DNA of 64,000 nt, taken from contig NZ_SOQZ01000006.1 of NCBI RefSeq assembly GCF_004366715.1, positions 62,001 through 126,000 on the forward strand, in the 5' to 3' direction. Positions 1-64,000 of this stretch are shown here, in pieces. The notes under the pieces were generated by a model. The model was not told the origin of the DNA. It was given only the letters and a program-made list of their open reading frames with translations, and searched no databases. Made by a program: the position numbers and the translations under genes. The DNA comes from Meridianimaribacter flavus. GTDB lineage: Bacteria > Bacteroidota > Bacteroidia > Flavobacteriales > Flavobacteriaceae. Numbering within the stretch: position 1 is the first letter of the stretch; each line of letters begins with the position of its first letter.

Positions 1-1905
1 GCTCTAGAGGCATTAGCAGGTTTTTCATTAGGAGCTGAATCTATTGCACTATTTGCACGTGTAGGTGGTGGAATTTACACTAAAGCTGCCGATGTTGGTG
101 CAGATTTAGTTGGTAAAGTAGAAGCTGGTATTCCTGAAGATGATCCTCGTAATCCTGCAACTATTGCAGATAACGTAGGAGATAACGTTGGTGATGTAGC
201 TGGTATGGGAGCCGATTTGTTTGGTAGTTATGTAGCAACAGTATTAGCAGCTATGGTGTTGGGTAATTACTTAATTAAAGATATGTCAGTCAATACACCT
301 TTTACTGACGACTTTAATAATATGGGACCAATCTTGTTGCCAATTGTTATTGCAGGTGTAGGTATTTTAGCTTCAATTATAGGAACGTTTTTAGTGAAAA
401 TTTCTGGTAATAATGCTAAAGAAGCTCAAGTTCAAAAAGCATTAGACACAGGAAACTGGGTAGCTATCATTATAACTTTAGCAGCTAGTTTTGGCTTAAT
501 TAAATATATGTTACCTGAAACTATGAGCATGAAGTTCTTTGGTGAAGGTTATGTAGAGGTATCATCGATGAATGTATTTTGGTCAGCGTGTATAGGATTA
601 GCTGTTGGAGCACTAATTTCGGTAGTTACTGCTTACTTTACATCATTAGGTAAAAAACCAGTTTTAGATATAGTACAAAACAGTTCAACAGGAGCAGCAA
701 CAAACATTATTGCTGGTTTAGCTGTAGGGATGAAATCTACATTTGCATCAGTAATTTTATTTGCAGCTGCAATTTATGGATCGTATGAATTAGCAGGATT
801 TTATGGTGTTGCTTTAGCAGCATCTGCTATGATGGCTACTACAGCTATGCAGTTAGCTATTGATGCTTTTGGACCAATTGCAGATAACGCAGGTGGTGTT
901 GCTGAAATGAGCGAGCTAGATCCTGAAGTGCGTGAGCGTACAGATATTTTAGACTCAGTAGGAAATACAACTGCAGCTGTTGGTAAAGGATTTGCTATTG
1001 CTTCTGCTGCATTAACTGCATTAGCACTATTTGCTGCGTATGTAACGTTTACAGGAATTGATGGAATAAACATTTTTAAAGCTGATGTATTGGCAATGTT
1101 ATTTGTTGGAGGAATGATTCCTGTAATCTTCTCAGCTTTAGCAATGCAATCAGTAGGAAAAGCTGCAATGGAAATGGTGCATGAAGTGCGTCGTCAGTTT
1201 AAAGAAATTCCTGGAATTATGGAAGGTACAGGAACTCCTGAGTATGCAAAGTGTGTTGATATTTCTACACAAGCAGCATTAAAAGAAATGATTTTACCTG
1301 GTTTAATCACCATTATTACTCCTATACTAATTGGTTTAATTTTTGGAGCTGAACCATTAGGAGGTTATATGGCAGGAGTATGTGTTAGTGGTGTAATGTG
1401 GGCAATTTTCCAAAACAATGCTGGAGGAGCTTGGGATAACGCTAAAAAATCATTTGAAGCTGGAGTTGAAATTAATGGTGAAATGACTTATAAAGGAAGT
1501 GATGCGCATAAAGCTGCTGTAACTGGTGATACTGTTGGAGATCCTTTTAAAGATACATCAGGACCATCAATGAATATTTTAATTAAGCTAACATGTTTAG
1601 TAGGATTGGTTATTGCTCCAATTTTAGGAGGTCATACTGCTGAAACTGGTTTAGCAGGTAACGATGATATTACTAAAGAAATTACCGTTGAAATTAATGA
1701 TGATGGAACCACAGGGAATGCTGTAGCTGTTTTAACTAAAACAACAACTGTTAATGGAGAAACCACTACTGAAGAAAAAATTATTGAAGGTACTCTTGAA
1801 GAAGTTGAAGCTAAAGTAGAAGCAATGAACAATGATAAGACTGTTGATGATGTTGAGGTTAAAATTAAGAAAACAGTTACTGAAGAAATTGAAAAACAAA
1901 GTTAG
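1..1905 (+). CDS. hppA: Membrane ion-pumping pyrophosphatase, K+-dependent type (5' truncated)
   Basis: The reading frame is already open at base 1, so the N-terminal part lies outside the window; 634 residues are visible. The protein couples pyrophosphate hydrolysis to Na+ or H+ export across the inner membrane. Visible signatures are GADLVGKVE near visible residue 30 and [19 protein letters not shown] shortly after, which bind Mg-pyrophosphate, followed by many hydrophobic helices. GNTTAA near visible residue 321 has Ala where K+-independent enzymes carry Lys, so this is the K+-dependent class, which includes the Na+ pumps. After the last helix (ending near [10 protein letters not shown]) there is an unusual tail of about 85 residues rich in Thr, Glu, Val and Lys that the core family lacks. 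It ends at a terminator shared with the convergent kinase gene. Identity is very sure; the pumped ion is inference. Confidence 0.97.
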
Positions 1906-1924
1906 TTTTCAAAAGTTATACTAC

Positions 1925-1956
1925 AAAAAAGCCACATCAATTTGATGTGGCTTTTT
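1925..1956. terminator. Bidirectional hairpin terminator between hppA and dNK
   Basis: GCCACATCAA and its exact complement TTGATGTGGC meet around a two-base loop, flanked by A-run and T-run arms. It lies between two convergent genes and can serve both. Confidence 0.9.
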
Positions 1957-1972
1957 GTTTGTCTTTTATTCT

Positions 1973-2587
1973 TTAGAATAAACCGTTTATTTCGGCATCT
2001 ATTTTATTAATGATAAAACCAAGGTCTTCAGGGTTAGCAACAAAATCTAGGTTGTCTACATCAATGATAAGTAGTTTTCCTTTGTCGTAACCATGTATCC
2101 AAGCTTCGTAACGTTCATTTAATCTACTTAAATAATCAATGCTAATTGAGTTTTCATAATCGCGTCCACGTTTATGAATTTGTGATACTAAGTTTGGAAT
2201 AGTGCTTCTAAGGTAAATTAACAAATCAGGACCTTGAACAAGAGATTCCATCAAATCAAAAAGTGAACGATAGTTCTCAAAATCTCTATTGGTCATCAAT
2301 CCCATAGCATGAAGGTTAGGTGCAAAAATATGAGCATCTTCATAAATGGTTCTGTCCTGTATAATGTCTTTTCCGCTTTGGCGAATTTGTAATACTTGTC
2401 TAAATCTAGAATTTAAAAAATAAACCTGCAGGTTAAAACTCCAACGCTCCATCTGGTTGTAAAAATCATCTAAATACGGATTGTCTACTACGTCTTCTAA
2501 TTGTGGTTCCCAGTTAAAATGTTTGGCTAATAATTTGGTGAGAGTTGTTTTACCTGCACCAATGTTTCCTGCTACTGCAACATGCAT
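1973..2587 (-). CDS. Deoxynucleoside kinase
   Basis: A 204-residue cytoplasmic kinase that phosphorylates deoxynucleosides in the salvage pathway. The protein opens with a P-loop, GNIGAGKTT (residues 7-15). QDRTIYEDAHIFA matches the DRS-type motif of the dNK/dGK family, and an Arg-rich lid (RGRDYE) follows. The length is normal for the bacterial family. It starts two bases after the stop of the upstream secreted protein gene, so the two are probably co-transcribed. Which deoxynucleoside it prefers cannot be read from the sequence. Confidence 0.93.
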   Translation of the reverse strand: MHVAVAGNIGAGKTTLTKLLAKHFNWEPQLEDVVDNPYLDDFYNQMERWSFNLQVYFLNSRFRQVLQIRQSGKDIIQDRTIYEDAHIFAPNLHAMGLMTNRDFENYRSLFDLMESLVQGPDLLIYLRSTIPNLVSQIHKRGRDYENSISIDYLSRLNERYEAWIHGYDKGKLLIIDVDNLDFVANPEDLGFIINKIDAEINGLF

Positions 2588-2589
2588 GT

Positions 2590-3369
2590 TTATTTAATTT
2601 TTAGTTGGAATTTACTTAGGATTTTGCTGTCGTAAATATACAAGGTTTCATTGGCCAATAAAAACTGATTTATTAACAATTTTGACCTTTGAATTGGTAC
2701 AACATCTTGACTATTGCTTGCTAAAAAGTAGAGTTGATTATCAGTTTTTAAAACCACATTTTCATTATTTAAAGCCATTTCAGTGAAGCCTTTATTCTCC
2801 ATTTTAGAAATAAGACTTCCTAAATAATTGTACTTGTACAAGTACTTTTCGGTAAGCATCCAGCAATAGTTGTAGTTGCTTTTTAGATCGAGTACATTAG
2901 ATTGTACAGGAAGCGATCTTACCTTAACCTTGTTCATTTTATAATCATAAAGTTCAAGTTGTTGTAAATCTTGATTAAAAACCCAAAGCGAATTGTCAAA
3001 ACCAGTAGTAATATGTGATACATTTTTATAAGGTTGCATCATATTAAAATCTATTTTGAAAATTTCGGCTAAACGATTATCAAGAATAACAACAGTATTA
3101 AAACTCTTGTAAAACAGATTAATTTTTAATGGGTTAAAAGCATTAGCAGAAGTAATGTTTCCTAATTGAACATTGCTGTAGTTTATTGATTTATTATTTG
3201 AAGTTTTATAAAACGTATTGTTTTTAATATGGTAAAGCGTTTCAAAATCGTCAATACTAATAATCGTTTCCTTTTCAAGTTTTAAGCTATTTATAAGCTT
3301 TATCTGTATACTATCTTGAGCATAACCAGAATATATAAGGAATAAAAAAATGTAGTTAATCCATTTCAT
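2590..3369 (-). CDS. Secreted protein of unknown function, propeller-like
   Basis: I do not recognise a named family. The 259-residue product begins with a signal peptide (MKWINYIFLFLIYSGYAQ, cleavage likely after YAQ). It continues as short beta-strand-rich repeats containing phrases such as DNSLWVFNQDLQQLELYDY and YLYKYNYLGSLISKM, which resemble blades of a beta-propeller. No catalytic motif is visible. It is followed almost without a gap by the deoxynucleoside kinase, an odd pairing of a secreted and a cytoplasmic protein that probably reflects shared transcription only. The start codon lies inside a small perfect hairpin (3364-3381). Confidence 0.75.
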   Translation of the reverse strand: MKWINYIFLFLIYSGYAQDSIQIKLINSLKLEKETIISIDDFETLYHIKNNTFYKTSNNKSINYSNVQLGNITSANAFNPLKINLFYKSFNTVVILDNRLAEIFKIDFNMMQPYKNVSHITTGFDNSLWVFNQDLQQLELYDYKMNKVKVRSLPVQSNVLDLKSNYNYCWMLTEKYLYKYNYLGSLISKMENKGFTEMALNNENVVLKTDNQLYFLASNSQDVVPIQRSKLLINQFLLANETLYIYDSKILSKFQLKIK

Positions 3370-3412
3370 TGCGAAATGAAAAGTACAAAAATCAAACCAT
3401 ATTGCATAAATA

Positions 3413-3444
3413 AAAAAACACCTTTGTAAACAAAGGTGTTTTTT
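3413..3444. terminator. Strong hairpin terminator
   Basis: A 14-base arm with core ACACCTTTG is perfectly repeated in inverse around a TAAA loop, with A-run and T-run edges. It lies just after the stop of the minus-strand T9SS cargo gene at 3466. Confidence 0.92.
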
Positions 3445-3465
3445 AAAGTTGCTATTAATCTAATA

Positions 3466-5055
3466 CTACTCTTTTAAAACTTTAAAATTAGTTGAAGTTT
3501 CTCCAGAGTTAACGGTTACAATGTAAATTCCAGTAGCAAGACTAGATAAATCTACACTTACATCTTGTGCATTGGTTTCTTTAGTTAAAACAGCTTTTCC
3601 AATAATACTGTTTACTGTTACTTTATTAATGTTTTGGTTGTATTTTATATTCAATACATTATTAGTTGGGTTTGGATAGTATTTAAAACTGTTTAAGTCA
3701 AACTCGTTAACACCTAAAGTAGCATCGTAGGCAGCAATTCTAAATTTGCCAAATTGATAAGCCCAACCCCAAACTCTTATTATTACTGTTTCTCCTGGAG
3801 TTTTATTAGTAAATAACATACCAGCAAATTCGTTACCTCCAATTACAAATTGATTGCTGCAATAAGCAGTTCCTGTGTTTGGTGGAGGTAGGTTGTAATG
3901 AAATGGTTCTAAGGTTTCTGTTCCACAAGAACCAGTATAAGTTTCAATGGCAGTGTCACTCAAATTAGTTTCAGTTGGTTCTGCTCTAGTTTCAATAGTA
4001 AAGCTACCTGAAGCAGGAACCACTACCGAAAACCATACGTCTTTACCATAGATGCCAAAATCTGGTAAGGTTCCGCAGTTAGGAAAATTAGAATTTCCCG
4101 GATTAACTGACGCAGATGTATTGGTAGCAACTATGTAACTGTCTTCAAAAGACTGACCAATTGTTAGTGCTATAGGGTTTGAACAATCATCGTTCGATGG
4201 CGCATCAGGTGACTTGTATGCACACAATTCAAAATAAATAGCTTGTGATGAATTTGATGATGTTACGCTTACATAATAAGTTTCTCCAGCAGTTAAATCG
4301 GCTAAAACAATATCTTGACACTGTAAGGTTGGAGATGTTGGTTCTTCAAGGAAAGGGTTTAAGAATCCAGGAGTTCCGCCATATACTCCTATGTATAAAG
4401 GAGTAGAACCATTTACAAGGTCTGCTCTAAAAGTATACTCTCCAGTTTCAGTTGGTGTAAAGCTGTACCACACATCAGGATTTGAAGTGCTGCATTCAGC
4501 TTCACTAGTATAAGTTGCATTAGTTGTGTATCCAACAGATGCATTTTCGCAAACATCAAAAGTAGACTCTAACAACACATCAGCGTTTGCAGGTTCGTCG
4601 TTTGATGGCGCATCAGGAAAAGGATAAACGCATAATCTATATTGTGTAGATGCACTCGCTCCTCTGGTGTTAATGTAATAAGTTTGACCCATAGTTAAAG
4701 TAGCGCTAAAATACCTTGTAGCACAACCAGTCATACTATTTAAGTTGCCTATAGTTCCAGAAAAAACACCTATTCTAACATCAAAAATGCTTCCTGTTAA
4801 AGCTTCAATTTCAATGGAATATTGACGCGTTTCAGTTGGTGTAAATGTATACCAAGAGTCAACCCAATTATCATAACCTGGACAAGTTGCAAATTCTGGA
4901 GATTTGGTAAACCCAACAAAATTGTCGGTTTCTTCATTTTCACAAACATAAGATGTTGAAGCAAGTATAGCAGGAGCTCCAATAGGCTCATCAGTTTGTC
5001 CGTTTACAATTTGGGAAAAAGCAATAACAAAGAGTAAAAGTAATTTTCTAGTCAT
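3466..5055 (-). CDS. Secreted T9SS cargo protein with three beta-sandwich repeats
   Basis: A 529-residue protein with a signal peptide (MTRKLLLLFVIAFSQIVNGQ). It is built from repeated Cys-containing beta-sandwich modules separated by PDAPSND linkers near residues 148 and 283. Each module carries W(Y/F)(T/S)(F/V) and Y(Y/F)(I/V) strands like bacterial pre-peptidase C-terminal domains. The last 80 or so residues (FKYYPNPTNNVLNI to the end GIYIVTVN...FKVLKE) form a type A sorting domain, which directs export through the type IX secretion system and attachment to the cell surface. No enzyme domain is visible. It is divergent from the larger T9SS cargo gene at 5250, and the shared intergenic region carries a TTAAC direct repeat. 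Confidence 0.88.
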   Translation of the reverse strand: MTRKLLLLFVIAFSQIVNGQTDEPIGAPAILASTSYVCENEETDNFVGFTKSPEFATCPGYDNWVDSWYTFTPTETRQYSIEIEALTGSIFDVRIGVFSGTIGNLNSMTGCATRYFSATLTMGQTYYINTRGASASTQYRLCVYPFPDAPSNDEPANADVLLESTFDVCENASVGYTTNATYTSEAECSTSNPDVWYSFTPTETGEYTFRADLVNGSTPLYIGVYGGTPGFLNPFLEEPTSPTLQCQDIVLADLTAGETYYVSVTSSNSSQAIYFELCAYKSPDAPSNDDCSNPIALTIGQSFEDSYIVATNTSASVNPGNSNFPNCGTLPDFGIYGKDVWFSVVVPASGSFTIETRAEPTETNLSDTAIETYTGSCGTETLEPFHYNLPPPNTGTAYCSNQFVIGGNEFAGMLFTNKTPGETVIIRVWGWAYQFGKFRIAAYDATLGVNEFDLNSFKYYPNPTNNVLNIKYNQNINKVTVNSIIGKAVLTKETNAQDVSVDLSSLATGIYIVTVNSGETSTNFKVLKE

Positions 5056-5081
5056 GATTCATATTTGTTTTAGTCTTGTAA

Positions 5082-5112
5082 CAAAAGTCAAAAAAAAAGA
5101 CTTTTTTTCAAT
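5082..5112 (-). promoter_or_regulatory. Candidate promoter for the minus-strand T9SS cargo gene
   Basis: Read on the minus strand, TTG followed by about 19 bases and then GACTTTTG resembles the Bacteroidota promoter TTG-N(17-23)-TAnnTTTG, with one mismatch in the -7 element (5082-5089). Confidence 0.4.
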
Positions 5113-5125
5113 GTGTTTAGGTACC

Positions 5126-5143
5126 GTTAACTTATCGTTAACC
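5126..5143. promoter_or_regulatory. TTAAC direct repeat, candidate response-regulator site
   Basis: GTTAAC occurs at 5126 and 5137, exactly 11 bases apart, the spacing expected for a tandem OmpR-family regulator dimer. The core TTAACTTATcGTTAACC recurs with one change at 10670, and three GTTAAC copies occur at 12904-12929. The site sits midway between two divergent T9SS cargo genes. Confidence 0.45.
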
Positions 5144-5249
5144 TTAGTTTACTTTGTTAAATAAGTAATAGTGAATAAGTTTACACTCAACTTAGAGTTG
5201 TCTTAAGATAGCTAAGTTAATTCAGAATTAAAACTAAAAGACTAATACA

Positions 5250-8200
5250 ATGAAAAAAAATTACTTATTTCTTGCCCTTATGTTCTTTAGCTTTTTTGCT
5301 AATGCACAAACGGTATCAATTAATGAAGTTACGCTTGGTGGTCTTACAACAAGTACATTTCAAGAATTGCCTATTGATCCTGACGATAATTATTCTTACT
5401 CACAGAGTATTTATTTGCAGTCAGAAATTAATCAAGCTGGTAGTATTTCAAAAATTACATATTATACTGATGGAGTTTTAGAAAATTCAAATGACATAGT
5501 TGTATATATGGCTGAAACTGCTAATGATACTTTTGCTTCTAATTCTGATTGGATTCCTTTAGCTAACTTAACACAAGTGTTTGCAGGCACATTTACAGTG
5601 TATAATAACGAGGTGTCTATAATTTTGGATACACCATTTAGTTACTCAAATACAGCAAACTTAGTTATAGTAGTTGACGAAAATCAAGATGATAATGACT
5701 CTAAAGATTTTATTGCACACAACTTAGGATTTTCAGAAGCTAGTGGAAGAGTGCTGCATTATGGAAATAATTTTACTAATCCTGATCCTGCGTCACCACC
5801 TTCTGGAATTTTAGATTACTACAGAGCGAATATTGAATTAGATTTTAACGCAATTACATGTTATCCTCCAAGTGCTATTAGTGTGGATGATACTTATGAA
5901 ACTTCAGTAAATGTTAGCTGGACCTCAAGTGCTTTAGAGTGGCAATATGTTGTGCAATCACCAGGAACTGGTAATCCTGACGCAGCTACACCTGTTAGTG
6001 TTTCGTCTAGTTCGGTAAACGTTCCAGGATTGACTAATAATACTGAATATGAGTTTTATGTGAGATCAGATTGTGATACTGATGGTGTGAGTGATTGGAT
6101 TGGTCCAATATTTTTTAGAACTGCTTGTGGTATAGTAGATGATTTTTCTGAAAATTTTGAAAGCATGCCAGATGAACTTGTAACTCCTTATTGTTGGACA
6201 ACAATTTCAAGTTCAACAGGAACAGAGCCTATATTTAAAGTAAATACTAGCTCTACGCAATCATACTCTCCTGATAATTACTATGAAATTCAAATGAGTA
6301 ATGATGATACTATGCTTTTAGTTTCTCCTGAGAGTACAACTATTGCCGATGGTATGCATAGAATAGAATTTGCAGCTAAAGTAAACTCAGTAGGTTCAGA
6401 TGAAACTGTTATAAAAGTTGGTTTAATGTCTGACCCTAATGACGAAAATACATTTGTAGAACTTAACAGTTTTGCGTTAATCAACTCTTCTGAAAACACT
6501 AATAACTATTCACTTTACTATGTAAATGTACCGTTAAATGCATCAGCAAGTCATTTAGCATTTAAACCAGAAACAACCGCTTCGTTTAATAAGATTGTTT
6601 ATTTAGACAATATAGTTGTTACTACACAGCCTTCTTGTTTTGAGGTGCTAGATGTAGAGGCAAGTAATATTACCGATGTTTCTTTTGACTTAGAAATTAC
6701 TCCAGATATTCAAGTGCAAACGGAATGGGAAATGGTAATTGTTCAAACTAGTTTAAACTTTAATCCAGCATTAGAAACTCCAATAGTAACAAGTTCCCTT
6801 ACAAATAATATTACATTGGATTCTGATGGACAAGCAATTATACCAAATAGTCCTTATAGAATTTTTGTTAGAGCTAATTGTGATGCAGCAGGTAGTGATG
6901 GTTCTGGTTATAGCACTTGGTTTGGACCTTACGATATAAGAACCGCTTGCGCGCCATTTGCAACTAATTTTACTGAAGACTTTGATTTATATTCAGATGC
7001 TGATTTTCCTTTTTGCTGGAACAAAAACGTTACATCTTCTGGGTCTCCTCTAGTTGAGGTAAATACTTCTACATCGTATGCTAACTCAGGAGCTAATGCA
7101 ATTATAATGAATACAGGTAATGATGCTAGTGCAAATGTGTTACTTATTTTACCTCAACATACTACTGCTAATGATGGTATGCATAGACTAGAGTTTTATG
7201 CTAAAAAGAATAGCGAGAATGCTGATGCTAATATAATAGTTGGTACTATGAGTGATCCTGTGGATGCTAACACTTTTCAAGAAATAACTGAACTTCCAAT
7301 AACAACTGGTGGCTTCTCAGGTAGCTTTCTTCAATATTTTGTGAATTTACCAGCAAGTACTGATGAGTATGTAGTGCTTAAGCATGGAGCAGGTACTGGA
7401 GCAAGCATTGCTTTTTATATTGATGATGTCACAATTACAGATCAACCTGCTTGTACTGAAGTGTATAATGTTGTAGCTGAAAATGTAACAGACGCTTCTG
7501 TTGAGGTTAGTTGGAATTTTCTTGGAGGACAAAACAGTTGGGAGTATGTTGTGCAACCTGCAGGAACAGGTGAGCCAGCATCAGGTGTTGTAACTTCTTC
7601 TAGTACTTCAAATAGCGATTTTAATAGTCTTACAGATAATACTGCTTATGAAATTTATGTAAGAGCTGATTGTGATACAAATGGTACAAGCCCATGGGTT
7701 GGACCAGTTTATTTTACGACATTATGTGTGCCAGAATCAGGGACTTTCACTAACGGTTTTGAGGGTAATGCTAACAATGCTGAAATAGAACCATGTTGGT
7801 CTAGTTTAATTAATCCTGCATCAACAAGCCCATACGTGAGATACAGTACTTTTCAAGCTCAAGAAGGTTCTATTAGTGTGAGAATGTATAGTGGTAATGA
7901 TGAAACTTCAGATATCTTTTTAATTACTCCTATGTTGTCTGATTTTGATAGCACTAAACAAATTCGTTTCCATGTTTATGACGATCACAATGGAGGTTTA
8001 GAGATTGGTACTATGACTGATCCTACTGATGCTTCAACATATACTACATATCAAACATTTTTAGATGCAGATATGACTGATGATGCATGGGATGAGAAAA
8101 CTGTGACCTTTGATAGTTATGCTGGATCTGACAACTATATTGTGTTTAAGTACAACGCTGCAACAACTTTTGATAATTTATACATAGATAATTTTACTTA

Positions 8201-8465
8201 TGAGGATAATCCTTCTTTAAGTGCTAATGATTATGATTTTAACAGCTCAGTTAAAATATATCCAAACCCAGTAAAAAACACATTACATGTAAGTGGTAAC
8301 ACTATTGAGACAGTTGATGTTTATAGTATTAATGGGAGCCACATATTGTCGCAACAGTTAAGTACACAAACTATTGATGTATCTAATCTTGCTAATGGAA
8401 TATATTTTGTAAATCTTAAAGATGCAAACGGAAATACAGCTATTAAAAAGTTTATAAAAAATTAA
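5250..8465 (+). CDS. Large secreted T9SS cargo protein with fibronectin III-like domains
   Basis: A 1071-residue protein with a signal peptide (MKKNYLFLALMFFSFFANAQ). An N-terminal domain of about 190 residues is followed by alternating fibronectin type III-like modules, for example SVNVSWTSSALEWQYVVQ near residue 222 and ASVEVSWNFLGGQNSWEYV near residue 752. These alternate with MAM-like jellyroll modules marked by (G/N)(T/L)M(S/T)DP and F.LYIDNF-type strands. The C-terminus (SSVKIYPNPVKNTLHVSG to GIYFVNLKDANGNTAIKKFIKN) is a type A sorting domain for the type IX secretion system. The modular form suggests an adhesin or surface binding protein; no catalytic motif is visible. It is divergent from the smaller cargo gene at 3466-5055, and a terminator follows the stop. 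Confidence 0.9.
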   Translation: MKKNYLFLALMFFSFFANAQTVSINEVTLGGLTTSTFQELPIDPDDNYSYSQSIYLQSEINQAGSISKITYYTDGVLENSNDIVVYMAETANDTFASNSDWIPLANLTQVFAGTFTVYNNEVSIILDTPFSYSNTANLVIVVDENQDDNDSKDFIAHNLGFSEASGRVLHYGNNFTNPDPASPPSGILDYYRANIELDFNAITCYPPSAISVDDTYETSVNVSWTSSALEWQYVVQSPGTGNPDAATPVSVSSSSVNVPGLTNNTEYEFYVRSDCDTDGVSDWIGPIFFRTACGIVDDFSENFESMPDELVTPYCWTTISSSTGTEPIFKVNTSSTQSYSPDNYYEIQMSNDDTMLLVSPESTTIADGMHRIEFAAKVNSVGSDETVIKVGLMSDPNDENTFVELNSFALINSSENTNNYSLYYVNVPLNASASHLAFKPETTASFNKIVYLDNIVVTTQPSCFEVLDVEASNITDVSFDLEITPDIQVQTEWEMVIVQTSLNFNPALETPIVTSSLTNNITLDSDGQAIIPNSPYRIFVRANCDAAGSDGSGYSTWFGPYDIRTACAPFATNFTEDFDLYSDADFPFCWNKNVTSSGSPLVEVNTSTSYANSGANAIIMNTGNDASANVLLILPQHTTANDGMHRLEFYAKKNSENADANIIVGTMSDPVDANTFQEITELPITTGGFSGSFLQYFVNLPASTDEYVVLKHGAGTGASIAFYIDDVTITDQPACTEVYNVVAENVTDASVEVSWNFLGGQNSWEYVVQPAGTGEPASGVVTSSSTSNSDFNSLTDNTAYEIYVRADCDTNGTSPWVGPVYFTTLCVPESGTFTNGFEGNANNAEIEPCWSSLINPASTSPYVRYSTFQAQEGSISVRMYSGNDETSDIFLITPMLSDFDSTKQIRFHVYDDHNGGLEIGTMTDPTDASTYTTYQTFLDADMTDDAWDEKTVTFDSYAGSDNYIVFKYNAATTFDNLYIDNFTYEDNPSLSANDYDFNSSVKIYPNPVKNTLHVSGNTIETVDVYSINGSHILSQQLSTQTIDVSNLANGIYFVNLKDANGNTAIKKFIKN

Positions 8466-8471
8466 ACGTAA

Positions 8472-8498
8472 TACTTTTTACTAAAAAGTAGTTTTTTT
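8472..8498 (+). terminator. Terminator after the large T9SS cargo gene
   Basis: TACTTTTT, a three-base loop and AAAAAGTA form a perfect hairpin followed by a run of seven T. Confidence 0.85.
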
Positions 8499-8503
8499 CA
8501 TGG

Positions 8504-8536
8504 AAAAGGCCAGTAATTTAGTTTACTGGCTTTTGT
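8504..8536. terminator. Hairpin terminator serving the minus-strand response regulator
   Basis: GCCAGTAA and TTACTGGC pair around a six-base loop, with T-rich tails in both directions. It lies just beyond the stop of the response regulator gene. Confidence 0.8.
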
Positions 8537-8540
8537 TTTT

Positions 8541-9242
8541 TTAATCTTTAATTACAAACTCTAGTCCAACACCTCTAACGCTATTAATACTAATATTAGG
8601 GTCTTCTTTTAGATGTTTTCTTACCCTTGTAATAAATACATCCATACTTCTCCCAGAAAAAAAATTGCTTTGTCCCCAAACCTTTGCGAGTATATCATCT
8701 CTAGGGATAAGTTTATTTTTGTTAGTGAATAAAAAATAAATAAGCTGCGCTTCCTTTTCAGTAATCTTAGCGCTTTTACCATTTATACTTAATGTAAGAT
8801 TTTTGCTGTCAAATAAATACTTGCCAATAGCAATTGGCTCTTCTTTATCAGTCTCTAAGCTAATGGTTTGTTGCTGGTTAGTTCTTTTAATGATGTTGTT
8901 TATTCTTAAAATGAGTTCCTCAACATCAAATGGTTTTGAAATATAATCATCAGCACCTAAGCTTAAACCTTTTATTCGGTCTTCTTTAGCTTTACGAGCA
9001 GTTAAAAATAAAAAAGGTGTTTCGGGGTTTTTCTTACTGAGTTTTTTTGAGAGTTTAAAGCCATCTAGCTTAGGCATCATTACATCAATAATGCATATGT
9101 CAAAAGAGTGCATTTTAAATAAATCTAAAGCTTCAGAGCCATCTTTTGCCCAAACAACTTCAAACTTATTTAGCTCCAAATATTGTTTTAGGGTAGTGCC
9201 AAAATCAATATCATCATCAGCTAATAAAATTCTCTTTTCCAT
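8541..9242 (-). CDS. OmpR-family response regulator
   Basis: A 233-residue DNA-binding response regulator. The receiver domain (about residues 1-120) has the acidic pocket DDD at 9-11, the phospho-acceptor Asp53 in IIDVMMPKLDGF, and the conserved Lys in ISKPFDVEEL. The C-terminal half is a winged helix ending SVRGVGLEFVIKD. The start lies inside the 3' end of the upstream histidine kinase gene (26-base overlap), so the two are translated from one message and form a cognate pair. The pair closely resembles the kinase/regulator pair at 10719-12864, suggesting an old duplication. Confidence 0.95.
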   Translation of the reverse strand: MEKRILLADDDIDFGTTLKQYLELNKFEVVWAKDGSEALDLFKMHSFDICIIDVMMPKLDGFKLSKKLSKKNPETPFLFLTARKAKEDRIKGLSLGADDYISKPFDVEELILRINNIIKRTNQQQTISLETDKEEPIAIGKYLFDSKNLTLSINGKSAKITEKEAQLIYFLFTNKNKLIPRDDILAKVWGQSNFFSGRSMDVFITRVRKHLKEDPNISINSVRGVGLEFVIKD

Positions 9243-10620
9243 TTTCTACGGGAATTTTTATATAGAATGTTGAGCCTTCTTTTACTTTGCTTTCAACGTC
9301 TATTATTCCATGGTGAGCTTTAACAATTTGACTACAGTAGTAAAGGCCTAAGCCTAAGCCTTTGTAGGTGTGCATGTTTTTTTCGCTCACTCTATAGAAT
9401 TTATCAAAGATAAGTTTTTTATTTTTTTTAGAGATGCCTATGCCATTATCAGAAATTGCAATAGTATGCATGTTGTTAGTGATGTTATACTTTATTTTAA
9501 GCACTGTGCCATCAAATTTTATGGCATTATTTAAAATATTAATTATAGCTGTACCAAGAAAAAACTTGTCAATTTCAACTTCGGTATCATTAACTTCAAC
9601 ATCTCTTAAAAATTGAATATTAGTAGGTAGTGTTAATGCAAAGTCATCGCACACTTCATTAATAAAATCTGGCAGACTAACTTGTTCGAGATTTAAATTA
9701 ATGTCGTTATACCCTAAACTGTTATCTACTACCTGATCAATTAAATTTTGAAGACGTTTATTTTGTCTGTTAATAGTGTCAATAGATTCTTTAGCAATAT
9801 CTGTATTGTCTTTTGCAAACCTATTGGTTAAGGTTTTGGTGGCAATTGATAAAGTTGAAAGTGGTGTTTTTAGTTCGTGAGTAATATTATTGATGAAGTC
9901 AGTTTTAATATCAGAAATGCGCTTATGTTTAAATAAGTTTCTAATAGAGTATGTTACTAGGGATATTACAAAAAGAAACAGTAAAAATGCAATTAAGAAA
10001 AGAAACAGCAGTTGTTTAAAAATGATTTTATCCCAATCTACAATTTTCATGTAAATACTAGCTCTATATTTAACTGTTACAGATTCTAGTTGATGATTGT
10101 CATTTATAAACCCTTTGTCAAATGTCCAGTTCCAAGCATTAATGAGTAATCCTTCTTCAAGTAGGAAATCAGTACCAATTAAAAATATTGGTGAATCTTT
10201 GTCTTCTATAAGAAGGTTTTCGACGTTTCCATTTTCATCAATAAGCTGAATTGAAGATGCTACTTTTTTAAATAATATATTTTCGTTTAAACCCAAGCGC
10301 TCAGCTTCTTTATTGAAGTATTCTGTAAATTCGTCGTTCCTGTCGTTGGCAAAAAACTTTAAATCTGCGAGGAGTTCTTCTTTACTAATTCGGTTTCGTT
10401 TATAATCAGGAATTTTGTCTACAAAATCCATACGATAATGCCACGATAATGAATCAACATATTTGGTTTTTATTATGTCGCCTATTTTGGTTCTAGAGTC
10501 AACTGCAAAGCTTTTTTTTCTAAGATCAAAGGTGTTGAACGTTAAATACCCTTGCATGCTCGTCAAGGCTATTAAGGCAATAATTGCTCCAGCAATAAGG
10601 AATTTCGATTTTATTTGCAT
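9217..10620 (-). CDS. Membrane sensor histidine kinase
   Basis: A 467-residue kinase that senses an extracytoplasmic or envelope signal and phosphorylates the regulator encoded just downstream. A first membrane helix (about residues 7-25) is followed by a periplasmic domain of roughly 175 residues with no recognised fold, and then a second helix (about 203-225). The H-box FINNITHELKTPL carries the phospho-acceptor His248. The ATPase domain shows ILNNAIKF (N box), ISDNGIGI (G1) and YKGLGLGLYYC (G2). It starts 98 bases after the stop of the next two-component pair. A TTAAC direct repeat (10670-10686) lies upstream of its start. Confidence 0.95.
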   Translation of the reverse strand: MQIKSKFLIAGAIIALIALTSMQGYLTFNTFDLRKKSFAVDSRTKIGDIIKTKYVDSLSWHYRMDFVDKIPDYKRNRISKEELLADLKFFANDRNDEFTEYFNKEAERLGLNENILFKKVASSIQLIDENGNVENLLIEDKDSPIFLIGTDFLLEEGLLINAWNWTFDKGFINDNHQLESVTVKYRASIYMKIVDWDKIIFKQLLFLFLIAFLLFLFVISLVTYSIRNLFKHKRISDIKTDFINNITHELKTPLSTLSIATKTLTNRFAKDNTDIAKESIDTINRQNKRLQNLIDQVVDNSLGYNDINLNLEQVSLPDFINEVCDDFALTLPTNIQFLRDVEVNDTEVEIDKFFLGTAIINILNNAIKFDGTVLKIKYNITNNMHTIAISDNGIGISKKNKKLIFDKFYRVSEKNMHTYKGLGLGLYYCSQIVKAHHGIIDVESKVKEGSTFYIKIPVENGKENFIS

Positions 10621-10669
10621 AGAGTTAAATTACCATAAAAAGATGAAAACAGTTTAATACAATACTCTA

Positions 10670-10686
10670 TTAACTTATTGTTAACC
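10670..10686. promoter_or_regulatory. TTAAC direct repeat upstream of histidine kinase
   Basis: TTAACTTATTGTTAACC has two TTAAC units 11 bases apart and differs by one base from the site at 5127-5143. It lies 50 bases upstream of the kinase start on the minus strand. Confidence 0.45.
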
Positions 10687-10718
10687 GAGAATATTTCTAT
10701 AAAAATAGGAAAATGAAA

Positions 10719-11399
10719 TTAACCAATGAGTTTATACCCAAAGCCTCTTACGTTTATGATTTGGATAGTGTCGTCTTTAGATAGTTTTTTTCGAAGTTTA
10801 GTGATAAAAACGTCCATGCTTCTTGCAGAGAAAAAATCGTCATTTCCCCAAAGTTTATTCAAGATGATAGACCTCTCTAAAACCTGGTTTTTGTTTTTAA
10901 TTAAATGAAATAGTAAATGCGCTTCTCTATGTGTGAGTTGTGATTTTTCTTCAGCGTTAAATTGAAGTGTTTGCTTTGGGAAATCAAACGTATAATCTCC
11001 AATTTTTAATACTTCTGAAGTTTTTTGTGCCTGTGTTCTGTTTAGCAAATTGTTAATTCTTACAATAAGCTCTTCCATGCTAAACGGTTTTTTTAAGTAA
11101 TCATTTCCACCTATGGTAAAACCCTCAACAACATCTTGCGTTTGCGATTTGGCAGTTAAAAAAATAATAGGAATTGTATCATCAATTGCTCTAATGTCTT
11201 TAGCTAATGTAAATCCATCTTTTTTGGGCATCATAACGTCCAAGACTAAAATTTCTGGAGTTTCAGACTGGTATTTTTCAAATGCTTTTTCACCATTATC
11301 ACACAAAATAACATTAAAGTCTCTGGTTTCAAGACTTTCCTTAATAATTTGACCAAGTGCTGGCTCATCTTCGGCTAATAAAATGGTGGTTTTAGGCAT
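10719..11399 (-). CDS. OmpR-family response regulator (RprY-like)
   Basis: A 226-residue response regulator. The receiver domain has the acidic residues EDE at 10-12, phospho-acceptor Asp54 in VLDVMMPKKDGF, and Lys in LKKPFSMEEL. The winged-helix output domain ends INVRGFGYKLIG. The start overlaps the 3' end of its kinase gene by 8 bases. The resemblance to Bacteroides RprY is my reading from sequence style, not a search. The likely DNA target is the TTAAC direct repeat found at three nearby promoters, which is inference. Confidence 0.94.
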   Translation of the reverse strand: MPKTTILLAEDEPALGQIIKESLETRDFNVILCDNGEKAFEKYQSETPEILVLDVMMPKKDGFTLAKDIRAIDDTIPIIFLTAKSQTQDVVEGFTIGGNDYLKKPFSMEELIVRINNLLNRTQAQKTSEVLKIGDYTFDFPKQTLQFNAEEKSQLTHREAHLLFHLIKNKNQVLERSIILNKLWGNDDFFSARSMDVFITKLRKKLSKDDTIQIINVRGFGYKLIG

Positions 11400-12864
11400 T
11401 AGGTAATGTTATTTTAAATGAGGTGATGTTATTTTTTAAATCAACAGTGATAGTTCCGTTGTGTTTTTCTGCAATTTTTTTGGTGTAATACAGTCCAATT
11501 CCAAAACCTTTAACATCATGAGTGTTGCCCTTAGGAACTCGGTAAAATTTCTCGAAAATCTTGTCTTTATTAGCTTTGGTTAGCGTGTTTCCATTGTCAG
11601 AAATAGTAATGGTAAACGCAAAATGATTTTGCTCGAGCGACATTGAAATCGCATCTCCACCATATTTTATAGCATTGTCAATAATATTATTGATGGCATT
11701 TTCAAAATGGAACACATCTACTTTTGCCGAAATGTTTTCAGGTATACTGAAAGTTATGGTTTTGTCACTGTTAAGTTGATGTTTTTCAATACTCGTGGTC
11801 AAAATTTCCGAGATGTTATAAGTGTCTTTGTTGAGCTCAAGATTTTCACTATCAAGTGTAGCGGTTTCTAGTAACTTTTCAACCATAGTGTTTAATTTTG
11901 AAAGCTGCGTGTTTGATAAATCTAAATACGTTTTTGTTTTAGCTTTATCTTCAATAACATTAAAGTTTTGAATGCTTTCAAGTGCAACACCAATGGTTGC
12001 AATAGGTGTTTTGAATTCGTGTGTAATGTTGCTAATGAGGTCATTTTTTACTTCAGCTAATTGTTTTTGGTGCTTGATGATTTTAAGTAAATAAAACAAA
12101 CAGCTTATCACTGCCAGAATTAACAATGTAGAAATTAAAATACCACCAAAAATGCGTTTTAAAATAAGCTTTGTTTGATTTTCAAAACTTAAATTTAGAG
12201 AGCTTCCTTTAGGTAATAACGTAGATTTTGAAACAACGTTTAAAATGTTTTTTGAATCGGTTATTGTGTCTTTTATCCTCTTTGTTTTGTCTCTATTAAA
12301 ATCAAGTGTGTAATCAATAGTGATGTTTTTTTGAGATAAGTCAGTAGTTATTAAACTGTCAATTTTTTTAACATCAAGCGTGTGATTTGAAATAGAAATA
12401 ACAACTTTAGATGTAAGCAATTCAAACCCTTTTACTTTTATAGAGTCTTTTTTTATGTCAATAGAATTCAGCTTTTTGTGATCCCATTTTGCATTTAAAA
12501 TTGAATCTACATTAGCGCCTCTATAAATAGAAATGCCATCAGTAGTTTCAAGATTAAGGCTATCAAGGTTTTTAAACTTTTTTTGGGTAATATCAATTTG
12601 CTTTAAAATGGAGTCAAACTTATGATCTTCGGCAAAAAAGTCGTCCTTGTCATTGCCTTCAAAAGCAAATCCAATGGTGGTTTGTTCAGCAAGATTAACA
12701 TAGTAATCATCAACAGCTTTATCTAAACTCACCTGAACATCTTTAATAAGTTGCTGCTTGTTGGCTAAATAGTTTTTATAATTCCAATACACTTGTATCG
12801 CAATAGTACTGAGTATTACGGTAACTATGAAGTATAATATTATTCGGTATCTAGAATCATTCAT
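11392..12864 (-). CDS. Membrane sensor histidine kinase (RprX-like)
   Basis: A 490-residue sensor kinase with a membrane helix at about residues 8-25 and a long periplasmic domain of about 210 residues rich in Lys, Asp and Ile. A second helix spans about 238-261, and the H-box DLISNITHEFKTPIAT carries His282. The ATPase domain has NIIDNAIKYGG, ISDNGN and VKGFGIGLYYTKK. It is the first gene of a kinase-regulator operon and is divergent from the GLPGLI genes. The 124-base divergent region holds three GTTAAC units. A TACTTTTG -7 element only about five bases from the start codon suggests a leaderless or nearly leaderless transcript. Confidence 0.95.
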   Translation of the reverse strand: MNDSRYRIILYFIVTVILSTIAIQVYWNYKNYLANKQQLIKDVQVSLDKAVDDYYVNLAEQTTIGFAFEGNDKDDFFAEDHKFDSILKQIDITQKKFKNLDSLNLETTDGISIYRGANVDSILNAKWDHKKLNSIDIKKDSIKVKGFELLTSKVVISISNHTLDVKKIDSLITTDLSQKNITIDYTLDFNRDKTKRIKDTITDSKNILNVVSKSTLLPKGSSLNLSFENQTKLILKRIFGGILISTLLILAVISCLFYLLKIIKHQKQLAEVKNDLISNITHEFKTPIATIGVALESIQNFNVIEDKAKTKTYLDLSNTQLSKLNTMVEKLLETATLDSENLELNKDTYNISEILTTSIEKHQLNSDKTITFSIPENISAKVDVFHFENAINNIIDNAIKYGGDAISMSLEQNHFAFTITISDNGNTLTKANKDKIFEKFYRVPKGNTHDVKGFGIGLYYTKKIAEKHNGTITVDLKNNITSFKITLPNA

Positions 12865-12868
12865 AGGT

Positions 12869-12876
12869 CAAAAGTA
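12869..12876 (-). promoter_or_regulatory. -7 element for the histidine kinase operon
   Basis: Read on the minus strand this is TACTTTTG, a perfect TAnnTTTG, ending five bases before the kinase start codon. No clear TTG element is present at -33. The nearest GTTAAC unit lies 27 bases upstream, as expected for an activator-dependent promoter. Confidence 0.5.
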
Positions 12877-12903
12877 AATGTTAAAGTAGATAAAAACTAA
12901 TCG

Positions 12904-12929
12904 GTTAACACACGTTAACACTGGTTAAC
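12904..12929. promoter_or_regulatory. Triple GTTAAC repeat in divergent promoter region
   Basis: GTTAAC occurs at 12904, 12914 and 12924, a 10-base period, so all units lie on one face of the helix. The array lies between the -7 elements of the divergent kinase operon and the GLPGLI operon, 22-27 bases from each. This places it at the -33 region of both. Confidence 0.5.
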
Positions 12930-12951
12930 TTAATACTCATTTGGGTTGGCT

Positions 12952-12959
12952 TAAGTTTG
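12952..12959 (+). promoter_or_regulatory. -7 element for the GLPGLI operon
   Basis: TAAGTTTG matches TAnnTTTG exactly and lies 30 bases before the first GLPGLI start codon. There is no TTG at the proper distance upstream; the third GTTAAC unit occupies that region instead. Confidence 0.55.
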
Positions 12960-12988
12960 TAAAGTATTAATCAAAAAACGAATATAGA

Positions 12989-13834
12989 ATGAACACATTT
13001 ATTAAGCTTACGGTTTGTGTTATGATGTTGGTTGTAACAAAAGTAAGTGCTCAAGAGTTTACAGGAGTTGCAACCTACAAGTCAAAACGAAAAGTAGATA
13101 TTAAGCTAGACAGTACTCAGGTAAACTCTGAAATGCATCAAAAAATGATGGATATGCTTAAAAAGCAGTTTGAAAAAACGTACATACTTACGTTTAATAA
13201 AGAAGAATCGGTTTATAAAGAAGAAGAATCGCTTGGAGCTCCTCAACCTGGTGGGATGGAAGTAGTAATGATAAACACAGGAGGAGCAGATGTGCTGTAT
13301 AAAAACACAAAAGAAGAACGCTACACTAATCAAAATGATGTGTTTGGAAAAATCTTTTTGATAAAAGACGAGCTAAAAAAACTTGATTGGCAATTTGGCT
13401 CAGAGACTAAAAACATTGGCGAATACACTTGCTATAAAGCAACCATAACTCGCGAGCGACCAAAAATTGTTGGAGGTATTAGTGTTAATGGTGATAAAGA
13501 TCTAGATGAAGAAAAAGAACCTGAAATGGAAACCATAACTATTACAGCATGGTATACGCCTCAAATTCCTGTAAACAATGGTCCTGGTAATTATTATGGG
13601 CTCCCAGGTTTAATTCTTGAGGTAAACGATGGGTCAGAAACTGTCATTTGTAGTAAAATAGTGCTCAATCCAAAAAATGAAGTTGAAATCACTGAGCCTA
13701 AAAAAGGTAAAAAAGTGACTAAAGAAGAGTTTGATAAAATTATGGAAAAGAAAATGGAAGAAATGAAAGAACGTTATAGCCCAAGAAGAGGAAAAGGTGA
13801 TGGACAAGAGATTGAGATAAGAATAGGAGGTTGA
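12989..13834 (+). CDS. GLPGLI family secreted protein
   Basis: A 281-residue protein with a signal peptide (MNTFIKLTVCVMMLVVTKVSAQ). It carries the family signature YYGLPGLILEVND near residue 208, preceded by ITAWYTPQIPVNNGPG. The C-terminal end is strongly charged (EKKMEEMKERYSPRRGK). The molecular function of GLPGLI proteins is unknown; they are periplasmic or outer-membrane associated and often lie next to TonB-type barrels, as here. A paralogue follows 103 bases downstream, then a beta-barrel gene. Position opposite a kinase operon with a shared candidate operator suggests the three are targets of that signalling pair, which is inference. Confidence 0.92.
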   Translation: MNTFIKLTVCVMMLVVTKVSAQEFTGVATYKSKRKVDIKLDSTQVNSEMHQKMMDMLKKQFEKTYILTFNKEESVYKEEESLGAPQPGGMEVVMINTGGADVLYKNTKEERYTNQNDVFGKIFLIKDELKKLDWQFGSETKNIGEYTCYKATITRERPKIVGGISVNGDKDLDEEKEPEMETITITAWYTPQIPVNNGPGNYYGLPGLILEVNDGSETVICSKIVLNPKNEVEITEPKKGKKVTKEEFDKIMEKKMEEMKERYSPRRGKGDGQEIEIRIGG

Positions 13835-13937
13835 TTTTATTGGATTTTAACATTTTACAATTAAACTTTCAATTGTTTTAGATGTCTAACAATAGTTAAA
13901 ACTGTATTTTTAACACAAACTCTTTAGACATAAAACA

Positions 13938-14825
13938 ATGAAATCAATCTCAATTAAACTTTGTGTTGTATTAATTACACTATTCAGTAACACGCTTTTA
14001 GCTCAAGAATTTCAAGGTAAAGCAATCTATCAATCTAAGACTACAGTCGACATGGATAATTTTGGAGGTCGACAAATGAGCGAAGAACAAAAAAAGATGA
14101 TTACTGAGCGTATGAAAAGCATGCTTGAAAAAACCTTTATACTAACCTTTAATAGAACAGAATCTACATATAAAGAAGAAGAAAAGCTAGAAACACCAGG
14201 TTCTGGAGGAGGTCCATGGAGAGGAATGATGAGTAGTTTTACAGGTGGTCCGCAATACAAAAATGTGAAGGAATCTAAGCTTTTACAAGAACAGGAGTTT
14301 TTTGGAAAACAGTTTTTAGTTGTTGATGAGCTTGAAACTCTAGAGTGGAAAATGGAGGGAGAAACCAAGCAAATTGGTCAATACACTTGTTATAAAGCTA
14401 CAGCTGTAAAAAAAGTAGATGAGATGGATTTTATGAATATGCGAAGACGAAGAGATAGAGGCAATGACGAAAAGGAAAAAGCAGAAAAATCTAAAGATTC
14501 AGTAGATAGAGATGATCCAATGAGTGAGTTGGAAGTGCCAAAAGAAATAACCATTACAGCTTGGTATACACCACAAATCCCAGTGAACCAAGGTCCAGGA
14601 GAATATTGGGGATTACCAGGTTTAATTCTTGAGGTTAATGCTGGTAGAACAACAATATTGTGTTCTAAAATTGTAATGAATCCTGAAGAAAAAGAAGAGA
14701 TTAAAATGCCTTCAAAAGGTAAAGAAGTAACAAGAGAAGAGTACAACCAAATCATGAAAGATAAAATTGAAGAAATGCGCGAAATGTATGGAGGCAGAGG
14801 AGGTCGTGGTAACAGACGTTTCTAA
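13938..14825 (+). CDS. GLPGLI family secreted protein (paralogue)
   Basis: A 295-residue paralogue of the preceding gene, with signal peptide MKSISIKLCVVLITLFSNTLLAQ and the signature WGLPGLILEVNAG near residue 228 after ITAWYTPQIPVNQGPG. The two proteins align along their length: AQEF.G.A.Y.SK near the start, EKTFILTFN.(T/E)ES.YKEEE, and IG(Q/E)YTCYKAT. The second has an added charged insert (RRRRDRGNDEKEKAEKSK). A tandem duplication is the simplest explanation. It is followed after 37 bases by the outer-membrane barrel gene, so the three are likely co-transcribed. Confidence 0.92.
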   Translation: MKSISIKLCVVLITLFSNTLLAQEFQGKAIYQSKTTVDMDNFGGRQMSEEQKKMITERMKSMLEKTFILTFNRTESTYKEEEKLETPGSGGGPWRGMMSSFTGGPQYKNVKESKLLQEQEFFGKQFLVVDELETLEWKMEGETKQIGQYTCYKATAVKKVDEMDFMNMRRRRDRGNDEKEKAEKSKDSVDRDDPMSELEVPKEITITAWYTPQIPVNQGPGEYWGLPGLILEVNAGRTTILCSKIVMNPEEKEEIKMPSKGKEVTREEYNQIMKDKIEEMREMYGGRGGRGNRRF

Positions 14826-14862
14826 TCAATTCACGTTTAAATAATCCCAACTAAAAAATCAA

Positions 14863-17652
14863 ATGAAAAAAATCTTTATGTTCATGCTGCTCTTAGCAGC
14901 AAGCAATTCCTTTGCTCAAATAAAAGTAGAAGGTGTAGTAAAAGACAGTATAGGAACTCCGCTTGAACTTGCTAATGTTGTTGCAATTAATCAAGAAACA
15001 AAAATTCTGGAGTCTTATGCTGTAACTAATGATAAAGGACTTTTTAAACTTTCGTTAGATAAAAATTCGGCATACAAAATTCAGGTGAGTTATATTGGAA
15101 TGAAAACTTACGAAGAGCTGTTGAACACTAAAGAAGCCGATTTAAAAAAAGACTTCACTTTAAAAGTTGATAATAGTTTAGATGCGGTTGAATTGGTTTA
15201 CGAAATGCCAGTAACAGTCAAAGGAGATACACTAATTTATAATGCTGATTCCTTTAAAAATGGAACCGAACGGAAGCTAGAAGATGTCCTTAAAAAACTA
15301 CCTGGAGTTGAGGTTAATGACGACGGAACCATTGAGGTTGAAGGGAAGGAAGTGAGTAAGTTAATGGTAAATGGAAAAGATTTTTTTGATGGTGACACAA
15401 AATTAGCGACCAAAAATATTCCTTCTAATGCAGTAGATAAAGTTCAAGTACTCCGTAACTATTCTGAAGTTGGTCAGCTTAGTGGTGTTCAAAACAATCA
15501 AGATAACGTTGCAATTAACATTAAGTTAAAAGAAGGAAAAGAGAATTTTTGGTTTGGTGATGTTACATTAGGAGCTGGTACTGCACCTTCACCTAATGAT
15601 GAGTTGTATTTGGTGCAACCAAAACTATTTTATTACAGTCCAAAATACAGTGTCAACATCATTGGAGATATGAATAATGTTGGTGAAGTTGCTTTAACTA
15701 ATAGAGATTTAAGAAACTTTGGAGGTGGTTTTAGAATGCCAAGTAGAACCAGTGGAACGAGTATTAATTTAGGAGATAATGGATTAGGAGGATTGACAAA
15801 TATCTCAAGAGCTCAAGAAGTTGTTACAAAACTTATTGCAACTAACTTTAGCTATTCGCCTAAAAAATCATTGGATTTTAGCGGTTTTCTTATTTACAAT
15901 AGTTCTAGAATGCGAACTAGAGAAGAGAGTTTTATAGATTATATTGAGTTTGAAGACGACCCAAATACACCAATAGACGAGTCGGCAAATATTCCGCCAG
16001 ATGAAGCTACTGTACAAACAGGAAGAGAGGCAACAAACCAGTTTTTGGCAAAGCTTAGCGCTAAATACCAACCAAACGTTAATAATCAATTAGATTATGA
16101 CGTGTTGGCACGATTTTCTGATGATGAAGAGCGCCAAAATTTATTTTCATCTGTAGTAGGTAATACTGATCAGGTTGACACAGCTTCACCATTCAGTATT
16201 AATCAGAATTTTAACTACTACTACACGTTAAACGAGAATAATATTTTTGCTCTAGAAGCACAACATTTAATAAAAGACGAAGATCCGTTCTACAATGCGC
16301 TATTGGTTAACGACCCAACAAACAATGATGACGAAGAAAACCAAGATGCGTTTGATACTACAGCATCAGGATTAGGGCTAGATTTAGACCAGTTTTCATA
16401 TAATTTAAATCAAGACCGTCGTGTAAAATCCAACCAATTAGATGCTAAATTGGATTACTACAATATTTTAAATTCAAAAAGTAACATCAACTTTACCTTA
16501 GGAACGATTTTAAGTAATCAAAAGTTCAATTCTAATATCTTTCAGTTTTTAGATGACGGAACACAATTAGACCCAACACCTCAGGTTACTGATGCAGAGG
16601 GCAATATGCTGACTGCAATAAATGATGTAGAGTATAATTTTTCTGATATTTATCTTGGTGTACATTATAGGTTAAAATCAGGGAAATTTACCTTTACTCC
16701 AGGACTGTCGTTACATGCATACAGCAATAAAAACACACAAGCAGGCGAAACCTTATTTGACGATAATTTCTTTATGGTTTTACCAGATTTTGAAACCAGA
16801 ATTCAATTTAAAAAGAGTGAAAGCTTAACCTTTAATTACCGAATGAATACATCGTTTACTGATGTTACTAATATAGCTGAAGGGTTAGTGCTTAATAATT
16901 ACAATAGTATTAATTATGGTAATGCAGAATTGCAAAATGCCCTTTCGCACAATTTGAGCTTGTTTTATCATAGTTTCAATTTGTTTAATTATACCAATGT
17001 GTTTGCTGGAGCAAATTATAGTAAAAACATAGATCAAATACGTTCATTAACCAATTTTGAAAATGTAATTAGAACAAGTACTTATTTCAATTCTGGATTT
17101 GCCGACGAAAGCGCATCTCTTTTTGGTAGAGTGCAACGTACCTTTGGTAAAGTAAGAGCAAGTTTAAGAGCAAATTTTAATTACAGTAAAAACAACCAAT
17201 TTGTTCAAGGAACTCAATCTGTAAATGAGAGTTTTTCACAAAGCTATACTCCAGAAATTAGAACAAACTTTAGAGAAGCGCCAAACGTATCGTTTAGATA
17301 TGCATATAGTGTGTCTAAAAATGACCAAGGAACAAATAGTGTAACTTACACCACAAATGCACCTTCAATCGAGTTTGATGCTTATATTTGGAATTCGGTA
17401 TCGTTTTTAACAGACTTTACCTATAACGAACAAGATAATGGCGAAGGACAAAAAGATGTTTTTAGAACTTGGAATGCTTCATTACGCTATAGAAAAGACA
17501 GAGATGCTAAATGGGAATACTCACTAATAGCTTCAAACTTATTAGATATTGATTCTAATGTTAGCAATGGAGCAGGAAGTATTTCGGTATTCAGTTCTGA
17601 AACGTTTATTCAACCGCGTTTTATAACTTTTAGATTGCAATATGAGTTGTAA
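14863..17652 (+). CDS. TonB-dependent receptor-like outer-membrane beta-barrel protein
   Basis: A 929-residue outer-membrane protein. The signal peptide MKKIFMFMLLLAASNSFAQ is followed by a carboxypeptidase-regulatory-like beta-sandwich (about residues 21-95, VEGVVKDSIGTPLELANVV). Next comes a plug-like region (VKGDTLIYNADSFKNGTERKLEDVLKKLPGVEVNDDG) and a long C-terminal barrel of alternating strands ending in an aromatic residue pattern (FITFRLQYEL). This arrangement is the outer-membrane beta-barrel family related to SusC/TonB receptors but smaller. The substrate is unknown. It is the third gene of the GLPGLI operon. A membrane partner for the GLPGLI proteins is plausible but inferred from position. 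Confidence 0.9.
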   Translation: MKKIFMFMLLLAASNSFAQIKVEGVVKDSIGTPLELANVVAINQETKILESYAVTNDKGLFKLSLDKNSAYKIQVSYIGMKTYEELLNTKEADLKKDFTLKVDNSLDAVELVYEMPVTVKGDTLIYNADSFKNGTERKLEDVLKKLPGVEVNDDGTIEVEGKEVSKLMVNGKDFFDGDTKLATKNIPSNAVDKVQVLRNYSEVGQLSGVQNNQDNVAINIKLKEGKENFWFGDVTLGAGTAPSPNDELYLVQPKLFYYSPKYSVNIIGDMNNVGEVALTNRDLRNFGGGFRMPSRTSGTSINLGDNGLGGLTNISRAQEVVTKLIATNFSYSPKKSLDFSGFLIYNSSRMRTREESFIDYIEFEDDPNTPIDESANIPPDEATVQTGREATNQFLAKLSAKYQPNVNNQLDYDVLARFSDDEERQNLFSSVVGNTDQVDTASPFSINQNFNYYYTLNENNIFALEAQHLIKDEDPFYNALLVNDPTNNDDEENQDAFDTTASGLGLDLDQFSYNLNQDRRVKSNQLDAKLDYYNILNSKSNINFTLGTILSNQKFNSNIFQFLDDGTQLDPTPQVTDAEGNMLTAINDVEYNFSDIYLGVHYRLKSGKFTFTPGLSLHAYSNKNTQAGETLFDDNFFMVLPDFETRIQFKKSESLTFNYRMNTSFTDVTNIAEGLVLNNYNSINYGNAELQNALSHNLSLFYHSFNLFNYTNVFAGANYSKNIDQIRSLTNFENVIRTSTYFNSGFADESASLFGRVQRTFGKVRASLRANFNYSKNNQFVQGTQSVNESFSQSYTPEIRTNFREAPNVSFRYAYSVSKNDQGTNSVTYTTNAPSIEFDAYIWNSVSFLTDFTYNEQDNGEGQKDVFRTWNASLRYRKDRDAKWEYSLIASNLLDIDSNVSNGAGSISVFSSETFIQPRFITFRLQYEL

Positions 17653-17686
17653 AAAGTAATATTTTTTACAAATTGATAAATTATTG

Positions 17687-17717
17687 TTTGTTCAGAACAA
17701 AAACAATAATATATTTG
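17687..17717 (+). promoter_or_regulatory. Promoter of tRNA-Tyr
   Basis: TTTG at 17687-17690, 19 bases of spacer and TATATTTG at 17710-17717 form a canonical Bacteroidota housekeeping promoter. Transcription would start just before the tRNA at 17729. Confidence 0.8.
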
Positions 17718-17728
17718 CCAACGGTTTT

Positions 17729-17811
17729 GGGGAGATACTCAAGCGGCCAACGAGGACAGACTGTAAATCTGTTGTTTTTTAACTTCGCAGGTTCGAATCC
17801 TGCTCTCCCCA
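17729..17811 (+). tRNA. tRNA-Tyr (anticodon GTA)
   Basis: The acceptor stem GGGGAGA pairs with TCTCCCC, followed by discriminator A. The D arm is CTC/GAG. The anticodon arm is ACAGA-CTGTAAA-TCTGT with anticodon GTA. A long class II variable arm contains GTT/AAC, and the T arm is GCAGG-TTCGAAT-CCTGC. The CCA end is not encoded. The 83-nt length fits bacterial tRNA-Tyr. Confidence 0.97.
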
Positions 17812-17827
17812 CGAATAAATACAAAGA

Positions 17828-17865
17828 GCAAGCAAAACATAAAGCTTGCTTTTTTGTTTTGTGGG
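17828..17865 (+). terminator. Terminator after tRNA-Tyr
   Basis: GCAAGC and GCTTGC pair around a ten-base loop and are followed by TTTTTTGTTTT. The hairpin is also the first part of the repeat unit that recurs at 17961. Confidence 0.85.
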
Positions 17866-17915
17866 TCTTTGTGTTTTCAAAGCGTAGCTTTGCAGGATCA
17901 ACGCAGTTAATCCTC
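17828..17915 (+). repeat. Direct repeat copy 1 downstream of tRNA-Tyr
   Basis: An 88-base unit that begins GCAAGCAAAACATAAAGC and ends TTAATCCTC. It contains three small hairpins in order: GCAAGC/GCTTGC, CAAAGC/GCTTTG and AGGAT/ATCCT. Copy 2 at 17961-18049 differs at only a handful of positions. Confidence 0.85.
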
Positions 17916-17960
17916 AATAAAAAGAGCAGATTCCCCTATGAATCTCATTAAATTATTCTA

Positions 17961-18049
17961 GCAAGCAAAACATAAAGCTTGCTTTTTTTGTTTTGTAGGT
18001 CTTTGTGTTTTCAAAGCTTAGCTTTGTAGGATCAACGCGGTTAATCCTC
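17961..18049 (+). repeat. Direct repeat copy 2 downstream of tRNA-Tyr
   Basis: An 89-base near copy of 17828-17915, separated from it by 45 unrelated bases. Differences are mainly an added T in the T-run, GTAGG for GTGGG, GCTTAGC for GCGTAGC, TGTAGG for TGCAGG and CGCGG for CGCAG. The three hairpins are preserved. From 18050 to the peptidase start at 18158 nothing further is recognised. Confidence 0.85.
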
Positions 18050-18157
18050 CATGAAAACTTACTAGTTTCTCTCCAGTCTTAACGTTTATTTAGAGGCACA
18101 ATTTTAAAAATAGTTTTAACTTACGGTTCTTAAAATTAATAGCAAATCCATAAATGT

Positions 18158-19726
18158 ATGATTTCAAATAAAATAATTAGAAATACTTTTCTAGCCTTGT
18201 TTTTAATGACATTTTCAGCGTATTCTCAAAATAAAGAGGAAAACAAAGTAGTTGAGGACATTATTAAAGAAGCAAATGAAAATTCACAATTAGAATCCTT
18301 AGCACACCATTTATTAGATGTAATTGGTCCAAGATTGGTTGGGACACCTCAAATGAAACAAGCCAATGATTGGGTGGTTGATACCTATGATGATTGGGGA
18401 ATTTCTGCAGAAAACGAACAATGGGGAGAATGGAAAGCTTGGGAAAGAGGTATTACTCATGTGGATATGGTATCACCAAGAGTGCAGTCGTTAGAAGGAA
18501 TGCAGTTAGCTTGGAGTCCAAGTACACCACAAGAAGGTATTACGGCTGAGGTAATTGCTATACCTAGAATTAAAGATTCTTTAGATTTTGTAAAATGGCT
18601 GCCAAATGTAAAAGGGAAGTTTGTACTAACTTCTATGAAGCAAATTACAGGTCGACCAGATGAAAATTGGGAAGAATTTGCAACCGAAACATCCTATGAA
18701 CGTATGAAGCAACAACGTGATTCATTGACTAAGGAATGGTTGCAAAATATAGCAAGAACAGGTTATGGTAGAAGAGGTATTATTAAAGCTTTTGAAGATG
18801 CAGGAGCAGCAGGAATATTGTCTTCATATTGGTCTAAAGGGTTTGGTGTGAATAGAATTTTTAGTTCACGTACTGATAATATTCCAACTTTAGATATTGA
18901 AATGGAAGATTATACAATGCTTTACAGACTTGCTGAGAGTGGTAATACGCCAACTTTAAAAGTAGTTGCACAATCCAAAGATTTAGGAGTAGTACCAACT
19001 TTTAATACAATAGGTAAAATAGAAGGAAAAGAATTGCCAAACGAATATGTTATTCTTTCAGCGCATTTAGATTCTTGGGATGGTGCAACAGGAGCAACCG
19101 ATAATGGTACAGGTACTATTTTAATGATGGAAGTAATGCGAATCCTTAAAAAAGTATATCCTAACCCAAAGCGTACCATTTTAGTAGGGCATTGGGGAAG
19201 TGAAGAACAAGGTCTTAATGGATCAAGAGCGTTTGTTGAAGACCACCCTGAAATTGTAGAACATGTACAAGCTGTTTTTAATCAGGATAATGGTACAGGT
19301 CGCGTTATAGAAATTTCTGGTGCTGGATATTTAAATGCATACGACTATATTTCAAGATGGATGTATCCTGTTCCAAGAGAAATAAAAGACCAAATAAAAA
19401 CCGATTTCCCTGGTTCGCCTAGTAGTGGAGGCTCAGATAATGCATCTTTTGTGGCGGCTGGTGTTCCTGCATTTTATTTGAGTGCTTTAGATTGGTCATA
19501 CCGAAAATATACGTGGCATACCAACAGAGATACTTATGATAAAATTGTTTTTGATGACGTAAGAAGTAATGTTATTTTAACTGCAATTATGGCTTATATG
19601 GCATCAGAGGATCCTAATCTAGCTTCTAGAGAAAAAATTGTATTGCCTATTGACCCAAGAACAGGAGAACAAAAAATATGGCCTGAGCAACGTTCACCAA
19701 AACGAAGAGGAGGTTTAGATGATTAA
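18158..19726 (+). CDS. Secreted M28-family zinc peptidase
   Basis: A 522-residue protein with a signal peptide (through TFSAYSQ, about residue 24). It shows the co-catalytic zinc aminopeptidase pattern of family M28. SAHLDSWDGATGATDNGTG carries the first zinc ligand His303, and the bridging Asp lies in TDNGTG. GHWGSEEQGLNGS holds the catalytic Glu pair, SGGSDNASF follows, and a final His lies in YTWHTNRDTYDKI. An N-terminal protease-associated-like region precedes the catalytic domain. It probably releases amino acids from peptides in the periplasm or outside the cell. The stop overlaps the start of the next gene by 8 bases. Confidence 0.93.
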   Translation: MISNKIIRNTFLALFLMTFSAYSQNKEENKVVEDIIKEANENSQLESLAHHLLDVIGPRLVGTPQMKQANDWVVDTYDDWGISAENEQWGEWKAWERGITHVDMVSPRVQSLEGMQLAWSPSTPQEGITAEVIAIPRIKDSLDFVKWLPNVKGKFVLTSMKQITGRPDENWEEFATETSYERMKQQRDSLTKEWLQNIARTGYGRRGIIKAFEDAGAAGILSSYWSKGFGVNRIFSSRTDNIPTLDIEMEDYTMLYRLAESGNTPTLKVVAQSKDLGVVPTFNTIGKIEGKELPNEYVILSAHLDSWDGATGATDNGTGTILMMEVMRILKKVYPNPKRTILVGHWGSEEQGLNGSRAFVEDHPEIVEHVQAVFNQDNGTGRVIEISGAGYLNAYDYISRWMYPVPREIKDQIKTDFPGSPSSGGSDNASFVAAGVPAFYLSALDWSYRKYTWHTNRDTYDKIVFDDVRSNVILTAIMAYMASEDPNLASREKIVLPIDPRTGEQKIWPEQRSPKRRGGLDD

Positions 19727-20900
19727 ATCTAAATTAAAAGTATATGCGTTAGTTGTTGCTTCTTTGTTGGTTTTGACCTGTAAGGAAAAAGAAGTAGCAG
19801 CACCTTTTCATGTAGCAAATCTTTTTGATAGTAACCAACCCAATACACTTGGGCTTACTGAGGCTAAAAACAAAGAAACAGTTACTATTTTTGCACCTAC
19901 AGAGAACGAAAACAAATACAATCATGGAGTGGTGTTATTTCCTTTTAAACACATGCTCTATGCGCAATGGCAGAGTTCTTCGGTAGATGAAGATGGAGAA
20001 GATACTCAAGTGTTTTATTCTAGAAGTTATGACGGAAAAGTTTGGAGCAAACCTATTGCGCTAACATTAACATCTAGTTCAAAAATCACTACAAGTGGAG
20101 GTTGGTGGAGTAATGGTGAAACACTTGTGGCTTACATTTGTGTATGGCCAAAAGACGAAGCTAATCCTAAACAAGGTTATACAGAGTATATGACTTCAAG
20201 TAATGGAGTAGATTGGTCAACTCCTAAAAAAGTTACTGATAAATTAGGAAATCCTATTTTAGGAATCATTGAGCAAGATGTACATGCAGTGCCTAATAGA
20301 AGAGTTGTAACTGCTTTTCATATGCAACCTGGTTTAAAAATCACACCTTTTTATACTGATGACCCTTTAGGAATATCTGGTTGGCAAGCAGGAAAGATGA
20401 AAAATTTGCCTTCTGATAAAAATATGAGTAGAGCAATTGAACCTAGTTGGTTTTACAGGAAAAAGGACAAAGCTATAGTTATGGTGTTTAGAGATCAAGA
20501 AAGTACGTTTAAAAAATTGGCATCAGTAAGTTATGACAATGGAGTAACATGGACGATGCCTCAATTGGTTGATACTCCTGATTCCAGGGCAAAACAGAGT
20601 GCAGGTAATTTACCAGATGGAACTGCGTTTATGGTCAATAATCCTTCAGGAAGCAAAACAAGAATTCCATTAGTTGTAACACTTAGTGAAGATGGTTTTT
20701 TGTTTGATAAAGCCTTTTTGTTGCGTAGCGGAAACGAATCTGATTTACAACCTATGCGATTTGAAGGTAAATATAAACGAGTAGGTTATAGCTACCCTAA
20801 AAGCGTAATTTGGAATAATTACCTTTATGTGTCTTATGCTACAAATAAAGAAGATGTAGAATTAACGAGAGTTCCTATTGAGAGCTTGAAAATAGATTAA
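19719..20900 (+). CDS. Sialidase-fold (BNR repeat) lipoprotein
   Basis: A 393-residue protein with a lipoprotein signal: hydrophobic helix then LLVLTCKEKE, with the lipid-modified Cys at residue 21. The body contains Asp-box repeats of the sialidase/BNR propeller, including YSRSYDGKVWSKP, TSSNGVDWSTP and SVSYDNGVTWTMP. True sialidase activity cannot be claimed, because the Arg triad is not clear. It is translationally coupled to the upstream M28 peptidase (8-base overlap), so both may act on the same external substrate, perhaps a glycoprotein. A strong terminator follows. Confidence 0.8.
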   Translation: MIKSKLKVYALVVASLLVLTCKEKEVAAPFHVANLFDSNQPNTLGLTEAKNKETVTIFAPTENENKYNHGVVLFPFKHMLYAQWQSSSVDEDGEDTQVFYSRSYDGKVWSKPIALTLTSSSKITTSGGWWSNGETLVAYICVWPKDEANPKQGYTEYMTSSNGVDWSTPKKVTDKLGNPILGIIEQDVHAVPNRRVVTAFHMQPGLKITPFYTDDPLGISGWQAGKMKNLPSDKNMSRAIEPSWFYRKKDKAIVMVFRDQESTFKKLASVSYDNGVTWTMPQLVDTPDSRAKQSAGNLPDGTAFMVNNPSGSKTRIPLVVTLSEDGFLFDKAFLLRSGNESDLQPMRFEGKYKRVGYSYPKSVIWNNYLYVSYATNKEDVELTRVPIESLKID

Positions 20901-20902
20901 TA

Positions 20903-20936
20903 AAAAAACCTCATAATTTAATTATGAGGTTTTTTT
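20903..20936. terminator. Bidirectional terminator between lipoprotein gene and metK
   Basis: AACCTCATAAT and ATTATGAGGTT pair around TTA with A and T runs on either side, between convergent genes. Confidence 0.92.
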
Positions 20937-20957
20937 TGAGCTTCAATATGTTATAGT

Positions 20958-22211
20958 TTATAAGCCAAAAGCAGTTTTAACTTTGTCTACATAATCAAGT
21001 TTTTCCCAAGTAAACAATTCAACATCAACTGTAATTGGTTCACCATTTGGTTGTTCAAAGGTTTTGGAAACAGTTTCAGGAGTTCGTCCCATGTGTCCGT
21101 AAGCAGCTGTTTCGCTATACATTGGTTGTCTAAGTTTTAGTCGAGATTCAATGGCAGCAGGACGCATGTCAAAAATTTCAGAAACCTTATTGGCAATTTC
21201 TCCGTCAGTCATATTAAACGGACAAGTACCGTAAGTGTCAATGAAAATTCCCATAGGTTCAACCACTCCAATAGCATAACTTACTTGCACTAAAACTTCA
21301 TCGCAAACACCAGCTGCAACTAGGTTTTTGGCAATGTGTCTGGTTGCGTAAGCTGCACTTCTGTCTACTTTACTTGGGTCTTTTCCGCTAAAAGCACCAC
21401 CACCATGGGCACCTTTTCCACCATAAGTATCAACAATAATTTTTCGTCCTGTTAAACCAGTGTCACCATGTGGTCCACCAATAACAAATTTACCAGTTGG
21501 GTTAATGTGGTAAGTAATGTCATCATTAAACAAGGCTTGAATGTCTTCAGGTAATTTTGAAATAACTCTAGGAATCAGGATATCGATAATATCTTTCCTT
21601 ATTTTTGAAAGCATTGCTTCGTCATTATCAAAATCGTCATGCTGTGTAGATATCACTATAGAGTCTATGCGTTGAGGTATATTGTCATCACTATATTCAA
21701 TGGTAACCTGACTTTTAGAGTCTGGTCTTAAATAGGTAATGTCTTTTTGTTCTCTTCTTAAATCAGCAAGTTCTTTTAGTATTCGGTGAGATAAATCTAA
21801 AGCAAGAGGCATGAAGTTTTCAGTTTCTCTTGTTGCGTAACCAAACATCATTCCTTGGTCGCCAGCACCTTGTTCTTCTTTAGAAGCTCTGTCAACACCT
21901 CTATTGATATCATCTGATTGCTCATGAATAGCAGATAAAACACCACAAGAATTTCCGTCAAACATGTATTCGCCTTTAGTGTAGCCAATAGCATTAATAG
22001 TATCTCTTGCTATTTTTTGAACATCTAAATAAATATTCGATTTTACTTCGCCAGCAAGTACTACTTGTCCTGTAGTTACTAAGGTTTCGCAAGCTACTTT
22101 AGACTCAGGGTCAAAAGCTAAAAAGTTGTCTATTAGTGCGTCGCTAATTTGGTCTGCTACTTTATCTGGATGTCCTTCTGATACACTTTCAGATGTAAAT
22201 AAATACGCCAT
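20958..22211 (-). CDS. metK: S-adenosylmethionine synthetase
   Basis: A 417-residue cytoplasmic enzyme that joins methionine and ATP to make SAM. Signatures are [18 protein letters not shown] near the start, [12 protein letters not shown] (methionine/ATP loop) and [19 protein letters not shown] (P-loop-like). I chose the ATG at 22211, giving [17 protein letters not shown]. An in-frame ATG 45 bases further upstream would add 15 residues foreign to the family. The gene is preceded by a canonical promoter and a leader of about 110 bases that contains a SAM-II-like aptamer, so SAM feedback at the RNA level is likely. Confidence 0.97.
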
Positions 22212-22239
22212 AAATAATAAATGTAATATTACGAAGGGA

Positions 22240-22257
22240 TTTGACGAAAGCGTCAAA
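22240..22257 (-). promoter_or_regulatory. Hairpin between metK aptamer and start codon
   Basis: TTTGACG and CGTCAAA pair around a four-base loop, 29 bases upstream of the metK start. No T-run follows, so it is not a classic terminator. It could be part of the expression platform of the aptamer upstream. Confidence 0.4.
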
Positions 22258-22267
22258 GGAAGTTTAC

Positions 22268-22320
22268 ACTGTCCTTTAGCATTTTTTAATGAGGTTGCAA
22301 TCAGTCAAATCTCTCCTCTA
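22268..22320 (-). promoter_or_regulatory. SAM-II-like riboswitch in the metK leader
   Basis: Read on the minus strand the leader contains GATTTGACTGATTGCA, an A-rich linker and TGCTAAAGGACAG. These match the SAM-II aptamer in order and spacing: the GAUUU loop segment, UUGC pairing with GC-U-AA (bulged U), and a pyrimidine-rich CT pairing with GG. A short outer stem GAGG/CCTC (22315-22318 with 22291-22294) encloses the loop but needs a bulge, which lowers certainty. Position directly before metK supports the call. Confidence 0.6.
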
Positions 22321-22330
22321 AATTTGGCTA

Positions 22331-22360
22331 CAAATGTACAGATAAAATTATAATGGCAAA
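22331..22360 (-). promoter_or_regulatory. Promoter of metK
   Basis: On the minus strand TTTG (22357-22360), 18 bases and TACATTTG (22331-22338) form a canonical Bacteroidota promoter. The rest of the region to the ppc start at 22587 shows no gene or clear site. Confidence 0.75.
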
Positions 22361-22586
22361 ACGCTTTGTCTAAAAAAGAAACCTTTGGTTTTTATTCATT
22401 TAATTAAAAGGTGGTACATTATTGATGAATAATGGTTTTCAGAAAAATGGAATAGAATCTCGATTTTAAAAAATAATTTTCAGTTTAATAGCTTTTAATT
22501 CATAATTCTGTAAAATTCAGAAAAGGCTCTTGTCTTTTGCTCTAGCTTGAGTATTTTTATAGTTACCATTTATAAGATTTAAAATT

Positions 22587-25172
22587 ATGTCTACACCACC
22601 TAAATTAACCCGATTTAAGCAAAATGTACTCTCTAAGTATCAGATATACAATAGTATATTTATGACTTTGCCGTTTGATGCTATTTCAAAAACAGGTGTT
22701 TTATTGCCTCTGTTTCATGAAACCTGTAAAAAGGGCTTTGAAAATGGAGATAACCCAACAACCATTGTAGATACTTTTTTTAAAAAATATCAAGCGAGAC
22801 GTTCGCACGAAAGCCAAATAAATTTGCTTTTTAGGTTTATACAATACATTGAGAGGCAAGTGGTGCTTTTTGATGCTATAGAAGACGCAGCGTTTCCAAT
22901 TGTGAATAATATGGATGGTATTGGTACGCTGAGAAGCTTGAAAGAGTCTGTAGTGTCAGAGCATAATGCTGAGATGCTTCAAAAATACCTCGAAGAATTT
23001 AAAGTGAGAATAGTGCTTACAGCGCATCCTACACAGTTTTATCCAGGTTCGGTTTTAGGGATTATTACCGATTTATCAGCTGCTATTAAAAACAATGATT
23101 TGTTGTTGATTAATGATTTGTTGGCGCAACTAGGTAAAACACCTTTCTTTAAACATAAAAAACCAACACCTTATGATGAGGCTGTAAGTTTAATATGGTA
23201 TTTAGAAAACGTGTTCTATCATTCCTTTGGAACAATTTTCGATTATATTCAACAGAATATTTTTGATGATAAACCTGTTAAAAACGATATTATAAATATT
23301 GGCTTTTGGCCTGGTGGTGATAGAGACGGTAACCCGTTTGTAACTCCAGAAATTACGAAACAAGTTGCAAAACGTTTAAAGCAAACAGTGCTTAAAAACT
23401 ATTACAGAGATGTAAGAAAGTTGAGAAGAAAACTAACATTTAAGGATGTTGAAGATAAAATCACGAGTTTAGAGCATAGACTATATAATGCGTTTGTTGA
23501 TGCCGATTCAAAGTCTATCATTCAGTTAGATGAGTTTGTGTCTGAACTTAAAGACATCAAAAATATTTTAAATAAAGAGCACCAGTCTCTATATGAAAAA
23601 GATGTAATTAGTCTTATCAATAAAACGCATCTTTTCGGTTTTCACTTTGCTAACTTGGATATAAGACAGGATAGTAGAGCGCATGATAAGGTGTTTACTG
23701 CAATGGTGGATAGGCTTATTGAAAGTGGTAGTGCTATTTTTCCAAAAGATTATAATACGTTGTCTCCTGAAAAGCAAGTTGAAGTGCTTTCTAAAGTTGA
23801 AGGAAGTGTCGATTTAGGCTTGTTTGAAGATGAAGAAGTGCTAAAGACTTTAAATACCATTAAAGCAATAAAAGAAATTCAAGATAATAATGGCGAAAGT
23901 GCCGCAAACCGATACATTATCAGTAATAACCAAACGACTTTAAATGTAATGCAGCTATATGCTATGTTAAAATTGGTTGCGTTTCAAGATAAACTTACTG
24001 TAGATATTGGCCCTCTATTTGAAACCATAACAGATTTAGAAAATGCGCATTTGGTGATGGAGGAACTCTATACTAACCCAGCTTACAAAGCGCATTTAAA
24101 ATCTAGAGGTAATAAACAAACGATTATGTTAGGGTTTTCTGATGGAACTAAAGATGGTGGTTATCTTATGGCAAATTGGGCAATCTTTAAGGCAAAAGAG
24201 CGATTAACTAAGGTCTCTAGAAAGTATGATGTTACGGTTATTTTCTTTGATGGTAGAGGAGGTCCACCTGCTAGAGGTGGTGGAAAAACACATCAGTTTT
24301 ATGCATCTTTAGGTCCAACGATTGAAGATAAAGAAGTGCAGTTGACTATACAAGGGCAAACCATAAGTTCAAATTTTGGAACCTTAGATTCGTCGCAATA
24401 CAACTTAGAGCAATTGATAAGTTCTGGTATTTATAACAGAATGAACGAGAAGAACAATTTGTTATCTGAAGCGAATACAGCAGTAATGGATGATTTGGCA
24501 AAAATAAGCCTAAAAACTTATATGGATTTTAAAGGTCATCCAATGTTTATTCCTTATTTGGAACGTATGAGTACTCTAAAATATTACGCTAAAACCAATA
24601 TTGGAAGTAGACCATCAAAAAGAGGGAAGTCTGATGCTTTGGTGTTTTCAGACTTGAGAGCAATTCCGTTTGTGGGTTCTTGGAGTCAGTTAAAGCAAAA
24701 TGTTCCTGGATTTTTTGGGGTTGGTACGGCTTTGAAACACTATGAAGATAATGATGAGTTTGATAGAGTAAAGAAACTGTACAATGAGTCTAGCTTTTTC
24801 AAAACTCTTATCGAAAACAGTATGATGTCATTATCTAAATCTTTTTTTGATTTAACAAAATACATGGCTGAAGACGAGGAGTTTGGAGAGTTTTGGAAAA
24901 TTATTTATCAAGAATATGAAACCACTAAGAGGTTGTTGTTAAAGCTTACAGGATATAAAACTTTAATGGAAAATGAACCGTCTGGTAAGGCTTCAATTGA
25001 AGTTAGAGAGTCTATTGTGTTGCCTCTGTTGACTATTCAGCAGTATGCACTTAAAAAGTTGCAAGAACTTCAAAAAGAAAAAGTAAAAGATGAGGCTCAA
25101 ATTCAAATTTTTGAAAAGATAGTTACGAGGTCCTTATTTGGTAATATAAACGCTAGTAGAAATTCAGCTTAA
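22587..25172 (+). CDS. ppc: Phosphoenolpyruvate carboxylase
   Basis: An 861-residue cytoplasmic enzyme that carboxylates PEP to oxaloacetate, refilling the TCA cycle and feeding aspartate-family synthesis. Motifs present are the catalytic His in TAHPTQFYPGS near residue 147, GGDRDGNPFVT near residue 244, GFSDGTKDGGYLMANW, and FDGRGGPPARGGGKTH, which corresponds to the FHGRGG loop. The protein ends RNSA where classical PEPCs end with the invariant NTG. This variant C-terminus is worth noting because the terminal Gly lies at the active site in known enzymes. It is slightly shorter than the E. coli enzyme. A terminator follows. Confidence 0.95.
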   Translation: MSTPPKLTRFKQNVLSKYQIYNSIFMTLPFDAISKTGVLLPLFHETCKKGFENGDNPTTIVDTFFKKYQARRSHESQINLLFRFIQYIERQVVLFDAIEDAAFPIVNNMDGIGTLRSLKESVVSEHNAEMLQKYLEEFKVRIVLTAHPTQFYPGSVLGIITDLSAAIKNNDLLLINDLLAQLGKTPFFKHKKPTPYDEAVSLIWYLENVFYHSFGTIFDYIQQNIFDDKPVKNDIINIGFWPGGDRDGNPFVTPEITKQVAKRLKQTVLKNYYRDVRKLRRKLTFKDVEDKITSLEHRLYNAFVDADSKSIIQLDEFVSELKDIKNILNKEHQSLYEKDVISLINKTHLFGFHFANLDIRQDSRAHDKVFTAMVDRLIESGSAIFPKDYNTLSPEKQVEVLSKVEGSVDLGLFEDEEVLKTLNTIKAIKEIQDNNGESAANRYIISNNQTTLNVMQLYAMLKLVAFQDKLTVDIGPLFETITDLENAHLVMEELYTNPAYKAHLKSRGNKQTIMLGFSDGTKDGGYLMANWAIFKAKERLTKVSRKYDVTVIFFDGRGGPPARGGGKTHQFYASLGPTIEDKEVQLTIQGQTISSNFGTLDSSQYNLEQLISSGIYNRMNEKNNLLSEANTAVMDDLAKISLKTYMDFKGHPMFIPYLERMSTLKYYAKTNIGSRPSKRGKSDALVFSDLRAIPFVGSWSQLKQNVPGFFGVGTALKHYEDNDEFDRVKKLYNESSFFKTLIENSMMSLSKSFFDLTKYMAEDEEFGEFWKIIYQEYETTKRLLLKLTGYKTLMENEPSGKASIEVRESIVLPLLTIQQYALKKLQELQKEKVKDEAQIQIFEKIVTRSLFGNINASRNSA

Positions 25173-25196
25173 TATTTCTTCTTAATATATGATAGT

Positions 25197-25229
25197 AAAA
25201 AACCTCGAAGAATATCTTCGAGGTTTTTT
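25197..25229. terminator. Terminator after ppc
   Basis: AACCTCGAAGA and TCTTCGAGGTT pair around a short loop, with A and T runs. It is shared between convergent ppc and amtB. Confidence 0.9.
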
Positions 25230-25290
25230 GAGCAATTAATAATTAATAGTAATCAATTGTTGTAGGAATTTCATGTAGATTTCGATGTGT

Positions 25291-26607
25291 CTATTCATCG
25301 TATTCTCTCTGTCTTTTTCCTGGATAGGCAATTGAGCCATGTTCAGAAATATCTAAACCTTGTATTTCTTCTTCTTCTGTTACACGTAACCCAAAAGTAT
25401 ATTTAAGAATACCAAATACAATTATAGATAAAACGATTGCCCAAACTGCGTAAGCTAATACTCCAATGGCTTGAGCGCCTAATTGCGCAAATCCACCTCC
25501 ATTAAATAGTCCAATACCAGTATCACCATCAACTCCCCAAAGACCAATAACTAAAGTTCCCCAAGCACCAGCTACACCATGCACTGATGCGGCTCCAATT
25601 GCATCATCAATTTTGAGTTTCTTTTCAATAAATTCAATAGAGAATACTACAATAACACCTCCAATTAAACCAGCTAAAAGAGCTCCGCCTGCTGTCATGT
25701 TTCCGCAACCAGCAGTAATACTTACTAAACCAGCCAAAGCACCATTTAAGGTTTGAGCTAAGTTTGGTTTTCCGTACCAAATCCATGTAGTGATAAGTGC
25801 TCCAAGACCACCTGCTGCAGCTGCAAGGTTAGTAATTAAAACAACTGTTGAAGCTGCTGAAGAGTCATCTCCTCCCCAAGCTAGTTGAGAACCTCCATTA
25901 AATCCAAACCATCCTAACCATAGAATAAATACTCCTAAAGTAGCTAGTACTTGGTTGTGACCTGGAATAGGGATTACTTTTCCGTCTACAAACTTTCCAA
26001 TTCTTGGACCTACCATAAAAGCAGCAACTAAAGCTGCCCATCCACCAACTGAATGTACAATAGATGAACCTGCAAAGTCAATAAACTCAGCTGGCATAGA
26101 TTCGCTGTTTAACCATCCTCCATTCCATTCCCAGCCACCTGCAATTGGATATATAAAAGCTGTCATAACTATCGAGAAGATAGCATAAGTTGTGTATTTT
26201 GTTCGTCCTGCAATAGCTCCAGATACTATTGTTGCTGCTGTGGCAGCAAACATGGTTTGGAAAAATAAGTCAGCACCTTCGCCTTGCATTAATCCGCTCC
26301 AAAAAAACCATCCGTTTTCAGAGTCTCCATACATTAATGAGTATCCAATAAACCAAAATGATATTGAACCTACGCAGATGTCTAAGAGGTTTTTCATTGC
26401 TATGTTTACAGCGTTTTTAGATCTTGTCATTCCGGATTCTACTAGAGTGAATCCAGCTTGCATAAAGAATACTAAGATGCCTGCAAGAAGCATCCATAGC
26501 ATACTCATGTCTCCTTTTATTGCGCTTACAGCATCTTCCAGATTTTTTGTGGTAGCTGTAGCATCTTGCGCTAATAAAAAGTGTGTAATTGAAAATAAAG
26601 TTGTCAT
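25291..26607 (-). CDS. amtB: Ammonium transporter
   Basis: A 438-residue inner-membrane channel for ammonium, homologous to AmtB/Rh proteins. A cleaved N-terminal signal is likely (ending LLAQ near residue 14), followed by about eleven membrane helices. The two pore histidines lie in SSIVHSVGGWAAL and AASVHGVAGAWG. The Phe/Trp gate region (WFFWSGLMQ) and the cytoplasmic tail (LRVTEEEEIQGLDISEHG) are also typical; such a tail is where PII proteins dock. No glnB/glnK gene is adjacent. The gene follows a porin gene by 56 bases in the same direction. Confidence 0.96.
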   Translation of the reverse strand: MTTLFSITHFLLAQDATATTKNLEDAVSAIKGDMSMLWMLLAGILVFFMQAGFTLVESGMTRSKNAVNIAMKNLLDICVGSISFWFIGYSLMYGDSENGWFFWSGLMQGEGADLFFQTMFAATAATIVSGAIAGRTKYTTYAIFSIVMTAFIYPIAGGWEWNGGWLNSESMPAEFIDFAGSSIVHSVGGWAALVAAFMVGPRIGKFVDGKVIPIPGHNQVLATLGVFILWLGWFGFNGGSQLAWGGDDSSAASTVVLITNLAAAAGGLGALITTWIWYGKPNLAQTLNGALAGLVSITAGCGNMTAGGALLAGLIGGVIVVFSIEFIEKKLKIDDAIGAASVHGVAGAWGTLVIGLWGVDGDTGIGLFNGGGFAQLGAQAIGVLAYAVWAIVLSIIVFGILKYTFGLRVTEEEEIQGLDISEHGSIAYPGKRQREYDE

Positions 26608-26663
26608 TATAAAAAAATTAAATATTATTTAGTTTAAGAGTAGTAGTTAAGTTCATGGTGGAT

Positions 26664-27698
26664 TTAAAATGCGTAAATCGCAGCTAAAACAAATGAGCTA
26701 AGGCTTTTTGTTGGCATTAAATCGGTATCAACAAAAGCGTCATCAGAAGCACTGTCGAGTCTTAGCTCAGGTTTTATAGTTAGGTCTCCAACAACGTAGC
26801 TTCCTGTTAGTGTAGCGGCAATTACGCTAGAGTCTTCAACACCTGTTCCAATAGCTCCAAAATCGCCACTTTCAACAAAATATTCGCCTCTTAGTCCAAT
26901 TGTAAATTTGTCAGAAGTAGAGTATTGAGGGTAAATAGCTCCACCTGCAAAACCAACTCCGTCGTTGTCAAAGTAAGCACCATTGATTCCTAAGTAAAAA
27001 TCATCAGACAGATCAAAACCACCTGTGAAGTCAATTTCAAATGCACCATCATCAGTAATGAAGTTTAAGTACTGTCCTTTGTACCCTACTTGAGCGCCAA
27101 AAGCATATTTTCCATTTGGATTATATTCTGTGGCATCTGTTGGATTCATTACAGCTAGCATAAAGCTAAAGTCGTCTGAAATGGCAAAGTCGGCTTTAAG
27201 ACCTGTATGGCTAAAAGGGCCATAAGAAAATAGGTAAGAAGTACTATAGTTGAAATTTCCTGTTGGAGAAATAACTTCATAGCCTAAAAAAGTGTTGAAA
27301 TTACCAAAAGTAAGAGTTACAGTTTCGCTTACATTCCAATAAGCATATAGCTGATTTACAATATTGGAACTTCCTCCTGGTCTTAATAAAGGAGAATTGA
27401 AAATAGCGTCTTCACCTCTTGGTCCAAAGACTAAATCGGCAACAAAGCCTACCTTTGCGCCTTCGTATGAAGCTACAACATTAGCCATACCTAAGGCAAA
27501 ACCAGGTAAATTAGCAAAAGAGGAACCTGGATAAATGGCGTTTTCGTCGTTGGGTGCTCCAAAATTAACTCGATAGTATGCGTCGATACTACCATTAAAT
27601 GAGAATTTTTTCTTGTCCTCAGTTTCTTCTTCTTGAGCTTTCAAGTTAAAATTCACTACAGTCATTAATAGCAAAACGAGAGTAATTCTTTTTTTCAT
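26664..27698 (-). CDS. Outer-membrane porin of the BBP2/OmpL-like type
   Basis: A 344-residue protein with a signal peptide (through NLKAQ, about residue 21). A short charged linker (EEETEDKKK) precedes a beta-barrel that begins FSFNGSIDAYYRVNFG and ends in an aromatic residue (LSSFVLAAIYAF). The pattern is that of putative beta-barrel porin 2. It lies directly upstream of amtB in the same direction, so the two probably carry small nitrogen compounds or ammonium across the outer and inner membranes in turn. That role is inferred from position. Confidence 0.85.
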   Translation of the reverse strand: MKKRITLVLLLMTVVNFNLKAQEEETEDKKKFSFNGSIDAYYRVNFGAPNDENAIYPGSSFANLPGFALGMANVVASYEGAKVGFVADLVFGPRGEDAIFNSPLLRPGGSSNIVNQLYAYWNVSETVTLTFGNFNTFLGYEVISPTGNFNYSTSYLFSYGPFSHTGLKADFAISDDFSFMLAVMNPTDATEYNPNGKYAFGAQVGYKGQYLNFITDDGAFEIDFTGGFDLSDDFYLGINGAYFDNDGVGFAGGAIYPQYSTSDKFTIGLRGEYFVESGDFGAIGTGVEDSSVIAATLTGSYVVGDLTIKPELRLDSASDDAFVDTDLMPTKSLSSFVLAAIYAF

Positions 27699-27748
27699 AA
27701 TAAGTTAGTTTTGTTTAGAAAAGTAAAACTATGCAAAAACATTATTTG

Positions 27749-27765
27749 CCCCTAAAAAAATAGGG
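27749..27765. promoter_or_regulatory. Inverted repeat CCCTA-N6-TAGGG, site 1
   Basis: CCCTA and TAGGG are perfectly inverted around six A. The site lies 51 bases upstream of the porin start codon. Confidence 0.5.
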
Positions 27766-27800
27766 TGTGTAAGTGTATTTTTATTATATAATGAATTTAT

Positions 27801-27819
27801 ACCCTAAAAAAATTAGGGT
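27801..27819. promoter_or_regulatory. Inverted repeat ACCCTA-N7-TAGGGT, site 2
   Basis: ACCCTA and TAGGGT are perfectly inverted around seven A/T bases. The centre lies about 52 bases from the centre of site 1, close to five helical turns, so both sites face the same side of the DNA. Confidence 0.5.
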
Positions 27820-27912
27820 TAAATAATTTATATTAATTTTTTTGAGAATTTGAAAATGTATTTTTTAATAAAAATTTAATATTATTCAAAAAAAGATGAA
27901 AATATAGCATGT

Positions 27913-27954
27913 AAAATTCATTTTGATTGATTGATATTCATTAAAATGAATTTT
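27913..27954. repeat. 12-base inverted repeat in the porin-gltB divergent region
   Basis: AAAATTCATTTT (27913-27924) and AAAATGAATTTT (27943-27954) are exact inverse complements with an 18-base loop. The surrounding 437-base region (27699-28135) is extremely AT-rich and has no gene. Its other visible structures are the two CCCTA/TAGGG sites. Confidence 0.45.
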
Positions 27955-28135
27955 TTATTGAAAAATAATCATTGCGAATTTTATATTTTAAGAGGTGGTT
28001 TTTTGAGATATTCTAATTATAAAACCTTTAAAATATGGATATCGTAATAATAAAGCAAGCGTTATTATTTATGGTGAAATACCTTATATATTAGTAAGTC
28101 CTAAGTTTAAAATTAGCAAAAAGTAGTAGGTTATT

Positions 28136-31100
28136 ATGGAAAAACAAGGACTATATTTACCAGAGTTTGAACACGATAATTGTGGAGCAGGATTTATTTG
28201 TAGTTTAACAGGTAATCGCTCTAACGGTATTATTCACAAAGCATTAGAAATTCTTGTTAAGCTGGAACATCGAGGAGCTGTAAATGCCGATGGTAAAACA
28301 GGAGATGGAGCAGGTATTTTAATTGATGTGCCTCATGTGTTTTTTAAGGAAAGCTGTGATTTTAATCTTCCAGAGTTAGGTAGTTATGCTGTTGGTAATA
28401 TGTTTTTACCAAAAAAGGAAAACCAAATGCAATATTGTATTAATGTTTTCGAGGATGCTATAAATAATCAGGGACTTAAAATTTTGGGCTGGAGAAATGT
28501 GCCTGTAGATAGTTCGGTTTTAGGGCAAGTTGCTGCAACTGCAGAGCCTTCTATAAAACAAGTGTTTGTTGGTAAAGCAAGCGAGGAACAAACCGAGTTT
28601 GAGTTCAACTTAAAACTTTTCGCTGCGCGTAAAATTGCAGAGCATGATATTTATGGGTCAAAACTATCACAAGCGTCATATTTCTACTTTCCAAGCTTAT
28701 CTACAAAAACCATTATATATAAAGGACTTTTAAAGCCCGAAGACATCAGTTTATATTATAAGGATTTAATGAATCCGTTATTGGATGCTAAACTGGCTTT
28801 GGTGCATCAACGATTTTCAACCAATACATTTCCAACTTGGGATTTAGCACAACCGTTCCGTTATATGTGTCATAATGGTGAAATCAATACACGTCGTGGA
28901 AATGTGTCGCGTATGTTTTCTCGTGAAGAACTTATGCAAAGCGATTGGTTTGGACCAGATATAAAAAAGATTTTCCCAACGGTTTTAGATGGGAAATCCG
29001 ATTCTGCTCAAATGGATATGGTTGTAGAATTGTTATTAATGACAGGTCGTTCGCTTCCTGAAGTTATGATGATGTTGGTGCCAGAAGCTTGGGAAAAATA
29101 CAAGGACATGTCTGACGAGAAAAAAGCCTTCTACGAATTCAACTCTTGCCTTATGGAACCATGGGATGGTCCTGCGTCTATTCCGTTTACGGATGGAAAT
29201 TATATAGGTGCGGTTTTAGATAGAAACGGATTGAGACCATCAAGATATACGGTTACAAAATCGGGTTACGTGATTATGTCTTCTGAAACCGGAGTTATGG
29301 ATATTAAGCCTGAAAATGTTGAATATCATGGACGTTTAGAACCAGGAAAAATGTTTTTGGTTGATATGAACGAAGGTCGTATTGTAAATGACGAAGAAAT
29401 CAAAAATAAAATTGTTAGTAAGTATCCTTATCGTAAGTGGTTGGATGAAAATTTAACCAGATTAAAAGATATAAAGTATAGTGATTATGAAATCACACAT
29501 AACGAAATTGAACTAAACACACGTCAGCATATATTTGGATACACGCAAGAAGATGTAAATACCATTATTCTGCCAATGGCTTCCAAAGCAAAAGAGCCAA
29601 TTGGTTCTATGGGTTCTGATACGCCAGTTGCAGTGTTGTCAGAGCGTCCGCAGTTAATCTATAATTATTTTAAGCAGTTGTTTGCACAGGTTACCAATCC
29701 GCCTTTAGATGGTATTCGAGAAGAAATGATTACAGATATCAGTTTAACACTTGGTAGCGATTACAATCTGTTTGATATTAACGAAAAGCACTGTCGAAAA
29801 TTAAAAATTCAAAATCCGGTTATTTCAAAACAAGATTTAGATAAACTCATTAATTACAAAGGCAAAGAAGATTATAGTGTTGAGGTTATTTCAATGCTTT
29901 ATGATGTTAATGAACGTGCAAATGGTCTAGAAAAAGCACTTGAAAGATTGGTGCAACAAGCATCAAAAGCTATAGATAATGGTGTGAGTATTATTGTACT
30001 TTCTGATAGAAATGTCACTCAAGGAAAAGCGCCAATTCCAGCTTTATTGGCTTGTTCTTATGTAAACCATGGTTTGTATGGTTTAGGTAAACGTTCAAAA
30101 GTAAGTTTGATAATTGAGTCTGCCGAACCTCGCGAAGTGCATCATTTTGCATTATTGTTTGGGTTTGGAGCTAGCGCAATCAATCCGTATATGGTAAATG
30201 AAATTATAGAAAGTCATTTGTCAGATTTAAATTTAGAGTTTGAAGAAGCAATTCAAAATTACAACAAAGCCGTTGGTCAAGGTATTTTAAAGGTGATGAA
30301 CAAAATAGGGATTTCAACATTAAATTCTTATCGAGGCGCGCAACTGTTTGAATGTATCGGAATCAACTCAAATGTCGTAAATAAATATTTCCCTAATACA
30401 CCAACGCGAATTGAAGGCGTTGGACTTATGGAGCTTGAAAAGGAAATCTACAAACGCTATCAAGTGGCTTTTGAAACGCAGGATATTGCTGGCGATTTAG
30501 ACTTGCAAATTGGTGGCGAATACCGTTGGAGACGTAATGGCGAAAAGCACATGTTTAATCCGTTATCGGTTGCAAAATTACAACAAGCAGTTAGAGAAAA
30601 TAATCCAACAACCTATAAAGAATATTCAGAGTTAGTAAACAATCAATCTAAAGCATTAATGACTATTCGTGGATTGTTTGAATTTACAAATTACGACCCA
30701 ATTCCTATTGAAGAAGTTGAGCCTTGGACAGAAATTGTGAAACGTTTTAAAACAGGAGCTATGTCTTATGGTTCTATCAGTAAAGAAGCTCATGAAAATT
30801 TAGCCATTGCAATGAATCGTATTGGTGGTAAAAGTAACTCTGGAGAAGGTGGTGAAGATGAAACACGTTTTTATAAAGATGCTGCTGGCGACTGGAAAAA
30901 CAGTGCAATAAAGCAGGTGGCTTCAGGTCGTTTTGGCGTGACTTCTAACTATCTAACCAATGCCAACGAAATACAAATTAAAATAGCGCAAGGTGCAAAA
31001 CCAGGTGAAGGCGGACAATTGCCAGGACCAAAAGTAAATCCGGCAATTGCCAAAACAAGAAATTCCACACCTTATGTAGGATTGATTTCACCACCACCAC

Positions 31101-32629
31101 ATCACGATATTTATTCTATTGAAGATTTATCGCAACTTATTTACGATTTGAAATCTGCTAATAGAGAAGCACGTGTTAATGTGAAATTAGTGTCAGAAGT
31201 TGGAGTAGGAACAGTTGCTGCTGGTGTTGTAAAAGCTAAAGCAGATGTTGTTTTAATTTCTGGTTTTGATGGCGGAACAGGAGCATCACCACTAACATCT
31301 TTAAAGCACGCAGGTTTACCTTGGGAATTAGGAATTGCTGAAGCGCAACAAACGTTGGTGATGAATGATTTGAGAAATCGTGTGGTTTTAGAATGCGACG
31401 GACAATTAAAAACAGGGCGAGATGTAGCGATAGCGTGTTTGTTAGGAGCTGAAGAATTCGGTTTTGCAACAGCACCTTTGGTAGCTTCGGGTTGCATCAT
31501 GATGCGCGTGTGTCATCTTAATACGTGTCCTGTCGGCATTGCAACGCAAAACCCAGAGCTTCGTAAAAAGTTCAAAGGAAAACCAGAACACGTTGTGAAT
31601 TACATGTATTTCATTGCAGAAGAATTACGTCAAATCATGGCAAAACTTGGTTTTAGAACTGTAGATGAAATGGTTGGTCAAGTGCAAAAATTAAGTCGAA
31701 CAAAAGCTATAGAGCATTACAAAGCCAAAGGTTTAGATTTAACACCAATTCTTCATCAAGTACCTGCAAAACCAGGAACAAAACTATATAATACAACAAC
31801 GCAAGATCACGATTTAGAAAAGCATTTAGATTTTAAAATTATTGAGAAATCGCATCCAGCGTTATTCCGTAAGGAGAAAACATATTTAGATTTCAATATC
31901 CGAAATGTAAATCGTGCTGTTGGTGCAATAATAAGTAACGAAGTGTCCAAAATTTATGGTGCTCAAGGCTTGCCTGAAAATACGTTAAATTTAAACTTTA
32001 CAGGTTCAGCAGGACAAAGTTTTGGAGCTTTTGCAACCAAAGGATTGACCATGATTGTCAATGGAAATACCAATGATTATATGGGGAAAGGGTTGTCAGG
32101 GGCTAAATTAGTTGTTCGTGTTCCTGAAGATTCAACCATTGTTCCGGAGGATAACATTATTACAGGAAACGTAACCTTGTATGGTGCAACTTCTGGTGAA
32201 GTTTATATAAACGGAAAGGCAGGAGAGCGTTTCTGTGTTAGAAATTCTGGAGCGCAAGCGGTTGTTGAAGGTATTGGCGACCATGGTTGTGAGTATATGA
32301 CAGGTGGAGTTGCTGTGATTTTAGGTGAAGTAGGAAGGAACTTTGGCGCTGGAATGAGTGGTGGAATCGCTTATATTTTAGACGAAAATAAAACTTTTGA
32401 AAGTAGATGTAATGGCGAAGGATTAAATATCGATCCAGTTACAAATGTAGAAGACATCAAACAGTTAAAAGAATTGATTGAAAACCACTACAATGCATCG
32501 TTAAGTCCTTTAGCGCAACGCATTTTAGAACAATGGGAAAACTACTTGCCTAAATTTTTAAAAGTACTTCCAGAGGAATATCGTCAGGCATTAATCAAAT
32601 TAGAACAAGAAAAATTAGTAACGCAATAA
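28136..32629 (+). CDS. gltB: Glutamate synthase, large subunit
   Basis: A 1497-residue enzyme that transfers the amide of glutamine to 2-oxoglutarate to make two glutamates. The N-terminal Ntn glutaminase domain has its nucleophile at Cys16 (HDNCGAGFI), preceded by a 15-residue segment probably removed on maturation. The central and FMN synthase domains include [16 protein letters not shown] and [14 protein letters not shown]. The 3Fe-4S motif is [15 protein letters not shown] (C-x5-C-x4-C). A C-terminal GXGXG beta-helix domain ([10 protein letters not shown]) completes the normal architecture. It is followed after three bases by gltD. The promoter lies in the AT-rich region shared with the porin-amtB operon. 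Confidence 0.97.
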
Positions 32630-32632
32630 ATC

Positions 32633-34099
32633 ATGGGAAAAGTAACAGGATTTTTAGAATATAAAAGAGAGGTTGAAGATTACAAACCTGTAGAAGAGCG
32701 TTTAAAAAATTATGAGGAGTTTGCTGTTAAAATGGCAAAAAGTCGAGTGGAAAATCAAGGCGCTCGCTGTATGGATTGTGGTATCCCTTTCTGTCATAGT
32801 GGTTGTCCTTTAGGAAATTTAATACCAGATTTTAACGATAAGGTTTATAACGGAAAATGGAAAGAAGCAGCCGAAATTTTACATGCAACCAATAACTTTC
32901 CAGAGTTTACAGGGCGTTTGTGTCCAGCGCCTTGCGAAGAAGCTTGTGTGCTTGGAATTAACGAAGATCCAGTAACTATTGAAAATATTGAAAAAAACAT
33001 TGTTGAAGAAGCCTTTAAAAATGGATGGATTACAGCAAAACCACCAAAATCTAGAACAGGAAAAAAAGTTGCGGTTATAGGTTCAGGACCTGCAGGTTTA
33101 GCAGCTGCGCAGCAGCTTAATCGTGCTGGTCATTCAGTGACGGTTTATGAGCGCGATGCAAAAGTAGGAGGCTTACTTCGTTATGGAATTCCAGATTTTA
33201 AAATGGAAAAGAACATCATTGATCGTCGTGTTGAGGTTATGAAAGAAGAAGGTATTCTTTTTGAAACCAATGCGCATGTTGGTGTTAATGTAGATGCAAG
33301 TGCGTTAAAAAAAGAACATGATGCTGTCGTGCTTTGTGGTGGTGCAACGGTTCGTCGTGGTTTGCCAATTCAAGGAGCTGATGCAAAAGGCGTTTATCAA
33401 GCTATGGATTTTTTAAAGCAAAACAACAAACGTGTTAGTGGTGAAAATTTTGAAGAAGCTGAAATTTCTGCAAAAGGAAAGCGTGTTATTGTTATTGGTG
33501 GTGGCGATACAGGAAGTGACTGTATAGGAACAAGTAATCGTCATGGAGCAGTTAGTGTAACTAATTTTGAAATATTAAGTAAGCCAACTATCGATCGTCC
33601 AGAAGCTCAACCTTGGCCTTTTTGGCCTATGCGTTTACGAACAAGTACATCACATAAAGAAGGTGTTGAGCGCGTGTTTAGTATTTCAACAAAAGCATTT
33701 AAAAAAGATATCGATGGAAACTTAACAGGTTTGGTGACTTGTGAGGTAGAATGGGTAAAAACTCCAGGGCAAAGACCTCAATTACGAGAAGTTCCTAATA
33801 GTGAAAAACATTGGGATTGCGATATGGTACTTTTAGCGTTAGGTTTTACAGGTTCCGAAACAACTTTGGTAGAACAGTTTGGACTAGAAACCGATATGCG
33901 AACTAATATAAAAGCGCCAGAAACCAACTATCAAACCAATGTTAATAATGTGTTTGTAGCTGGTGATATGCGTCGTGGTCAGTCGTTAATAGTTTGGGCG
34001 ATTTCCGAAGGAAGACAAGCAGCGCATCATGTAGATAAATATCTTATGGGAAAATCAGATTTACCACTTAAAGGCGATGGTGATTTACCTAGAATTTAA
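32633..34099 (+). CDS. gltD: Glutamate synthase, small subunit
   Basis: A 488-residue FAD and iron-sulfur protein that passes electrons from NADPH to GltB. The N-terminal Cys clusters CMDCGIPFCHSGCP and LCPAPCEEAC bind 4Fe-4S centres. VAVIGSGPAGLAAAQQL is the FAD Rossmann motif, and VIVIGGGDTGSDCIG the NADPH one. The C-terminus has the usual VFVAGDMRRGQSLIVWAI FAD-binding end. It is co-transcribed with gltB (three-base gap). The ilv leader starts soon after the stop. Confidence 0.97.
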   Translation: MGKVTGFLEYKREVEDYKPVEERLKNYEEFAVKMAKSRVENQGARCMDCGIPFCHSGCPLGNLIPDFNDKVYNGKWKEAAEILHATNNFPEFTGRLCPAPCEEACVLGINEDPVTIENIEKNIVEEAFKNGWITAKPPKSRTGKKVAVIGSGPAGLAAAQQLNRAGHSVTVYERDAKVGGLLRYGIPDFKMEKNIIDRRVEVMKEEGILFETNAHVGVNVDASALKKEHDAVVLCGGATVRRGLPIQGADAKGVYQAMDFLKQNNKRVSGENFEEAEISAKGKRVIVIGGGDTGSDCIGTSNRHGAVSVTNFEILSKPTIDRPEAQPWPFWPMRLRTSTSHKEGVERVFSISTKAFKKDIDGNLTGLVTCEVEWVKTPGQRPQLREVPNSEKHWDCDMVLLALGFTGSETTLVEQFGLETDMRTNIKAPETNYQTNVNNVFVAGDMRRGQSLIVWAISEGRQAAHHVDKYLMGKSDLPLKGDGDLPRI

Positions 34100-34106
34100 T
34101 TCTTGA

Positions 34107-34138
34107 TTTGCTTTTTTTAAATAAACGTGTCATATTTG
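34107..34138 (+). promoter_or_regulatory. Candidate promoter of the ilv leader
   Basis: TTTG at 34107, 20 bases and CATATTTG at 34131-34138 match the Bacteroidota promoter with one mismatch. Transcription would start only a few bases before the leader peptide ATG. Confidence 0.55.
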
Positions 34139-34149
34139 ATAAGACAAAA

Positions 34150-34212
34150 ATGAACAGACAAATTATTAATATCATTTCTATTATTATCGTTGTGATTATT
34201 TCGCATCGATGA
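34150..34212 (+). CDS. ilvL: Ile/Val leader peptide of the ilv attenuator
   Basis: A 20-codon reading frame encoding MNRQIINIISIIIVVIISHR. Nine of twenty codons are Ile and two are Val, all between codons 5 and 17. The frame ends with TGA at 34210-34212, 27 bases before the terminator region. Its composition matches the products of the operon that follows and its stop codon touches the antiterminator arm, so I call it a regulatory leader peptide and not a functional protein. It is too short for routine gene callers. The symbol is given by analogy to enteric ilvL; there is no sequence homology to claim. Confidence 0.85.
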   Translation: MNRQIINIISIIIVVIISHR

Positions 34213-34255
34213 GGAATGGTATTGTTGTAATATTTTATAAAAAAATGCCTTCCTC
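34211..34255 (+). promoter_or_regulatory. Antiterminator stem of the ilv attenuator
   Basis: GAGGAATGGTAT (34211-34222) pairs with ATGCCTTCCTC (34245-34255) over eleven positions with one bulged T and one G-U pair. This uses up the left arm of the terminator that follows. The left arm starts inside the leader stop codon. A ribosome that completes the leader therefore blocks this stem, whereas a ribosome stalled at the Ile codons leaves it free. Confidence 0.8.
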
Positions 34256-34275
34256 TTTTCGGAAGGCATTTTTTT
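34239..34275 (+). terminator. Attenuator terminator before ilvD
   Basis: TGCCTTCC and GGAAGGCA pair around a seven-base loop, with seven T after the stem. It lies 177 bases before ilvD. The interval from 34276 to 34452 holds nothing else recognisable. Confidence 0.9.
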
Positions 34276-34452
34276 ATGCATCAAATTCAAATTTTGAACA
34301 TCATAATCACATTAAACTAAAGTATTGATTTTCAGTTATTTAAATACTTGTTAAAAGTGTTGAGTTTAGATGAAAATATTACAATGAAAAAGAAAGAACA
34401 TTGCAAAAAATTACTTTAGAACAACCAAAAGGTTAGAAGATTAATAAACATA

Positions 34453-36132
34453 ATGAGTAAATTAAACAAATACAGTAAAACCGTAACACAAGATCCAACT
34501 CAACCTGCAGCACAAGCCATGTTGCATGCCATAGGATTGACAGATGCTGATTTTGAAAAACCAATAGTAGGTATAGCAAGCACAGGTTATGAAGGGAACC
34601 CATGTAATATGCATTTGAATGATTTGGCGAAATTGGTAAAACAAGGCACGCAAAATGAAGATGTTGTTGGATTGATTTTTAACACCATTGGTGTTAGTGA
34701 TGGTATTTCAATGGGAACACCTGGAATGCGTTATTCATTACCTTCTCGTGATATTATTGCCGATTCTATGGAAACAGTGGTGCAAGCCATGAGTTATGAT
34801 GGTTTGGTAACTGTTGTAGGCTGTGATAAAAATATGCCTGGGGCTTTAATGGCGATGATTCGTTTAAACAGACCTAGCATTTTGGTGTATGGTGGAACTA
34901 TTGATTCGGGTTGTCACAACGGACAAAAATTAGATGTAGTTTCAGCCTTTGAAGCTTGGGGCGGAAAAGTAGCAGGAACATTACCAGAAACTGAATACAA
35001 AAGCATAATTCAAAAAGCGTGTCCAGGAGCTGGTGCTTGTGGCGGTATGTATACAGCAAACACAATGGCTTCGGCTATTGAAGCATTAGGTATGGCGTTA
35101 CCGTTCAACTCATCCAATCCTGCAACAGGGAATGAGAAAAAAGAAGAGGCTGTAAAAGCTGGAGAAGCTGTTAGGTTATTGTTGGAAAAAGATATAAAAC
35201 CATCAGATATTATCTCTAAAAAATCTTTAGAAAATGCGGTGCGATTGGTAACGATTCTTGGCGGATCTACAAATGCCGTTTTACACTTTTTGGCAATTGC
35301 TAGAGCAGCAAAAATAGAATTCACACTCGAAGACTTTCAGCGTATAAGTGATACCACACCATTTTTAGCCGATTTAAAACCTAGCGGAAAATATCTTATG
35401 GAAGATGTTCATGCTGTTGGAGGTATTCCTGCGGTTATGAAATATTTACTAAAAAAAGGACTGCTTCATGGTGATTGCTTAACGGTTACTGGAAAAACTG
35501 TGGCTGAAAATTTATTGGATGTTGATGATTTAACCGAAGGGCAAGATGTTATAAAGCCACTAGAAGAACCTATAAAACCTACAGGACATTTACGTATGCT
35601 TTATGGAAATTTAGCCACTGAAGGAAGTGTGGCTAAAATCACAGGAAAAGAAGGTTTAAAATTTATCGGAAAAGCAAAAGTGTTTGAAGGCGAATATGCA
35701 GCAAATGATGGTATTCGCGATGGAAAAGTAGAAAAAGGCGATGTGGTTGTTATTCGATATGAAGGTCCTAAAGGTGGTCCAGGAATGCCTGAAATGCTAA
35801 AACCAACTGCGGCTATTATGGGAGCTGGTTTAGGAAAAGAAGTCGCTTTAATTACCGATGGTCGTTTTTCTGGTGGAACTCACGGTTTTGTTGTGGGACA
35901 TATTGCCCCAGAAGCTCAAGAAGGTGGCACAATCGCTTTGGTTAAAGATGGAGATATGATAACCATCGATGCAGAAACCAATTCCATTTCATTAGAAGTT
36001 TCAGAAGAAGAATTAGCAAAACGAAGAGAAAAATGGGTCGCACCAAAATTAAAGTTTGATAGAGGTGTACTTTACAAATATGCAAGAACTGTATCATCTG
36101 CTGCACAAGGTTGCGTAACAGATGAGTTTTAA
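34453..36132 (+). CDS. ilvD: Dihydroxy-acid dehydratase
   Basis: A 559-residue iron-sulfur enzyme of valine and isoleucine synthesis that dehydrates dihydroxy acids to 2-oxo acids. Motifs include the cluster and metal-binding cysteines in [13 protein letters not shown] and [16 protein letters not shown], and the C-terminal [20 protein letters not shown] with the catalytic Ser region. The length is normal. It is the first structural gene after the Ile/Val attenuator and is followed after 11 bases by ilvB. Confidence 0.97.
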
Positions 36133-36143
36133 ATACGTAGACT

Positions 36144-37880
36144 ATGGAGAATACTCAAACAATCACAAAAGACGAAAAACAAGTGGTAACATCAACGCGC
36201 ATTTCTGGAAGTGAAGCTGTGGTGCGTTGTTTATTAGCAGAAGGCGTCGAAACGGTCTACGGTTATCCTGGTGGTGCAATTATGCCAATTTATGACGAAT
36301 TATATAAGTATCAAGACAAACTACATCATGTACTAACACGCCATGAGCAAGGAGCAACACACGCGGCTCAAGGTTTTGCACGCATTTCGGGAAAAGTTGG
36401 TGTGGCAATGGCTACGTCTGGTCCTGGTGCTACGAATCTAATTACTGGTATTGCCGATGCGCAAATAGATTCAACACCTATGGTTTGTATTACAGGTCAA
36501 GTCGCATCACATTTATTAGGTAGTGATGCGTTTCAAGAAACTGATATTATTGGTATTTCTACACCAGTAACCAAGTGGAATCATCAAATCACAAAAGCAT
36601 CTGAAATTCCTGAAGTGATTGCAAAAGCATTTTACATTGCTAAAAGTGGAAGACCTGGACCTGTGTTAATCGATATTACTAAAGATGCTCAATTTGAAGA
36701 ATTCGATTTTGAATATAAAACTTGCGAAGCAATTCGTAGTTATAAACCTGTTCCAGAAACGCAACCAGAGCAAGTAAAAGCAGCTGCGGACTTAATCAAT
36801 AGTGCGAAAAAACCAATGATTGTTTGGGGCCAAGGCGTTATTTTGGGTGAAGCTGAAGAAGAATTAAAAGCAGTGATTGAAAAAGCAGGAATCCCTTCGG
36901 CTTGGACTATTTTAGGTGCTTCTGCAATTCCAACATCACATCCTTTAAATATTGGTATGGTTGGTATGCATGGTAATTATGCACCTAATAAATTAACCAA
37001 CGAGTGCGATGTGCTTATCGCAATTGGTATGCGTTTCGATGATCGAGTTACAGGAAATTTAGCAACCTATGCAAAACAAGCTAAAGTTATTCATTTTGAA
37101 ATTGATCCTGCTGAAGTTGATAAAAACGTGAAAACTGACATTGCTGTTTTAGGTGATGCCAAAACAAGTTTAGCGGCTTTGTTGCCTCTTTTAGAAGCAA
37201 AATCACATGATAATTGGCACAATGAGTTTAAAAAGCTATATGATGTTGAATTTGAAAAAGTCATAAAAAACGATTTGCACCCAACCAAAGAAGGCTTAAC
37301 AATGGGTGAAGTTTTAAAGCAAATCAATACTGAAACCAAAGGAGAAGCAGCTATTGTTAGCGACGTTGGTCAACATCAAATGATTGCTTGTCGTTATGCC
37401 GATTTTAAAGTTTCTAAAAGCAACATTACTTCTGGTGGCTTGGGTACAATGGGATTTGCGTTACCAGCTGCAATTGGTGCAAAAATGGCTGCGCCAAATC
37501 GTGAAGTTGTGGCTATAATTGGAGATGGTGGTTATCAAATGACCATTCAAGAATTAGGCACTATTTTTCAAACGCGTGTTCCTGTGAAAATAGTTGTTTT
37601 AAATAACGATTTCTTGGGAATGGTTCGTCAATGGCAACAACTGTTTTTTGATAGACGTTATGCATCAACCGAATTGGTTAATCCAGATTTTGTTCAGATT
37701 GCAAAAGGCTATCATATAGATGCTAAACGCGTCACAAAACGAGAAGAATTAGCTGATGCCGTTAAAGAAATGATCGCAAGCGATTCGGCTTACTTCCTAG
37801 AAGTTTGTGTAGAAAAAGAAGATAACGTATTTCCAATGATACCAACTGGAGCTTCGGTTTCAGATGTAAGATTAAGTTAA
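36144..37880 (+). CDS. ilvB: Acetolactate synthase, large subunit
   Basis: A 578-residue ThDP enzyme that condenses pyruvate with pyruvate or 2-oxobutyrate, the first common step to valine and isoleucine. It has the N-terminal YGYPGGAIMPIYDELY with the catalytic Glu region (HEQGATHAAQGFAR), a central FAD-binding domain, and the C-terminal ThDP/Mg motif GDGGYQMTIQELGTIFQ...VLNN. It is followed after two bases by its regulatory subunit. Confidence 0.97.
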   Translation: MENTQTITKDEKQVVTSTRISGSEAVVRCLLAEGVETVYGYPGGAIMPIYDELYKYQDKLHHVLTRHEQGATHAAQGFARISGKVGVAMATSGPGATNLITGIADAQIDSTPMVCITGQVASHLLGSDAFQETDIIGISTPVTKWNHQITKASEIPEVIAKAFYIAKSGRPGPVLIDITKDAQFEEFDFEYKTCEAIRSYKPVPETQPEQVKAAADLINSAKKPMIVWGQGVILGEAEEELKAVIEKAGIPSAWTILGASAIPTSHPLNIGMVGMHGNYAPNKLTNECDVLIAIGMRFDDRVTGNLATYAKQAKVIHFEIDPAEVDKNVKTDIAVLGDAKTSLAALLPLLEAKSHDNWHNEFKKLYDVEFEKVIKNDLHPTKEGLTMGEVLKQINTETKGEAAIVSDVGQHQMIACRYADFKVSKSNITSGGLGTMGFALPAAIGAKMAAPNREVVAIIGDGGYQMTIQELGTIFQTRVPVKIVVLNNDFLGMVRQWQQLFFDRRYASTELVNPDFVQIAKGYHIDAKRVTKREELADAVKEMIASDSAYFLEVCVEKEDNVFPMIPTGASVSDVRLS

Positions 37881-37882
37881 TT

Positions 37883-38413
37883 ATGAGTCAAGAAAACCAA
37901 ATATATACTGTATCTATTTACACCGAAAATAATATTGGATTGTTAAACCGAATTTCGGCAATTTTTCAACGTCGTCATATCAATATTGAAAGTATTGTGT
38001 CTTCTGTTTCCGAAATAAAAGGCGTATCGCGCTGGACAATCGTTGTAAAAGTTACCGAAGAACAAATCAAGAAAATCATCGGTCAAATAGAAAAGCAAGT
38101 TGAAGTCATTAAAGCGTTTTATCATACAGATGATGAAACCATTCATCAAGAATCTTGCTTGTTCAAAATAAAATCAGATTTGCTATTTGACGAACGTCAA
38201 ATTCAAAACATCATTAAAGACAGTAACGCTAATATTGTTACTGTAAATAAGAAATTCTTTGTCCTTGAAAAATCAGGAAGACGACAAGAGTTAGACGAAT
38301 TACATCAAAAATTAAAACCTTTTGGCATCATGCAATTTGTACGATCAGGACGTATTGCTGTGACCAAAGACGAAATGAAAATATCAGAAATGCTACTAGC
38401 GTTCAAAAACTAA
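37883..38413 (+). CDS. ilvN: Acetolactate synthase, regulatory subunit
   Basis: A 176-residue protein whose N-terminal ACT domain ([31 protein letters not shown], residues about 8-38) binds valine for feedback inhibition. A second ACT-like half follows. It works as a partner of the IlvB encoded two bases upstream. The length is similar to IlvH/IlvN proteins of other bacteria. Confidence 0.95.
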
Positions 38414-38423
38414 AACACACATC

Positions 38424-39926
38424 ATGTCAAATTATTTTAACACATTATCATTAAGAGAACAGTTAGCACAATTAGGAAAATGTAGATTTATGGAAGCGTC
38501 AGAATTTGAAGATGGCGTTGAAGTTTTATTAGGAAAGAAAATCGTAATCGTTGGTTGCGGTGCACAAGGACTTAACCAAGGCTTAAATATGAGAGATTCT
38601 GGATTAGATATTTCTTATGCTTTAAGACCACAAGCCATTGCCGAAAAGCGCCAATCGTATGTACAAGCAACCGATAATGGTTTCAACGTTGGAACTTACG
38701 AAGAGTTAATTCCAACTGCCGATTTAGTACTTAACCTCACACCAGATAAACAACACACCAATGTGGTTAACGCTGTCATGCCTTTAATGAAAAAAGGAGC
38801 GACATTAAGCTACTCGCACGGATTTAATATTGTTGAAGAAGGTACGCAAGTCCGTGAAGATTTAACCGTAATTATGGTGGCACCAAAATGCCCTGGAACC
38901 GAAGTTCGTGAGGAGTACAAACGTGGTTTTGGTGTGCCAACACTTATTGCGGTACATCCAGAAAATGATCCGCAAGGAAAAGGGTTGGCACAAGCAAAAG
39001 CCTATGCTGTGGCTACTGGTGGCGATCGCGCTGGTGTTTTAGAATCTTCTTTTGTTGCTGAAGTAAAGTCCGATCTTATGGGTGAGCAAACCATCTTGTG
39101 TGGTGTGTTGCAAACAGGTTCTATTTTATGTTTCGATAAAATGGTTGAAGAAGGTATCGAGCCAGAATATGCAGCAAAATTGATTCAATACGGTTGGGAA
39201 ACTATTACCGAAGCCTTAAAACATGGTGGTATTACCAATATGATGGATAGATTGTCTAACCCAGCAAAAATTGAAGCGTTTAAACTTTCTGAAGAATTGA
39301 AAGTGATAATGGCACCATTGTTCCAAAAGCATATGGATGATATCATTTCTGGTCATTTTTCTAAAACCATGATGGAAGATTGGGCAAATGATGACATTAA
39401 CCTTTTAACGTGGCGTGAAGCTACAGGCGAAACAGCTTTTGAAAAAACACTTTTAACGTCTGAAACTATTTCAGAACAAGAGTATTTTGACCACGGAACA
39501 TTATTGGTTGCGTTTGTAAAAGCAGGTGTTGAATTAGCTTACGAAACAATGGTTAGTGCTGGGATTATTGAAGATTCTGCGTATTACGAATCGCTTCATG
39601 AGTTACCATTAATCGCAAATACCATTGCTCGTAAAAAGTTATACGAAATGAATCGTGTGATTTCAGATACTGCCGAATATGGTTGCTATTTATTCGATCA
39701 TGCAGCAAAACCATTATTGGTAGATTTCATGAAAACTGTTTCAACCGATGTTGTCGGGAAACCATTTGCAACTAAAAATGATGTTGATAATATTGAATTG
39801 ATAAAAGTAAATGAAGCTATAAGAAGTCACTCTATCGAAACTGTAGGTAAACGTTTACGTACAGCAATGACAGCCATGAAAGTGATAAAAACCGAAGCTA
39901 TAAAAGCCGAAGCTGTTTTATCTTAA
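38424..39926 (+). CDS. ilvC: Ketol-acid reductoisomerase, long (class II) form
   Basis: A 500-residue enzyme that isomerises and reduces acetolactate using NADPH and Mg. The Rossmann motif is [19 protein letters not shown] near residue 42. The metal-site region [13 protein letters not shown] is followed by two helical knotted domains. The length places it with the plant- and E. coli-like class II enzymes, not the roughly 330-residue class I. It is the fourth gene of the ilv operon. Confidence 0.97.
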
Positions 39927-39934
39927 TACAACAA

Positions 39935-41200
39935 ATGAAAGATACACAAACCACATATTTTCCAACATTAGAAGCGGTAATTGCTGCTGCTGATAAATTG
40001 AAATCGGTAGTAAATCAAACACCGTTAACCTCAAATTTATACTATTCAAAACTGTACGGTAGCAACATCTTGTTTAAGCGCGAAGATTTGCAAATGGTAC
40101 GTTCGTATAAAATTCGAGGTGCTTACAATAAAATGGCTTCATTGTCTCAAAGTGAAGTAAAAAATGGTGTGGTTTGTGCCAGTGCAGGAAATCATGCGCA
40201 AGGTGTGGCTTTATCTTGCAAATTGCTTAAAATTCACGGTACAATTTATATGCCTTCGCCAACACCAAACCAAAAAATTGAACAGGTAAAAATGTTTGGC
40301 GAAGATTATATTAATGTCGTTTTAGAAGGTGATACGTTTGATGATTCTTACCATGCTGCTATGCGAGAGCAACAAGAAACAGGCAAGGCTTTTATTCATC
40401 CATTTAATGATGAAAAAGTTATTGAAGGACAAGCAACCGTAGGTTGGGAATTGTTTAACCAAGCGCCAAAACCTATAGATTATGTTTTTGTGCCTGTTGG
40501 TGGTGGCGGATTAGCATCTGGTTTGTCAACTATTTTTAAGCAATTGTCTCCAAATACAAAAATTATTGGTGTTGAACCTACTGGAGCACCATCAATGTCA
40601 ACATCAATTAAAAATGATGAGAATACAGAGCTCGAACACATTGAGAACTTTGTAGATGGCGCTGCAGTAAAAAAGGTAGGTGATAAAACTTTTGATATTT
40701 GTAAGCAGAATTTAGACGATATGATTACCATTCCTGAAGGGAAAATTTGTCAGACTATTTTAGAGCTTTACAATAAAGAGGCTATTGTAGTTGAGCCTGC
40801 TGGCGCGTTGAGTATTGCTGCTTTAGATGTGTTTGCCGAAGACATCAAAGGAAAAAATGTTGTTTGTGTAATAAGTGGTAGCAATAATGATATAACACGT
40901 ACTGCTGAAATAAAAGAGCGTGCATTGTTGTATTCAAATTTGAAGCACTATTTCATTGTGAAATTCCCACAACGTGCTGGAGCTTTAAAAGAATTTGTGG
41001 TAGATATTTTAGGTCCAAACGATGATATTGCGCATTTTGAGTATACAAAAAAATCCAATCGCGATACTGGTTCGGCAGTGGTTGGTATTGAGCTAAAATC
41101 TCAAGAAGATTTAGAACCATTAATCACCAAAATGAAAAACAGAAATTTTTATGGTGACTATCTCAATAATAAGCCTGATTTATTTCAGTTTTTAGTCTAA
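39935..41200 (+). CDS. ilvA: Threonine dehydratase (deaminase)
   Basis: A 421-residue PLP enzyme that deaminates threonine to 2-oxobutyrate, the entry to isoleucine. The PLP lysine lies in SYKIRGAYNKM near residue 57. The phosphate-binding loop is VGGGGLASG. A single ACT-like regulatory domain (about residues 325-421, HYFIVKFPQRAGALKEFV) allows isoleucine feedback. The length resembles the short Bacillus-type enzyme, not the two-ACT enteric form. It is the last gene of the ilv operon. Confidence 0.95.
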   Translation: MKDTQTTYFPTLEAVIAAADKLKSVVNQTPLTSNLYYSKLYGSNILFKREDLQMVRSYKIRGAYNKMASLSQSEVKNGVVCASAGNHAQGVALSCKLLKIHGTIYMPSPTPNQKIEQVKMFGEDYINVVLEGDTFDDSYHAAMREQQETGKAFIHPFNDEKVIEGQATVGWELFNQAPKPIDYVFVPVGGGGLASGLSTIFKQLSPNTKIIGVEPTGAPSMSTSIKNDENTELEHIENFVDGAAVKKVGDKTFDICKQNLDDMITIPEGKICQTILELYNKEAIVVEPAGALSIAALDVFAEDIKGKNVVCVISGSNNDITRTAEIKERALLYSNLKHYFIVKFPQRAGALKEFVVDILGPNDDIAHFEYTKKSNRDTGSAVVGIELKSQEDLEPLITKMKNRNFYGDYLNNKPDLFQFLV

Positions 41201-41213
41201 TTTTTTAAATTTT

Positions 41214-41235
41214 AAGCAATTAAAAGTGCTTATTT
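41214..41235 (+). terminator. Weak candidate terminator after ilvA
   Basis: AAGCA and TGCTT pair around an eight-base loop, followed by ATTTT. The stem is short, so the call is uncertain. Confidence 0.35.
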
Positions 41236-41310
41236 TGACAAAATCATAAAATTTGATTAAAATCAACAATTTTTAAACCGTCGTATTTAATTTATTTATA
41301 GTTTAGCACT

Positions 41311-41382
41311 ATGAATTTAACAAAAAATAGAAATAGGGAAATTCAACCCACACGCTCAACACTTCGTGAGCGACGTCGCTAA
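41311..41382 (+). CDS. Arg-rich candidate leader peptide before the arginine operon
   Basis: A 23-codon reading frame beginning MNLTKNRNRE and ending STLRERRR with a TAA stop. Seven codons are Arg, including four of the last five before the stop if Glu is skipped (CGT GAG CGA CGT CGC). It lies about 280 bases before the first gene of the arginine operon. By analogy with the ilv leader it may sense charged tRNA-Arg. No T-tailed terminator is clear, so the mechanism is open. The rest of 41383-41665 holds several hairpins and no gene. Confidence 0.55.
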   Translation: MNLTKNRNREIQPTRSTLRERRR

Positions 41383-41501
41383 TGCTCAAAACCAAGCAAA
41401 TTAGTTACACATTTTTATTTTTTACCACATTGAACAACCCTTTACAGATATCATTTTTAAAACATCAAGTTATTACTCTTAATAACCATGTTTTAGTACG
41501 T

Positions 41502-41519
41502 CGACGTTTTCCACGTCGC
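41502..41519 (+). promoter_or_regulatory. Hairpin that competes with the Arg codons of the leader
   Basis: CGACGT (41502-41507) pairs with ACGTCG (41513-41518). The same right arm can instead pair with the leader's Arg codons (GCGACGT at 41370-41376 with ACGTCGC at 41513-41519). The two foldings exclude each other. Confidence 0.4.
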
Positions 41520-41665
41520 CCGTAAGGGTATGTCTAATTTTTCGGAACTTTAGGTGTGTCCAGTTCCTCTTTCAAAAAAATAATTCCTGATAAAACAGGA
41601 ATCTCAAAAAAAAAACAAAAACTAGAATTTATTAATAAAATATAACCGTTATCACGGTCTGTATT

Positions 41666-42289
41666 ATGGAAATTGTTATTGCTAACAAATCGCATAGCGT
41701 TTATGCCGAAATTATTTGTGAAACCATTGCCGAAGCTGCAAAAGTAAGGGGTACAGGTATTGCAAAACGAAAGCCAGAATATATCATTACCAAGATGGAA
41801 AATGGTAATGCTGTCATTGCTTTAGATGGCGATAAATTTGCTGGTTTTTGCTACATAGAACAATGGAGTCACGGAAAATTTGTAGCAAATTCTGGACTAA
41901 TTGTTCATCCAGATTTCAGAAATATAGGATTGGCTAAACAAATCAAAAAGAAAATTTTTGAGCATTCGCGTACCAAATTCCCAAACGCAAAAGTATTTAG
42001 TATCACAACAGGTTTAGCTGTAATGAAAATGAATAGCGAATTAGGTTATAAACCTGTGACGTTTTCAGAATTAACAGATGATCAAACCTTTTGGAATGGT
42101 TGTCAAACCTGTAAAAACTATGACGTTTTACAACGTACAGAACAAAAAATGTGTTTGTGTACTGGTATGCTATACGATCCATTAAAAGAGAAAAAAACCA
42201 GTAATCATAAATTCGATAAAAAAGTCTGGACGCGATTAAAAAGCATTAAACAAACCAGATTTCTAAAAAAAGAAAAGCAAAATGAGTAA
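41666..42289 (+). CDS. GNAT acyltransferase, probable N-succinyl- (or acetyl-)glutamate synthase
   Basis: A 207-residue GNAT-fold protein with the acyl-CoA loop RNIGLAKQ at residues 85-92. After the GNAT domain there is a Cys-rich segment (Cys146, 149, 163 and 165 in CQTC and CLC) that could bind zinc. As the first gene of an arginine operon that lacks argA and argJ, it most likely acylates glutamate to start the pathway. In Bacteroides thetaiotaomicron a GNAT gene in the same place before argG is known to be the N-succinylglutamate synthase. It overlaps argG by 8 bases. The acyl group is inferred from the argF' active site. Confidence 0.78.
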   Translation: MEIVIANKSHSVYAEIICETIAEAAKVRGTGIAKRKPEYIITKMENGNAVIALDGDKFAGFCYIEQWSHGKFVANSGLIVHPDFRNIGLAKQIKKKIFEHSRTKFPNAKVFSITTGLAVMKMNSELGYKPVTFSELTDDQTFWNGCQTCKNYDVLQRTEQKMCLCTGMLYDPLKEKKTSNHKFDKKVWTRLKSIKQTRFLKKEKQNE

Positions 42290-43469
42290 AAAATTAGTCA
42301 TAGCATATAGTGGCGGATTAGATACATCGTATTGCGCAGTTAGCCTATCAAAAGCAGGTTACGATGTGCATGCGGTAAGTGTAAATACAGGCGGATTTAC
42401 AAAAGAAGAAATTAACAAAATAGAAGCAAACGCCTTTAAAATGGGTGTAGCTACTTACAAAAATATAGACGCTATTGCGTCTTACTATAATAAAGTAATT
42501 AAGTATTTAATTTTTGGAAACGTACTTAAAAACAATACGTATCCATTATCGGTAAGTGCAGAGCGTATTATCCAAGCAATCGAAATTATTAAATACGCTA
42601 AAAGTATAGATGCAAAATATATTGCGCATGGTAGTACTGGCGCAGGAAACGATCAAGTGCGTTTTGATATGATTTTTCAAACTTTAGCACCAGAAACCGA
42701 AATTATCACACCTATCAGAGATCAAAAATTAACCAGACAGGAAGAAATTGATTATCTAAAAGAAAATGGTATTGATATGTCTTGGGAAAAAGCAAAGTAC
42801 TCAATCAATAAAGGACTTTGGGGAACAAGTGTTGGTGGATCAGAAACCTTAACTTCGGAAAAACCTTTACCTAGCGAAGCCTATCCTTCACAATTAAAAC
42901 ATTCTGATCCAGAAAAAGTCTCGTTAACCTTTTTAAAAGGTGAATTGGTTGCTGTAAACGGAATCGAAAACAGTCCAGAAGTTAATATTGAAGTCTTAAA
43001 TACGTTAGCGTCTGCCTATGCAATTGGTCGCGATATTCATGTTGGAGACACCATTGTTGGTATAAAAGGTCGTGTAGGTTTTGAAGCTGCTGCTGCCTTA
43101 ATCATCATTAAAGCACATCATTTATTAGAAAAACATGTGTTAACCAAATGGCAATTACAGCATAAGGATTATCTGTCTAATTTTTATGGAATGCATTTAC
43201 ATGAAGGTCAATATTTAGATCCTGTAATGCGAAACATGGAGGCCTTTTTAGAAAGTAGTCAAGATAAAGTTTCTGGTGAAGTGGTTGTGACTTTAAAACC
43301 ATACCATTTCACATTAGACGGTATTTCTTCAAAACATGATTTAATGAGTGCGAAGTTTGGAAGTTACGGAGAAGAAAACAAAGGTTGGACTGCAGAAGAC
43401 GCTAAAGGATTCATTAAAATCTTTGGTAATCAAAACAAAATCTATCAACAAGTAAATCAAGAGTTATGA
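42282..43469 (+). CDS. argG: Argininosuccinate synthase
   Basis: A 395-residue enzyme that joins citrulline and aspartate using ATP. The N-terminal PP-loop AYSGGLDTSYCAVSL binds ATP. HGSTGAGNDQVRFD and the WGTSVGGSETLTSEKPLP region follow in the normal order. The start overlaps the GNAT gene by 8 bases and the stop overlaps argC by 4 (ATGA), showing tight translational coupling. It follows the usual Bacteroidota order in which argG precedes argC. Confidence 0.96.
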   Translation: MSKKLVIAYSGGLDTSYCAVSLSKAGYDVHAVSVNTGGFTKEEINKIEANAFKMGVATYKNIDAIASYYNKVIKYLIFGNVLKNNTYPLSVSAERIIQAIEIIKYAKSIDAKYIAHGSTGAGNDQVRFDMIFQTLAPETEIITPIRDQKLTRQEEIDYLKENGIDMSWEKAKYSINKGLWGTSVGGSETLTSEKPLPSEAYPSQLKHSDPEKVSLTFLKGELVAVNGIENSPEVNIEVLNTLASAYAIGRDIHVGDTIVGIKGRVGFEAAAALIIIKAHHLLEKHVLTKWQLQHKDYLSNFYGMHLHEGQYLDPVMRNMEAFLESSQDKVSGEVVVTLKPYHFTLDGISSKHDLMSAKFGSYGEENKGWTAEDAKGFIKIFGNQNKIYQQVNQEL

Positions 43470-44440
43470 TTAAAGCAGGAATAATTGGTGGCGCAGGTTA
43501 CACAGCAGGCGAGTTGGTTAGAATATTAATCAATCATCCTGAAGTGAATATAGATTTTGTGTACAGCACATCCAATGCAGGCAATACTATTGGTAAAGTA
43601 CATCAAGATTTAATTGGTGAAGATGTATCGTTTTCAAATGAAATTAATCCAAATGTAGATGTTGTCTTTTTATGTTTAGGTCACGGAAATTCTAAAGCGT
43701 TTTTAAGTAAAAATGAATTTTCAGCTGAAACCAAAATTATAGATTTAAGCAACGATTTTAGACTCGAAAACGATAAAATTTTCGATGGTAAAACATTCGT
43801 TTACGGTCTACCTGAATTAAATAAATCGGACATAACACAAGCGGATTATATTGCAAATCCTGGTTGTTTTGCAACTGCCATACAATTAGCATTATTGCCT
43901 TTAGCAAATGCAAGATCATTAATCGAAGATGTGCACGTAAATGCAGTTACAGGTGCAACTGGTGCAGGAACATCATTATCTGCGACTACGCATTTTACAT
44001 GGCGAAATAACAATTTTTCGTATTACAAACCTTTTACACATCAGCATTTAGGTGAAATTAATCAGTCGGTAAAATTGTTACAAGATAATTTCAATACACA
44101 GATCAACTTTATGCCAAATCGAGGTGATTTTTCAAGAGGAATTTTTGCAACGCTTTACACAAAATTTGATGGTAGTATAGAAGATGTCAAACAGCTGTTT
44201 AATGACTTTTATAAAGACGCAAAATTCACTTTGATTTCAGATGAAAACATTCATTTAAAACAAGTAGTTAACACCAATAATTGCATACTTCATTTACATA
44301 AACACGAGGATAAATTATTGGTGACGAGCATAATTGATAATTTACTAAAAGGCGCATCAGGACAAGCCGTGCAAAACATGAATTTAATGTTTGGTTTTGA
44401 AGAAACAGCTGGTTTAAAATTAAAGGCGAGTTATTTTTAA
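43466..44440 (+). CDS. argC: N-acyl-glutamyl-phosphate reductase
   Basis: A 324-residue NADPH-dependent reductase of N-acylglutamyl phosphate. The Rossmann motif is IIGGAGYTAGELVRIL at the N-terminus, and the catalytic Cys lies in IANPGCFATAIQLALLPL near residue 133. The length is typical. A composite repeat element begins 12 bases after the stop, before proC. Confidence 0.96.
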   Translation: MIKAGIIGGAGYTAGELVRILINHPEVNIDFVYSTSNAGNTIGKVHQDLIGEDVSFSNEINPNVDVVFLCLGHGNSKAFLSKNEFSAETKIIDLSNDFRLENDKIFDGKTFVYGLPELNKSDITQADYIANPGCFATAIQLALLPLANARSLIEDVHVNAVTGATGAGTSLSATTHFTWRNNNFSYYKPFTHQHLGEINQSVKLLQDNFNTQINFMPNRGDFSRGIFATLYTKFDGSIEDVKQLFNDFYKDAKFTLISDENIHLKQVVNTNNCILHLHKHEDKLLVTSIIDNLLKGASGQAVQNMNLMFGFEETAGLKLKASYF

Positions 44441-44452
44441 AACGACGTCAGT

Positions 44453-44558
44453 GCGTTAGCGATTGAAGTGGCATCCTTTTTATTTGTCTCTTCGAGCGCA
44501 GTCGAGAAGTTGTCAAATAAAAAGATATAACGGAAAGCGCGACCCTTGTGGTAACGCC
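44453..44558 (+). repeat. Interspersed composite palindromic element, copy A
   Basis: A unit beginning GCGTTAGCGATTGAAG and ending GCGCGACCCTTGTGGTAACGCC. Inside it, CTTTTTATTTG and CAAATAAAAAG form an 11-base perfect inverted repeat enclosing a smaller TTCGA/TCGAG hairpin. The two ends recur, in reverse orientation, at 51994-52081 between leuD and leuB. Confidence 0.75.
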
Positions 44559-44580
44559 AACAAGAACAATTTGAAAATAG

Positions 44581-44600
44581 ATTCCTGCCTGCGCAGGAAT
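44581..44600. repeat. Small palindromic repeat (ATTCCTGC/GCAGGAAT)
   Basis: ATTCCTGC and GCAGGAAT pair around CTGC. The same arms recur at 49453-49472, also just before an arginine gene. Confidence 0.7.
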
Positions 44601-44618
44601 GACAAAACAACCAAACAA

Positions 44619-45419
44619 ATGAAAATAGCAATCATAGGTACAGGAAATTTAGGGAAATCGATAGCCAAAGGATTAATCACCAACAATGCGATTACGACGT
44701 TGTATTTAACCAAACGAAATATAGATAGTATATCTGAATTTGATGGTTATAAAAACGTGACGATTACAACTGATAACGTTTTGGCTGTACAACAATCGGA
44801 TATTTTGATTTTTGCGGTTCAGCCAGCGCATTTCGAATCGATTTTAAATGAAATTAAACCTTTTTTAACCGAAAAGCATGTCGTGATTTCTACAATTACA
44901 GGTTATACGATTCCTAAAATTGAAGCACAAATTGGGACTGATCAGTTTATCATTCGCGCTATGCCAAATACAGCAATTGCTGTTGGCAAATCTATGACCT
45001 GTTTATGTAGCAATGCACAAGGTGAAAAACGGATTAAAATTGCTCAAGCTATTTTTAATCGTTTGGGACATTCGTTAGTAATTCCTGAAGCGCAAATGCA
45101 AGCAGCTACAGTAGTTTGCGCTAGCGGAATAGCATTTTGGATGCGCTTGATTAGAGCGACGACACAAGCGGCAATTCAGTTGGGATTTGACTCAAAAGAA
45201 GCGCAAGAATTAGCGATGTACACTTGTGAAGGCGCAGCTAATTTACTAATCACAAATGGCAATCATCCAGAAGAAGAAATTGATCTTGTGACTACGCCAA
45301 AAGGTTGTACCATTGAAGGTTTAAATGAGATGGAACACAAAGGATTAAGCTCGTCTTTAATTCAAGGCATGGTCGCGTCGTTTAATAAAATTAACAACAT
45401 TAAAAAGGAACAAATATGA
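44619..45419 (+). CDS. proC: Pyrroline-5-carboxylate reductase
   Basis: A 266-residue NADPH-dependent enzyme that makes proline from pyrroline-5-carboxylate. It opens MKIAIIGTGNLGKSIAKGL (Rossmann), and the C-terminal signature region is TPKGCTIEGLNEME. I place the start at the ATG at 44619. An upstream in-frame start would translate the repeat elements and add 52 foreign residues. The gene sits inside the arginine operon and overlaps argD by four bases, so proline and arginine synthesis from glutamate are co-expressed. A role on an arginine intermediate cannot be excluded. Confidence 0.93.
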   Translation: MKIAIIGTGNLGKSIAKGLITNNAITTLYLTKRNIDSISEFDGYKNVTITTDNVLAVQQSDILIFAVQPAHFESILNEIKPFLTEKHVVISTITGYTIPKIEAQIGTDQFIIRAMPNTAIAVGKSMTCLCSNAQGEKRIKIAQAIFNRLGHSLVIPEAQMQAATVVCASGIAFWMRLIRATTQAAIQLGFDSKEAQELAMYTCEGAANLLITNGNHPEEEIDLVTTPKGCTIEGLNEMEHKGLSSSLIQGMVASFNKINNIKKEQI

Positions 45420-46546
45420 GTTTGTTTAACGTTTATCCACTTTTTGATATTACACCTGTAAAGGCTAAAGACGTCTATGTTTACGACGAAAATAATGTAG
45501 AATATTTGGACTTATATGGTGGACATGCAGTGATTTCTATTGGACATTCGCATCCAAAATATGTGTCTGCAATTTCTAATCAAGTGTCAAAATTGGGTTT
45601 TTACAGTAATGCAATTCAAAATCCGGTGCAAGTAGCTTTGGCAGATAAGTTAGAAGCGCTTTCAGGTTGTAAAGATTATCAACTGTTTTTGTGTAATTCT
45701 GGTGCAGAAGCGAATGAAAACGCTTTGAAATTAGCATCATTCCACAACGGAAAAAGTAAAGTGTTAGCCTTTAAAAATTCATTTCATGGTCGTACTTCTG
45801 CAGCAGTTGCATCAACAGATAATCCTAAAATTGTGGCGCCAATCAATGCCCAACTAGAAGTTGATTTTGTAGAGTTAGGCGATTTAATTTCAGTTGAAAA
45901 TATTTTAAAGGAAGATAAAACTTGTGCAGTAATTATCGAGTGTATTCAAGGTGTTGGCGGATTAGACGAAAGCACTACTGAATTCTATCAAGGTTTGGAA
46001 GCGTTATGCAAGCAATACAACACGATTTTGATCGCAGACGAAGTGCAATCTGGTTTTGGTAGAACTGGCGATTTTTTTGCTTTTCAAAAGCATAAAATTT
46101 CACCAGATATTATTTCTATCGCAAAAGGAATGGGCAACGGTTTTCCTATTGGTGGTATTTTAATTCATCCAAACATCAAGCCTAGCTTTGGTTTGTTAGG
46201 AACAACCTTTGGCGGCAATCATTTGGCTTGCGCAGCATCACTTTCGGTTTTAGAAGTTTTAGAGGAAGAAAAACTGCTTGAAAATGCAAATGAAATTTCA
46301 GCTTATTTTATTGAAAAAGCTAAAGAATTACCAAGCTTGAAAAGTATTAAAGGTCGTGGATTAATGTTAGGATTAGAGTTTGATTTCCCTGTTTCAGAAT
46401 TAAGAAAACAACTGATTCATAAACATCACATGTTTACTGGAAGCGCCAAAAACCCTAATCTTTTACGAATTCTTCCACCATTAACCATTCAGAAAAAACA
46501 CATTGATGACTTTTTTGAAGCATTGAAAATTGAGTTAAATACATAA
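45416..46546 (+). CDS. argD: N-acylornithine aminotransferase
   Basis: A 376-residue PLP aminotransferase of class III. Key regions are NSGAEANENALKLA, FHGRTSAAVAST, the PLP-ring ADEVQSGFGRTG and the Schiff-base Lys in SIAKGMGNGFPIGG. It converts N-acylglutamate semialdehyde to N-acylornithine using glutamate. It overlaps proC by four bases. An inverted repeat (46551-46605) follows the stop. Confidence 0.95.
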   Translation: MSLFNVYPLFDITPVKAKDVYVYDENNVEYLDLYGGHAVISIGHSHPKYVSAISNQVSKLGFYSNAIQNPVQVALADKLEALSGCKDYQLFLCNSGAEANENALKLASFHNGKSKVLAFKNSFHGRTSAAVASTDNPKIVAPINAQLEVDFVELGDLISVENILKEDKTCAVIIECIQGVGGLDESTTEFYQGLEALCKQYNTILIADEVQSGFGRTGDFFAFQKHKISPDIISIAKGMGNGFPIGGILIHPNIKPSFGLLGTTFGGNHLACAASLSVLEVLEEEKLLENANEISAYFIEKAKELPSLKSIKGRGLMLGLEFDFPVSELRKQLIHKHHMFTGSAKNPNLLRILPPLTIQKKHIDDFFEALKIELNT

Positions 46547-46550
46547 AAAC

Positions 46551-46605
46551 CTCTCGACTGCGCTCGAGGAGACATTTTACTGTCAGGTCGAGCGCAGTCG
46601 AGACC
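46551..46605. repeat. Inverted repeat TCTCGACTGCGCTCGA between argD and argF'
   Basis: TCTCGACTGCGCTCGA (46552-46567) and its exact complement (46588-46603) face each other across 20 bases. The same TCGAGCGCAGTCGAG sequence is found inside the composite element at 44453-44558. No T-run follows, so it is a repeat and not a normal terminator. Confidence 0.8.
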
Positions 46606-46613
46606 TAATTATT

Positions 46614-47552
46614 ATGAAAAAATACACCGAAATAAAAGACATTTCTAACCTAAACGAAACTATAAAGGAAGCTATTTTATTAAAAATGAATCCTTATGAA
46701 TTTCAAGATTTAGGTAAACATAAAACCTTGGTCATGCTATTTTTTAATGCCAGTTTACGTACCAGATTAAGTACCGAAAAAGCAGCAAAGAATTTAGGAA
46801 TGGATGTGATGGTTTTAAATGTAAACGATGCTTGGCAATTAGAATTTGAAGACGGAACCGTTATGAATGCCAACACATCAGAACACATTAAAGAAGCAGC
46901 GCAAGTGATTTCGCAGTATGCAGACATTATTGCGGTTAGAGCATTTCCAACATTAACAGATAAAGCCAAAGACCAAAGCGAATACATTTTAAAAAGTTTT
47001 GAAAAATATGCTACAGTACCAATCGTTAACATGGAAAGTGCGACAGCGCATCCATTACAAGCTTTGGCAGATGCGATTACGATTACTGAATTGGCAGAAA
47101 AACCAAAACCTAAAGTTGTATTGTCTTGGGCACCACATCCTAAAGCGTTACCACAAGCTGTGGCGAATTCGTTTGTAGAAATGATGCAAAATTTAGAGAT
47201 TGATTTCACCATTACACACCCAAAAGGTTATGAGTTAGATAAAAATATTACTAAAGAAACACCAATCAATTACAACAAAAAAGAAGCGTTGCAAGATGCC
47301 GATTTTGTGTATGTGAAAAACTGGAGCAATTTTAATGACTATGGAAAAGTATTAAATCAAGATGAAAATTGGATGATGACAAAAGATAAGTTGGGCAACG
47401 CCAAATTTATGCATTGCTTACCAGTAAGACGTAATGTTGTTGTTGAAGATGCAGTTTTAGATAGTGAAAATTCAGTGGTAATTAAGCAAGCCAATAACAG
47501 AACATTTGCAGCTCAAATTGTGTTGAAGCAGATTTTAGAAGGTTTAAGATGA
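46614..47552 (+). CDS. argF': N-acylornithine carbamoyltransferase (succinyl type predicted)
   Basis: A 312-residue carbamoyltransferase that acts on N-acylornithine, as in Xanthomonas and Bacteroides, instead of on free ornithine. Carbamoyl phosphate binding is shown by SLRTRLST (residues 47-54) and by HPLQAL. HCLPVRRN near the C-terminus replaces the HCLP loop of ordinary OTC. The residue that sets acyl preference (Glu in acetylornithine enzymes, Pro90 in Bacteroides fragilis succinylornithine enzyme) aligns with Ser89. This matches substitutions reported to favour succinylornithine. The start is preceded by the inverted repeat, and the stop overlaps argB by four bases. Confidence 0.92.
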   Translation: MKKYTEIKDISNLNETIKEAILLKMNPYEFQDLGKHKTLVMLFFNASLRTRLSTEKAAKNLGMDVMVLNVNDAWQLEFEDGTVMNANTSEHIKEAAQVISQYADIIAVRAFPTLTDKAKDQSEYILKSFEKYATVPIVNMESATAHPLQALADAITITELAEKPKPKVVLSWAPHPKALPQAVANSFVEMMQNLEIDFTITHPKGYELDKNITKETPINYNKKEALQDADFVYVKNWSNFNDYGKVLNQDENWMMTKDKLGNAKFMHCLPVRRNVVVEDAVLDSENSVVIKQANNRTFAAQIVLKQILEGLR

Positions 47553-48325
47553 AAACACTAAAAGTCATAAAAATAGGCGGAAACATCATCGATAACGAAG
47601 ATGCATTACAAACGTTTTTAAAAGAGTTTTCCAAGATTGAAGGACTAAAATTATTAGTTCATGGTGGCGGAAAATTAGCAACAAAACTTGCGAATCAAAT
47701 GCAAGTAGAAGTAAAAATGATTGATGGCAGACGTATTACCGATGCTGAAACTTTGGATATTATTACGATGGTTTACGCAGGTAAAATCAATAAAAATATA
47801 GTTGCACAATTACAAGCAAATAACTGTAATGCAATCGGGTTTTCTGGTGCAGATGGCAACACAATTGTATCAGACAAAAGACCTGTAAAAACAATAGATT
47901 ACGGTTTTGTTGGAGATGTAAAACAAGTGAATACAAAAACTTTAGAATTACTTTTAGAAAATGACGCAACACCAGTGTTTTGCGCCATTACACATGATAA
48001 AAACGGACAATTATTAAACACCAATGCAGATACTATTGCATCAGAATTAGCTATTAGTTTATCTCAAATTTTCAAAACAGAATTGTATTACTGTTTCGAA
48101 AAAAACGGTGTTTTAAAAGATATTAATGACGACCATTCAGTGATAGAATCAATAACTTCAAAAAGCGTTCAGCAATTGATAGACAATCAAATTATATCGG
48201 AAGGTATGCTGCCAAAAATTAATAATTGTATGCATGCTGTCAATCATAATGTACAAAAAGTATGCATTGGAAAACCAGAGATGCTTTTCGATAAAAATTC
48301 AACCTACACAACCATTTCAAAATGA
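47549..48325 (+). CDS. argB: N-acylglutamate kinase
   Basis: A 258-residue amino-acid kinase that phosphorylates N-acylglutamate. It shows KIGGNIID at the N-terminus, HGGGKLATKLANQM for substrate binding, and DGRRITDAETLDIITMVYAGKINK, a typical ArgB block. The short length and the lack of an N-terminal helix suggest the arginine-insensitive form, which would place control on transcription or on the first enzyme. It overlaps its neighbours by four bases on both sides (ATGA). Confidence 0.95.
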   Translation: MKTLKVIKIGGNIIDNEDALQTFLKEFSKIEGLKLLVHGGGKLATKLANQMQVEVKMIDGRRITDAETLDIITMVYAGKINKNIVAQLQANNCNAIGFSGADGNTIVSDKRPVKTIDYGFVGDVKQVNTKTLELLLENDATPVFCAITHDKNGQLLNTNADTIASELAISLSQIFKTELYYCFEKNGVLKDINDDHSVIESITSKSVQQLIDNQIISEGMLPKINNCMHAVNHNVQKVCIGKPEMLFDKNSTYTTISK

Positions 48326-49386
48326 TTTCAACGTTAACAGAACAAGCCATTTCGTTGTTAAAACAACTGATAGAAACACCTTCGTTTTCATCTGAAGAAG
48401 ACCAAACTGCACAACTTATTGAGCAATGGTTTCAGCTTCATAACATACCATATCAACGCACAAAGAATAACGTTTGGGCAATCAATAAACATTTTGATGA
48501 GACCAAACCAACGTTGCTTTTAAACTCGCATCACGATACGGTAAAACCAAATAATGGTTATACTAAAGATCCGTTTAAAGCAATTGTTGAAGATGGGAAA
48601 TTGTATGGTTTAGGAAGCAACGATGCTGGTGGTTGTTTGGTAAGTTTGCTTGCAACATTTGCTTATTTCTATGGGCAAAAAAATCTGAAATACAATTTAG
48701 TTATTGTTGCTTCAGCCGAAGAAGAAAGCAGTGGTGACAATGGTTTGAATAGCATGTTAAGTGTTATTCCGAACGTTGATGTCGCTATTGTAGGCGAACC
48801 AACCTTGATGCATTTGGCTGTAGCCGAAAAAGGTCTGGTTGTGTTTGATGCTGTAGTAAAAGGCACACCAAGTCATGCAGCACATCCTAACGATGACAAT
48901 GCAATTTATAACACGATTTCAGTATTAGAATGGTTTAAAAATTATGAGTTTACAAAAACATCAGAAGCTTTGGGTGTTGTAAAAATGACTGTGACGCAAA
49001 TCAATGCTGGTAAGCAACACAATGCTGTTCCTGCAAATGTTGATTTGGTGGTAGATGTTCGTGTGAATGATAAATATTCCAATCAAGAGATTGTAGATGT
49101 TTTACAACAAGAAGCGCCTTGTGATAGCATCATTCCTCGAAGTATAAAACTGAATTCGTCGTCTATTCCAATTGATCATCCTTTGGTAAAAGCTGGTATT
49201 GAAATTGGAAGAAACACTTACGGTTCGCCAACTTTATCAGACCAAGCAGTGTTGAGCTGTCCGTCGTTAAAACTAGGACCAGGAGATAGTACACGATCAC
49301 ACAGTGCAGACGAATTTATTTATATCAATGAAATTGAAGAAGGCATAAAGATTTATATTGAATTGTTGAATCGCGTTATTTTATAA
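48322..49386 (+). CDS. argE: M20-family deacylase, probable N-acylcitrulline deacylase
   Basis: A 354-residue zinc hydrolase of family M20. Zinc ligands lie in NSHHDTVKP near residue 72 and in GSNDAGGC, and the catalytic Glu pair in SAEEESSGDNG. A lid dimerisation domain (HAAHPNDDNAIYN) follows. In an N-acylornithine carbamoyltransferase pathway the deacylase acts on N-acylcitrulline, not N-acetylornithine, so that is the expected substrate here. The gene is followed by two small palindromic repeats before argH. Confidence 0.92.
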   Translation: MISTLTEQAISLLKQLIETPSFSSEEDQTAQLIEQWFQLHNIPYQRTKNNVWAINKHFDETKPTLLLNSHHDTVKPNNGYTKDPFKAIVEDGKLYGLGSNDAGGCLVSLLATFAYFYGQKNLKYNLVIVASAEEESSGDNGLNSMLSVIPNVDVAIVGEPTLMHLAVAEKGLVVFDAVVKGTPSHAAHPNDDNAIYNTISVLEWFKNYEFTKTSEALGVVKMTVTQINAGKQHNAVPANVDLVVDVRVNDKYSNQEIVDVLQQEAPCDSIIPRSIKLNSSSIPIDHPLVKAGIEIGRNTYGSPTLSDQAVLSCPSLKLGPGDSTRSHSADEFIYINEIEEGIKIYIELLNRVIL

Positions 49387-49396
49387 AAGGTTTGTC

Positions 49397-49417
49397 ATTC
49401 CGCACTTGATGCGGAAT
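49397..49417. repeat. Small palindromic repeat (ATTCCGCA/TGCGGAAT)
   Basis: ATTCCGCA and TGCGGAAT pair around CTTGA, 11 bases after the argE stop. It is a variant of the ATTCCTGC type found nearby. Confidence 0.65.
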
Positions 49418-49452
49418 CCAAAAAAGAAAATTAAACTAAAAAGAAAGCAGAG

Positions 49453-49472
49453 ATTCCTGCTTTCGCAGGAAT
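49453..49472. repeat. Small palindromic repeat (ATTCCTGC/GCAGGAAT)
   Basis: ATTCCTGC and GCAGGAAT pair around TTTC, six bases before the argH start codon. It has the same arms as 44581-44600. Confidence 0.7.
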
Positions 49473-49477
49473 AAATT

Positions 49478-50752
49478 ATGAAACTCTGGGATAAAGGCAT
49501 AAGCATAGACAAAAAAATAGAACAATTTACAGTTGGTAATGATCGTGAAATCGATTTGCATATCGCAAAGTACGATGTTCAAGCCTCATTAGCGCATGCT
49601 AAAATGTTGCAAACGATTGGTGTTTTAACTGCTGAAGAATTACAACAATTAGAAAAAGGACTTCAGGATTTAGCATCACAAATTGAAAACGGAACATTTA
49701 CCATAGACAATCAGTTTGAAGATGTACATTCAAAAATTGAATTTGAACTCACCAAAACCTATGGTGACGTTGGTAAAAAAATCCATACAGCACGCTCTAG
49801 AAATGATCAAGTTTTGGTGGCATTGCAATTGTTTTATAAAGCTGAATTAATCAATATAAAATCTAAAACAAAAGACTTTTTTGAAACGCTTTTAGAGTTA
49901 GCTGAAACGCATAAAAAAGCACTATTACCAGGTTACACGCATTTACAAGTTGCCATGCCATCATCTTTTGGGTTATGGTTTTCAACCTATGCAGAAGTCT
50001 TAATTGACGATGTGTATTTGTTAGATGCTGCTTTAAAAACTGTTGATCAAAATCCGCTAGGTTCTGCAGCTGGTTACGGAAGTTCATTTGCAATTGACAG
50101 ACAATTAACAACAGAACTTTTAGGGTTTTCAACTTTAAAATACAACGTCGTTGCAGCGCAAATGAGTAGAGGAAAAAGTGAACGTACCATTGCATTAGCA
50201 TTAGGTAGTTTAGCCAATACATTGGCGCGTTTTGCTATGGATATTTGCCTATATATGAGTCAGAATTTTGGTTTCATAAGTTTTCCGGATGAGTTAACTA
50301 CAGGAAGTAGTATTATGCCTCATAAAAAAAATCCTGATGTTTTCGAATTGATTAGAGGAAAGAGCAATAAAATTCAAGCCTTACATCATGAGATGGTTTT
50401 GATTACCAATAATCTGCCAAGTGGTTATCACAGAGATTATCAATTGTTGAAAGAAAATATGATTTCTGCCATTATGGATATGCAAGATATTTTAGAGATT
50501 TTCAACTATTCTATAAAACAAATAGAAGTAAAATCTATTGACTTAAACGATGAAAAATATCAGTATTTATTTACGGTGGACAACATCAATACACTAGTTG
50601 AAAACGGTATGAGTTTTAGAGAAGCCTATCAAAAAATTGGTGGTGATGTACAAAGCGGAACCTATAGTCCAGACACCTCAAAAGAGCATACACACATTGG
50701 AAGTATTGGTAATTTGTGCCTGAACAAGATAAAAGAGAAGTTTCCGAAATAA
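49478..50752 (+). CDS. argH: Argininosuccinate lyase
   Basis: A 424-residue enzyme that releases fumarate from argininosuccinate to give arginine, the last step of the pathway. It carries the fumarase/aspartase-family signature GSSIMPHKKNPDVFEL near residue 278. Other active-site parts are TARSRNDQV and PGYTHLQVAMPSSF. It is slightly shorter than the usual 455-465 residues, at the C-terminus. It ends the operon and is followed by a strong terminator. Confidence 0.95.
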   Translation: MKLWDKGISIDKKIEQFTVGNDREIDLHIAKYDVQASLAHAKMLQTIGVLTAEELQQLEKGLQDLASQIENGTFTIDNQFEDVHSKIEFELTKTYGDVGKKIHTARSRNDQVLVALQLFYKAELINIKSKTKDFFETLLELAETHKKALLPGYTHLQVAMPSSFGLWFSTYAEVLIDDVYLLDAALKTVDQNPLGSAAGYGSSFAIDRQLTTELLGFSTLKYNVVAAQMSRGKSERTIALALGSLANTLARFAMDICLYMSQNFGFISFPDELTTGSSIMPHKKNPDVFELIRGKSNKIQALHHEMVLITNNLPSGYHRDYQLLKENMISAIMDMQDILEIFNYSIKQIEVKSIDLNDEKYQYLFTVDNINTLVENGMSFREAYQKIGGDVQSGTYSPDTSKEHTHIGSIGNLCLNKIKEKFPK

Positions 50753-50753
50753 A

Positions 50754-50779
50754 AAAAGCACCTTTTTTAAGGTGCTTTT
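50754..50779. terminator. Terminator between argH and leuB
   Basis: AAGCACCTT and AAGGTGCTT pair around TTTT with A and T runs, between convergent operons. Confidence 0.9.
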
Positions 50780-50808
50780 CTGATTTTAATCAAAAATAAT
50801 TAATCACT

Positions 50809-51927
50809 CTAAATAATAGTAGATTGACCCAAATGAATATTCGCGAAATTTAGGTTACTATCTTTAGGGTTATTAATAAAGTCTTCAATAAAGTCTCCAA
50901 CTTTACTTGTTGTTATAGTATTGTTTTTACTGTTTAAATCAGGTGTTGTGATTTCTAGTTGTAATGATTTTTCAACAGCTTCTCTAACCATTTCAGCTTC
51001 TTCATGTAACTCAAAATGATCAAGTAACATAGCAGCCGATAAAATAGAAGCTATAGGGTTTGCAATACCTTTTCCGGTAGCTTGCGGATACGATCCATGA
51101 ATAGGTTCAAACATCGCGTGTTTATCACCAACCGATGCCGAAGCTAATAATCCAATGCTACCACCAATAACACTGGCTTCATCACTAATAATATCACCAA
51201 ACATATTTTCGGTTAAAATAACATCAAACTGTTTTGGATTTAATATCAATTGCATCGCAGCGTTATCTACAAACAAAAAGTCTAATACTACATCAGGATA
51301 GTCTTCAGCAACTTGTTTTACAACATTGCGCCATAAACGAGACGTTTCCAATACATTGGCTTTATCAACAAGTGTTACCTTTTTTTGTCTTGTTTGTGCA
51401 GCTTTAAAAGCTAAATGCGTAATACGCTCAATTTCTTCACGAGAATATTCACACAAATCTGAAGCGATATTACCATCTTCACTTAATTGTTTTTCACCAA
51501 AATAAATACCACCAGTCAATTCACGATAAATACTAATGTCAGTACCTTTAATGTTTTCTTCCTTCAATGGCGACTGACTTAAAAGCATGTCGTAAGCCTT
51601 AACAGGTCTAATGTTTGCATACAAACCAAGCTCTTTACGTAGCTTAAGTAATCCCTGTTCCGGACGCACTTTTGCATTAGGATTATTATCATATTTTGGG
51701 TCGCCAATGGCACCAAACAATACAGCATCGCTGTGTTTGCACAAATCTAGCGTAGCATCAGGAAGCGGTTCTCCAGTTTCATCAATAGCAATAGCGCCAA
51801 CTGAAGCCGATTTAAAATTAAACGTATGGTCAAACTCTTGAGCTATCGCTTTCAATGTCTTGATGGCTTCTTTTGTAACTTCTGGACCAATACCATCTCC
51901 TGATAAAACTGCAATATTTAATTTCAT
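50809..51927 (-). CDS. leuB: 3-isopropylmalate dehydrogenase
   Basis: A 372-residue NAD enzyme of leucine synthesis. It begins MKLNIAVLSGDGIGPEV. The substrate arginines lie in RPEQGLLKLRKELGLYANIRPVK, and the metal/NAD motif is NMFGDIISDEASVIGGSIGLLASAS. I chose the ATG at 51927; an in-frame ATG 21 bases upstream adds residues not seen in the family. It is the last gene of the leu operon, separated from leuD by a region that carries an interspersed repeat element. Confidence 0.96.
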   Translation of the reverse strand: MKLNIAVLSGDGIGPEVTKEAIKTLKAIAQEFDHTFNFKSASVGAIAIDETGEPLPDATLDLCKHSDAVLFGAIGDPKYDNNPNAKVRPEQGLLKLRKELGLYANIRPVKAYDMLLSQSPLKEENIKGTDISIYRELTGGIYFGEKQLSEDGNIASDLCEYSREEIERITHLAFKAAQTRQKKVTLVDKANVLETSRLWRNVVKQVAEDYPDVVLDFLFVDNAAMQLILNPKQFDVILTENMFGDIISDEASVIGGSIGLLASASVGDKHAMFEPIHGSYPQATGKGIANPIASILSAAMLLDHFELHEEAEMVREAVEKSLQLEITTPDLNSKNNTITTSKVGDFIEDFINNPKDSNLNFANIHLGQSTII

Positions 51928-51993
51928 AGTCATTTCCTTCGAAAGCAAATCACGCTGCTCTCTTTATTTAGTTATTATTTTGTTGCTTTTTTG

Positions 51994-52081
51994 GGCGTTA
52001 CCACAAGGGTCGCGCTTTCGGCAGTCGCTTCCAGATTGTAACCATCTGGAGAGCTTCAACAAATGCCTCAATCGCTAACGC
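51994..52081 (-). repeat. Interspersed composite palindromic element, copy B
   Basis: On the minus strand it begins GCGTTAGCGATTGA and ends GAAAGCGCGACCCTTGTGG then TAACGCC, matching both ends of copy A at 44453-44558. The middle differs: here CCAGAT/ATCTGG form the inner hairpin. The GTTAG at its left edge supplies the stop codon of leuD. Confidence 0.75.
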
Positions 52082-52659
52082 GATAGTTCAAAAGCTTCTA
52101 TTTGTTCTTTTTTACTTAATAGATAATCAATATCATCATAGCCATTAATCATACAAGTTTTCTTGTAAGGATCAATGTCAAAATCGGTTTGCAAATTTGA
52201 GCCATCAACCGTTAAGGTTTGCGCTTCTAAATTCACGGTTAATACTGTTTCAGGATTGGTTTTAATAACCTCAAACAAATCTTTTAAAAACCCTTCAGAA
52301 ACTTGTAAAGGCAACAAGCCATTGTTTAAAGCATTGCCTTTAAAAATATCGGCAAAAAAACTAGAAACAATTACTTTAAAACCATAACCAGCAAGCGCCC
52401 AAGCAGCATGCTCACGACTAGAACCGCAACCAAAATTGTCTCCAGCAACCAATATGCTACCATGATATTTTGGGTTGTTTAAAGCAAAGGCTTCGTTGAT
52501 GTTTCCTTGTTTATCAAAACGCCAATCTCTAAATGCATTATCGCCAAAACCTTGTTTGTCGGTTGCCTTTAAAAAACGCGCTGGAATAATTTGATCGGTG
52601 TCAATATTCTCAATTTCCAACGGAATGGCAGTACTATGTAAAGTTGTAAATTTTTCCAT
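52075..52659 (-). CDS. leuD: 3-isopropylmalate dehydratase, small subunit
   Basis: A 194-residue subunit of isopropylmalate isomerase, the swivelling domain that pairs with LeuC. It shows [12 protein letters not shown] near residue 20 and [17 protein letters not shown], the active-site loop. The final residues and TAG stop are read from the edge of an interspersed repeat element, so the original C-terminus may have been altered by two or three residues. It is separated from leuC by two bases. Confidence 0.95.
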
Positions 52660-52661
52660 GT

Positions 52662-54062
52662 TTAAATCAATTCTTCTTCTAGGCTTAACGCTTTAGTGAC
52701 ATCAACAATTTTTCCTTCTACAGCAGTTGCAGCGGCAACTAGTGGACTTGCTAAAATAGTCCTTGCGCCTTGTCCTTGTCTACCTTCAAAATTTCTATTT
52801 GATGTTGAAACACAGTATTCGCCTTCAGGAATTTTATCATCGTTCATGGCTAAACATGCACTGCAACCAGGTTGTCTTAATTCAAAACCAGCAGCTTCAA
52901 ATACTGTTTTTAAGCCTTCTTCTTCTATTTGAGATTCTACTTGCTTACTTCCAGGAACTAACCAAGCAGTTACATTTGGGGCTTTTTGCTTACCTTTTAT
53001 ATAGTTGGCAGCAACTCTAAAATCTTCAATTCGGGAGTTGGTGCAACTTCCTATAAACACGTAGTTAATAGGTTTGTTTAGCATAAGTTCTCCTTTTTTA
53101 AAGTCCATATATTCCAAAGACTTTTCAAAAGAAGCATCGCTTAAATCTGGGATTTTGGCATTTATTTTTATACCCATTCCAGGGTTGGTACCATAAGTAA
53201 CCATAGGTTCGATGTCTTCAGCATCAAACGTATATTCTTTATCAAAAGTAGCATCGGCATCAGTAGGAAGTGTTTTCCAGTAAGCAACAGCTTTCTCAAA
53301 GGCTTCACCTTGAGGCGCAAACTCTTTCCCTTTTACATAGGCAAAAGTAGTTTCGTCTGGCGCAATCATGCCACCACGAGCTCCCATTTCAATACTCATA
53401 TTACATACAGTCATTCTGCCTTCCATACTCATGTTTTCAAAAACATCACCAGCATATTCACAGAAATAACCAGTACCTGCATTTGTACCAATTTTTGAAA
53501 TGATGTATAAAATAACATCCTTTGGTAATACACCAGGTTTTAGGGTTCCGTTTACAGAAACACGTAAGCTTTTAGGTTTTGTTAAAAGCAAACATTGACT
53601 AGCAAAAACTTGTGCAACTTGACTTGTGCCAATACCAAAAGCAATGGTTCCAAAAGCACCATGCGTTGAGGTGTGACTATCGCCACAAACCATAGTCATT
53701 CCAGGTTGCGTAATACCAAGTTCTGGAGCCATAACGTGAACAATACCGTTGTATTTATGACCAAGACCGTAAAGTGTAATGTTGTTTTTATCGCAGTTTT
53801 CAGCCAATTGTTTTAATTGGTTTCTGGATAATTCGTCTCTTACTGGTAAATGTTGGTTTTGTGTTGGTGTATTGTGATCTGCAGTTGCTACAATTTGATT
53901 TGGTCTAAAAATAGGAATGTTACGTTCTTCAAGCTCATTAAATGCTTGCGGACTCGTAACTTCATGAATTAAATGTTTGTCTATATATAAAATTTGAGGG
54001 CCGTTTTCAATAGAATCGACCACATGTGCATCCCAAACTTTATCGAATAATGTTTTTCCCAT
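52662..54062 (-). CDS. leuC: 3-isopropylmalate dehydratase, large subunit
   Basis: A 466-residue aconitase-family protein that isomerises 2- to 3-isopropylmalate. The three 4Fe-4S cysteines lie in [11 protein letters not shown] and in [33 protein letters not shown] is the other active-site block. The length is typical of bacterial LeuC. It lies between leuA and leuD in one minus-strand operon; 34 bases with a CCGC-GAAA-GCGG hairpin separate it from leuA. Confidence 0.96.
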
Positions 54063-54069
54063 AGTTGTT

Positions 54070-54081
54070 TTCCGCGAAAGC
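54070..54081. repeat. Small GNRA hairpin between leuA and leuC
   Basis: CCGC and GCGG close a GAAA tetraloop. It is too short and lacks a T-run for termination; it may be a remnant of the small palindromic repeats seen elsewhere. Confidence 0.35.
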
Positions 54082-54096
54082 GGTACTCTTTTTTAA

Positions 54097-55272
54097 TTAA
54101 GCCGAAATGATTTGTTGATACACGTTGCTTGTTTCAATAATTTGATGAATATCGCTATCATTGACTTCCTTTTTCTTATCTGCAAAAACCAAGAAGTTTT
54201 GATAAATATCATCAAGCTGTAATTTGGTTAGTTCGTAACCAATATTTTTTGCGCGATACGCTAAAGCAGCTCGACCACTTCTAGCTGTAAGTACAATAGC
54301 AGACTCGGTAACACCAACATCTTTTGGGTCTATAATTTCGTAAGTTTCACGGTTTTTTATAACGCCATCTTGATGAATTCCAGAGCTGTGAGCAAAAGCG
54401 TTACTGCCAACAATCGCTTTGTTAGGTTGAGAGTAAACACCCATTTGTTCTTGTACTAATTGGCTAATGCCATAAAGTTCTTGTGTTACAATACTTGTGT
54501 CTAAATTTAAATAAGGGTGTTGTTTTAAAATCATGACGACTTCTTCAAGAGCTGTATTACCAGCACGTTCGCCAACACCATTAATAGTGCATTCTATTTG
54601 GCGAGCACCATTAATAACACCTTCTATAGAATTTGCTGTGGCTAATCCTAAATCATTATGGCAATGACAAGATAAAATAGCTTTGTCTATGCCTTTTACA
54701 TGTTCTTTTAAATATTTTATTTTGGCACCATACTCACTAGGTAAGCAGTAGCCTGTAGTATCAGGAATGTTTAAAACCGTTGCTCCAGCACTAATGGCAA
54801 CTTCACAAACTTTAGCAAGGAATTCGTTATCAGTTCGTCCAGCATCTTCGGCATAAAACTCTACATCTTCTACAAACGATTTAGCGTATTTTACAGCATT
54901 ATATGCACGTTCTAAAACTTTTTCGCGCGTAGAGTTGAATTTGAATTTTATATGTGAGTCTGATGTGCCTATTCCTGTATGTATTCTTGGTCTAACAGCT
55001 GTTTTTAAAGCTTCGGCAGCGACCTTAATATCATTTTCAACAGCACGTGTTAGTCCACAAACGGTAGCGTTTTTTACAATTCTTCCTATGGCAGCAACAG
55101 CTTCAAAATCTCCAGGGCTAGACACAGGAAAACCTGCTTCAATAATATCAACACCCAACATGTCTAGTCGTTCAGCAATGACCAGTTTTTGACTTGTGTT
55201 TAATTTACAACCTGGTACTTGCTCACCATCGCGAAGTGTTGTATCGAAAATTTGTACTTTATCTTTAGACAT
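54097..55272 (-). CDS. leuA: 2-isopropylmalate synthase, short form
   Basis: A 391-residue enzyme that condenses 2-oxoisovalerate with acetyl-CoA, the committed step to leucine. It has [17 protein letters not shown] at the start and the metal-binding [13 protein letters not shown] motif, with GAGERAGNT-like [15 protein letters not shown]. It ends near residue 391, without the 120-residue C-terminal regulatory domain through which leucine inhibits the long form. Homocitrate or citramalate synthase are possible alternatives, but the leuC-leuD-leuB context supports LeuA. No leader peptide with Leu codons is visible upstream (55273-55417). Confidence 0.92.
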
Positions 55273-55417
55273 TAAAAAATAAATTTTTGTATTGTCTTAC
55301 GAATTTATACTTTGGATTTATGATAGCGTATAAACTCGCAACTTTGTTTACGATGTTCAAACGTATTATTTTAATTTAAAACACTGTATTTCAATTAGTT
55401 AATATTTATTTTGTTTG

Positions 55418-56962
55418 ATGACTAAAGACCAAAAAGATAATTTGTTTTCGTTGGTAAAATCCATGACCAAATCTGAAAAACGCCAATTTAAATTGTATGT
55501 TGGCAGATTGGGTGTGAATGATGATTCAAAATTTTTGAATTTGTTTAATGTTATGGATAAGTTGTCATTGTATGATGAGGTTGCTATTTTAAAAAATGCC
55601 AATATTAAAAAGCAGCAATTAGCTAATGTAAAAGCACATTTGTACAAGCAAATTTTAATTAGTTTGCGTTTGAGTCCGTCTCACCAAAACACACGTTCTC
55701 AAATAAGAGAACAGCTGGATTTTGCGTCTATTTTGTATCATAAAGGTTTGTATAAGCAGGCATTGAAAATTTTAGATAAAGCTAAAGATGTTGCGATACA
55801 GCATGAAGAAAAAAATCTAGCTTATGAAATTGTAGAGCTAGAAAAGGTTATTGAGTCACAGTATATTACACGTAGTATCAGTGGTCGTGCAGATGAACTT
55901 ACAATACAAGCCAAAGAGTTAAGTCAAGCCAATGTGATTGCCAGTAAACTCTCAAATTTATCTTTGCAGTTATACGGACTTTTCCTAAAATTTGGTTACG
56001 CTAAAAATCAAGATGATGCTAAAGAAATACAAGACTATTTTAACGCCAGATTACCTAAATATGACATTTCACAGTTAGGTTTTAGAGAAAAACTATGGTT
56101 GTATAAAGCCTATTTGTGGTATAGTTTTTTAATGCAAGATTTTTTAAACTGCTATAAATTTGCTTTAAAATGGGTGTCTCTTTTTGAGCAAAATCCTGAA
56201 ATGATTCACCTAAATCCTGTGTTTTTTATAAAAGGAAATAACTATTTGTTGGAGTCACTTTTTTACATAAAAAACAAAGATAAATTTAAAGAATACCTCG
56301 ATAAATTTGAAGATATTATAAATACGCCATCTTTCAATAAAGATGAGAATGTAGAAGCCTTATCATTCTTGTATTACAATGTAAATAGTGTGAATTACTA
56401 TTTTGTAGATGGTAGTTTTCACGAAGGCTTGCAGTTAATTCCTAAAATTGAAAAAGCACTACCAAAATATCAAGATAGAATAGATGAACACCATACCATG
56501 ATTTTCTATTACAAGTTTGCGAGTATGCATTTTGGGGCAGGAAATAATCGAGAATGTATTCATTATTTAAATAAGATAATTTCTAATAAATCGCTTTCTA
56601 TGCGTGAGGATTTACAGTGTTTTTCTCGTGTTTTAAACGTTGTGGCGCATTATGAAGAAGGTTTAGATTATCATTTGGAGCGTTTATTAAGAGATACTTA
56701 TAAGTATCTACTGAAAATCAACGATTTAAACGAGGTTCAAAAAGAAATGATTAGGTTTATTCGAGGACTTCAAGATATTTTTCCGCATGATATTAAAAAA
56801 GCATTTGTTAAGTTTCATAAACAGCTTAAGCAATACGAAAATCATCCTTATGAGCGTCGTGCATTTTTGTATCTTGATATTATTTCTTGGTTAGAAAGTA
56901 AGATTGAAAACAAGCCTGTAGCACAGATTATTAAAGAGAAATATTTAGAACAATACGCCTGA
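55418..56962 (+). CDS. Conserved helical protein of unknown function
   Basis: I do not recognise a named family. The 514-residue product has no signal peptide or membrane helix. It is almost entirely alpha-helical, with regularly spaced aromatic and hydrophobic residues suggesting TPR-like repeats (for example SILYHKGLYKQALKILDKAKDVAIQ near residue 107). The N-terminus begins TKDQKDNLFSLVKSMTKSEKRQFKLYV. I use ATG at 55418; a TTG codon precedes it directly. It is divergent from the leu operon and precedes the methionine/threonine operon. A scaffold or regulatory role is possible, but nothing shows it. Confidence 0.75.
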   Translation: MTKDQKDNLFSLVKSMTKSEKRQFKLYVGRLGVNDDSKFLNLFNVMDKLSLYDEVAILKNANIKKQQLANVKAHLYKQILISLRLSPSHQNTRSQIREQLDFASILYHKGLYKQALKILDKAKDVAIQHEEKNLAYEIVELEKVIESQYITRSISGRADELTIQAKELSQANVIASKLSNLSLQLYGLFLKFGYAKNQDDAKEIQDYFNARLPKYDISQLGFREKLWLYKAYLWYSFLMQDFLNCYKFALKWVSLFEQNPEMIHLNPVFFIKGNNYLLESLFYIKNKDKFKEYLDKFEDIINTPSFNKDENVEALSFLYYNVNSVNYYFVDGSFHEGLQLIPKIEKALPKYQDRIDEHHTMIFYYKFASMHFGAGNNRECIHYLNKIISNKSLSMREDLQCFSRVLNVVAHYEEGLDYHLERLLRDTYKYLLKINDLNEVQKEMIRFIRGLQDIFPHDIKKAFVKFHKQLKQYENHPYERRAFLYLDIISWLESKIENKPVAQIIKEKYLEQYA

Positions 56963-57062
56963 TTTTTTAAAGAGATTTTATAAAAAAAATCAAAATTATT
57001 TGGATATTAAAATTTTCTAACTGAATATTTGCACTCACAAAGTTCAAATTACTTATTGAAAT

Positions 57063-57210
57063 GTTATCAAGAAAGGTGGAGGGAATAGACCCTATGAAAC
57101 CTTGGCAACCCTTAAATTCCTATGGAAATAGGAATCTTTATTTAAGAAGGTGCTAAATTCTACTTTTTGTTATTTCGAGTATAATCGAAAATTTCAATTA
57201 GATAGATAAC
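57063..57210 (+). promoter_or_regulatory. S-box (SAM-I) riboswitch
   Basis: The closing stem GTTATC (57063-57068) pairs with GATAAC (57205-57210). Between them are the conserved pieces in order: AAGAAAGGTGGAGGGA, ACCCTATGAAACC, TTGGCAACCC, an ATTCCTAT/ATAGGAAT hairpin and AAGGTGCTAAATTC. The downstream region to 57323 has two weak hairpins (AATTACA/TGTAATT and CCTC/GAGG with a T-rich tail) that may form the expression platform. It controls the metX-thrA and metZ genes. Confidence 0.93.
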
Positions 57211-57323
57211 ACAAAACTAATTACAGTCCTGTAATTACGTAATTTCTTTTTAACATATTCTATTTAAGTCCTCACAAAAGAGGTGTTTTGACTTTTTGAT
57301 TTTTTAAAATTTATAAATCAAAC

Positions 57324-60300
57324 ATGAGCAAACTTAAATATGTTTTATTAGACAATGTCTTGCTAGAAAGCAATGTGAGCATTACAATTAAATTGTCTTA
57401 TCAAACCTTTGGAAAACCTTTAGGAGAAGCACCCATTGTAATGGTAAATCACGCACTTACCGGAAATAGTAATGTTGCTGGTAAAGATGGTTGGTGGACA
57501 GATTTAATAGGTGATAACAAAGTTATCGATACTCAAAAATATACCATTTTAGCATTCAATATTCCAGGAAATGGTTACGACGGATTTGTGGTTGAAAACT
57601 ACAAAGATTTTGTAGCAAGAGATATCGCAAACATATTTCTTTTAGGTTTAAAAGCACTACAAATTGATAAGCTTTTTGCGTTAATTGGAGGTTCACTTGG
57701 TGGTGGAATTGCTTGGGAAATGGCGTTTTTGTCACCAAATCTAGCCGAATATTTAATTCCTGTGGCAACCGACTGGAAATCTACCGATTGGTTGATTGCC
57801 AACTGCCAAATCCAAGAGCAATTTTTGGTAAACTCTAATAATCCGGTTCACGATGCACGCATGCACGCGATGTTGTGTTACCGAACGCCACAATCGTTTA
57901 AAGAGCGTTTTCAACGTAGTAAAAATGATGATTTAGAAATCTTTAATGTGGAAAGTTGGTTGTTGCATCACGGAAAAAAATTGCAAGAGCGTTTTCAACT
58001 ATCGGCTTACAAACTCATGAATCAATTACTAAAAACCATTGATGTTACACGTGGTAGAGGCGATAATGTAAATGTATTGGATATTATAAAATCTAACATT
58101 GCCATTGTTGGTGTAGATTCCGATTTGTTTTTTACCGCTGAAGAAAACCGCGAAACACAACGCCAATTGGCATTAACGCATCCTAATGTGACCTATAGTG
58201 AAATTCATTCCAGTCACGGACACGATGCATTTTTAATAGAATTTGAACAATTAGAACAGATTATAGAAGGCATTTTTAGACCTGAAACCAAAAATAAAAG
58301 AATGAAAGTATTAAAATTTGGAGGGAAATCGCTTGCTAATGGCGACGGATTAAACCGCGTGTTGTCAATTATAGAGCATAAAGTAAAAGAAGGCGAGCGT
58401 ATTGCGGTTGTGGTTTCGGCTAGAGGGAAAGCAACTGATACTTTAGAAGCTATTTTGGAGAAAGCTGCCAAAAAACAAGACTATCAAACTGCTTTTGAAA
58501 CGTTTAAAAGTTATCAAACAGAACCGTTGTCAAGTATTGATTTTACTGAAGAATTTTCAGAATTGAACAATATTTTTGAAGGCGTTAAGCTGCTTGGTGA
58601 TTATAGCGATAAAATTAAAGCGCAAGTACTATCCTATGGCGAATTATTATCTGTGAAATTGATTTCAGAATTATTAAAATCAAAAGGTATTAATGCCAAC
58701 CCAACAGATGCTAGAGTTTTGATAAAAACAGATGCTGATTATATAAATGCACAACCTCAAGATAAGCAATCTAAAGACAATGTTTTGGCGCATTTTAAAA
58801 GCTATAATGGTACAACTGTAAACGTTGTAACAGGATTTATCGGCTCTAATCAAAATGGAGAAACGACCTTGTTGGGAAGAAATGGAAGCAATTATTCAGC
58901 GTCATTATTGGCAAACTATTTAGATGCCGAAGAATTGCAAAACTACACACATGTAAATGGTATTTATACAGCAAATCCAGATTTGGTAGAAGATGCCCAA
59001 AAAATCAGGGAGTTATCCTTTAACGAAGCTAACGAATTGGCGAACTTCGGTACAAGCGTTTTACACGCTAAAACTATTATTCCGCTAGTTGAAAAGAATA
59101 TCAATCTTCGTATTTTAAATACGTTCAATCCTGAAGATGAAGGGACGTTAATCACATCAAAATCAAGCAACAAAGAGGTTACGTCTTTGTCAGTTCTAGA
59201 AGATGTTGCACTTATAAATTTAGAAGGTCGTGGTTTGTTAGGTAAAGTTGGTGTTGATGCGAGGATTTTTAAAGCGTTGAGCAATTACGGAATTAGTGTG
59301 AGTATTGTATCTCAAGGATCTTCTGAAAGAGGTATTGGTTTGGTGATAAATTCCGCGCAAGCTACACAAGCGGTTATTGCTCTAGAACGTGAGTTTGAAA
59401 CCGATTTTTACTCAAAAGATGTCAATAAAATTGAAGTGGTAGATGACGTTGCGGTGATTTCTATAATCGGTATCGAGTTAAGTTCGTTTCATAAGCCATT
59501 CAATGCGTTAATTAAAAATCAAATTACACCGTTGTTGTTTAACAATACGGTTACAGGACGTAATGTGAGTTTGGTGGTTAAAAAGACACAATTACATAAA
59601 GCTGTAAATGTAATTCATGGGGAAATTTTCGGAATTTCAAAAAAGATAAACATCGCTATTTTTGGTCACGGATTGGTTGGTGACGCTCTGATTAATCAAA
59701 TTTTAAAATCAAAAACAGAGATTGAAAAGCGTAAAGGCATTAACTTAAATGTGTTCGCCATTGCCAATTCTAAAAAACTATTGTTGGCTAAACATGGCGT
59801 TTCAGAAAACTGGAAAACCGAGATTACTTCAGCTGAAGAAAATTATAGTATTCAAGATGTTATTGAGTTTGCCAAAGCCCATCATTTTGAAAATCTTATT
59901 GCTGTTGATAATACAGCAAGCAAAGCATTTCATGAGAATTATAAACCGTTGGTAGAAGCAGGTTTCGATTTGGTATCGTCTAATAAAATTGCCAATACCA
60001 TTTCGCATGATTTTTATGCAGATTTACGTCAACATTTAAAAGAAAACAACAAGCAATACTTGTACGAAACTACGGTTGGCGCAGGTTTACCGCTAATTGA
60101 TACTATCAAATTATTACATGAATCTGGTGAGAATATTACACGTATTCGTGGTGTGTTTTCAGGAACGTTAAGTTACTTGTTCAATAACTTTTCGGTTCAG
60201 GATAAACCATTTAGCACCATTGTTCAAGAAACGATTGATAAAGGCTTTACCGAACCAGATCCACGTGAAGATTTTTCAGGAAATGATGTGGCAAGGAAAC

Positions 60301-60719
60301 TACTTATTCTAGCTCGCGAATTGGATTTGATAAACGAGTTTGATGATGTTGCTGTTCAAAATTTAATACCTGAAGCATATCGTGATATTTCGGTTGCAGA
60401 ATTTTTACAGCAATTAGATGTTCTTGATTCAGAATTTCAGAATGTAAAAGATAAACAACAACCAAATCATGTACTGCGATATGTTGGTGATTTATCTGGA
60501 GATTTACAACAAGACAAAGGAAATCTAGAAGTGAAATTGGTGTCAATTCCTGAAGATAGTGCTTTAGGGCAAGTAAAAGGAGCTGATGCTATTTTTGAAA
60601 TTTTCACCGAATCGTATGGCGAACATCCTATTGTAATTCAAGGAGCTGGAGCAGGCGCAGAAGTTACTGCAAGAGGTGTTTTTGGAGATATTTTACGCCT
60701 TTCAAAACATATTAATTAA
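57324..60719 (+). CDS. thrA: Trifunctional fusion: MetX-type homoserine acyltransferase, aspartokinase, homoserine dehydrogenase
   Basis: A 1131-residue single reading frame. Residues 1 to about 326 form an alpha/beta hydrolase like MetX, with nucleophile Ser124 in GGSLGGGIAW, Asp265 in VGVDSDLF and His298 in SSHGHDAF. Residues 327 to about 770 form an aspartokinase (KVLKFGGKS at the start, NVVTGFIGSNQNGETTLLGR, then ACT domains GLLGKVGVDARIF). Residues about 772-1131 form a homoserine dehydrogenase (INIAIFGHGLVGDALINQ, SSNKIANT, GTLSYLFNNF, GFTEPDPREDFSGNDVARK). The fusion covers entry from aspartate, formation of homoserine and its acylation. An internal ATG at 58302, at the MetX-kinase junction, could give a separate AK-HSD product. 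The S-box upstream puts all three activities under SAM control. Confidence 0.92.
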   Translation: MSKLKYVLLDNVLLESNVSITIKLSYQTFGKPLGEAPIVMVNHALTGNSNVAGKDGWWTDLIGDNKVIDTQKYTILAFNIPGNGYDGFVVENYKDFVARDIANIFLLGLKALQIDKLFALIGGSLGGGIAWEMAFLSPNLAEYLIPVATDWKSTDWLIANCQIQEQFLVNSNNPVHDARMHAMLCYRTPQSFKERFQRSKNDDLEIFNVESWLLHHGKKLQERFQLSAYKLMNQLLKTIDVTRGRGDNVNVLDIIKSNIAIVGVDSDLFFTAEENRETQRQLALTHPNVTYSEIHSSHGHDAFLIEFEQLEQIIEGIFRPETKNKRMKVLKFGGKSLANGDGLNRVLSIIEHKVKEGERIAVVVSARGKATDTLEAILEKAAKKQDYQTAFETFKSYQTEPLSSIDFTEEFSELNNIFEGVKLLGDYSDKIKAQVLSYGELLSVKLISELLKSKGINANPTDARVLIKTDADYINAQPQDKQSKDNVLAHFKSYNGTTVNVVTGFIGSNQNGETTLLGRNGSNYSASLLANYLDAEELQNYTHVNGIYTANPDLVEDAQKIRELSFNEANELANFGTSVLHAKTIIPLVEKNINLRILNTFNPEDEGTLITSKSSNKEVTSLSVLEDVALINLEGRGLLGKVGVDARIFKALSNYGISVSIVSQGSSERGIGLVINSAQATQAVIALEREFETDFYSKDVNKIEVVDDVAVISIIGIELSSFHKPFNALIKNQITPLLFNNTVTGRNVSLVVKKTQLHKAVNVIHGEIFGISKKINIAIFGHGLVGDALINQILKSKTEIEKRKGINLNVFAIANSKKLLLAKHGVSENWKTEITSAEENYSIQDVIEFAKAHHFENLIAVDNTASKAFHENYKPLVEAGFDLVSSNKIANTISHDFYADLRQHLKENNKQYLYETTVGAGLPLIDTIKLLHESGENITRIRGVFSGTLSYLFNNFSVQDKPFSTIVQETIDKGFTEPDPREDFSGNDVARKLLILARELDLINEFDDVAVQNLIPEAYRDISVAEFLQQLDVLDSEFQNVKDKQQPNHVLRYVGDLSGDLQQDKGNLEVKLVSIPEDSALGQVKGADAIFEIFTESYGEHPIVIQGAGAGAEVTARGVFGDILRLSKHIN

Positions 60720-60738
60720 AAGAAAAAAACTAAAGATA

Positions 60739-61908
60739 ATGAGCAAAGAAAACCATTTTGAAACCCAAGCGATACGCACACAAATGGAGCGTTCGCAGTA
60801 TTTAGAGCATTCAACACCATTGCACTTAACCAGTAGTTTTGTGTTTGAAGATGCCGAAGATATGCGTGCTTCATTTGCCGAAGAAAAAGAGCGTAATATT
60901 TACAGCCGATTTACAAACCCAAACACGTCAGAGTTTGTAGATAAAATTTGCAAGTTAGAAGGTGCTGAAGCTGGTTATGCATACGCAACAGGAATGTCGG
61001 CTGTGTTTTCAACATTTGCTGCTTTGTTAAATGCTGGCGATCATGTGGTGTCTTGCCGAAGCGTTTTTGGATCAACACATAGTTTGTTTACCAAATTTTT
61101 ACCAAAATGGAATATTGAAACGAGCTATTTCAAAGTAAATGAAATTGATAAAATTGAAAGCCTTATTCAACCAAATACTAAAATTCTCTATGCCGAAACG
61201 CCAACCAATCCAGCGGTTGATATTTTAGATTTAGAGTTGCTGGGAAGCATCGCTAAAAAACACAATTTACTATTGGTTATAGATAACTGTTTTGCAACAC
61301 CATATTTACAAAACCCTATTAGATTTGGAGCAGATTTGGTTATTCATTCAGCAACTAAATTAATAGATGGTCAAGGTCGTGTTTTAGGTGGTGTTACTGT
61401 TGGTAAAGCCGATTTGATTAGAGAAATTTATTTGTTTTCAAGAAATACAGGTCCAGCATTATCACCATTTAATGCATGGGTATTATCAAAAAGCTTGGAG
61501 ACACTTTCTGTTCGTGTTGATAGACATTGTGAAAATGCGTTAAAAGTAGCAGAGTTTTTAGAGTCGCATGAAAATGTGCAATTGGTAAAATATCCGTTTT
61601 TAAAATCGCATCCACAATATGACATAGCTAAAAAGCAAATGAAAAAAGGCGGTAATATTGTAGCTTTTGAAATAAAAGGAGGTGTTGAAGCCGGAAGACA
61701 GTTTTTAAACAAATTGCAACTATTGTCATTATCAGCAAATTTAGGAGATACCAGAAGTATTGCAACGCATCCAGCATCAACAACACATAGTAAATTGAAT
61801 GAAGTTGATAGACTTGAAGTTGGAATTTCAGATGGTTTGGTACGTGTGTCAGTAGGGTTGGAGCATTATGAGGATATTATTGCCGATTTAAACCAAGCGT
61901 TAGGTTGA
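60739..61908 (+). CDS. metZ: O-acylhomoserine sulfhydrylase (MetZ-like)
   Basis: A 389-residue PLP enzyme of the Cys/Met metabolism family. It converts O-acylhomoserine and sulfide to homocysteine. YSRFTNPNTSEF near the N-terminus, YATGMSAVF and the PLP Lys in SATKLIDGQGRVLGG are characteristic; the DGQGRVLGG extension is typical of MetZ. The start at 60739 gives MSKENHFETQAIRTQ. An upstream in-frame ATG would overlap the end of the fused thrA and add residues foreign to the family. It follows the fusion gene by 19 bases. Confidence 0.92.
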   Translation: MSKENHFETQAIRTQMERSQYLEHSTPLHLTSSFVFEDAEDMRASFAEEKERNIYSRFTNPNTSEFVDKICKLEGAEAGYAYATGMSAVFSTFAALLNAGDHVVSCRSVFGSTHSLFTKFLPKWNIETSYFKVNEIDKIESLIQPNTKILYAETPTNPAVDILDLELLGSIAKKHNLLLVIDNCFATPYLQNPIRFGADLVIHSATKLIDGQGRVLGGVTVGKADLIREIYLFSRNTGPALSPFNAWVLSKSLETLSVRVDRHCENALKVAEFLESHENVQLVKYPFLKSHPQYDIAKKQMKKGGNIVAFEIKGGVEAGRQFLNKLQLLSLSANLGDTRSIATHPASTTHSKLNEVDRLEVGISDGLVRVSVGLEHYEDIIADLNQALG

Positions 61909-61930
61909 TAACAGATTTTGGTTATCTTTG
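61905..61930 (+). promoter_or_regulatory. Candidate promoter of the Rrf2 regulator
   Basis: TATCTTTG (61923-61930) is a perfect TAnnTTTG that ends six bases before the ATG at 61936, so the message may be leaderless. The TTG at 61905 is at a short spacing of 15. Confidence 0.4.
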
Positions 61931-61935
61931 AATTT

Positions 61936-62343
61936 ATGCTTTCAAAGAAAACCAAATATGGCCTAAAAGCGCTAACGTATTTAGCACGACAGGAAGGAAA
62001 CAAACCTGTTCAAATCAGTGCTATTTCCGAAAGTGAAAATATCTCTAGAAAATTTCTGGAGAGTATTTTATTAACGCTTCGTAAGAATGGGTTTTTAGGA
62101 TCTAAAAAAGGTAAAAATGGAGGTTATTATCTTCTTAAAGATCCCAAGGATATTAAAATGGCACCAATCATGAGAATCCTTGAAGGTCCTATTGCTATGG
62201 TGCCATGCGTGAGTTTGAATTTTTATGAAAAATGCGATGATTGTCCAGACGAAACAGCCTGTGCTGTTCATAGCTTAATGATTGAAGTTAGGGATAGCAC
62301 ACTGCAAATTTTCAACAATAAATCATTGGCAGATTTACTGTAA
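61936..62343 (+). CDS. Rrf2-family transcription regulator with four-Cys cluster
   Basis: A 135-residue winged-helix regulator. The N-terminal half (LSKKTKYGLKALTYLA...KNGFLGSKKGKNGGYYL) is the Rrf2 DNA-binding domain. The C-terminal half has Cys91, Cys100, Cys103 and Cys109 (PC...KCDDC...AC), which may hold an iron-sulfur cluster as in IscR/NsrR. It sits directly before the sulfate reduction genes, so a role as the cysteine/sulfur sensor of that operon is likely. I place the start at ATG 61936, matching the family's N-terminus. Confidence 0.9.
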   Translation: MLSKKTKYGLKALTYLARQEGNKPVQISAISESENISRKFLESILLTLRKNGFLGSKKGKNGGYYLLKDPKDIKMAPIMRILEGPIAMVPCVSLNFYEKCDDCPDETACAVHSLMIEVRDSTLQIFNNKSLADLL

Positions 62344-62410
62344 ATCAACACTTTTTTAATTAACGCAAAGGATAACTTTAACGATTTTATTCAAATTTTA
62401 ACCTAAATAA

Positions 62411-62423
62411 TACCTGCTAGGTA
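62411..62423. promoter_or_regulatory. Palindrome TACCTGCTAGGTA upstream of cysH
   Basis: TACCT and AGGTA are perfectly inverted around GCT. It lies 12 bases before the cysH -7 element, where a regulator would contact RNA polymerase. Confidence 0.45.
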
Positions 62424-62435
62424 AATATTTTTATA

Positions 62436-62443
62436 TAGTTTTG
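62436..62443 (+). promoter_or_regulatory. -7 element of the cysH operon
   Basis: TAGTTTTG matches TAnnTTTG exactly. No TTG lies at the normal distance upstream; the TACCTGCTAGGTA palindrome takes that place. Confidence 0.5.
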
Positions 62444-62454
62444 TTTTTAATTCC

Positions 62455-62478
62455 TACTATTCCGATAGGAGTATAGTA
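62455..62478. promoter_or_regulatory. Imperfect palindrome between promoter and cysH
   Basis: TACTAT-TCC and GGA-GT-ATAGTA are inverse complements except for two extra bases on the right. The site lies just downstream of the expected transcription start, where a repressor could act. Confidence 0.4.
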
Positions 62479-62493
62479 AAAATAAAAAAATAG

Positions 62494-63120
62494 ATGATAG
62501 GACAAACGATAGATATAGCATATTGGAACCGAGTATTAAAAGATAAAACACCTGATGAAATCATTGATTGGGCATTGAGATTAACAAACAATAACATAGT
62601 AACAACAAGTTTTGGCGTATACTCTGAAGTTTTGTTAAGTACCATAACCAAGCATAGTAAAGACATAAAGGTTATTTGGTGCGATACGTTATACAATCAA
62701 CCAAGTACTTATGAACATGCTAAAAATATTACAGAGAAGTATCATTTAAATCTTCGCAAGTATCAATCGTTATTGAGTAAAGAAGAGGTTGAAAAAACTA
62801 TAGGTTTTCCATCATTAGAAGATGATAATTTCGATCAGTTTTCAGAAGTTGTAAAATTAGAACCCTTCAAAAGAGCTTTAAAAGAACACAATCCTGAAGT
62901 ATGGTTTACGAATATTCGTGTAAGACAAACCGAGTTAAGAAATAAGAAAGATATTTTAAGCTTAAGTAAAAACGGCATTTTAAAAGTGAGCCCATTTTAC
63001 TATTGGACAGATGCCGATTTAGACGCTTACGTAACAAAGCATAATTTAACCAAAAACGTCGATTATTTCGACCCAATAAAAGCACTTCAAAGTAGAGAGT
63101 GCGGAATTCATTTACAATAA
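62494..63120 (+). CDS. cysH: Phosphoadenosine phosphosulfate reductase-type sulfonucleotide reductase
   Basis: A 208-residue cytoplasmic enzyme that reduces activated sulfate to sulfite. SFGVYSEV (residues 39-46) is the PP-loop, and ECGIHLQ at the C-terminus carries the catalytic Cys. The paired cysteines that bind an iron-sulfur cluster in APS reductases are absent, so PAPS is the expected substrate. It follows the Rrf2 regulator by 150 bases that hold a promoter and two palindromes, and precedes a sulfite/nitrite reductase by 15 bases. Confidence 0.93.
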   Translation: MIGQTIDIAYWNRVLKDKTPDEIIDWALRLTNNNIVTTSFGVYSEVLLSTITKHSKDIKVIWCDTLYNQPSTYEHAKNITEKYHLNLRKYQSLLSKEEVEKTIGFPSLEDDNFDQFSEVVKLEPFKRALKEHNPEVWFTNIRVRQTELRNKKDILSLSKNGILKVSPFYYWTDADLDAYVTKHNLTKNVDYFDPIKALQSRECGIHLQ

Positions 63121-63135
63121 AAAAAGCGACGCACC

Positions 63136-64000
63136 ATGCAGAGTTTTAGAACAGAAATAGAAAATCCAGTTGTAGAGAAAGACATTATAGAATTAGCCAG
63201 AAAAATTGAGCTATTCCATAATGGAAACATTGATGAAGAAAAGTTTAGAAGCTTACGTCTTGCTCGTGGTGTTTATGGGCAAAGACAGCAAGGTGTTCAA
63301 ATGATTCGTATAAAATTGCCTTACGGAAAGGTGTTAAGTAAACAATTACGCCGAATTGCAGATGTTTCAGACGAATATTCTCGCGGAAGGTTGCACATTA
63401 CAACTAGACAAGATATACAAATTCATTACGTAGATCTTGATAGAACGCCAGAGCTTTGGGCAGAATTAGAACGTGACGATGTAACCCTTCGTGAAGCTTG
63501 TGGTAATACGGTAAGAAATGTAACAGCAAGCGAAACTGCCGGAATTGACGTAAACGAACCTTTTGATGTGTCTCCTTATGCAGATGCTTTGTTTAAGTTC
63601 TTTTTGCGTAATCCAATTTGTCAAGAAATGGGACGTAAGTTTAAAGTGTCTTTTTCAGCTTCAGAAGAAGATACAGGATTGTCTTACATGCACGATTTAG
63701 GATTTATCGCAAAAGTTGAAAACAATGTACGTGGCTTTAAAGTAATGCTTGGTGGCGGATTAGGTTCGCAACCACGACATGCCGATGTGTTTTATGAATT
63801 TTTGCCTAGTGATAAAATTATTCCAGTAATGGAAGGTGTTTTGCGCATCTTTGATCGTTATGGCGAACGTAAAAGTCGTGCAAAAGCACGTATGAAATTC
63901 TTAATAAAAGATATTGGTTTAGAAGAATTTAAGCGCCTTGTAGCAGAAGAGCAAAAAGCAATAGAATTTGAATCTGTTCCAATTGATGCAGAAAATTATC
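63136..64000 (+). CDS. Sulfite/nitrite reductase hemoprotein (3' truncated)
   Basis: The frame runs from ATG at 63136 to the window edge without a stop, giving 288 residues. It begins MQSFRTEIENPVVEKDI. It shows the ferredoxin-like nitrite/sulfite reductase domain (LARGVYGQRQQGVQMIRIKLPYGK) followed by GRLHITTRQDIQIHY and ACGNTVRNVTASETAG, which bind siroheme and sulfite. LGGGLGSQPRHADVFYEF follows. The Cys motifs for the 4Fe-4S/siroheme centre lie beyond the window. Placement after cysH makes assimilatory sulfite reduction the likely role. Confidence 0.9.
   Translation, partial: MQSFRTEIENPVVEKDIIELARKIELFHNGNIDEEKFRSLRLARGVYGQRQQGVQMIRIKLPYGKVLSKQLRRIADVSDEYSRGRLHITTRQDIQIHYVDLDRTPELWAELERDDVTLREACGNTVRNVTASETAGIDVNEPFDVSPYADALFKFFLRNPICQEMGRKFKVSFSASEEDTGLSYMHDLGFIAKVENNVRGFKVMLGGGLGSQPRHADVFYEFLPSDKIIPVMEGVLRIFDRYGERKSRAKARMKFLIKDIGLEEFKRLVAEEQKAIEFESVPIDAENY

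Follow-up and report, generated by a model that had tools for sequence, protein, structure and literature searches.

A probable ribosome-mediated isoleucine/valine attenuator before the ilvD operon of Meridianimaribacter flavus and its conservation in Flavobacteriaceae

Does a short isoleucine-rich frame upstream of ilvD allow the ribosome to decide whether the Ile/Val operon of Meridianimaribacter flavus is transcribed? In the window (the whole stretch of 64,000 nucleotides that we analyzed), ilvD is the first gene of the predicted controlled operon ilvD-ilvB-ilvN-ilvC-ilvA, which covers the whole Ile/Val pathway except for the transaminase. Upstream of the leader lie gltB and gltD (the end of gltD is at 34099). 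Elsewhere, the window contains a SAM-II riboswitch (22266–22324, minus strand) and a SAM-I riboswitch (57061–57194, plus strand), both above the Rfam cut-off, and also a Flavo-1 RNA (Rfam RF01705, 44451–44548) in an arginine cluster, directly 3' of an argC-like gene that ends at 44440.

An original prediction, made from the letters of the window, placed a promoter, an Ile/Val leader frame, and two mutually exclusive hairpins in front of ilvD. We conclude, with a probability of about 0.93, that the region 34107–34276 is a ribosome-mediated transcription attenuator with a leader peptide, of the trp/ilvGMEDA kind. The features of the locus are collected in Table 1.

Table 1. Features of the ilvD leader region and the operon behind it (window coordinates).
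Feature	Position	Strand	Basis
Predicted Bacteroidota-type promoter P1: TTTG (34107–34110), 20-nt spacer, CATATTTG (34131–34138)	34107..34138	+	sequence
Leader peptide ORF MNRQIINIISIIIVVIISHR, Ile/Val regulatory codons; start ATG 34150, stop TGA 34210–34212	34150..34212	+	sequence; homologous leaders before ilvD in dozens of genera
Region 1, inside the Ile codons; pairs with region 2 at 34213–34223	34168..34178	+	MFE of whole leader
Nested hairpin where the leader ORF ends, 34190–34195 with 34201–34206	34190..34206	+	whole-leader fold
Region 2, left arm of antiterminator; begins within the leader stop codon	34211..34223	+	folding with region 3; conservation
Region 3, right arm of antiterminator (34244–34255) and left arm of terminator (34240–34253)	34240..34255	+	folding, alignments
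Intrinsic terminator, 14-pair stem 34240–34253 with 34261–34274, T-run to 34276	34240..34276	+	folding, covariation
ATG-initiated Ile-rich frame MHQIQILNIIITLN after the U-tract	34277..34321	+	sequence; position is that of the second unit of tandem relatives
Conserved block TTGAACATCATA...TTGATnnTCAG...TTGAnTTTA, between attenuator and ilvD	34294..34373	+	alignment of 31 loci
ilvD, dihydroxy-acid dehydratase, first gene of predicted controlled operon	34453..36132	+	Pfam ILVD_EDD_N, ILV_EDD_C
ilvB, ilvN, ilvC, ilvA, close behind ilvD	36144..41200	+	Pfam TPP_enzyme N/M/C, ALS_ss_C, KARI_N/C, PALP + Thr_dehydrat_C

The leader frame has the 20 codons, including nine Ile and two Val, that the original prediction counted, and so 11/20 of its codons specify end products of ilvDBNCA. 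Its homologs before ilvD in dozens of genera have a consensus of about MKKQILNIISIIVIVIISQG. When we scanned both strands of the window (128 kb of strand) for an Ile/Val/Leu-rich ORF of 10–40 codons with a T-tailed hairpin, there were three matches. The two others are weaker and have K/L-rich and Q/L-rich ORFs, neither of which is Ile-rich.

The boxes of P1, the promoter that had been proposed just upstream of the leader, are a fair match to the Bacteroidota −33/−7 type. P1 was not reported by the promoter scanner, whose model is of the E. coli type (sigma-70) only. In F. psychrophilum, the −7 box is placed at −12 to −5 relative to the start site (PMC9723704). The −7-like box of P1 ends 11 nt 5' of the leader ATG; because we applied the published placement to the window, we predict that transcription starts at about 34143 and that the 5'UTR is about 7 nt. 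The start would be near-leaderless, in line with the original prediction. The short distance from box to ATG is kept among Flavobacteriaceae. A TAnnTTTG-like box lies 6–14 nt before the leader ATG in 34 of 99 units, versus 15% in shuffles, and the distance in relatives peaks at 4–5 and 8–10 nt (predicted 5'UTRs of 0–1 and 4–6 nt). Predicted leader 5'UTRs are longer in Flavobacterium and Chitinophagaceae. As judged from these predicted starts, the near-leaderless beginning of the leader is conserved among Flavobacteriaceae. It is uncommon but not unique, because 5.5% of the F. psychrophilum mRNAs with mapped starts are leaderless (PMC9723704).

Between the leader and ilvD, the T-tailed terminator that had been predicted at 34239–34275 folds with an energy of −19.1 kcal/mol (z −6.4), and a genome-wide search finds its pattern once. 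(A fixed-model terminator scanner gave no call at 34240–34276.) The antiterminator had been described as eleven pairs with one bulge, 34211–34222 with 34245–34255, with a left arm that begins in the leader stop codon. We found this structure together with the additional pair T34223–A34244: 34211–34216 pairs with 34250–34255, T34217 is bulged, and 34218–34223 pairs with 34244–34249, which gives twelve pairs. Regions 2 and 3 folded alone reach −16.8 kcal/mol (z −5.8). The antiterminator and the terminator exclude each other, and the antiterminator arm is matched to the terminator of each lineage. Neither the pairing of regions 1 and 2 nor the nested hairpin was in the original prediction; with the 1:2 pairing, regions 2 and 3 each have two partners, which is the classic layout of four segments. 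The folding energy of the whole leader is −45.6, as compared to −21.5 ± 3.7 for shuffles.

A structured leader with a terminator ahead of a biosynthetic operon could instead be a metabolite riboswitch or a T-box, in which case the short frame would be irrelevant. This is extremely improbable. No Rfam family, T-boxes and known riboswitches included, matches at the cut-off within 34080–34460, and the best sub-threshold match (34169–34276, 32.4 bits versus a gathering threshold of 55) is to Thr_leader (RF00506), which is itself a leader-peptide attenuator with the same architecture. (RF00506 is the enterobacterial Thr/Ile leader, whereas the host here is a flavobacterium.) Also, the conservation of the region tracks an Ile/Val reading frame that has its stop codon at the start of region 2.

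The original prediction looked to relatives for a conserved Ile/Val frame and for compensating changes in the stems. We sampled the ilvD upstream regions of 80 Flavobacteriaceae genera (one was too short, leaving 79) and counted as a match any Ile/Val/Leu-rich ORF with a strong T-tailed hairpin no more than 120 nt downstream. Besides the window, 43 of the 79 genera have a leader and terminator before ilvD, versus 2 of 240 shuffles, which kept dinucleotides in blocks only. Of the 80 named loci that formed a second set (Bacteroidota and their neighbors, taken from a genome collection), 49 have both elements, although a few of these matches are weak and a few species are shared with the family set. 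The second set extends the matches to Weeksellaceae, Chitinophagaceae, Saprospiraceae, Cyclobacteriaceae, and an ignavibacterium. Roughly half the relatives that we sampled lack a match at ilvD: in some of them ilvE precedes ilvD, and others are truly without an attenuator (Lacinutrix, L083). At some loci the attenuator sits before ilvE rather than before ilvD. On a tree of IlvD, the attenuator units are scattered, and the tree is too coarse to date gains or losses.

Flavobacteriaceae conserve both the frame and the stems, and their terminator stems show compensating changes. In an alignment of 23 genera, 97% of the terminator cells are paired, with double changes in 5 of 9 pairs (0/500 shuffles). 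The antiterminator of the same number of genera has 75.5% of its cells paired, a percentage that 57 of 500 shuffles reached, and it shows little covariation because both of its arms are strongly conserved. Across 16 genera, 75% of the cells of the 1:2 stem are paired, with double changes in 3 of 11 pairs, and the nested hairpin has 92.7% of its cells paired.

For the antiterminator, we therefore replaced the weak covariation of the alignment with a comparison of classes in which the arms are swapped. The units of Flavobacteriaceae fall into two classes that differ in the terminator and in region 2. Class A, to which the window belongs, has the terminator GCCTTCC/GGAAGGC and the region 2 GGAAnGG; class B has the terminator CCTGTATC/GATACAGG and the region 2 TGATACAG, which usually contains the TGA stop of the leader. 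Cross-class pairing of region 2 with region 3 is weak (−7.0 and −5.2 kcal/mol, versus −9.6 and −14.0 kcal/mol for each class's own pair). The terminator covariation score of each class was reached by no shuffle. In class B, the score of the 1:2 stem is also beyond the shuffles (92% of cells paired), and the antiterminator has 89% of its cells paired with little covariation.

Between the attenuator and ilvD lies a conserved block, which is new here. Its TGAnTTTA mark is correctly placed in 30 of 96 anchored loci, versus 2–4 at other offsets, and an attenuator was detected at 15 of those 30 loci but not at the other 15. The block is the sole such site in the genome of M. flavus, and when 60 genomes were searched for the exact pattern, it occurred at five places, of which three are at ilvD. 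(In Chryseobacterium, the block is partly present between ilvE and ilvD.) The block shows no enrichment of the −7-like box (7/30 versus 5 expected), so a second sigma-A promoter within it is unsupported by box enrichment.

The block bears on two other explanations of the locus. First, the hairpin could be just the terminator of gltBD, with ilvD transcribed from its own downstream promoter and the Ile-rich frame arising by chance in A+T-rich DNA. The end of gltD just upstream would fit, as would a conserved block between the terminator and ilvD that some relatives have without an attenuator. However, dozens of genera have a homologous leader with a matched antiterminator arm, also before ilvE, and the box counts above speak against a promoter in the block, so we consider this explanation very unlikely. 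Second, the attenuator could be real but only one of two inputs, if the block binds a regulator or holds a second, Ile-independent basal promoter. The alignment of the block in loci with and without the attenuator, and its restriction to ilvD in the genome, favor this; on the other hand, no promoter box is enriched, and regulator binding to the block is putative. We give two inputs somewhat less than an even chance. This possibility is compatible with attenuation rather than exclusive of it: the block may be an operator or a promoter, possibly one that bypasses the attenuator, and attenuation is perhaps not the sole control.

If the locus is an attenuator, then the position of the ribosome should choose between the two hairpins, as the original prediction proposed. 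We modeled this by equilibrium folding of the RNA up to region 3, with a ribosome masking 27 nt (an assumed footprint). In the model of the window, a ribosome stalled with its A-site at codons 2–17 frees region 2, and about 10.7 antiterminator pairs are expected; at the stop codon it covers region 2 instead, and the expected number falls to 0.24. The whole leader at equilibrium folds as the terminator. We modeled 103 units. Placing the ribosome on the middle Ile/Val codon leaves 5 or more antiterminator pairs in 92 of them, and moving it to the stop removes at least half of these pairs in 89, which we count as switching; with region 2 shuffled, 18% switch as required. (The low-scoring matches L106, L114_0, L119_0, L145, L150, and L154 and the second unit of L112 did not act as attenuators when modeled, and we left them out of the count of tandem units below.) Pairing of regions 1 and 2 forms in the whole-leader MFE, but in the model without a ribosome it loses to 2:3 before region 4 is made, and therefore its role as a protector rests on the order of folding. 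Folding at equilibrium with an assumed footprint supports the logic of the switch and is not a measure of it.

We propose a mechanism that builds on the sequence parts that we observed, on how they are conserved, on terminator covariation, and on the modeled dependence on ribosome position; we infer the start site, the translation of the leader, and the response to starvation. RNA polymerase would start at about 34143, and a ribosome would begin the leader near the 5' end of the transcript. If charged tRNA-Ile (and Val) is plentiful, the ribosome would reach the stop codon and cover region 2. Region 3 would then be free, the terminator (34240–34274) would form, and transcription would end before ilvD. 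If Ile (or Val) is scarce, the ribosome would stall on codons 5–17 and cover region 1, and region 2 would be free to form the 2:3 antiterminator before region 4 is made. Read-through into all five genes of the operon would follow.

Some relatives have two Ile/Val leaders in series. We found these in six genera of the family (L014, L024, L026, L037, L047, and L054) and in at least seven named loci (L086 Gaetbulibacter, L089 Tenacibaculum, L094 Aquimarina, L108 an ignavibacterium, L109 Lutibacter, and L131 and L140 Chryseobacterium), or at least 13 relatives in all. In the family tandems, a short distance separates the T-run of the first terminator from the start of the second leader, which mostly lacks a promoter box of its own. 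The window has one attenuator unit, and its frame at 34277–34321 is without a second terminator. With low confidence, we read this frame as possibly a decayed second leader; it could also have arisen by chance in A+T-rich DNA. We give even odds to the proposal that the ilv operon of Flavobacteriaceae ancestrally had a class A and then a class B attenuator, the first of them almost leaderless, that lineages like that of the window lost one, and that the block adds an input. If so, the ancestral arrangement would be a two-step gate on one signal. In Salmonella, the mgtCBR mRNA has tandem attenuators that respond to two signals, ATP and proline (PMC3641672). Like mgtCBR, several of the tandem relatives carry two successive leader ORFs on a single mRNA, but both leaders are of the Ile/Val type, and each has a terminator of its own. 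We found no case of tandem leader-peptide attenuators for one amino acid in the open-licence literature, and the serial Ile/Val attenuators are new here. In several genera, they offer a natural test of the contribution that a second attenuator makes when the amino acids are the same.

This organism appears to use leader-peptide control habitually, because the same genome has leader frames of three other kinds. A His leader, MNFIQLHHHHFHTCTQAS, precedes hisG (L163, reverse complement 1173–1229), and a Trp leader, MNTILNNTWWWMSRNSIFVN, precedes a trpE-like gene (L165, reverse complement 755–817), each with a T-tailed terminator. A Thr/Ser/Ile-rich frame precedes the bifunctional thrA (L171, 239–346), with a predicted 5'UTR of 4 nt and without a clear terminator; it may work differently from the attenuators that have one.

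Attenuation of this kind is already known. The ilvGMEDA and ilvBN operons of E. coli have leader-peptide attenuators for the Ile/Val pathway. They share with the window an Ile/Val-rich leader, a competing antiterminator and terminator, and an Ile/Val pathway operon; in contrast, the window has a Bacteroidota promoter, an almost leaderless ORF, and no Leu codons in the leader. The likeness is one of architecture, and we claim no kinship of sequence. A comparative study by Vitreschak and others in 2004 reportedly also predicted such attenuators in Bacteroidetes. Within the family there were prior hints as well. The original prediction knew of no experimental case in Flavobacteriaceae, but strong clues to leader-peptide attenuation upstream of amino-acid biosynthesis operons had already been published for F. 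psychrophilum, a member of the same family, in a 2021 transcriptome whose main text does not name ilv (PMC9723704). The ilvB-II, ilvB-OMG, and ilvB motifs also have leader peptides rich in branched-chain residues before an ilv gene, with attenuation proposed, and the Corynebacterium ilvB-II was tested with a reporter (PMC10272879); those motifs belong to other lineages and other genes. The added interest of the ilvD attenuator is the depth of its conservation (dozens of related genera), its near-leaderless leaders, and its serial units. Attenuation sensed by the ribosome is kept before an Ile/Val operon across much of a phylum that makes little use of Shine-Dalgarno sites, and in Flavobacteriaceae the leaders begin within a few bases of the predicted 5' end of the mRNA.
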